Shown in pieces: positions 1 to 33,444 of a stretch of DNA of 33,444 nucleotides. The notes below the pieces were generated by a model. It was not told where the DNA came from and did not search any database. It was given only the letters and a program-made list of their open reading frames with translations. Location: positions 1 through 33,444 of the forward strand of contig VFKA01000019.1 in the NCBI GenBank assembly GCA_009885795.1, written 5' to 3'. Numbering within the stretch: the first letter of the stretch is position 1; the number at the start of each line of letters is the position of its first letter. The stretch comes from Rhodospirillales bacterium (lineage in GTDB: Bacteria > Pseudomonadota > Alphaproteobacteria > Dongiales > Dongiaceae). The translations under genes were made by a program, and so were the position numbers.

Positions 1-2925
1 ACGAAAGAGGACTTCGAAAGGATCGCATCTTGGCTAAGGGGCGAAACAAAGGCTGTCGTCAAACCAGCACCGAGAGACTACCAGATCGAAGCTCTGGAGA
101 AGATTGCCAACACATTTCGGAATGAAAACCGCGCCACTGTCGTCATGGCTTGCGGAACAGGCAAGACCCTTCTGGCGCTCTGGGTCGCTGAACGGCAAGG
201 CGCCAAGACGGTGCTGGTCCTTGTCCCCTCCCTGACGCTGCTTCAGCAGACGCTGGACGAGTGGAGCCGCAACAATTCGTGGGGAACGCGCTTCAGCTAC
301 CTGTGCGTCTGCTCGGATCCCACCGTCTCGCAGATCGACGCCAACGATCCGATCCAACTGAACAGGATGGACATGGAATTCCGCGTCGATACGGATCCTG
401 TCGAAGTTCGCCGTTTTCTCGAAAGACCCACCGACGACATCAAGGTCGTGTTCTCGACTTACCAGTCCTCCGATGTGGTTTCCGAGGGTTGCCGTGGATT
501 GCCGCCCTTCGACGTCGGCATATTCGACGAGGCGCACAAGACCACGGGATCGCAGGGCGGCGTGTTCGCCCACAGCTTGAGGGACGAGAACGTCGCCATT
601 CGCAAGCGGCTGTTCCTGACCGCGACCCCACGGCATTACGACATTCGCCACAGGGATAGGGAAGGCGACTTCAAGATCGTCTCGATGGACGATCCTGCCG
701 TCTATGGCGTTCGCGCCTACACCCTGACCTTCGGCGAAGCCGCCCGACGGGGGATCATCTGCAACTACAAGGTCGTGATCTCGGTGGTCGATGGTCGGGA
801 GATCAACGACTTCGCTCTGAAGCACGGTATCACGCTGGTCGAAGGCGATCTTATTGGCGCGAAATGGGTCGCCAACCAAATCGCCATTGAACGCGCCGTC
901 GAGAAGAGCGGAGCAAGGCGTGCGATCACTTTTCATAGTCGCGTATCGAGTGCCAAAGAGTTTGCTTCCGATAGCTCTCGTGGCATCAGGCAGTTTCTCC
1001 CCGACTTCTCCGTTTTTCATGTCAACGGTTTGCAGAAGAGCGCCGAACGCAAGCAACTCATCCGAGCATTCCGCGAAGCGTCGAAAGCACTTGTCACGAA
1101 TGCCCGCTGTTTGACCGAAGGTATTGATGTTCCCGCGGTCGATATGGTTACTTTTGTTGACCCTCGTCACAGCAAGATCGACATCGCGCAGGCGACGGGT
1201 CGCGCCATGCGGAAGCCGAGAGATTCAGACAAGACGATTGGCTATGTGGTTATTCCGCTTTTCCTTGAGACGAGAACGGGAGAAACGCTCGACGAGGCAC
1301 TTGAGCGATCGGACTTTGCTGAAGTCGCAAACGTCCTGAATGCCATGCAGGAGCAAGACGACGATCTTGCGCAGATCATTCGTGAGCTTCAGGAAGCCAA
1401 GGGGCGAGGAGAGGTATTTGATCCGACAAGACTGGCAGACAAGGTCGAGGTTCTCGGACCGTCGATAGAGCTATCAACTCTCAGGTCAAATATCTTTGCT
1501 GAGATCGTCGATAAGATCGGCGTCAGTTGGAATGAGTGGTATGGAAGATTGAAAGCCTATAAAAATCGCGAGGGGCATTGTCGCATTCCATACAAGTACT
1601 CAAAAAATGGTTATCGTCTCGATCAGTGGGTCTTTCGTCAGCGCAAAGTCAAAGACAAACTCTCGCAAGATCGGCGACGCCGACTGGACGAATTGGGATT
1701 TGTTTGGGATCCGCTTGAACAGCAATGGGAAGAAGGCTTTGCTTCTCTGAAATCCTACAGGGAACGCGAGGGGCATTGTCGTGTCCTGCAAGGATATTCC
1801 GAGAAAGGTTTTCTTCTTGGTAAATGGGTACGTAGGCAACGTGCAAACAAAGACGAACTTTCGGAAGATCGGCGACGTAAATTGGACGAATTGGGATTTG
1901 TTTGGGATGTACCTGAAGAACTATGGGACAAAGGCTTTGCTCGCCTGAAAGCCTACAAGGAGCGTGAGGGGCATTGTCTCGTTCGGAAAGGATATTTGGA
2001 AAGTGGTTATCGTCTTGGTCAATGGGTGAAAAAGCAACGCACAGACAAAAACACACTTTTGGAAGATCAGCGACGCAAACTGGACGAATTGGGATTTGTT
2101 TGGGATCCATTTGAACAGCAATGGGAAGAAGGCTTTGCTTATCTGAAAGCCTACAGGGAGCGTGAGGGGCATTGTCGCGTTCCAGTTAGTTATTCGGAAA
2201 ATGGATTTCGTCTTGGCGCATGGGCGAATAACCAACGCACAATCAAAGACACGCTGTCGCCAGTTCGGCGACGCAAACTGGACGAATTGGGATTTGTATG
2301 GGAGCCATTTGAACAGCAATGGGAAGAAGGCTTTGCTCACCTGAAAGCCTACAGGGAACGTGAAGGGCATTGCCGCGTTCCGCAAAGATATTTGGAAAAT
2401 GGTTATGATCTTGGTCAATGGGCGTCTCACCAACGCAGAAACAAAAACAAGCTCTCAGAAGATCGGCGATATAAACTAAATGAATTGGGATTTGTGTGGG
2501 ATCCGATTCAGCGGCAATGGGAAGAAGGCTTTGCTTTTCTGAAAGCCTACAGGGAGCGTGAGGGGCATTGTCGCGTTCCACATAGTTATTCGGCAAATGG
2601 TTTTCGTCTTGGTCTATGGGTGTCCGTTCGACGCAGAAACAAAAACACACTTTTTGAAGATCAGCGACGCAAACTGGACGAATTGGGATTTGTATGGGAG
2701 CCATTTGAACAGCAATGGGAAGAAGGCTTTGTTTATCTGAAAGCCTACAAGGAGCGTCAGGGGCATTGTCGGGTTCTGAGAGGATACTCGGAAAATGGTT
2801 TTCGTCTTGGCACATGGGTACATACTCAACGCAAAAACAAAGGCAAGCTCTCGAAAGATCGGCGACGCAGACTGGACGAATTGGGATTTGTCTGGAGCCT
2901 GAGAAAATCGGATAAAGCGTCATGA
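1..2925 (+). CDS. DEAD/DEAH-box helicase with seven C-terminal helicase-associated (HA) repeats, 5'-truncated by the window edge
   Basis: The frame is open from base 1 without an upstream stop, so the gene starts outside the window; 974 residues are visible. An RxYQxxAL element near residues 29-34 is followed by a Walker A motif (ACGTGKT, ending about residue 55), motif II IFDEAH (about 174-179), motif III LTATPR (about 206-211) and motif VI QATGRAMR (about 397-404). This is a complete superfamily 2 core, so ATP-driven remodelling of nucleic acid is a safe inference. From residue 510 to the end run seven 66-residue HA repeats, each of the form W-x-x-GF-x-x-LK-x-Y ... GHC-x-V ... LG-x-W ... 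LDELGFVW. Base composition is lower in GC than the housekeeping genes, especially in the repeats, which suggests transfer. The missing N-terminus often carries a nuclease domain in related proteins, but that cannot be seen here. Substrate and partners are unknown. Confidence 0.9.
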   Translation, partial: TKEDFERIASWLRGETKAVVKPAPRDYQIEALEKIANTFRNENRATVVMACGTGKTLLALWVAERQGAKTVLVLVPSLTLLQQTLDEWSRNNSWGTRFSYLCVCSDPTVSQIDANDPIQLNRMDMEFRVDTDPVEVRRFLERPTDDIKVVFSTYQSSDVVSEGCRGLPPFDVGIFDEAHKTTGSQGGVFAHSLRDENVAIRKRLFLTATPRHYDIRHRDREGDFKIVSMDDPAVYGVRAYTLTFGEAARRGIICNYKVVISVVDGREINDFALKHGITLVEGDLIGAKWVANQIAIERAVEKSGARRAITFHSRVSSAKEFASDSSRGIRQFLPDFSVFHVNGLQKSAERKQLIRAFREASKALVTNARCLTEGIDVPAVDMVTFVDPRHSKIDIAQATGRAMRKPRDSDKTIGYVVIPLFLETRTGETLDEALERSDFAEVANVLNAMQEQDDDLAQIIRELQEAKGRGEVFDPTRLADKVEVLGPSIELSTLRSNIFAEIVDKIGVSWNEWYGRLKAYKNREGHCRIPYKYSKNGYRLDQWVFRQRKVKDKLSQDRRRRLDELGFVWDPLEQQWEEGFASLKSYREREGHCRVLQGYSEKGFLLGKWVRRQRANKDELSEDRRRKLDELGFVWDVPEELWDKGFARLKAYKEREGHCLVRKGYLESGYRLGQWVKKQRTDKNTLLEDQRRKLDELGFVWDPFEQQWEEGFAYLKAYREREGHCRVPVSYSENGFRLGAWANNQRTIKDTLSPVRRRKLDELGFVWEPFEQQWEEGFAHLKAYREREGHCRVPQRYLENGYDLGQWASHQRRNKNKLSEDRRYKLNELGFVWDPIQRQWEEGFAFLKAYREREGHCRVPHSYSANGFRLGLWVSVRRRNKNTLFEDQRRKLDELGFVWEPFEQQWEEGFVYLKAYKERQGHCRVLRGYSENGFRLGTWVHTQRKNKGKLSKDRRRRLDELGFVWSLRKSDKAS
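1528..2913 (+). repeat. Seven in-frame tandem repeats of exactly 198 bp encoding HA domains
   Basis: A conserved Trp codon that opens each unit falls at 1528, 1726, 1924, 2122, 2320, 2518 and 2716, so the period is exactly 198 bp (66 codons) with no indels. Parts of the units are almost identical at DNA level, notably the blocks encoding GHCRV and LDELGFVW, while the segments between them vary. HA domains (Pfam PF03457) are predicted nucleic-acid-binding units, so the array probably extends the binding surface of the helicase. Confidence 0.93.
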
Positions 2926-3163
2926 TCGCACTTCAGGACAATGTTGCTATTTTGGCAGCCAGCGGGCTTAAGAAATCTTTTTGGGTAAACGCAGTTTGTA
3001 ATCAATTGAAGGGCGACTGTGTACTTGGCATGATTTTCCCATATTGACGGCGCATGGCTGATGTGCCCGCCACAGTAATTCTTGAGATCGAAGTAACGCC
3101 CACGATGATCGAGGCAAAAGTTTCGGCGTTGCTCGATTAAAGCGAGGAAAACATTCAGTGCAA

Positions 3164-3712
3164 CTAATCCTTCTCCGATTGTTCACGAGATCTTTTCAAC
3201 AATGCGTCGTGCTGAGGTTGTAACTCCCGGCCCAATTGCTTGACCGCCTTCAACAACGGCCCAACAGCGTTTGTATAGGTGCGAAATACGTCTAGGGGGA
3301 TGCTTGCGGCAATGGGGTTGATTCGGGCTTTCATAGACTTCCCGCCTTTCCTATGGGGGTATTTTCCAGTGGTCACTTGCAGTATGGGTTTTCCAGAGCC
3401 TGGATGCTTCACCCAAACACCGTGAGCTATCTTGTCACGGAATTCCTCTAGTTCAGCAGCTTTGGTGGCCATTAGCTTGATATTCAGGGTGGTCTTGAAG
3501 TCGCGTAGCGCCATTAAATCCTCGATCATGGTGAACGAGTCTCGCACACGGGGACTTCTAACAGCAACGCGACCGAGTTTCGGGTTCACGTCTAACAATG
3601 CATAAATGAGCATTCTGAGCGCGGTCTCTAGAACGGCAAACCGTGAGACCATCCGGCCGATGGCACTGTTATACGCTGTAGGTAGCTTGTACCAAACAGG
3701 GTGAATGCCCAT
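3164..3712 (-). CDS. Hypothetical HEPN-like protein (RX4H motif)
   Basis: The product is about 182 residues from the ATG at 3712; an in-frame TTG lies 15 bases further upstream, and neither start has a clear ribosome binding site. The N-terminal third is helical in look, with a pattern of the type fAxLExxLRxxIyaLL. About the middle is the string RDKIAHG, which fits the RX4H signature of HEPN domains, many of which are RNases or toxin parts. The rest is basic and unrecognised. It lies downstream of, and opposite in direction to, the HA-repeat helicase. The 238 bp between the two (2926-3163) hold no convincing gene. The HEPN assignment rests on one short motif plus helical context, so function is unproven. 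Confidence 0.6.
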   Translation of the reverse strand: MGIHPVWYKLPTAYNSAIGRMVSRFAVLETALRMLIYALLDVNPKLGRVAVRSPRVRDSFTMIEDLMALRDFKTTLNIKLMATKAAELEEFRDKIAHGVWVKHPGSGKPILQVTTGKYPHRKGGKSMKARINPIAASIPLDVFRTYTNAVGPLLKAVKQLGRELQPQHDALLKRSREQSEKD

Positions 3713-3887
3713 GGCGCATAAATCCAAAGCGTTAAGGCAAACTCAGACCACGAAAGAAACTCAATTTGCGCCGGATGCTTGGGACCGCTTCCAGCGCGCG
3801 AATCACACGATTGCGAAAGCGCGCCTGAGACATCGAACCCGGCTACTAAGGGCGGACGACGAAGCAAACGTGGCGGCCTTTGCCGAA
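3711..3887 (+). pseudogene. Possible remnant of a short protein with a FAPDAWxRF core
   Basis: A plus-strand frame opens at 3711 and encodes a basic lead, then FAPDAWDRFQRANHTIAKA and RHR. The pattern (T/A)PDAWxRFxxAV ... KxxPxHR occurs in short alphaproteobacterial proteins as far as I recall. After the HR residues the frame loses this character and runs on to 4130 through the zinc-ribbon gene on the other strand. A shift to another frame just after that point would give a basic Lys/Arg/Gly-rich tail. It is therefore either a small gene broken by a frameshift or a coincidence. Its start touches the start of the HEPN-like gene on the other strand. Confidence 0.25.
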
Positions 3888-4118
3888 CTAGTCCAGCCGG
3901 CGAGCCTCTCTGTCAGCAAGCGCGCAATAACGCACAAATTGTTCAATAAAGGCCCTATTGGCGCCCGCCTTGAGGTTGATAGAGACGCCACAATTGCCGC
4001 AGGCAAGACCGTCGTGCGATGCAAGCCAACCGACGGTCTGCTCCGTAGCCTTAAGGCACTTTGGGCAAATGATGGCGAGCTTGACCATATCGTCGATCTT
4101 GGTTGGGTGCTTTGCCAT
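3888..4118 (-). CDS. Small zinc-ribbon hypothetical protein
   Basis: The product has 76 residues. Two CxxC knuckles, CPKC (residues 19-22) and CGNC (residues 40-43), are spaced as in a zinc ribbon, with W30 between them. The ATG has a good ribbon of upstream support: AGGAG five bases before it. No enzyme motif is visible, so a nucleic-acid or protein-binding role is the most that can be inferred. It is on the same strand as the HEPN-like gene, upstream of it by about 175 bp, so the two could be co-transcribed. A longer overlapping frame on the minus strand (3803-4240) shows no family features and was not chosen. Confidence 0.7.
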   Translation of the reverse strand: MAKHPTKIDDMVKLAIICPKCLKATEQTVGWLASHDGLACGNCGVSINLKAGANRAFIEQFVRYCALADREARRLD

Positions 4119-4240
4119 GGTGACTCCTGACTACTTCGGACGTTTGGCCGTCGGCCTCTGAGCTGGTCCCACTCGGTTGGACGGGTTGGCAGCGAAGTTA
4201 GGGTGTATTCCGGTTGCTGTTCACGCCGCCAGAACCTCAT

Positions 4241-4330
4241 TCATGTTGAACGCTTCTTGTTGCCGTTGGCCCTGTGGGGACGTGGGCTACGCGCCCGCCT
4301 TGTCCACCATGTCCACAGACCCCTTGTCCG
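4241..4330 (-). mobile_element. Remnant resembling the 3' tail of an ISNCY-type transposase gene
   Basis: Read on the minus strand, this stretch resembles the 3' end of the transposase gene at 6667-7959. Both contain CTGTGGA, a run near GTGGAC, then CCCAC.TCCCCACAGG, a CCAAC and a CAACAA, in the same order and spacing. In one frame it encodes SPRPHRANGNKK, against SPRPHPHRPNINKS in the intact transposase. No other part of a transposase or terminal repeat is present. The rest of the 298-bp gap (4119-4416) holds nothing I recognise. Confidence 0.4.
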
Positions 4331-4416
4331 AGTAGGTCTCCGCCGGCGGCCTGTCGTCAAGGGCGGTTTGCGGCGGACGAGGCAACCGCCTCCGCCCCCG
4401 CCCAATCGAAAGAGAG

Positions 4417-4746
4417 CTACTCCGCGCCCTCGCCCAAGCGCGTAATCTTCACGTCGCCAGTCGGGAAATGCGCGACAAGCTCAAGCTTGCCGCCCATGGC
4501 TTCGACGGTGTCGCGCAGCGTGCTGACCTTCATGTCGGCGCGCTGCTCCATCTGCGCGACGGCCGCCTGCGACTTGCCGAGCGCGCGTGCCAGTTCTTCC
4601 TGCGAGATGTGCAGGGCCTTGCGAAGATCGGCCAGGGCCGCCTCCTCGATATCGCGCAGAAGCACATCCTTGCGCCGCCCGACGCGCAGGCGCCGCCCGG
4701 CCGGCCAGTCCTTTGTCAACTCCTTGAAGGCACGATGCCCAGTCAT
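4417..4746 (-). CDS. higA: XRE-family antitoxin (HigA-like)
   Basis: The product has 109 residues. A helix-turn-helix of XRE type runs from about residue 40 to 95 (LRKALHISQEELARALGKSQ ... VSTLRDTVEAMGGKLEL), the form typical of HigA-like antitoxins that pair with RelE/Gp49-like toxins. The start ATG overlaps the toxin stop by 4 bp (ATGA), so translation is probably coupled. The toxin-first order is that of higBA modules. The antitoxin is expected to neutralise the toxin by direct binding and to repress the shared promoter at about 5127-5153. The symbol is by family analogy. Confidence 0.85.
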   Translation of the reverse strand: MTGHRAFKELTKDWPAGRRLRVGRRKDVLLRDIEEAALADLRKALHISQEELARALGKSQAAVAQMEQRADMKVSTLRDTVEAMGGKLELVAHFPTGDVKITRLGEGAE

Positions 4747-5105
4747 CCGATCAAGCCCTCCTTTCTAAGCTCATCCAGGTGCGTGTCGTACAGATCGTCG
4801 GCAAGCCGTACATGTTTCTCGTAGAACCGGTCGTCTCCGGTCTTGTCGCCGCCGATCAGCAGAATGGCTTTGCGGCGCGGATCGAAAGCGTAGAATATGC
4901 GCAGCGGCCTGCCGCCGCTCTGCACCCGCAGTTCACGCATGTGGCCGTGCCGCGCACCTTTGATGCCCGAGGAATGGGGGAACGGCAGCCGTGGCCCAAG
5001 GGCCATCAGCAATTCGACGCTTGCCGCCACGTCCTCCTGCTGGCCTTCCGCCAGCCCCCTCCACCACTCCCCGAATTCGTCGGTATACTCGACATCCCAA
5101 CTCAT
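4743..5105 (-). CDS. higB: RelE/HigB-like toxin (Gp49 family)
   Basis: The product has 120 residues from the ATG at 5105; an in-frame TTG at 5120 would add five. Characteristic parts are the N-terminal Y-x-D-E-F-x-x-W-W, [21 protein letters not shown] in the middle and [17 protein letters not shown] towards the end. This is the layout of phage Gp49-like/HigB toxins, which cleave mRNA at the ribosome. Its stop overlaps the antitoxin start. GGA lies about ten bases before the ATG. Substrate and activity are inferred from the family. Confidence 0.87.
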
Positions 5106-5126
5106 GCGTCGCGATTCCAACGGTAA

Positions 5127-5153
5127 TTTATAATGTCAAGATTATATTGTCAA
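5127..5153 (-). promoter_or_regulatory. Candidate promoter and operator of the toxin-antitoxin operon
   Basis: On the minus strand TTGACA (5153-5148) is followed 15 bases later by TATAAA (5132-5127), about 21 bases before the toxin ATG. The same stretch contains two direct copies of TATAWTGTCAA on the plus strand, 5129-5139 and 5143-5153, 14 bp apart. This AT-rich island in GC-rich DNA is a natural site for autoregulation by the XRE antitoxin. The 15-base spacer is short for a sigma-70 promoter. Confidence 0.5.
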
Positions 5154-5344
5154 TAGCGCGGAGATTCGACGAATGTGAGCATTCTCGCAGGGAAAGTGTA
5201 AGTGTTCAGAAAGATATGGTCGCCTACTTATTGGTGATGCCTCCCTCTTGTTGCGCCGCTGCTCCGCCCTTGTGCCGCCAGCGGGCGGCTGGTATAGGCG
5301 CGACGCCTCGCCCGACGCCGCCCCAGAACCCAGGAGCAACCGCT

Positions 5345-6640
5345 ATGCCCCAATTCACGGACTACAAGGTCAAGGACATCGCGCTCGGCGGCTGGGGGCG
5401 GCGCGAGATCGCCATCGCCGAGACCGAGATGCCGGGGCTGATGGCGCTGCGCCGCGATCATGGCGGCAAGCGCCCGCTCAAGGGTGCCCGCATCACCGGC
5501 TGCCTGCACATGACCATCCAGACCGCGGTGCTGATCGAGACGCTGATCGAGCTCGGCGCCGAGGTCAGGTGGAGTTCCTGCAACATCTTCTCGACCCAGG
5601 ACCAGGCCGCGGCGGCGATCGCGGCCGCCGGCATCCCGGTCTTCGCCTGGAAGGGCGAGAGCGAGGAGGAATACTGGTGGTGCGTGGAGCAGACGATCCT
5701 CGGCCCCAACGGCTGGCGGCCGAACCTGTTGCTGGACGATGGCGGCGATCTGACGCTGCTGATGCACGAGACGCACCCGGACCTTCTCGACGGCGTGCGC
5801 GGCGTCAGCGAGGAGACGACGACCGGCGTGCACCGGCTCTACGACATGGAGCGCAAGGGCACGCTGAAGGTGGCGGCGATCAACGTCAATGATTCCGTAA
5901 CGAAGTCCAAGTTCGACAACCTCTACGGCGTGCGCGAGAGCCTGGTCGATGGCATCAAGCGCGCCACCGGCGTCATGCTGGCGGGCAAGGTCGGGGTCGT
6001 CTGCGGCTTCGGCGACGTCGGCAAGGGCAGCGCCGCCTCGCTGCGTAGCCAGGGGGCGCGCGTCATGGTGACGGAGATCGATCCGATCTGCGCGCTCCAG
6101 GCGGCCATGGAGGGCTACCAGGTCACGACCATGGAGGAGGCGGCCGGCCTCGGCGATGTGTTCGTCACCGCCACCGGCAATCTGGACGTCATCACGCTCG
6201 AACACATGCGCCGCATGAAGGACCGCGCCATCGTCTGCAACATCGGCCATTTCGACAGCGAGATTCAGGTGGCGGCCCTGGCGAATTACAAATGGGAAGA
6301 GGTGAAGCCGCAGGTGGACGAGGTCGTCTTCCCCGACGGCAAGCGCTTGATCGTGCTGGCCAAGGGGCGGCTGGTGAATCTCGGCTGCGCCGACGGCCAT
6401 CCGAGCTTCGTCATGAGCGCCTCCTTCACCAACCAGGTGCTGGCGCAGATCGAGCTTTGGACCAATCACAAGACCTACGGGCGCAAGGTCCATGTGCTGC
6501 CGAAGCACCTCGACGAGAAGGTGGCGGCGCTGCATCTGGACAAGGTCGGCGCCAAGCTGACCAAGCTGACCGAGAAGCAGGCCGCCTATATCGGCGTGGC
6601 CGAGGGCGGCCCCTTCAAACCGGAACGCTACCGCTACTGA
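5345..6640 (+). CDS. ahcY: Adenosylhomocysteinase
   Basis: The product has 431 residues. It splits S-adenosylhomocysteine into adenosine and homocysteine in the cytoplasm, clearing the by-product of methylation. The N-terminal [17 protein letters not shown], the [15 protein letters not shown] block, the NAD-binding GFGDVGKG (about residues 221-228) and the C-terminal PFKPERYRY are all diagnostic. The start at 5345 has AGGAG eight bases upstream; the frame is open further upstream, but the added residues are low-complexity and not conserved. The stop codon lies within the 19-bp target duplication of the IS that follows, and the insertion left the gene intact. No SAM or SAH riboswitch was recognised in the roughly 190 bp upstream. 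Confidence 0.97.
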
Positions 6641-6654
6641 CCGCCGCTGGAGCT
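6636..6654 (+). repeat. Left copy of a 19-bp target-site duplication
   Basis: ACTGACCGCCGCTGGAGCT is repeated exactly at 8040-8058, directly flanking the IS. The bases just outside the match differ (T/C on the left side, G/T on the right side). The left copy includes the end of the last codon and the TGA of ahcY. Confidence 0.9.
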
Positions 6655-6691
6655 GTCGATAGCTAATTAACTTGTCCGGTTTTCGTAGCAC
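6655..6691 (+). repeat. Left terminal inverted repeat of the IS
   Basis: The repeat is 37 bases long: GTCGATAGC, a variable AT-rich block, TGTCCGGT, then CGTAGCAC. It matches the reverse complement of 8004-8039 with identical outer and inner blocks, a one-base gap and mismatches in the middle. Confidence 0.88.
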
Positions 6692-7959
6692 ATCAATTGA
6701 CCGCTTTTGTTGATGTTGGGCCTGTGGGGATGTGGGCGGGGCGAAGCGCCGTCCACATATCCACAGGCCTCGCGCGGCGAGCGGCTGGCGTCGCGCGGAT
6801 TGGGCTCGTCGAGCAGGCTGGCGTCGGCTCGATAGCGGGCGATGCAGCGGGGTCCGTGGAAGACGGCGAGCGTGCCGTCCGGATATTCGTGGACACGGAC
6901 CTTGACCTTGACGAAGTGCGGGCGAAGCGGGCTCTTCGGCAGCTGCAAGCTGAGCCGGCGATAGAGCACCGTGTTGTCGTTGCCCACGACCCGATCCTCG
7001 TGGACGCACAGGATGTCGGCGCAGTCCGCGTCGCGATCGCGCACGAAGGCCGAGCCGGGCTCCGGCGCCGGCCTGGCGAAGCGGGCGTTATGGGTCGGCA
7101 GGTAGACCTCGGCGATGAACCGGTTGGCGGCCTCGATGTCGGCGATGCCGGCGAGCCGCAGCTCTTGCGGCAGGCGCCCCTGCAGGGTGCCGAACATACG
7201 CTCCGAGCGACCGCGCGCCTCGGGCGAATAGGCCGGGATGTGCTCGATGCCGAGCTGCGCGAGCGCCCGGCCGACCTGGGTCGGGTTGTCCTTGTCGACC
7301 TTGCCGCCGGCCGTGGGCGTGTGGAAGTAATGCCCGCCCCGGTCGGTGTAGAAAGAACAGAACAGGCCGTGCTTGGCGATGACCTCGCGCAAAGCCCGGA
7401 AGCTGCTCATCGTGCCCTCCTCCTCGACCAGGAAGGCGGAGTAGATCTCGTTCGTCGCGTCATCCAGGGTGACGATCAGATCGAAGCCGCGATCGAGCGC
7501 CGGAATCCAGCGATGCGGTGAGCCATCCTGGTGCAACATCATGCCCGCGAGCGCCCGCTTCTTGCGGTGCGCGCCGCGCCGCGGCGCCGGCTCGATCAGT
7601 TCCTTGGCGTGCAAGAACGTCTTGGTCCAGGTGTAGCCCCAGCGAAAGCCGTGGTCCTTGGCCAGATGCTCGTGAAAGTGCTTGGCCGTGAAGTCGAAGT
7701 AGCGCTCCCGGTAGAGCTGCTCCACCCGCATCGCCCACTCCTCCGGCACTCGCTTGGCCGAGGCACGGCCCAACCGCCGATCCAACAGGCCCGTGGGCCC
7801 CTCGTCGTCGAAGCGCTCGGTCCAGCGCCGAAATGTCCGCTCGCTCATACCCAAAATCTCCGCTGCCTCGGCCTGGCTCAACTCCCGCCGGCGCGAGCGC
7901 TCCAAAACGCTCTCGAACCTCATCCTGCGTACCCCTTGCAGCACCTCCGTCCGTCGCAT
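6667..7959 (-). CDS. ISNCY-type DDE transposase with integrase core
   Basis: The product has 430 residues. The ATG at 7959 has AAGGAGG five bases upstream, which decides the start against a TTG further out. An N-terminal helix-turn-helix (LSQAEAAEILGMSERTFRRW) is followed by a second HTH-like region and a retroviral-integrase fold. The likely catalytic triad is the Asp in LHQDGSPH, the Asp in YTDRGGHY and the Glu in RGRSERMFG. The C-terminal part, with KVRVHEYPDGTLAVFHGPR, is typical of these transposases. The last residues are encoded by the left inverted repeat. Length and motifs look complete, so the enzyme may be active. Confidence 0.92.
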   Translation of the reverse strand: MRRTEVLQGVRRMRFESVLERSRRRELSQAEAAEILGMSERTFRRWTERFDDEGPTGLLDRRLGRASAKRVPEEWAMRVEQLYRERYFDFTAKHFHEHLAKDHGFRWGYTWTKTFLHAKELIEPAPRRGAHRKKRALAGMMLHQDGSPHRWIPALDRGFDLIVTLDDATNEIYSAFLVEEEGTMSSFRALREVIAKHGLFCSFYTDRGGHYFHTPTAGGKVDKDNPTQVGRALAQLGIEHIPAYSPEARGRSERMFGTLQGRLPQELRLAGIADIEAANRFIAEVYLPTHNARFARPAPEPGSAFVRDRDADCADILCVHEDRVVGNDNTVLYRRLSLQLPKSPLRPHFVKVKVRVHEYPDGTLAVFHGPRCIARYRADASLLDEPNPRDASRSPREACGYVDGASPRPHPHRPNINKSGQLMCYENRTS

Positions 7960-8003
7960 CCTCGCCTCCTTGCCAGAGGCCGGGATCAAACCGGACAGAT
8001 CGT

Positions 8004-8039
8004 GTGCTACAAAGACCGGACATATCGTGTGCTATCGAC
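8004..8039 (-). repeat. Right terminal inverted repeat of the IS
   Basis: The reverse complement reads GTCGATAGC, a variable block, TGTCCGGT and then TTTGTAGCAC. It pairs with 6655-6691. Part of it also belongs to the 25-bp-spaced direct repeat at 7991-8036. Confidence 0.88.
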
Positions 8040-8058
8040 ACTGACCGCCGCTGGAGCT
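8040..8058 (+). repeat. Right copy of the 19-bp target-site duplication
   Basis: This is identical over 19 bp to 6636-6654. Joining the two copies restores an uninterrupted ahcY stop codon and downstream leader, which is the expected empty site. Confidence 0.9.
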
Positions 8059-8130
8059 TGAACGAACGCGGGATCGCTACTATCGTATCGATCTTGTGAA
8101 CCGATTCCGGCATATGCTTCCGTCCTTCTT

Positions 8131-8207
8131 GTCATGCCCGGCCCCCGAGCCGGGCATCCATCCCGCCGCCGCGCCGTGGATTGCCGGGTCAAGCTCGGCA
8201 ATGACAG
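8131..8207 (+). repeat. REP-like double-palindromic element, copy A
   Basis: The element starts GTCATGCCCGGC, has a first hairpin with GAGCCGGGCAT, a spacer with GGAT, and a second hairpin TTGCCGGGTCAAGCTCGGCAA, ending TGACA. The reverse complement of 21744-21818 matches it along its whole length. Such elements are common intergenic repeats in alphaproteobacteria. Its last seven bases overlap the proposed start of the kinase gene. Confidence 0.8.
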
Positions 8208-10657
8208 TCCTGAAAAATCGACTCCGGCCCCAATTACCCTGGCTGGCCGCGGCAAGCGCGGCCGTCGTGGCGTTCTATCCGGCGGCGGCCGCGGCCGCGG
8301 ATGGCTCGCGCGACCCGATCCTGTTGCCGACGATCGTCGTGCTCGGCGCGCTCGGCATGCTCACCGCCATCGTCGGCCTGTCCATAAGGCTGCGCTCGGT
8401 CATGGGCGAACGCGACCGCCAGGCGGCGGAAGTGCTGCTCGCCTCGGGCGCGATCGGCGCGGCGCCGGGCGGCTACATATTGTGGAGCGGCGGCATTTCC
8501 CGGATGTCGCTCGCCGCCAGCGCCCTGCTGGATCGCCCGGCGCCAACCGCGATCGAGCCCGCGAGTTTGCCCGAGCTGTTTGCGCCGGCCGACGCCGCCG
8601 CCTTGCGCGATGCGATCGGCGCGTTGACGTCGAAGGGGACATCGTTCGATCTTGTCCTTGCGCGGGCCGATAGCGGCCGGCGGTTACGTGTTTGCGGGCG
8701 CCGCAGCCTGTCGCCCCTGGGCAGGGGCGCCATCGATGCGTTGTGGCTGAGCGATGCCACCGAGGCCGCCGCCGACGCGGCCGCCCGAAGGGAACGCGAC
8801 CGTCTCTCGAGCCTGCTCGACAGTCTTCCGATCGCGGTGTGGAGCCGGGACGCCGATCTTCGGATCGACTATTGCAACGAAGCCTATGCCAGGGCCGTCG
8901 ATCTCACCCGCGACAAGGCGCTCGCGCGGGCGGCCGAAATCGGCCGGGGCGCCATCGCCGAAGGCGGCAAGGCGCTGGCGCGCAGGGCCGGCGCGCTCGG
9001 CACCGCCCAGTCCGAAAGCCAGCACATCGTCGTCGCCGGCCAGCGCCGACTGATGGATTTTATCGAACAGCCGTTGGCCGGAGGACGTCTTGGCGGACAC
9101 GCGCTCGACGTCACCAATTTGGAGGCGACCCAGGCCGAGCTCGCCCGCCACATCGCCGCCCACGGCGACGTCCTGGAACAGCTCAGCACCGGTGTCGTCA
9201 TTTTCGGGCCGGACGCGAGGCTGAAATTCTTCAACAGCGCCTACTGCGATCTCTTCGACCTACGCGAGGACTTCCTTGCCGGCGAACCGACATTCGCCGA
9301 GGTGATCGACGCTCAACGCGAACGCCGGCGCATCGCCGAGCATGCCGACTTTCCCGCTTACAAGCGCGAGACCGAGCGCCAGCTCATGAGCGTGATCCAG
9401 CCGAAGGAAGAACTGATGCACTTGCCCGACGGCACCACCTTCCGCGAGGTGGCCGCGCCCCACCCGTTCGGCGGCATCCTCATTCTCTATGAGGACGTGA
9501 CCGACCGCCTGGCGCTCGAACGTTCTCATAACACCCTCATCGCCGTGCAGCGCGAGACGCTCGACAACCTCTACGAAGCGGTCGCCGTCTTCGGCGAGGA
9601 CGGCCGCCTGAAACTCCACAACCCCGCCTATGCGCGCCTGTGGAACCTCGACCCGGCGGCGCTCAGGAACGAGCCGCATGTGACGGAACTGGTGGAAGCG
9701 ACTCGCGGTTTGTTCCAGGCCGATCGGGAGTGGCAGGCCTTACGCGAACGCATCGTCGGCCGGGTCATGGCGCGCGAGCCATGGAGCGAGCGCCTGGAGC
9801 GGCCGGACGGCAAGGTGTTGCATGTGACCGCGGTGCCGCTGCCCGATGGCGGCATGCTGTTTACCTATCTCGATGTCACCGACAGCATGCGGGTGGAGCG
9901 GGCTTTGCGCGAACGCAACGCGGCCCTTGAAACCGCCGACCGCTTGAAGTCCGAATTCATCGCCAACGTGTCCTATGAGTTGCGGACCCCCTTGAACGCC
10001 ATCATCGGGTTCGCCGGGATCCTCGATCTCGAGTATTTCGGAACGCTGAACGACCGGCAGAAGGAATACAGCCGCGCCATCGTCGAGGCCTCGCAGAGCC
10101 TGATGTCGCTGATCAACGATATTCTCGATATCGCCACGATCGAGGCCGGTTACCTGAAACTCGATCTGGCGGAGGTCGATATCGCGCTCATGTTCGGCCG
10201 GCTGCAAACGCTGGTCGGCGAGCGGGCGCGCAGCGGCGGGCTCGAACTGGTCATCGACTGCCCCAAGGACATCGGCGGCGTCACCGGCGACGAACGGCGG
10301 CTTACCCAGGCCTTGTTCAATCTGGTCAGCAACTCCCTCAAATTCACGCCTTCCGGCGGCCGCATCGAGGTGAAGGCGCGCAAGAGCGGCGAAGAGGTTC
10401 TGCTCAAGGTCAGCGACACCGGCATCGGTATCGCGGCCGAGGACCAGGAGGAAGCATTCGAAAAATTTACCCGGACGCGCGCCTCCGGCCACGAGAGCGG
10501 CGTCGGGCTGGGCCTCGCCCTGGTGAAGAGCCTGATCGAGCTCCACGGCGGAAGCGTGCACATGGAGTCGACGCCGGGCGAGGGGACAAGCGTCACCTGC
10601 CGCATTCCGGTGAAGGCCGTCGCCGCCAAGGATTCCCGCGAGGCGGCCCGGGGTTAA
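8201..10657 (+). CDS. divL: DivL-like PAS-domain kinase with Tyr in place of the H-box His
   Basis: The product is about 818 residues from the ATG at 8201; the frame is open back to a GTG at 8096 but then runs through a REP element. Two hydrophobic segments (about residues 9-30 and 38-60) anchor it in the inner membrane. Three PAS-like regions follow (about 190-300, 320-430 and 445-560). The DHp helix reads NVSYELRTPLN with Tyr592 (codon at 9974) where kinases have His. The ATPase domain is intact: NLVSNSLKF, DTGIGI, FEKFTR and GVGLGLAL. DivL of Caulobacter has the same Tyr and acts with DivK and CckA to control CtrA and the cell cycle. Orthology is inferred from this residue, the architecture and the position near tsaE. 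The IS separates it from ahcY, and no clear ribosome binding site precedes 8201. Confidence 0.8.
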   Translation: MTVLKNRLRPQLPWLAAASAAVVAFYPAAAAAADGSRDPILLPTIVVLGALGMLTAIVGLSIRLRSVMGERDRQAAEVLLASGAIGAAPGGYILWSGGISRMSLAASALLDRPAPTAIEPASLPELFAPADAAALRDAIGALTSKGTSFDLVLARADSGRRLRVCGRRSLSPLGRGAIDALWLSDATEAAADAAARRERDRLSSLLDSLPIAVWSRDADLRIDYCNEAYARAVDLTRDKALARAAEIGRGAIAEGGKALARRAGALGTAQSESQHIVVAGQRRLMDFIEQPLAGGRLGGHALDVTNLEATQAELARHIAAHGDVLEQLSTGVVIFGPDARLKFFNSAYCDLFDLREDFLAGEPTFAEVIDAQRERRRIAEHADFPAYKRETERQLMSVIQPKEELMHLPDGTTFREVAAPHPFGGILILYEDVTDRLALERSHNTLIAVQRETLDNLYEAVAVFGEDGRLKLHNPAYARLWNLDPAALRNEPHVTELVEATRGLFQADREWQALRERIVGRVMAREPWSERLERPDGKVLHVTAVPLPDGGMLFTYLDVTDSMRVERALRERNAALETADRLKSEFIANVSYELRTPLNAIIGFAGILDLEYFGTLNDRQKEYSRAIVEASQSLMSLINDILDIATIEAGYLKLDLAEVDIALMFGRLQTLVGERARSGGLELVIDCPKDIGGVTGDERRLTQALFNLVSNSLKFTPSGGRIEVKARKSGEEVLLKVSDTGIGIAAEDQEEAFEKFTRTRASGHESGVGLGLALVKSLIELHGGSVHMESTPGEGTSVTCRIPVKAVAAKDSREAARG

Positions 10658-10678
10658 TTCCCATAAAGGGAATAGAAT

Positions 10679-10813
10679 GGGACGCACCCCTTTAATGTAA
10701 GTATAACCACAGAGGCACAGAGACACAGAGACAGGAAGAATGGCTTCTCTGTGCCTCTGTGCCTCTGTGGTGAACCTTAAGTTTACTCACAGGGGGGGGG
10801 AGGGGTCCGTCCC
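10679..10813. repeat. Long imperfect inverted repeat (MITE-like or large hairpin)
   Basis: Inner arms 10707-10731 and 10746-10770 are 25 bp each with one mismatch and a 14-base loop. Each arm contains the repeated unit CAGAGRCACAGAG. Outer arms also pair: GGGACGCACCCC at 10679-10690 against AGGGGTCCGTCCC at 10801-10813. A run of nine G lies at 10792-10800. It fills the gap between two convergent genes, so it could also end transcription from both sides, although there is no U-tract. Confidence 0.75.
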
Positions 10814-10825
10814 TTTATCCGGGAT

Positions 10826-11839
10826 CTAAAGGTTCGGGACGCCGGACGTCGTCGAATACTCGAAGTGGAGCGCCTGGCCCGGGTGGACCAGCGGATGGAT
10901 CGCATGGGCCGCCGCCGCGGCCTCGGCGAAGCCGGAAAGAATCAGCTTGAGCTTGCCCGGATAGGTGACGATGTCGCCGATGGCGAAGATGCCGGGCCGA
11001 TCGGTGGCGCAGGTCGAAGGGTCGACCTTGATGTGATTGCGCTCGAGGGCGAGGCCCCACTCGGCGATCGGCCCCAGATTCATCGCCAACCCGAAGAACG
11101 GCAGCAGCACGTCGGCCGGCAGTCGCCGCGTCTTGCCATCGAGGCTCGCGACCTCGACGGCTTCGAGCCGTCCGTCCGTGCCTTCGAGGCCGGACAATTG
11201 ATAGGGCACGACCAGCTCCACCTTGCCTTCCTTGGCGGCCGCGTCCAGGCGCGCGGCGCTTTCCGGCGCGGCGCGGAACTTCGCCCGGCGGTGAACCACC
11301 CGTACCGATGCCGCGATTTCCGCCAGCGAGAGCGCCCAATCGACGGCGGAATCGCCGCCGCCGGCGATGACCACGTGCTTGGCGCGAAAGTCCTCGCGGC
11401 GCTTGACCAGGTAGAACACGCTCTTTCCCTCGAAGCGCTCGATCCCGGGCAGCGGCGGGCGATGAGGGCCGAAGGCGCCGACGCCGGCGGCGACGATGAC
11501 GGCGCGCGCCTCGAGCGCGACCGAGGCGGTCTCCACGCGCCAGCGCGCGCCCGCCGGTTGCAGCCGCTCGACCTGCTGGCCCAGGTGGAAGACCGGCTTG
11601 AAGGGCTGGACCTGCTGCTCCAGCTTGCCGATGAGCTCGGCCGCGTCGATGCGCGGGAATCCGGGAATGTCGTAGATCGGCTTTTCCGGATAGAGCGCCG
11701 CGCATTGGCCGCCGGTCGTGTCCAGCGCGTCGATGACGTGGCAGCGCATCTTGAGCATGCCGCATTCGAAGATGGCGAAGAGCCCGACCGGCCCGGCGCC
11801 GATAATGACCACGTCGGTTTCGGCTTGAGGAACGGGCAT
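10826..11839 (-). CDS. Thioredoxin-reductase-like ferredoxin/flavodoxin-NADP+ reductase
   Basis: The product has 337 residues. An N-terminal FAD motif (VIIGAGPVGLFA) and a central NADPH motif (VVIAGGGDSAVDWA) frame the two nucleotide domains, and GIFAIGDI lies near the C-terminus. The string GGQCAALYPEKPIYDIPG and the absence of a redox-active CxxC in the NADPH domain separate it from true TrxB and place it with the homodimeric TrxR-like FNRs. Those move electrons between NADPH and ferredoxin or flavodoxin in the cytoplasm. The gene is convergent with divL and divergent from tsaE; the 134 bp between it and tsaE must hold both promoters, none of which is clear. Confidence 0.88.
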   Translation of the reverse strand: MPVPQAETDVVIIGAGPVGLFAIFECGMLKMRCHVIDALDTTGGQCAALYPEKPIYDIPGFPRIDAAELIGKLEQQVQPFKPVFHLGQQVERLQPAGARWRVETASVALEARAVIVAAGVGAFGPHRPPLPGIERFEGKSVFYLVKRREDFRAKHVVIAGGGDSAVDWALSLAEIAASVRVVHRRAKFRAAPESAARLDAAAKEGKVELVVPYQLSGLEGTDGRLEAVEVASLDGKTRRLPADVLLPFFGLAMNLGPIAEWGLALERNHIKVDPSTCATDRPGIFAIGDIVTYPGKLKLILSGFAEAAAAAHAIHPLVHPGQALHFEYSTTSGVPNL

Positions 11840-11973
11840 GGCGGGGCCGGCTTTCGAATGGCGTGGGGTCGACGATTACCATGCAAGGCCGGCGGCGGCG
11901 GCGCAAGTCTGGAGCATGCTCTAGTTGCGGCCTGTCCCCGGGGCGGCTACAAGAGGGCCGGCCATGAAGGCGG

Positions 11974-12453
11974 ATGGCTGACCCCTTGTCCCGAACGATT
12001 CGACTGGCGAATGAAAGTGCCACCGCGCGGCTGGCCCGCGCCATCGCCGCCGAAGTGGAGCGCGGCGAGGCCATCCTCCTGTCGGGCGAGCTTGGCGCCG
12101 GCAAGACGCATTTTGCCCGTGCCTTCATCGGCCATCTGTCGGGCGATGGCGGCGAGGTTCCAAGCCCAACCTTCACGCTGGTTCAGGTTTACGAGACTGG
12201 ATTGGGCCCAATCTGGCATGTCGATCTCTATCGCATGAGCGACCCGAGGGACGTGGATGAGCTTGGATTGGAGGAAGGCTTGAGCGAGGGCATCGCCATC
12301 ATCGAATGGCCGGAGCGCATGGCCGGGTTCCCGACCGCGAACCGGCTTCATGTGACGCTCGATTTCGACGCCGCCGATCCCGGCGCGAGGGCGGCGCGCC
12401 TCTCCGGCCATGGGCGCTGGCGGGATCTGGTCGATCGGTTGCCGGCACCATGA
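11974..12453 (+). CDS. tsaE: tRNA threonylcarbamoyladenosine synthesis ATPase TsaE
   Basis: The product has 159 residues. The P-loop GELGAGKT (residues 38-45), the PSPTFTLV switch region, HVDLYR and the IIEWPER Walker-B-like motif are all characteristic. TsaE works with TsaB and TsaD to make t6A37 in ANN-decoding tRNAs. GAAGG lies just before the ATG. It opens a plus-strand operon, and its TGA overlaps the amgK ATG by 4 bp. Confidence 0.95.
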   Translation: MADPLSRTIRLANESATARLARAIAAEVERGEAILLSGELGAGKTHFARAFIGHLSGDGGEVPSPTFTLVQVYETGLGPIWHVDLYRMSDPRDVDELGLEEGLSEGIAIIEWPERMAGFPTANRLHVTLDFDAADPGARAARLSGHGRWRDLVDRLPAP

Positions 12454-13478
12454 ACGAGGAAAGCCCGCTGGCGCGCTCGCGGACCATCGAGCGGTTCCTG
12501 GCCGGCGCCGGGTGGCCGGGCGCGGCGCGGCGGCTGCTGGCGGGCGACGCCTCGTTCCGGCGCTACGACCGGCTGACGATGGGCGGCGCAAGCGCTGTAC
12601 TCATGGATGCCCCGCCGCCGCGCGAAGACGTGCGCCCCTTCATCCGCGTGGCCAGCCTGCTAACCGGCCTTGGATTGAGCGCGCCGCGGATTCTCGCCGC
12701 CGACGAGGAGGCCGGCCTGCTTCTACTGGAGGATCTGGGGGACGACACCTACGCGCGGCTGCTTGGCGCCGGCGCCGATGAATCGGCGCTCTATCGGCTC
12801 GCCGTCGATTTTCTGATCGAGCTGCACCGGCGCGTGACGCCGGAGGGGCTGGCGCAATTGCCGCCCTTCGACGACGAGCGCGCCTTGCGCGAGGTCCGGG
12901 TACCGCTCGAATGGTACTGGCCGGCGGTGATGGCAGAGCCGATCGACGCGCGCCTTCGCGATACATATATTTCGGCTTGGGCATCCGTGCTGCCGCTCCG
13001 ACACGCCGTGCCCGAGAGCATCGCGCTCTTCGACTTCCACATCGACAATTTGCTGTGGCTGCCCGAGCGCCCGGGCGCGGCGGCCTGCGGGGTACTCGAT
13101 TTCCAGGACGCGGTGCGCGCACCCGTGCCGTTCGACCTCATGTCGTTGATCGAGGACGCGCGCCGCGACGTGGCGCCGGCCCTGGCCGAGGCGCTGATCC
13201 AACGCTATCTCGCGGCGTTTCCGGCGCTGGAGCGGAGCGCATTCATGCAATCGTTCGCCGTGCTGGGCGCCCAGCGGCACGCGCGCATCCTCGGCACCTT
13301 CGCCCGGTTGTGGCGCCGGGACGCCAAGCCGGTCTATCTGTCGCACTTGTCGCGGGTGTGGCGTCAACTCGAAGCGGCGCTCGGCCATCCGGCCACGCGC
13401 CCGGTGCGAGACTGGTTCGACCGCCATTGGCCGGCCGATCGGCGCGTTCCGCTGGTGGCGGAGGCATCGGCCCCATGA
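12450..13478 (+). CDS. amgK: Anomeric MurNAc/GlcNAc kinase of the aminoglycoside phosphotransferase fold
   Basis: The product has 342 residues. It belongs to the APH-like kinases, with ATP-binding motifs LLLLEDLGDDTY, a catalytic loop FDFHIDNLLWL (Asp195, Asn200) and a metal-binding LDFQDA. The His that often precedes the catalytic Asp is replaced (LFD). AmgK phosphorylates MurNAc or GlcNAc at the anomeric carbon in the cell-wall recycling route that bypasses fosfomycin-sensitive MurA. The ATG overlaps the tsaE stop, which decides the start against a longer open frame from 12306. It overlaps murU in the same way. The function is inferred from family and from pairing with murU. Confidence 0.88.
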   Translation: MNEESPLARSRTIERFLAGAGWPGAARRLLAGDASFRRYDRLTMGGASAVLMDAPPPREDVRPFIRVASLLTGLGLSAPRILAADEEAGLLLLEDLGDDTYARLLGAGADESALYRLAVDFLIELHRRVTPEGLAQLPPFDDERALREVRVPLEWYWPAVMAEPIDARLRDTYISAWASVLPLRHAVPESIALFDFHIDNLLWLPERPGAAACGVLDFQDAVRAPVPFDLMSLIEDARRDVAPALAEALIQRYLAAFPALERSAFMQSFAVLGAQRHARILGTFARLWRRDAKPVYLSHLSRVWRQLEAALGHPATRPVRDWFDRHWPADRRVPLVAEASAP

Positions 13479-14215
13479 CCGCGACCCAAGCACCGACGCG
13501 CGCCATGGTGCTCGCCGCCGGATATGGCAAGCGGCTGCGGCCGTTGACCGAGGAAACGCCAAAGGCGCTGGTGAAGGTGCGCGGCCGGGCGCTCATCGAC
13601 GTGGCGCTCGACCGCTTGGCGGCGGCGGGGGTGACGGAAGCGATCGTCAATACCCACCATCTGGCGGAAAAGGTTAAGGCCCATCTCGCCGGCCGCGACC
13701 GGCCGCGCATCGTCATCTCGCACGAGTCCGAAATCCTGGAGACCGGCGGGGGCATCAGGCACGCGCTGCCGCTGCTTGGCGAAGACCCGTTCTATGCGGT
13801 CAATGCCAAGATCGTCTGGTTCAACGGCGTGGTGGACGCGCTGGCGCGGCTGCCCGAGGCGTGGGACGATTCGCGCATGGACGCGCTGTTGCTCATGCAA
13901 CCGACGGTGACGGCGGTCGGCTATGACGGCCAAGGCGATTTCCGCATGGACGAGATGGGGCGCCTCTACCGCCGCAAGGAGTGGGAGGTGGCGCCGTTCG
14001 TGTTCAGCGGAATCCAGATCCTGCATCCGCGCCTGTTCGCGGGCGCGCCGGACGGCGCCTTCTCCATGAACCTGCTCTATGACCGTGCGCTCGACGCCGG
14101 CCGGCTGCACGGCATCCGCCACGACGGCGAATGGTATCACGTGAGCACGCCGCGCCAGCTCGCCGAGGTCGAGGCGCAGCTTGCCCGCGACGGCCGCCCG
14201 CCGCTCGACACATGA
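13475..14215 (+). CDS. murU: MurU-like nucleotidyltransferase
   Basis: The product has 246 residues. The N-terminal AMVLAAGYGKRLRPLTEETPKAL is the signature of sugar-1-phosphate nucleotidyltransferases, and ETGGGI lies at about residues 89-94. MurU turns MurNAc-1-phosphate into UDP-MurNAc, the step after AmgK. Two residues are unusual: where Pseudomonas MurU has VNGD with a metal-binding Asp this protein has VNAK (Lys112), and where it has WVDVGT this one has WYHVST (His222). The overlap with amgK sets the start at 13475. The family call is firm, but the substitutions leave the catalytic mechanism open. Confidence 0.87.
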   Translation: MTATQAPTRAMVLAAGYGKRLRPLTEETPKALVKVRGRALIDVALDRLAAAGVTEAIVNTHHLAEKVKAHLAGRDRPRIVISHESEILETGGGIRHALPLLGEDPFYAVNAKIVWFNGVVDALARLPEAWDDSRMDALLLMQPTVTAVGYDGQGDFRMDEMGRLYRRKEWEVAPFVFSGIQILHPRLFAGAPDGAFSMNLLYDRALDAGRLHGIRHDGEWYHVSTPRQLAEVEAQLARDGRPPLDT

Positions 14216-17166
14216 TGCCGGCATCCGCCGGACCGCGCGGGCGCCCGGCCGTCTTCACGGTTCCGCCGGACATTCCGTTCGTGGATGCGCTGGCAAGGGG
14301 CCTTCTGGCCGAGACGGAAGGGGACCCCCTGGCCGGCGCGCGCGTGACCGTGCTGCTGCCGACGCGGCGTAGCTGCCGCGCGCTTCAGGAGGCCCTGTTG
14401 CGCGCCGGCGAAGGCGTCCCGCGCCTGCTGCCGCGCATGGTGCCGCTGGGCGATCTCGATGCCGATGAACTGGCGCAGGCCGGCGGGGACGAACTGGACG
14501 AGCACGGCGTCATCGACCTGCCGCCGGCGATGGCGCCGCTGCGCCGGCAGCTGCTTCTCGGCCAGGCGATCCTGCGCGCCGGCGCCGCCACGGCGCCCGA
14601 TCAGGCGGTCCGCCTCGGGGCCGAGCTCGCCCGATTCCTGGATCAGGTCCAGACCGAAGGGCTCGGCTTCGATCGCCTGAAGGACTTGGTGGAAGCGAAC
14701 TACGCCCGGCATTGGCAGCAGACGCTGCGCTTCCTCGCCATCCTGACCGAGGTGTGGCCGAACATCCTCGCGGTGGAGGGCTCGATCGATCCCGCCGACC
14801 GGCGCAATCGGATTTTACGCGCGCGGGCCGAGGCGTGGCGCCGCGCGCCGCCCGCCGATCCCGTGATCGCGGCGGGATCGACCGGCAGCATCCCGGCAAC
14901 GGCGGAGCTGCTGGCCGTCGTGGCGCGCCTGCCCAAGGGCATGGTCCTGCTGCCGGGGCTCGACCGTACCGACGCGGAGAATTGGGCGGCGATCCGCGAG
15001 GACCCGGCCCACCCGCAACATGGCATGGCCTTGCTGCTGGGCAAGCTCGGGGTCGAGCCGGACGCGGTCGAGGACTGGACCGGCGGCTTCGAGTCTCGGG
15101 CCACGTCGCGCGCGCGACTGCTCTCCGATGCCATGCGCCCGGCGCGAACTTGCGAAGATTGGCGCCGCCCCGTTGACGAGGCGGAGCGCGAGAGATTCCA
15201 GCTCGCGCTCAAGGACGTCACCCGCATCGACTGCCCGGGGCCGCAGGAGGAGGCGGGAATCATCGCGCTGTTGTTGCGCGAGGCGCTGCAAGACGAGAAA
15301 ACGCGAGCGGCCCTGGTGACGCCCGACCGCGATCTTGCCCGGCGGGTCGCGGCGGAGCTGCGGCGCTGGGACATCCGCATCGACGATTCCGCCGGCCGTC
15401 CGCTCGCGGCGACGCCGCCTGGGGTTTTTTTGCGCCTTGCCGCCGCCATGGTGGCGGAGCGGCTGGCCCCGGTGCCGCTGCTGGCGGCGCTGAAGCATCC
15501 TCTGGCCGCGGGCGGATCGGCGCCGCCCGTATTCCGCGCGATGGCGCGAAAACTGGAGCGTAAGGCCCTTCGAGGCCCCCGGCCGGAATCCGGATTCGCG
15601 GGCCTGCGCGCGACGCTGGACGACAAGGCGCTCATCGCCTGGCTCGACCGTCTCGCCGACGCGGCGGCGCCGTTCGAGAAATTGCTGACATCGCGGGCGC
15701 CGCTCCAGGCCTTGGCCGAGGCGCATATCGAGTTCGCCGAGCGGCTGGCGGCGAGCGATGAAGATAGCGGGCCTTCGCGCCTTTGGGCCGGCGAGGCCGG
15801 CGAGGCCGCGTCTTCCTTCATGGCGGAGCTCGCCGACGCGGCCGTGGCGCTGCCCGCGATCGAGGGCGAACGCTATCCGGATTTGTTGGACAGCCTGATG
15901 GCGGGGCGCGCCGTTCGCCCGCGCTATGTGAACCATCCGCGGCTTGCGATCTGGGGTCCGTTGGAGGCGCGGCTGCAGCGCGTCGATCTGATGATCCTCG
16001 CCGGCCTCAACGAGGGAACCTGGCCGGGCGAGCCCGCGCCCGATCCGTGGATGAGCCGGCCGATGCGCCGGGATTTCGGGCTGCCGGCCCTGGAGCGCCG
16101 GATAGGACTAGCCGCCCATGACTTCGCCCAAGGCTTCATGGCGCGCGAGGTCGTCATGACCCGCGGCACGAGGGTCGAGGGAACGCCCAGCGTGCCGGCG
16201 CGGTGGCTGCTGCGCCTCGACGCGCTTGCGGCGGCGCGCGGCCTCACCATCGAGCGGCACCGCGGCGGCATTCTTCTCGATTGGTATCAGGCACTCGACC
16301 GGCCGGCCGGCGTCCGGCCGATCGCCGCGCCGGCACCCTCGCCACCCATAACCGCGCGGCCGACGGAGCTGTCCATCACGGACGTCGCTTTGTGGGCGCA
16401 GGATCCCTATTCGATCTATGCCAAGCGCGTGTTGCGCCTGAAGGCACTCGATCCCATCGACGCCGAGGCGGGCCCGGCCGAGCGTGGGACCGCGATCCAC
16501 GGGGCGCTCGAGCGCTTCCTCACCGAGACCACCGCCCGTCCGCCCGCCGACCCTTACGCACGGCTTCTCGCCATCGGGCGCGAGGAATTCCATGCCTTGG
16601 GCCGCCCGTCGGTATGGGCGTTCTGGTGGCCGCAATTCGAACGGATCGCGCGCTGGTTCGTCGATCATGACGCCCTGCTTCGCCAAGACGGCCGGCGTGG
16701 CCAGGCCGAGGTGAAGGGGCGCCTGATAATCGGCCGGTTGACGCTCGCCGCGCGTGCGGACCGCATCGACCGGCTTACCGATGGCAGTCTCGCGATCATC
16801 GATTACAAGACCGGCGCGGTGCCGACGCAAAAGCAGATCGACGCCGGTTATGCGCCACAGCTGCCCTTGGAAGCGGCGATGGCGGCGGCGGGCGCGTTTG
16901 AAGGCGTGGCAAGGGCGCCGGTGAGCCAGCTTGAATACTGGCACCTCACCGGCCGCGACCCGGCCGGCGAACCGGTCAAGGTCAAGGGCGACATGGCGGA
17001 CCTAGCCGAGAAGGCCATGGCGCGCCTTGCCCGGCTGGTGGCGGCGTTCGACGACCCGCGGCAGCCCTATCTCTCGCGCCCGCGTCCCAAGCCTCTGCCG
17101 CCACGCAGCGATTTCGAGCATCTGGCGCGGGTGAAGGAATGGTCGACCGGGGCTGAGGAAACATGA
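14212..17166 (+). CDS. addB: Double-strand break repair protein AddB (alphaproteobacterial type)
   Basis: The product has 984 residues. The N-terminal VFTVPPDIPFVDALARGLL, the central GLNEGTWPGEPAPDPWMSRPMR and the C-terminal RecB-like nuclease with IIDYKTG (Asp864, Lys866) and a following QLPLEA mark it as the alphaproteobacterial AddB subunit. With AddA it processes double-strand ends for RecA loading. It lacks a working Walker A, as usual for this clade. The start ATG at 14212 overlaps the murU stop; a second ATG follows directly. Confidence 0.95.
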   Translation: MMPASAGPRGRPAVFTVPPDIPFVDALARGLLAETEGDPLAGARVTVLLPTRRSCRALQEALLRAGEGVPRLLPRMVPLGDLDADELAQAGGDELDEHGVIDLPPAMAPLRRQLLLGQAILRAGAATAPDQAVRLGAELARFLDQVQTEGLGFDRLKDLVEANYARHWQQTLRFLAILTEVWPNILAVEGSIDPADRRNRILRARAEAWRRAPPADPVIAAGSTGSIPATAELLAVVARLPKGMVLLPGLDRTDAENWAAIREDPAHPQHGMALLLGKLGVEPDAVEDWTGGFESRATSRARLLSDAMRPARTCEDWRRPVDEAERERFQLALKDVTRIDCPGPQEEAGIIALLLREALQDEKTRAALVTPDRDLARRVAAELRRWDIRIDDSAGRPLAATPPGVFLRLAAAMVAERLAPVPLLAALKHPLAAGGSAPPVFRAMARKLERKALRGPRPESGFAGLRATLDDKALIAWLDRLADAAAPFEKLLTSRAPLQALAEAHIEFAERLAASDEDSGPSRLWAGEAGEAASSFMAELADAAVALPAIEGERYPDLLDSLMAGRAVRPRYVNHPRLAIWGPLEARLQRVDLMILAGLNEGTWPGEPAPDPWMSRPMRRDFGLPALERRIGLAAHDFAQGFMAREVVMTRGTRVEGTPSVPARWLLRLDALAAARGLTIERHRGGILLDWYQALDRPAGVRPIAAPAPSPPITARPTELSITDVALWAQDPYSIYAKRVLRLKALDPIDAEAGPAERGTAIHGALERFLTETTARPPADPYARLLAIGREEFHALGRPSVWAFWWPQFERIARWFVDHDALLRQDGRRGQAEVKGRLIIGRLTLAARADRIDRLTDGSLAIIDYKTGAVPTQKQIDAGYAPQLPLEAAMAAAGAFEGVARAPVSQLEYWHLTGRDPAGEPVKVKGDMADLAEKAMARLARLVAAFDDPRQPYLSRPRPKPLPPRSDFEHLARVKEWSTGAEET

Positions 17167-20100
17167 CCGAAAGGCCGCCGCATCCGCGCACGCCGGAGCA
17201 GTTGCGGGGCTCGCACCCACGACTGTCGGCATGGGTGGGAGCCTCGGCCGGCACCGGCAAGACTCAGGTGCTGACCGACCGGACGTTACGCCTGATGCTG
17301 ACCGGCACGCCGCCGACGCGCATCTTGTGCCTGACCTTCACCAAGGCGGCCGCGGCGGAGATGGCCAATCGCATCGCCGCGCGTCTGGCGGAATGGGTCC
17401 GCTTCGATGACGCGGCGCTCGACGCCGACATCAAGGCGCTGACCGGAAGCAAGCCCGACGCGACTCTACGCAAGCGCGCGAGGGCGCTGTTCGCGACGGT
17501 GCTGGATGCGCCGGGCGGGCTCAAGATCGACAACATCCATGCGTTCTGCCAATCGGTCTTGCGCCGTTTTCCCCTCGAAGCGGCGATCCAGCCGCACTTC
17601 GAATTGATGGACGAACGCGGCGCGGCGGAGTTGTTGCGCGAGGCGCGGCGATCGGTCCTCGCCCGGGCACGCGAGCGGGCGGACCCCGCGCTGGCGGCGG
17701 CGCTGGCTAGGGTCGCGCGGTACGCGGACGCGAACGCCTTCGACGCGTTGCTGCAAGCGCTGGCGGGTCAACGGACGAGGCTGGGCAAGCTTCTGGCCGC
17801 CCACGCCGGCATCGAGGGAATCGCGCGGGCGCTTCGCGATCACCTTGACCTTGGCCAAGACGAAACGCCCGAATCGGTGATCGCGGCGGCGGCGGCGGAA
17901 TCGGCGATCGATCGCATCGGGCTCATGGAGGCGGTCGCGGCGCTGGGCAAGGGGTCGAAATCGGACAAGGACAGCGCCGCGACGATCGGCCGTTGGCTGG
18001 CCGCCGATGCCGAGGGGCGCGTGGCGATGTTCGAGGCGTATCGCGGCCGTTTCCTCACGGAGAAAGACGAGGTTCGCAAGAAGCTGGCGACGAAGTCCGT
18101 GCTTCGCGCGTCGCCGCATACCGGCACCGTTCTGACCGATGAGGCCCGGCGCGTGCAATATGCCGTCGAGCGGCGAAAGTCGGCGACGATCGCCGTCATC
18201 AGCATCGCGCTCGTCACCCTTGGGAACGCCATCCTCGAGACCTACAGGATCGACAAGCAGCGCCGCGCGCGGCTCGATTACGACGATCTTGTCTTGGGCG
18301 TGCGCGATCTCTTGCACCGCGAGGGGTTGGCGCCCTGGGTGCTTTACAAGCTCGATGGCGGCCTCGACCACGTGCTGATCGACGAAGCGCAGGACACCAA
18401 TGTCGAGCAGTGGCAGGTGGTCGCGGCGCTGACGGCCGAATTCTTCGCCGGCAAGGGCGCCAGCGATGTCACCAGGACCATCTTCGCCGTCGGCGATCCG
18501 AAGCAATCGATTTTCAGCTTTCAGGGCGCCGAGCCGAAGGCCTTCCTCGACATGCGCGCGATGTTCGCGGCAAAAGTGCGCGCGGGCGACGGCGAATGGC
18601 GCGACGAGCCGCTGGAGGTATCGTTCCGGTCGGCGCCGGCGATCCTGAAAGCCGTCGATGCGGTGTTCGCGACGCCGGCGGCCCAGGATGGCGTCGCGCT
18701 GGATGGCCGCGAGATCGTGCATGTGGCGCATCGCAAGGGCCAGGCCGGATCGGTCGAGTTGTGGCCGCCGGTGGCGGCCCGCGGAAGCGAGGCCATGCCC
18801 GAATGGTCGCCGCCGGTCACGGCCGCCGCCGGGGACGATCCATGCCTGAAGCTGGCGTGGCTCATCGCCATTCGCATCAAGGCGATGCTCGACTCCGGCG
18901 AAGCCCTGCCGTCGCGCGGACGGCCGGTGCGCGCGGGCGATATCATGATCCTGGTGCGCCGCCGCGACCGGCTGGTCGAGGGCTTGGTGCGCGAATTGAA
19001 GCAGCGCCGCGTGCCGGTGGCGGGCGTCGACCGGCTGACGCTGACGGAACATATCGCGGTCATGGATCTGATGGCGCTGGGCCGGTTCGTGCTTCTGCCG
19101 GAGGACGATCTGACGCTGGCCACCGTGTTGAAGAGCCCGCTCATCGGCCTCGACGAAGACCAACTGTTCCTGCTCGCGCATGGGCGCGAGGGTTCCTTGT
19201 GGCAGGCACTCGTCCGGCGGCGCGCGGAGGGCGGCGCCTTCGCCGAAGCGGCGGAGCGGTTGGGCCAATGGCTCGCGCGCGCCGATTACGTGCCGCCATT
19301 CGAATTTTATGCCGAGCTGCTGGGCCGCGATGGCGGGCGAAGGAAAATGTTGGAACGCCTGGGAATGGATGCCGCCGATCCGATCGACGAATTCCTGACG
19401 CTGGCGCTGCAATACGAGCGCCAGCACGTGCCGTCGCTGCAGGGCTTTCTCGCCTGGCTCGAGGGGGGCCGCGTCGAGGTCAAACGCGAGCTCGACCGCA
19501 GCGCCGGCCAGGTGCGCATCATGACCGTGCATGGCGCCAAGGGCTTGCAGGCGCCGATCGTTTTCCTTCCCGACACCATGCAGGTGGCAAGGGCAAGGAC
19601 GCCGCTGCTGTGGAGCGACGCCGGGGACGAGGCGATGCCGCTGTGGTCGCCCAAGGCGGACATGGACGATACCGCTGCCGCGGACGCCCGCGTTCGCGCC
19701 AAGGATGCCGATCTGCGCGAATCGCGCCGACTGCTCTACGTCGCCATGACCCGCGCCGAGGACCGGCTTTTCATCGCCGGTTGGCGCGGGGATCGCGATG
19801 CGCCGGAAGAGTGCTGGTACAGGTTGATCGAGGCGGGACTGGCTGCGGAGGGCGACGCCCTCGATTTCGATTCCCGGCCGGAGATGGGCGAGGAGGGCTG
19901 GTCGGGCGCCGGCCGGCGGTTGTCGAATCCGCAAACCGAGGCGCCGGATCAAATCGAGCCCGCGGCCGGGGTTGGGGAACCGCCCGTCGCGTTGCCGGAT
20001 TGGGCGACGGCGCCGCCGAGGCCGGAGCCGTCGCCGTCGCGCCCGCTGACACCGTCGCGTCCGGAAATGGAGGAGCCGGCGGCGCTAGGGCCATCGGGCG

Positions 20101-20618
20101 GGGACCGGGAACATCTGACGCGCGGATTGCTGGTGCATCGGTTGCTGCAGCTGCTGCCCGATCTGCCGGCAAGCGAGCGGCGCAAGGCCTGCCGCCGATA
20201 CCTCCGCCAGAAGGCGCTTGGATTGGACGAGCGCCGCATCGAGGATATCGAAGACGGAGTCATGCGCGTTCTCGAGGATCCGGAATTGGCGTCGCTGTTC
20301 GGCCCCACGAGTTTGGCCGAGGTACCGTTCGCGGGCGAGATCAAGGGAGCCGAGGGCCGCGCCATCGCGGTCACGGGCCGTGTCGATCGCCTGGTCGTCG
20401 AGGGCGACCGGGTCATGGCGATCGATTTCAAGACCAATCGCTTGCCGGCCGCGAGCGAAGCCGATATCCCCAAGGCATATCTGTGGCAAATGGCGCTCAC
20501 CCGCGCCGCGCTGCAACGCGTCTATCCCGGCAAATCAGTCACTTGCGGCCTGTTGTGGACGGTGGGTCCGAAATTCATGCCGCTGACGGCGGAACGGCTC
20601 GATGCAAGCCTGCCTTGA
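17163..20618 (+). CDS. addA: Double-strand break repair helicase-nuclease AddA
   Basis: The product has 1151 residues. UvrD-type helicase motifs are present in order: ASAGTGKT (27-34), LTFTKAAAAEM, DEAQDTN (from about 407), GDPKQSIFSFQGA, TVHGAKGLQ and LLYVAMTRAEDRL. A RecB-family nuclease closes the protein, with GRVDRL and AIDFKTNR (Asp1088, Lys1090). It unwinds and degrades DNA ends together with AddB. The ATG overlaps the addB stop by 4 bp, so the two subunits are probably made in step. Length matches the alphaproteobacterial family. Confidence 0.96.
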   Translation: MTERPPHPRTPEQLRGSHPRLSAWVGASAGTGKTQVLTDRTLRLMLTGTPPTRILCLTFTKAAAAEMANRIAARLAEWVRFDDAALDADIKALTGSKPDATLRKRARALFATVLDAPGGLKIDNIHAFCQSVLRRFPLEAAIQPHFELMDERGAAELLREARRSVLARARERADPALAAALARVARYADANAFDALLQALAGQRTRLGKLLAAHAGIEGIARALRDHLDLGQDETPESVIAAAAAESAIDRIGLMEAVAALGKGSKSDKDSAATIGRWLAADAEGRVAMFEAYRGRFLTEKDEVRKKLATKSVLRASPHTGTVLTDEARRVQYAVERRKSATIAVISIALVTLGNAILETYRIDKQRRARLDYDDLVLGVRDLLHREGLAPWVLYKLDGGLDHVLIDEAQDTNVEQWQVVAALTAEFFAGKGASDVTRTIFAVGDPKQSIFSFQGAEPKAFLDMRAMFAAKVRAGDGEWRDEPLEVSFRSAPAILKAVDAVFATPAAQDGVALDGREIVHVAHRKGQAGSVELWPPVAARGSEAMPEWSPPVTAAAGDDPCLKLAWLIAIRIKAMLDSGEALPSRGRPVRAGDIMILVRRRDRLVEGLVRELKQRRVPVAGVDRLTLTEHIAVMDLMALGRFVLLPEDDLTLATVLKSPLIGLDEDQLFLLAHGREGSLWQALVRRRAEGGAFAEAAERLGQWLARADYVPPFEFYAELLGRDGGRRKMLERLGMDAADPIDEFLTLALQYERQHVPSLQGFLAWLEGGRVEVKRELDRSAGQVRIMTVHGAKGLQAPIVFLPDTMQVARARTPLLWSDAGDEAMPLWSPKADMDDTAAADARVRAKDADLRESRRLLYVAMTRAEDRLFIAGWRGDRDAPEECWYRLIEAGLAAEGDALDFDSRPEMGEEGWSGAGRRLSNPQTEAPDQIEPAAGVGEPPVALPDWATAPPRPEPSPSRPLTPSRPEMEEPAALGPSGGDREHLTRGLLVHRLLQLLPDLPASERRKACRRYLRQKALGLDERRIEDIEDGVMRVLEDPELASLFGPTSLAEVPFAGEIKGAEGRAIAVTGRVDRLVVEGDRVMAIDFKTNRLPAASEADIPKAYLWQMALTRAALQRVYPGKSVTCGLLWTVGPKFMPLTAERLDASLP

Positions 20619-20717
20619 CGGGCTGCCCGGCAGTTCCTAAGTTAATCACTGACTCCGGCAGGCGCCGATCGGCGCGAGACAATCTGATGCTGGCTCCCAC
20701 AATTCGAAGGAATGACG

Positions 20718-21038
20718 ATGGCAACGACCAAGGTTTCCGACTCGACATTCGATGCCGATGTGCTGAAATCCGAAGGCCCGGTGCTGGTCGATTTCTGGGC
20801 CGAATGGTGCGGGCCGTGCAAGGCGATCGCCCCGGTCCTGGATGAACTAGCCCTGTCCATGGCCGGCAAGGTGACCGTGGCCAAGCTCAACATCGACGAG
20901 AACCCGCAGACGACGCGCAAATACGGCGTGCGCGGCATTCCGACGCTGATGCTGTTCAAGGGCGGCCAGGTGGCCGCGACCAAGATCGGGGCCCTGCCCA
21001 AGAGCAAGCTCGTCGAGTGGGTCGAAACGTCGATTTGA
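20718..21038 (+). CDS. trxA: Thioredoxin
   Basis: The product has 106 residues from the ATG at 20718; an ATG six bases upstream is in frame, but AAGGA at 20709-20713 is better placed for 20718. The active site is WCGPCK, the cis-Pro follows GVRGIPTL, and length is standard. It is the general cytoplasmic disulfide reductant. It follows addA by about 100 bp, a pairing often seen in alphaproteobacteria. Its final 97 bp are repeated at 21613-21709. Confidence 0.96.
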
Positions 21039-21039
21039 G
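20943..21039 (+). repeat. 3' end of trxA, first copy of a 97-bp direct repeat
   Basis: These bases match 21613-21709 at 95 of 97 positions. The two differences (GCC/GCG for Ala, GAA/GAG for Glu) are third-position changes that keep the protein the same. The repeat runs from a Thr codon (IP-T-LML) to one base past the stop codon. Confidence 0.95.
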
Positions 21040-21105
21040 CCGGTAAAGGGTACGTAACACCCTTAGAAGAAGGGCTGCGTCCCAGTTAGCCTCCCGAGGT
21101 AGGCA

Positions 21106-21588
21106 ATGAGCTATGACCTGATGGTTTTCGAGCCCGACGCCGCGCCGAGGGACCGTGACGCATATATGGCTTGGTACCATCAAGTGACCCAATGGAAGGA
21201 AGGTCACAGCTACGATGACCCAGCGATTTCATCGCCCAATCTGCAGGTTTGGTATCGAGACATGATCCCTAGTTTTCCTGCCATGAGTGGACCGGACAGG
21301 ATTTCAGAGGGCGATCCAAGGTTTGACACAGATTGTTTGACTGACTATAGCTGCGCTTCGAATGCAATTTATGTATGTTTTGCCTGGAGTCTGGCGGGCG
21401 CGGCGTACGAGCGCACACTGAAACTAGCCGCCAAGCATCGCGTGGGTTTCTTTGATGTAAGCGCCACCGATGGAGCGGTTTGGCTGCCCAAAAATGGTAG
21501 ATATGGAATCGTGCACGGAGGCGGACCGAACACTCACGGCCCAATCAACAAAATTTTCGAATGGTTCAAATCGGTGGGCCGCGAGTAG
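21106..21588 (+). CDS. Hypothetical protein of the MSYDLMVF type, bracketed by trxA 3' ends
   Basis: The product has 160 residues. It starts MSYDLMVFEPDAAPRDR, with AYMAWYHQVTQWKEGHSYDD after that, and is rich in Trp and Tyr. No signal peptide, membrane segment or catalytic motif is visible. Similar openings occur in scattered bacterial hypothetical proteins as far as I recall, some next to toxin genes, but the function is unknown to me. GAGG stands about six bases before the ATG. GC content is clearly lower than in trxA and folC. Position between two copies of the trxA 3' end indicates acquisition as a small cassette. Confidence 0.75.
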   Translation: MSYDLMVFEPDAAPRDRDAYMAWYHQVTQWKEGHSYDDPAISSPNLQVWYRDMIPSFPAMSGPDRISEGDPRFDTDCLTDYSCASNAIYVCFAWSLAGAAYERTLKLAAKHRVGFFDVSATDGAVWLPKNGRYGIVHGGGPNTHGPINKIFEWFKSVGRE

Positions 21589-21612
21589 TAATACGGACTG
21601 TCTCGTGCCTTA

Positions 21613-21709
21613 ACGCTGATGCTGTTCAAGGGCGGCCAGGTGGCCGCGACCAAGATCGGGGCGCTGCCCAAGAGCAAGCTCGTCGAGTGGGTCGAGACGT
21701 CGATTTGAG
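21613..21709 (+). repeat. Duplicate of the trxA 3' end, second copy
   Basis: This is an orphan copy of the last 97 bp of trxA region, still ending in TGA and G, with no start codon or upstream trxA sequence. It cannot encode a working thioredoxin. Its synonymous differences from the first copy suggest that one of the two came from a related strain. Confidence 0.93.
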
Positions 21710-21743
21710 GGCAATGTGGCGTTAGTATTTGAGTCCTATTGAT

Positions 21744-21818
21744 GTCATTGCCGGGCTTGACCCGGCAATCCAAGATCCCTGCCGCGAGATGGATGCACGG
21801 CTCAAGGCCGGGCATGAC
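21744..21818 (-). repeat. REP-like double-palindromic element, copy B
   Basis: The reverse complement has the same build as 8131-8207: GTCATGCCCGGC, a GAGCCGTGCAT arm, a short spacer, and TTGCCGGGTCAAGCCCGGCAA ending TGACA. It lies between the trxA duplicate and the end of folC. Confidence 0.8.
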
Positions 21819-21825
21819 AGCCCAG

Positions 21826-21843
21826 AAAAGGGGTTGCATCCCC
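21826..21843 (-). terminator. Candidate rho-independent terminator after folC
   Basis: On the minus strand GGGG and CCCC (21843-21840 and 21833-21830) can pair around a six-base loop and are followed by TTTT. It begins ten bases after the folC stop. The stem is short, so strength is doubtful. Confidence 0.4.
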
Positions 21844-21852
21844 TCTATGTCT

Positions 21853-23154
21853 TTACCCGTTCTCCGCCAGCACCGCGCCGGCGAGGTAGAGCGAGCCGCA
21901 GATAAGCACGCGGCCCGGCCGGCCGGGCGGCGCGGCGACGCGAATAGAGGACAATGCCTGCGCCACGCCGGCGGCGGGATGGGCGGCGATCCCCACCTCG
22001 CGCGCGGCCGCCGCCGCCGCCTCCGGCGCGATCGCCGCATGACCGCCGATGGCGACAGCCCGTAGATCGGCGGCGAGCGGTGCCAACGGTGCCAGGAACT
22101 CGCGCGGCTCCTTGGTGTCCAGCATGGCGAAGACGAGATGGAGCGGGCGGTCGCGCCAATGGCGCCGCGCATGCGCGGCCAACGCCCGGCCGCAATCGCC
22201 ATTGTGCCCGCCATCGAGCCAAAGCTCCCAGTCCCTCGGCAGGGCTTCGATCAACGGCCCCCGCGTGAGATGCTGCAGGCGCGCGGGCCATTCGACGCCC
22301 CGGAGGCCGCGCGCCGCCGCTGCGTCATCCACGCCGAATTCCCGCAGATGGGCGAGGCAGGCGAGCGCCGCGCCGGCGTTGTCGATCTGGTGCGCGCCGG
22401 GCAGCGCCGGCAGGGGCAGATCGAGTTCGCGCCCATCGGCGCGGAATATAAGCCGCCCGCCGATCTCCTCCGCAAACCACTCCCGGCCGTGACGCCGGAG
22501 CGGCACGCCCAAGACCCGCGCGCGCGCCTCGAAGACCGCGGCGGCCTCGGGCGGCTGGGGCGCCACGACCGCAGGCACGCCCTCTTTCATGATCCCGGCC
22601 TTCTCGCCGGCGATCAGCGTCAGCGTGTCGCCAAGATGTTGCCGGTGATCGAAGCCGATGGGCATGAGCACGGTCAGCAGCGGATGATCGACGACATTGG
22701 TGGCATCGAGCCGCCCGCCCAGCCCCACCTCAAGCAGCAGAATATCCGCCGCATGACGGGTGAAGGCGAGGAAGGCGGCGGCCGTCGTGATCTCGAAGAA
22801 GGTGATGGGGCGCGCACCGTTGGCGCGCTCGCATTCCTCGAGCAGCGCCGCCAATTCCCCCTCGTCGATGAGGCGGCCGTCGAGGCGAATGCGCTCGTTG
22901 AAGCGAACCAGGTGCGGCGACGTATAGACGTGCACGCGCGCACCCGCGGCCTCCAACATGGCCCGCAGATAGGCGATGACGGAGCCCTTGCCGTTGGTGC
23001 CGGCGACGTGGACGACCGGCGGCAGGCGGTCTTGCGGGCGGCCGAGAGCTTCGAGAAGAGCGAGGATTCGGTCGAGGGAAAGATCGATGATCTTCGGATG
23101 GAGCCGCGTCAGCCGATCGAGGACAGCGTCACTCGGCGCGGGCGTGCTGGTCAT
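21853..23154 (-). CDS. folC: Bifunctional dihydrofolate/folylpolyglutamate synthase
   Basis: The product has 433 residues. The Mur-ligase-type P-loop HVAGTNGKGSV (about residues 48-58), TSPHLVRFNERIR and GLGGRLDATNVV are diagnostic of FolC. It adds Glu to dihydropteroate and lengthens the polyglutamate tail of folates in the cytoplasm. It is the last gene of the minus-strand run and follows accD by 153 bp of palindromic DNA. Confidence 0.96.
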   Translation of the reverse strand: MTSTPAPSDAVLDRLTRLHPKIIDLSLDRILALLEALGRPQDRLPPVVHVAGTNGKGSVIAYLRAMLEAAGARVHVYTSPHLVRFNERIRLDGRLIDEGELAALLEECERANGARPITFFEITTAAAFLAFTRHAADILLLEVGLGGRLDATNVVDHPLLTVLMPIGFDHRQHLGDTLTLIAGEKAGIMKEGVPAVVAPQPPEAAAVFEARARVLGVPLRRHGREWFAEEIGGRLIFRADGRELDLPLPALPGAHQIDNAGAALACLAHLREFGVDDAAAARGLRGVEWPARLQHLTRGPLIEALPRDWELWLDGGHNGDCGRALAAHARRHWRDRPLHLVFAMLDTKEPREFLAPLAPLAADLRAVAIGGHAAIAPEAAAAAAREVGIAAHPAAGVAQALSSIRVAAPPGRPGRVLICGSLYLAGAVLAENG

Positions 23155-23186
23155 CGGCGCAGTGCTATCGCATTCGACCCAACCGG

Positions 23187-23300
23187 TGCCTCATGGTTCG
23201 AGACGGCCGCTGGCGCGGCCTCCTCACCATGAGGCACTCTCGGGGTTTCCTCACCCTGAGGAGCGCCCGAAAGGGCGCGTCTCGAAGGGCGAGGAAACCC
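23187..23300. repeat. Two adjacent REP-like palindromes between accD and folC
   Basis: The first has arms GTGCCTCATGGT and ACCATGAGGCAC (23187-23198, 23226-23237) around an inner GGCCGC/GCGGCC stem. The second has arms GGGTTTCCTC and GAGGAAACCC (23243-23252, 23291-23300) around GCGCCC-GAAA-GGGCGC. Both share CCTCA..CTGAGGA- and TCTCGAA-like words typical of an alphaproteobacterial repeat family. They fill almost the whole intergenic gap and may slow or end transcription into folC. Confidence 0.8.
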
Positions 23301-23307
23301 AAAACGC

Positions 23308-24213
23308 TCAAATGCGATTGCCCGAATCATCGGAGGCGGCTAAGGCGGTATCGGCGTCGGGCAGAACCGGCCGGCGCAGGAGTCCGATGACGCGGATCAG
23401 CGTGTCGCGAATGTCGCGGCGCTGCACCACCAAATCGATCATGCCGTGCTCGAGCAGATACTCGGCGCGCTGGAAACCCTCGGGCAGCTTCTCGCGGATC
23501 GTCTCCTCGATGACGCGCGAGCCGGCGAAGCCGATGATGGCGCCGGGCTCGGCCAGAGCGACGTCGCCCAGCATGGCGAAGGAGGCGCTGACGCCGCCGG
23601 TGGTCGGATCGGTGAGCAGAACGAGATAGGGCAGGCCCGCCTCCTTCACCGCATCGACGGCGATGATGGTGCGCGGCATCTGCATGAGCGAGAGAATGCC
23701 TTCCTGCATGCGCGCGCCCCCCGAGGCCGGCACCACGATGAGCGCGGCCGTGCGCTTGACCGCGAGGTCGGCCGCCGCGATCAGCCCGTCGCCCACCGCG
23801 CTGCCCATGGAGCCGCCCATGAACTCGAAATCGAACACGGCGGCGACCACGGGCTCGCCGCCCATCGTGCCGAAGGCGACGCGCACCGCGTCGGCCTCGC
23901 CGGTCTTCGTCTGATATTCCTTCAGGCGGTCGACATAGCGCTTGGTGTCGCGGAACTTGAGCGGGTCGATCTCGCTTTTCGGCAGGTCGAGACGCTCGTA
24001 CTTGCCGTCATCGAACAGAAGCTCCAGGCGCTGTTTGCAGGCGAGGCGAAGATGGTGGTTGCATTGCGGACAGACGCGCAAATTCGCCTCGAGCTCGCGG
24101 TGAAAGATCATCTGCTGGCATTGCGGGCACTTGTCCCATAAATTGTCGGGCACGTCGTTGCGCCGCACCAGCGCTTGGAGCTTCGGGCGCACGAAGTTGG
24201 TGAGCCAGCTCAT
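23308..24213 (-). CDS. accD: Acetyl-CoA carboxylase carboxyltransferase subunit beta
   Basis: The product has 301 residues. An N-terminal zinc ribbon has CPQC (29-32) and CPQCNHH (about 48-54). The crotonase-type carboxyltransferase domain follows, with [14 protein letters not shown] and [14 protein letters not shown]. With AccA it transfers the carboxyl group to acetyl-CoA to give malonyl-CoA for fatty-acid synthesis. The ATG overlaps the trpA stop by 4 bp, a conserved junction in this group. Confidence 0.97.
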
Positions 24214-25060
24214 GGCCGGGTGCCTTCGCGCGCGCCGCGAACGCCCACTGCTAGCCCGCGCACGAAATCGAGCGCCCCGCGGGCGAGGTCGGGCCGCGGC
24301 CGGCCGGCGGCATCGAGGCCGGCGGCGATGCGGGCGATAAGGGCCGAGCCGACGACGGCGGCATCCGCGGTCCTGGCGACGGCGGCGGCCTGTTCGGGCG
24401 TATTGATCCCGAAGCCGACCGCGACCGGAAGATCGGTGTGGCGCTTCAGGCGGGAAACGGCATCGCGGATGTGCTCATCGCTCGCCGATCTCGTGCCGGT
24501 GATACCCATGATCGACACATAATAGACGAAGCCATTGGTGTTCCGCAGGACCGCCGGCAGGCGCTTGTCGTCGGTGGTGGGCGTGGCCAGGCGGATGAAA
24601 TTCATGCCCGAGGCCAGCGCCGGCAGGCAGAGCTCCTGATCCTCCTCCGGCGGCAGATCGACCACGATCAGGCCATCGACGCCCGCCGCCTTGGCGTCGG
24701 CGAGGAAGCGGCCGACGCCGTAGCGATAGATGGGATTGTAGTAGCCCATGAGCACGAGCGGCGTTTCGGAATCCTTGGCGCGGAATTCGCGCGCCAGCGC
24801 CAGCGTCGTCTTCATCGACGCGCCGGCCTTGAGCGCGCGCAGGCCCGCGGCCTGGATCGCCGGCCCGTCGGCCATGGGATCGCTGAACGGCATGCCGAGC
24901 TCGACCAGGTCGGCGCCGGCTTCCGGCAGCCCCAGGAGTATGTCTCGCGACGTGGCGAAGTCGGGATCGCCGGCCATGGTGAAGGTCACGAGCCCGCCGC
25001 GCCCTTGGCGTGCGAGCGCGGCAAAGCGCCGGGCGATGCGCCCGGAATCGGCGGCCTTCG

Positions 25061-25064
<4 letters not shown>
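24210..25064 (-). CDS. trpA: Tryptophan synthase alpha subunit
   Basis: The product has 284 residues from a GTG that overlaps the trpB stop (GTGA). The catalytic Glu lies in [16 protein letters not shown] and the second acid in [17 protein letters not shown] and VVGSALI bind phosphate. It splits indole-3-glycerol phosphate and passes indole to TrpB. The frame is open far upstream through trpB, but only this part is conserved. Confidence 0.96.
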
Positions 25065-26269
<1,205 letters not shown>

Positions 26270-26324
26270 GGGTTTGCCGCATGGCAAGGTAATGGACATT
26301 CGGTCGGGCCGCAACGAGGGCCGC

Positions 26325-26972
26325 TTAGAGCGCGCGGGCGGCGGCGAGGAAGGCGCGGATCTTGGCCGGATTTTTGACGCCGGGGCGGTCTTCGACGCCC
26401 GAGGATACGTCCACGGCGCTTGCATGGCTGATGCGCACGGCCTCGGCGAGATTTCCAACATGGAGCCCGCCCGAGAGCATCCACGGCAAGGGCCAGGACC
26501 TGGCGCCCACCAGCGTCCAGTCGAAGGCGAGCGCGTTGCCGCCGGGAAGGGCGCCCGCCATGTCCTTGGGCGGCTTGGCGTCGAACAGCAGCCAATCGGC
26601 GACGCCGGCATAGGCTTGGGCGCCGTCGATATCGGCTGGTCCGGCGACGGAAATCGCCTTCATGACGGGACGGGCGAAGCGGCGCTTGATGTCGGCCACG
26701 CGGGAAGGCGTCTCGTGGCCGTGGAGTTGCAGCATGTCGAGCGCCACCGCCGCCGTCACGCGCGCGAGGGTTTCGTCATCGGCATCGACGAAGAGGCCGA
26801 CCTTGACGATGGCGGGCGGCACGAGCGCCGCCAGCGCCGCCGCCGCCGGCGGCTCGAGCGAGCGCGGGCTAGGCGGATAGAACACGAAACCGACATGGCT
26901 GGCGCCACCCTCGACGGCGGCGGCCACCGCGGCGCGGCTGTTGAGGCCGCAGATCTTGGCGGCGACGGTCAT
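26325..26972 (-). CDS. trpF: Phosphoribosylanthranilate isomerase
   Basis: The product has 215 residues. The catalytic Cys lies in KICGLNS near the N-terminus and the catalytic Asp in [13 protein letters not shown] and VDVSSGVE are phosphate-site motifs. It performs the Amadori rearrangement in tryptophan synthesis. The ATG at 26972 is chosen because family similarity begins there. It is 5 bp downstream of the membrane-protein gene and 55 bp upstream of trpB. Confidence 0.95.
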
Positions 26973-26976
26973 GGTT

Positions 26977-27804
26977 TCAGGCGAATCCCGGCGGCGCAAT
27001 TTGCGGATCGTCGGCAAGGCGGCGATAGGCCAGCGCGAGAGCGTTCATCTGCACGGCAAAAGCCACGTAACTAAGGATTGTCATGACCAGCGCGAGCGCG
27101 AAGGGCGCGTTCGTCATCAAATCGAACGCTTGGGTCAATATCAACAACGGGATCAGAGTCAATGCGCAGGCAAACCCTGTTGCCATGACAATCGCAAGAA
27201 ACTTCATGCCATTGCCCTTGGTATCGCGCCAGGAGCGAGCAAGGCCGTAGGTACGATCGAGCGCTACCGCGGGAAATGCAAGTGACAGACGCGTAGCGAC
27301 ATATGCCAATCCGATAACAACGCCCCATCCGATCGGCACAATCAGTGCCGCAAGCGCTATGGATTGACTGGGATCACCCGTTGGGGCCGGCGTAGAAACC
27401 TCCATGCCGGCGAAGTAGCCGAGAAGGATAAAGGGCGCCACCAATGCCATGGCACCGAACGCCAGAGTCAGATATAGGGCGAAAAACCTGGTTTCGCGCC
27501 GCGTCCAGTGGAACAGCAATCCTGGCGCGATCGACGACGACCCCAACAACACAAGTCGAAGCCAACCGACCGAGAAAAGTATCGTGGGGACAAAGCTGAG
27601 CAAGCTCAGAACAATCTCCGAAAAAACCGAGATATTCTCGTCAGCGACCCAAAGGCCAATTAGAGAAAGAACCATCGAGGCGACGACGGGGACAACCGCC
27701 ACACGCAGCCACTCTTTGCGGTGATACCAAAACAGCCGGAAGGCGCCCGGCACCATCTCGCCGAACGACAGTTTGCGTCGGCCGGTCGGCATTGGCAGGC
27801 TCAA
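26977..27804 (-). CDS. Six-helix integral membrane protein of unknown function
   Basis: The product has 275 residues from a TTG at 27804 that has AGGAG nine bases upstream; an ATG at 27792 is the alternative. Six hydrophobic segments lie near residues 33-54, 58-82, 105-130, 148-172, 200-223 and 230-255. A conserved-looking cytoplasmic string, LARSWRDTKGNG, lies before the fifth. No transport or enzyme motif is recognised. It lies inside the housekeeping run between the LapA-domain gene and trpF, and its GC content is lower than its neighbours'. Confidence 0.75.
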   Translation of the reverse strand: MSLPMPTGRRKLSFGEMVPGAFRLFWYHRKEWLRVAVVPVVASMVLSLIGLWVADENISVFSEIVLSLLSFVPTILFSVGWLRLVLLGSSSIAPGLLFHWTRRETRFFALYLTLAFGAMALVAPFILLGYFAGMEVSTPAPTGDPSQSIALAALIVPIGWGVVIGLAYVATRLSLAFPAVALDRTYGLARSWRDTKGNGMKFLAIVMATGFACALTLIPLLILTQAFDLMTNAPFALALVMTILSYVAFAVQMNALALAYRRLADDPQIAPPGFA

Positions 27805-27852
27805 GCGTCGATGCTCCTCATGCGACGATGGCGCCGTGGCGAAGAGCGCCGG

Positions 27853-28194
27853 CTAGGCGCCTTGTGTCGGTGGCGCCAGCAGAGTCGCCGCGCCGGCGTC
27901 CGGCGAAGGCCGCTGCGCTTGCCGGCGTAAGTCCGCGACTTCGCGGGCGAGCGTGCCCGCGCGTTGCGCGGCATCGCGCGCCAGACGCCGCCGCCTTGCG
28001 CCCGAAACCCACGCCGCCGCCCCGCCGATGAGAAAACCGAGGAAGAGGCACCCCAGCACCAGCAGATAGGCCGGCGGATAGACATCCCAGGGCAAGGGCC
28101 AGAGGTTGATCTTGATGGGCTCGCGGTTCATCACCGCGAAAACCACCGCCACCAGCGCGATGGGAAGTGTCACGATCCAGGTGATGTGTCTCAT
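27853..28194 (-). CDS. LapA-domain (DUF1049) membrane protein
   Basis: The product has 113 residues. Two transmembrane helices (about 3-21 and 34-58), with NREPIKINLWPLPWDVYPPAYLLVLG between them, match the LapA/YciS type. A basic, Ala/Arg-rich amphipathic helix follows. In enterobacteria LapA works with LapB in control of lipopolysaccharide synthesis; no lapB is adjacent here. The ATG at 28194 is preferred to a TTG twelve bases upstream. The position after ihfB is the usual one. Confidence 0.85.
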   Translation of the reverse strand: MRHITWIVTLPIALVAVVFAVMNREPIKINLWPLPWDVYPPAYLLVLGCLFLGFLIGGAAAWVSGARRRRLARDAAQRAGTLAREVADLRRQAQRPSPDAGAATLLAPPTQGA

Positions 28195-28237
28195 GCCGGA
28201 TCCCAACTGGCCCGCCGGAGCCCGCTTCCGGCCCGGT

Positions 28238-28519
28238 CTACTTGCCGTTCAGGCGGTCGCGGAGCTGTTTGCCCGTCTTGAAGAACGGGATCGACTTCCG
28301 GGCCACCGACACGGAAGCGCCGGTGCGCGGATTGCGCCCCACCCGCGCCTCGCGGCGCTTCACCGAAAACGCCCCAAACCCGCGCAATTCCACCCTGTCG
28401 CCCCGGGCCAGCGCCGTCGTGATCTCCTCGAAGATCGTGGACACGATGCGCTCCACGTCGCGCTGATAAAGATGCGGATTAAGCTCGCCGATGCGCAAGA
28501 TCAGTTCCGATTTGGTCAT
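28238..28519 (-). CDS. ihfB: Integration host factor beta subunit
   Basis: The product has 93 residues. [10 protein letters not shown] at the start, [18 protein letters not shown] in the DNA-binding arms with GRNPRTG, and VPFFK-like IPFFKTGK at the end are the HU/IHF signature, and the spacing after rpsA identifies it as the beta subunit. The frame is open upstream, but similarity starts at this ATG. IHF bends DNA in replication, recombination and transcription. Confidence 0.95.
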
Positions 28520-28671
28520 GGTGAGGCGCCCCCGACGCCGCTCCTCCGGCCATCCCCCCGGCCATCCCCGATGACCGGCCCCAGAAACGAAGCGTGCCAA
28601 ACGGTTTCCGGCCCGTCAAGGATAAGTCTCGGAGAACGCACCGCTTTTTCGAGAGGGCCGAAGTGGCGCGC

Positions 28672-30456
<1,785 letters not shown>

Positions 30457-30555
30457 AAGATCGTCGTCCCTTCGTTCGTTGTTATGCCGGCCAGCCGGTT
30501 GAGTCCGGCGGTCTTCCTAGCCCAAAACCGAATTCAAGTCCCGCCGGAACCGCCG

Positions 30556-31236
30556 TCAGCAATCGCCCGCCGCGCGTCGCGCGTCGATATGGGCCATGGC
30601 CACGGCTAGGACGGCGTCGGGATCGAGCCCGGTGGTGTCGATGACCAAGGCGTCCGGGGCGGCCCGCAAAGGGGCCACCGACCGTCCGCTGTCGCGGGCG
30701 TCCCGTTCCGTCATGTCCTGCAGAACGCGCGCATATATACTCTCGACGCCCTTATCTATCAACTCTTTATGGCGCCGGTGGGCGCGCGCCTCCAGGCTGG
30801 CGGTCACGAACAATTTGGCGCCGGCATCCGGGCAGACGACGGTCCCGATATCGCGCCCGTCGAGAACCGCGCCCGCCACCTTCCCGCCTGGGCCGGGCGG
30901 CGGCGACAACGCGAATTCCCGTTGGAACTCAAGGACGGCTTTGCGCACCGCCGGGATGACCGCCACCTTCGAGGCAGCCGCGGCCACCGGTTCGCCGCCA
31001 AGCGCGGGATCGTCGAGCGCCACCGCCTCGATGCCGATGGCGGCCTCGAGCGCGGCCTTGATGTCGTCGGGCGCCTTTCCCGCCGCCAGCAGCCTGGCCG
31101 CGATCGCGCGATAAATCTTGCCGGTATCCAGATAGGCAAGGTTCAGGGTTTGAGCCAACCGCCGGGCGAGCGTCCCCTTTCCCGCCGCCGCCGGGCCATC
31201 GACCGCGATGATGAAGGAACGCGGGGGCTGGCTCAC
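30556..31236 (-). CDS. cmk: Cytidylate kinase
   Basis: The product has 226 residues from a GTG that overlaps the aroA stop (GTGA). The P-loop [11 protein letters not shown] (about 12-22), the NMP-binding LDTGKIYRA and DGRDIGTVV, and the lid [13 protein letters not shown] are diagnostic. It phosphorylates CMP and dCMP. The frame is open upstream within aroA, but the coupled GTG is the natural start. Confidence 0.95.
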
Positions 31237-32582
31237 TCGCCGGCCCCAGGGGTCGCAGGATCGGCTGGCGCGATGTCGGCGCCAAGGCCATTCATGACCT
31301 TCGCGAAGCCGGGGAAGCTCGTGTCGATGGGGCCGGAATCGTCGATGCCGACCGGTTTTTGCGACGCCATGCCCATGACCAGGAACGCCATGGCGATGCG
31401 GTGGTCGAGCGCCGTCTCGATAGTCGCGCCGCCGCGCGGCGGCCGGCCGGCGCCGGTCACGATCAGATCGTCGCCGTCGATCGCCGCTTCGACGCCGCAG
31501 GCCGCCAACCCCGATGCGATCCGTTGCAAGCGGTCGCTTTCCTTGACGCGGAGTTCGCGTAAGCCCCGCATGATCGTGCGGCCGCGCGCGAAGGCGGCCG
31601 CCACCGCCAGGATCGGGTATTCGTCGATCATCGATGGCGCGCGCGACGGTGGAACCTCGACGCCCCGAAGCTCGCTCGCCCGCACGGCGATGTCGGCGAC
31701 CGGCTCGCCGGCCCAATCGCGGCGGTTGGCGATCTCGATCCGCGCGCCCATCTCGATCAGCGTCCGAATGAGTCCCGTACGGTGCGGATTGACGCCGATG
31801 CCCGTCAGCACGATGTCCGAGCCGGGCAAGAGCAGCGCCGCCACCATGGGAAAGGCGGCCGAGGAGGGGTCGCCGGGCACGGCGATCGCGCGGCCCTCGA
31901 TCTCCGGCTGGCCGGCGATCGTGGTGGCGCGGCCCTGGGGCGTCCGCTCGACCCGAACCTCGACCCCGAAATGGCGCAGCATCAGCTCGGTATGGTCGCG
32001 CGTGGGCTCGGGCTCGACGACCGTGGTATGACCCGGGGTGTTGAGACCCGCGAGCAGGATCGCGGACTTCACTTGCGCCGAGGGCACCGGCAGGCGATAG
32101 GAGATCGGCACCGGATTGGCGGCGCCGATGATGGTCAGCGGCAGAAGGCAGCCCTCGCGAGCATGAATGGTCGCGCCCATTCGTTGCAACGGCAAGGCGA
32201 CCCGCGCCATCGGGCGCCGGCGCAGCGAGGCATCGCCGGTCAGCGTTGCCATGAGCGGATGGCTGGCGAGCAGCCCCAGGACGAGCCTGGCGCCGGTCCC
32301 GGCATTGCCGAGGTCGAGGACGCCATCGGGCTCGACCAGGCCGCCGATGCCCCGCCCGGCAACGCGCCAGACACCGTCGGCGCCGGCTGAAACGCCGGCG
32401 CCCAATTGGCGCATGGCCGAAGCCGTGCGCAGCACGTCCTCGCCGTCGAGCAGGCCCGTGATCAGGGTCCGGCCGGTGGCAAGCGCGCCCAGCATCAGGG
32501 CGCGATGCGAGATCGACTTGTCGCCCGGCACGCGAACCTCGCCTTCGAGCGCGCCGGCGGTGCGGGAGTTAAGCGACGCCAA
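31233..32582 (-). CDS. aroA: 3-phosphoshikimate 1-carboxyvinyltransferase (EPSP synthase)
   Basis: The product has 449 residues. It starts at a TTG with GGAGG four bases upstream, and no ATG is better placed. [11 protein letters not shown] near the N-terminus, [42 protein letters not shown] and APSMIDEYP are class II EPSP synthase features. It joins shikimate-3-phosphate and PEP in aromatic amino-acid synthesis. The Gly in GNAGTG is the residue that is Ala in glyphosate-insensitive CP4 enzyme, so this one is expected to be sensitive. Confidence 0.96.
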
Positions 32583-32713
32583 GTTACCTCCGGGAGTGGG
32601 GCGCGGGGCGCCCAGCTGGAATTACCTTTTGACAGGGCGCGGCGAAAGTGGCAATTGGCACCGCCTGTATGGGGCCGGGAACCCGGCATGTCGTCGTTAA
32701 GGAGCACGAACGG

Positions 32714-33073
32714 ATGGGTAAGCCGGAACTTGGGCTGAAGCGGCTTTGCGGCGTGTGCGCCGTCCGCTTCTACGACCTGCACCGTTCGCCGATCCATTGC
32801 CCGAAATGCGGCGCGGTGCACGATCCCCAGGCGGTCATGAAGACGCGGCGCAGCCGCAATGTGCCGGCCGCCGAGAAGGCGCCCCCGAAGGCGGTCAAGG
32901 AAGCGCCGATCGCCGCCGAGCTTGAAGATTCCATGCCGGGCGACGATCTAGAGAAGATCGAGGGCGAATCGCCGGAGGAAGATCCCGAAATCATCGAGGA
33001 TCCGGCGGAACTCGGGCAGGACGAATCGGACGTGGCCGAGGTGATCGAGAAAGTCGAACAGGAGGAGCCGTAA
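32714..33073 (+). CDS. FYDLN-type zinc-binding protein (TIGR02300 family)
   Basis: The product has 119 residues. CGVC (13-16) and CPKC (29-32) form a zinc ribbon around RFYDLHRSP, the mark of a family confined mostly to alphaproteobacteria. The C-terminal half is strongly acidic (Asp/Glu-rich) and likely disordered. AAGGAG lies ten bases before the ATG. It is divergent from aroA, its usual neighbour. The molecular role is unknown; an RNA polymerase or ribosome contact would be speculation. Confidence 0.9.
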   Translation: MGKPELGLKRLCGVCAVRFYDLHRSPIHCPKCGAVHDPQAVMKTRRSRNVPAAEKAPPKAVKEAPIAAELEDSMPGDDLEKIEGESPEEDPEIIEDPAELGQDESDVAEVIEKVEQEEP

Positions 33074-33107
33074 GAACGGCCGCTATCTCGACGCCCCGGC
33101 CGTCGAT

Positions 33108-33183
<76 letters not shown>

Positions 33184-33189
33184 ATTGAA

Positions 33190-33229
33190 ACAAGGGCTCG
33201 GCCGGCAGCGGCGGGGCCCTTGTATTTTT
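33190..33229 (+). terminator. Rho-independent terminator after tRNA-Ala
   Basis: ACAAGGGC (33190-33197) pairs with GCCCTTGT (33216-33223) around a GC-rich loop and is followed by ATTTTTG. It starts seven bases after the tRNA CCA end. Confidence 0.8.
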
Positions 33230-33411
33230 GGGGTAGCAGGAGGGTAAGCACGCGGACCGGTTTCGTGCTTCGGCGCGGTTTTCCTTGCTGTGTCAACACT
33301 CGCGCCAACGCGCAATCCGGCGCAGCGCGCGTGAACTAAGCAGACCTGTAATGATTGGCCAACGGGAGAAATGCGTGATTCAATCTCTGGGATTGATTCG
33401 GAGGTCTGATC

Positions 33412-33444
33412 ATGACGGGCAAGACTCCTTTGAAGGTCACGCAA
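33412..33444 (+). CDS. Start of an unidentified gene, cut by the window edge
   Basis: ATG at 33412 has GGAGG seven bases upstream and opens MTGKTPLKVTQ before the window ends. A transposase or HTH-type opening is possible, but eleven codons do not decide it. The 180 bp between the tRNA terminator and this start hold no other recognised feature apart from a GATTCAATC/GATTGATTC near-palindrome at about 33378-33400. Confidence 0.45.
   Translation, partial: MTGKTPLKVTQ

Follow-up and report, generated by a model that had tools for sequence, protein, structure and literature searches.

Nuclease-helicase gene with seven HA units

The window, meaning the whole 33,444-nucleotide stretch analyzed here, opens inside a gene that runs off its edge, the 5' end lying on another contig. 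Contigs C8 and C93 share a 109-bp identical overlap, with C8 covering window positions 1 to 109, and the first 160 codons are on C8. The joined protein of 1134 aa consists of an Mrr-like nuclease, an SF2 helicase, and an HA array (Table 1). The initial annotation had advised reading the upstream sequence for an N-terminal nuclease domain, and alignment to LlaBIII together with the motifs GDAFE, GIDG, and YQVK identifies one there. Pfam Mrr_cat_2 scores 20.8 bits in the window protein, just below the 22-bit cut-off, and relatives including L077 and L086 exceed it. The window gene and 11 of 11 relatives retain intact nuclease motifs E, GxDG, and QxK, along with intact Walker A and DEAH.

Table 1. 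Features of the nuclease-helicase-HA gene and of the adjoining lower-GC stretch (window positions unless a contig is named)
Feature	Position	Strand	Basis or remark
Mrr-like nuclease, 5' part, 160 codons	contig C8, overlapping window 1-109		phmmer to LlaBIII and LlaGI
SF2 helicase/translocase part	1..1527	+	residues 161-669 of joined protein; Pfam ResIII, Helicase_C, DEAD
Walker A, CGTGKT	151..168	+	translation; intact in window gene and 11 relatives
Walker B, DEAH	526..537	+	translation; intact in window gene and 11 relatives
Helicase motif VI, QATGRAMR	1189..1212	+	translation
HA unit 1	1528..1725	+	most divergent unit; WxxW/RYG-type start, recurring in relatives' first units
HA unit 2	1726..1923	+	
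HA unit 3	1924..2121	+	
HA unit 4	2122..2319	+	
HA unit 5	2320..2517	+	
HA unit 6	2518..2715	+	
HA unit 7	2716..2913	+	then short tail, stop codon 2923-2925
Rest of lower-GC stretch, gene to ahcY	2923..5344	.	GC 54.1% at 2923-4400, 61.5% at 4400-5200
HTH and Gp49-like pair, probable toxin-antitoxin	4417-5120	minus	Pfam HTH_3, Gp49

The array at 1528 to 2913 holds seven HA units in exact 198-bp register without indels, as first described. Pfam HA (PF03457) reaches 423 bits over seven stretches (cut-off, 28.4), placing domains above the curated cut-off C-terminal to the SF2 helicase; Tandem Repeats Finder reports a period of 198, 6.3 copies, 0% indels, and a score of 1459 at 1650 to 2895; and all six steps between unit starts measure 66 codons. 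Pairwise identity between units is 58 to 77% at the amino acid level and 68 to 86% at the nucleotide level, with 23 of 66 columns invariant. The strong DNA identity noted earlier for some blocks holds for units 3, 4, and 6 (dS, 0.11 to 0.22), but other pairs are old, with dS up to 1.39, and the window array is therefore not all recent. Because the longest exact repeat within the array (68 bp) is shorter than the overlap of C8 and C93, a collapsed unit count is unlikely.

The gene looks foreign, in line with its earlier description as mobile-looking. Its GC content is 47 to 56% against 67 to 69% in the flanks, and the genome's second HA array adjoins a resolvase and an integrase-like gene; in the relative L074, an integrase gene lies directly upstream. 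Once the two contigs are joined, the gene is located between ptsP and ahcY, which are near one another in all six relatives examined. No tRNA that would flank an insertion was found in C8 positions 1 to 6000 or window positions 2800 to 8200. A phage-borne origin was rejected: 22 viral-contig stretches fit a pattern, and tblastn gave no relatives among them. Three phage records had partial matches. The best PADLOC model for the protein was restriction-methylase. Among six neighbor genes of relatives, PADLOC matches were strong for Hhe/PDC-S37 (by L028) and SoFic (by L029) and weak or absent for the other four.

Variable columns and predicted fold of the HA units

Five columns that lie within helix 2 or immediately after it, defined from L028 to L030 and variable in the arrays of other species, show 13% identity between window units compared with 72% at the other 55, and their identity is below the rest in 21 of 21 unit pairs. 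At these columns, the ratio of pN to array-wide pS is 2.07 in units 2 to 7 (bootstrap, 1.44 to 3.08). Across all 14 externally variable columns, the ratio is 1.21 (0.73 to 1.95) in units 2 to 7, not clearly above array-wide pS, and 1.03 (0.65 to 1.51) in units 1 to 7; the excess is thus limited to a subset in columns 31 to 43, to which the analysis was restricted post hoc. Across columns, variability in the window units is correlated with variability in the three other 66-aa arrays (r, 0.66). A search for recurring residue classes in 86 units found none, and column coupling was weak only, so that no simple base code is visible.

A three-unit HA model reached a pLDDT of 88.1 and a pTM of 0.54. 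In the full-length model, made with the window protein (P0001) and three relatives, pLDDT was below 50 in 466 of 974 residues, nearly all of them in the helicase, and only the array part is therefore usable. Foldseek returned no match at an E value of ≤0.001; the top-ranked structure was 2KTA, which aligns with the three-unit model at a Z score of 6.9 and 3.5 Å over 68 residues.

Arrays diverge faster than the catalytic body

Unit number ranges from 5 to 13 among the 11 relatives with intact catalytic motifs. The expectation of variable copy number thus holds for active relatives, although a nuclease-less homologue on Pseudomonas plasmids does not vary in length in 59 of the 60 listed of 103 matches. 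Likewise, exact 66-codon periodicity is a feature of the window array but is restricted to a small clade (four arrays and the C97 fragment), other relatives having steps of 66 to 89 aa. No close allele of the window gene was found, the nearest homologues found being at most 56% identical over the helicase.

The array was less alike than the body in all 17 active pairs yielding a value, pairs that share members; L029 and L030, for example, are 92.7% identical in the body and 51.6% in the units. This comparison took pairs with body identity of at least 60% and an HSP above 250 aa, by which the window gene was left out, and also omitted loci L135, L137, and L148; for L073 and L074, no collinear pair of units exceeded 40%, and no value was obtained. 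Units below 35 bits were left out of one unit comparison, with unit 7 of L068 (20 bits) still counted in its seven. Units of six arrays group by array, requiring 10 changes compared with 20.0 when shuffled (0 of 200 shuffles as low), whereas those of L028 and L029 taken individually do not cluster in the unit tree (96 and 142 of 500 shuffles as low).

Alternative modules on one chassis

The 23 core homologues comprise nine with HA arrays, eight with another repeat, five of type ISP length (L085 to L089), and one that is cut (L076, a 648-aa ORF at a contig end, left out). Also left out were L031 (gene at a contig end) and L032 (ORF running into nonmatching sequence), in whose genomes no HA was found. 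Among the type ISP-length homologues, the one scanned with Pfam, L086, carries the coupler, methylase, and Type_ISP_C; with L086 as a positive control, the window protein has no Pfam match to ISP_coupler, methylase, or Type_ISP_C. The array stands where type ISP enzymes have the coupler, methylase, and recognition domain.

In the eight homologues with the other repeat, an unrelated array occupies the same position on the same nuclease-helicase body; L083 and L084 show a weak period, L078 was outside the Pfam scan, and INT_rpt (PF14882) itself was found in L079 and L080 only among the proteins scanned. L077 and L079 are 91.7% identical over 3495 bp by whole-gene blastn, with successive units at 95.8, 95.3, 65.7, 70.9, 95.3, 95.3, and 99.0% nucleotide identity, the two genes differing by a two-unit swap. 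Variable columns in this repeat family are below pS (0.64 to 0.85).

A methylase-free gene, and loci of 11 relatives in which no listed ORF has a [DNS]PP[YFW] motif, would also suit an array that recognizes a protein, or modified or structured invader nucleic acid, as a type IV-like enzyme or sensor rather than a reader of DNA sequence. SauUSI is directed by methylation. The enzyme, described in PMC7913695 as an ATP-dependent endonuclease, follows a related logic. Diversifying selection, too, fits a host-parasite protein interface, but one would expect the pocket of a modification reader to be conserved, whereas the variable face differs in every window unit, and we regard this account as quite unlikely.

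Catalytically dead group and plasmid helicases

A second HA group, probably Magnetococcia, has lost the catalytic motifs and kept the arrays. In this group, units correspond one for one by descent, and no more than one was gained or lost in the six pairs compared. Constant number with unit-by-unit descent, named in the initial annotation as the pattern that would refute its reading, thus occurs in the dead group but is absent from the active clade. Between dead-group orthologues, the variable face showed mixed conservation (875, 4299, 363, 58, 1541, and 1524 of 5000). When columns were ranked by within-array minus between-orthologue difference, columns 6, 21, 22, 32, 35, 36, 39, 40, and 43, nine selected from a longer list of window-variable columns, all ranked 12th or better among 60, rank 12 being tied. 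Having outlived the nuclease and ATPase motifs, the array of this lineage offers an independent test of what the array does.

HA units also occur on plasmid helicases, and all three forms read (L033, L034, and L172) are without the Mrr nuclease; such helicases need a role other than restriction. A nonspecific nucleic acid grip, acting as a processivity or loading clamp, would account for their HA units and for the constant length of the Pseudomonas homologue, as well as for a basic array (pI 9.7) and a nearly invariant R38 (R in 96, K in 4, and Q in 1 of 101 units), with helix 2 variability reflecting relaxed constraint on exposed residues. Relaxation, however, does not yield a pN about twice pS with other columns conserved, and a grip predicts neither arrays that diverge far faster than the catalytic body nor another repeat array or recognition domain at the same place; we consider it unlikely.

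Several Streptomyces plasmids carry HA helicases near their ends, among them the linear L172 (four HA matches, one weak), whose place suggests that it is TtrA. TtrA is described in PMC8743542 as required for SLP2 conjugation, and a role in plasmid or element transfer would also fit the recombinase genes beside the second HA array and L074. The three plasmid forms read, though, are without the nuclease, and the divergence of array from body resembles restriction specificity, which makes transfer a very improbable role for the window gene.

Proposed function

The reading best supported by array-body divergence, variable columns, and alternative modules remains that of a recognition array in a defense-type helicase enzyme. 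The basic character of the array (pI 9.7) fits it as well. Judged from sequence, the array looks like a fast-changing, exchangeable target-recognition head, and we favor, at a probability of about 0.58, a single-chain, ATP-driven restriction-type enzyme in which the HA array recognizes the target and licenses motor and nuclease. The chassis of such an enzyme would be the nuclease-translocase half of a type ISP enzyme. Its HA units would recognize a target, probably a DNA sequence or structure, which each unit would contact mainly through hypervariable residues on helix 2 and in loops near it; target binding would permit translocation by the SF2 motor and cleavage by the Mrr-type nuclease; and gain, loss, or diversification of units would change the target and leave the enzyme untouched. 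We infer a DNA ligand that is read one unit at a time, a defensive role directed at incoming DNA, and a host that escapes because it lacks or hides the target. If the array does recognize the target of a restriction motor, its function is testable by standard binding and restriction assays, and repeats swapped among relatives would provide a DNA motor with a natural reading head that can evolve.

More tentatively, HA units may be modular DNA readers, each of which would read a short sequence with helix 2 and its loops and 5 to 13 of which would specify long targets, on a chassis that takes either of two unrelated repeat systems or a methylase-recognition half. Enzymes of this kind would form a long-target, methylase-free restriction class that could dispense with self-modification, since so long a target would not be expected in the host by chance. 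The dead lineage would then carry the same reading head as a sequence-specific chromosomal DNA-binding protein.

Comparison with known systems

HA domains have long been a Pfam family. Among the papers listed in a literature search, no title or opening of an abstract dealt with HA domain function in bacteria, and no title among the listed matches was devoted to 2KTA. That structure also belongs to PF03457 but represents a single domain, from a Bacteroides protein, in contrast to seven units over the cut-off in the window.

By alignment, the front half of the protein is closest to the type ISP restriction enzymes LlaBIII and LlaGI; residues 15 to 661 of LlaBIII (4xqk) align with the N-terminal 685 aa of the joined protein (phmmer E value, 4e-55). 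Like the window protein, these are single chains with an Mrr-type nuclease and then an SF2 translocase, but they continue into a coupler, a gamma-class N6-adenine methyltransferase, and Type_ISP_C, whereas the window protein has the HA array after the helicase. The INT_rpt-like arrays of 66 or 71 aa resemble the HA arrays in body, position, and regular register and differ in repeat sequence. The TtrA-type terminal helicases of Streptomyces belong to the same helicase family and have HA units but lack the Mrr nuclease, lie near the ends of linear plasmids, and are tied to conjugation; TtrA sits at a linear replicon end and is transcribed inwards, unlike the window gene in its ptsP-ahcY interval.

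TAL effector, PPR, and PUF arrays combine fixed-length units, a conserved scaffold, hypervariable residues at set positions, and variable unit number. The HA repeat is unrelated to these, measures 66 aa and not about 35, is fused to a restriction-type motor, and has no visible base code, but its arrays share with the TALE-like ones a fixed unit, a conserved scaffold, and hypervariable columns that are the same in independent arrays.

A nuclease-helicase gene split between two contigs

The initial annotation described seven HA domains in a 198-bp register on a helicase, and this was borne out: Tandem Repeats Finder and Pfam place seven HA units (PF03457), each of exactly 198 bp, downstream of the helicase. 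The gene start is supplied by a second contig, C8, whose overlap with window positions 1-109 is identical. Synteny also supports the join: in all six relatives of the order examined, ptsP and ahcY share one orientation and are separated by 0.26 to 3.7 kb, and in this genome the two flank the gene, with ptsP toward C8 and ahcY toward the window. Joining C8 and the window gives a protein of 1134 residues. Its N-terminus, where a nuclease domain was to be sought, carries the motif order GDAFE - GIDG - YQVK, which we take to be that of PD-(D/E)XK nucleases; Mrr_cat_2 scores 20.8 bits, below the Pfam cut-off of 22. The three longer ptsP-ahcY gaps among the six relatives (L166, L167, and L170) have one similar ORF and otherwise different ORFs.

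Coordinates of the gene, its neighbors, and the second HA array
Feature	Position	Strand	Remark
3' portion of the single nuclease-helicase gene	window 1-2925		5' start on contig C8
187-aa ORF in a low-GC stretch	window 3164-3727	minus	without Pfam match
HTH + Gp49-like pair, probable toxin-antitoxin module	window 4417-5120	minus	between HA gene and ahcY
Second HA array of the genome	L173:14313-16983		three units, end of contig C97

The window gene looks to be of foreign origin, and the ptsP-ahcY gap, with its varying length and content, may be a recurrent insertion site. The nuclease part has a GC content of 54.5%, the helicase 56.4%, and the array 47.3%; outside ptsP and ahcY the value is 67-69%. 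The core of the protein, searched at an E value of 1e-40, was absent from all 16 other genomes of the order searched; in the class sample, 12 of 385 genomes have it, the window genome included. Contig C97 ends inside the second array, whose surroundings (52-54% GC) adjoin genes for a resolvase and for a phage-integrase-like protein (26.0 bits, under the cut-off of 27.1). Counted from the stop codon, the C97 array differs from the window gene at one of the first 46 bases, and the two full C97 units compared share just 68-84% nucleotide identity with the window units.

Divergence of arrays among relatives

We read 11 relatives that combine an intact body with HA units: L028-L030, assigned by name to Opitutae (Verrucomicrobiota), and L068-L075, from the class of the L030 genome. 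Walker A, DEAH, motif VI, and the nuclease E, D, and QxK are present in 12/12 proteins, the window gene included. Repeat number, which was to be compared in homologues, is variable among them, at 5 to 13 units (5, 6, and 5 in L028-L030; 7, 7, 9, 11, 6, 5, 6, and 13 in L068-L075). The 66-codon periodicity held in part: steps are exactly 66 aa in the window, the C97 fragment, and L028-L030, but range from 66 to 89 aa in the other relatives. When 31 units of six arrays are placed in a tree, they group overall by their array of origin (10 changes, against a mean of 20.0 after shuffling, with 0/200 as low), although the tree is poorly supported and L028 and L029 taken alone are not clustered (96/500 and 142/500 shuffles as low).

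Body and array were compared in pairs with at least 60% body identity, with units paired collinearly and only unit pairs above 40% identity kept, a filter that favors the array. In all 17 active pairs with a value, identity is lower in the array than in the body, although these pairs share members and are not independent tests; an 18th has no unit pair above 40% identity and thus no value. For example, L029 and L030 are 92.7% identical in the body and 51.6% in the units (6 versus 5 units), and L069 and L070 are 89.6% and 62.8% identical (7 versus 9 units). The narrowest gap is that of L071 and L075 (61.2% versus 60.3%).

HA units occur in 45 of 398 genomes of the phylum sample, the window genome included. 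A single class, presumably Magnetococcia, has them in 40 of 48 genomes and in 25 of the 27 of good quality. Twenty loci read from this class (L129-L148) carry 5 to 13 units, with at least nine in 19 of them; the usual step is 67 aa, and spacing is irregular in L137 and L147. GxGK[ST], DExH, and the nuclease GxDG...QxK were found in none of the 20 bodies, of which L135 is truncated by the end of its contig. Units in this class are one-to-one orthologous, with at most one gain or loss in six pairs compared, and in 4/4 pairs passing the filter used for active pairs the array has a higher identity than the body (96.4 versus 89.1, 87.9 versus 82.0, 78.7 versus 76.7, and 82.0 versus 65.0%). We infer that the HA array of this apparently inactive lineage serves an independent function.

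Hypervariable columns within the unit

Numbering from the first W as column 0, we chose 14 of columns 0-59 by top within-array diversity in L028-L030 only. In window units 2-7, these columns have a pN/pS of 1.36, equalled or exceeded by 57/10000 random column sets, and the remaining columns 0.37; against array-wide pS, the value is 1.21 (0.73-1.95), not clearly above 1. Columns 32, 35, 36, 39, and 43, those of the 14 within 31-43 (a restriction made post hoc), reach 2.07 (1.44-3.08) against array-wide pS in units 2-7 and 1.61 (1.15-2.19) in all seven. Their identity is 13%, versus 72% at the other 55 columns, and is lower in 21/21 unit pairs, counts that are non-independent. In a three-unit model (pLDDT 88.1), helix 2 comprises columns 30-39 (residues 31-40 in the first unit); by helical geometry, columns 32, 35, 36, and 39 would therefore share one face of it, with 43 just after the helix. 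W33, Q37, and R38, common to 93/101, 85/101, and 96/101 units, lie among the variable columns.

Other forms of the protein

HA arrays are present in nine of 23 core homologues. Eight others, with 31.8-44.5% identity over the core, carry at the same position a tandem array of another kind, with units of 71 or 66 aa. This INT_rpt-like repeat (C-terminal parts of L077-L084 and L091) is unrelated to HA; INT_rpt itself is over the Pfam cut-off in L079 and L080. The genes L077 and L079 are 91.7% identical, and their seven units, in order, 95.8, 95.3, 65.7, 70.9, 95.3, 95.3, and 99.0%: two adjacent units have been exchanged for others in register. With the variable columns of each array taken from the remaining arrays, the most variable columns of five arrays have a pN of 0.64-0.85 of array-wide pS and the rest 0.31-0.38. 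Variation in this repeat is concentrated in certain columns, with no excess over pS.

On plasmids, homologues from Pseudomonas (six units) and from Hydrogenophaga (five units) lack the nuclease and begin at the helicase, and the Pseudomonas form is of constant length in 59/60 among the matches listed (60 of 103). The Streptomyces form read, from a linear plasmid, retains Walker A intact alongside four HA matches, of which one is weak. Several Streptomyces plasmid matches lie at most about 2 kb from the record end (H80, H88, H95, H96, H98, and H99 are near record ends), and in this plasmid-end position they resemble ttrA as described in PMC8743542.

Proposed mechanism and comparison with type ISP enzymes

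By analogy with type ISP enzymes, the HA array would bind the target, the ATPase would translocate, and the nuclease would cut, perhaps upon the meeting of two motors. Pfam detects no methylase in the window gene, and none of the ORFs listed at the 11 relatives' loci matches [DNS]PP[YFW], a motif scan that does not extend to cytosine methylases. Self-protection might come from a long target that the host lacks. Two of six neighbor genes of relatives scanned against PADLOC have strong matches (Hhe/PDC-S37 adjoining L028 and SoFic adjoining L029), and a phage integrase gene is directly upstream of L074. Several other relatives' loci hold genes that by eye are housekeeping-like, such as chaperone genes close to L073. 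Among the matches listed from open-licence literature, we found no treatment of bacterial HA arrays by title or abstract start.

Among solved structures (phmmer), the first 685 residues match LlaBIII (E value of 4e-55, chain residues 15-661) and LlaGI (1.4e-50), type ISP enzymes consisting, according to PMC4872093, of a nuclease, an SF2 ATPase, a coupler, a methylase, and a recognition domain. HA unit 1 follows 40 residues after the end of this match. The coupler, methylase, and Type_ISP_C have no Pfam match in the window protein, whereas the same search detects all three in L086, a homologue on the same chassis. The window protein thus resembles type ISP enzymes in its nuclease and SF2 ATPase half and differs from them in having an HA array after the helicase in place of those three domains.
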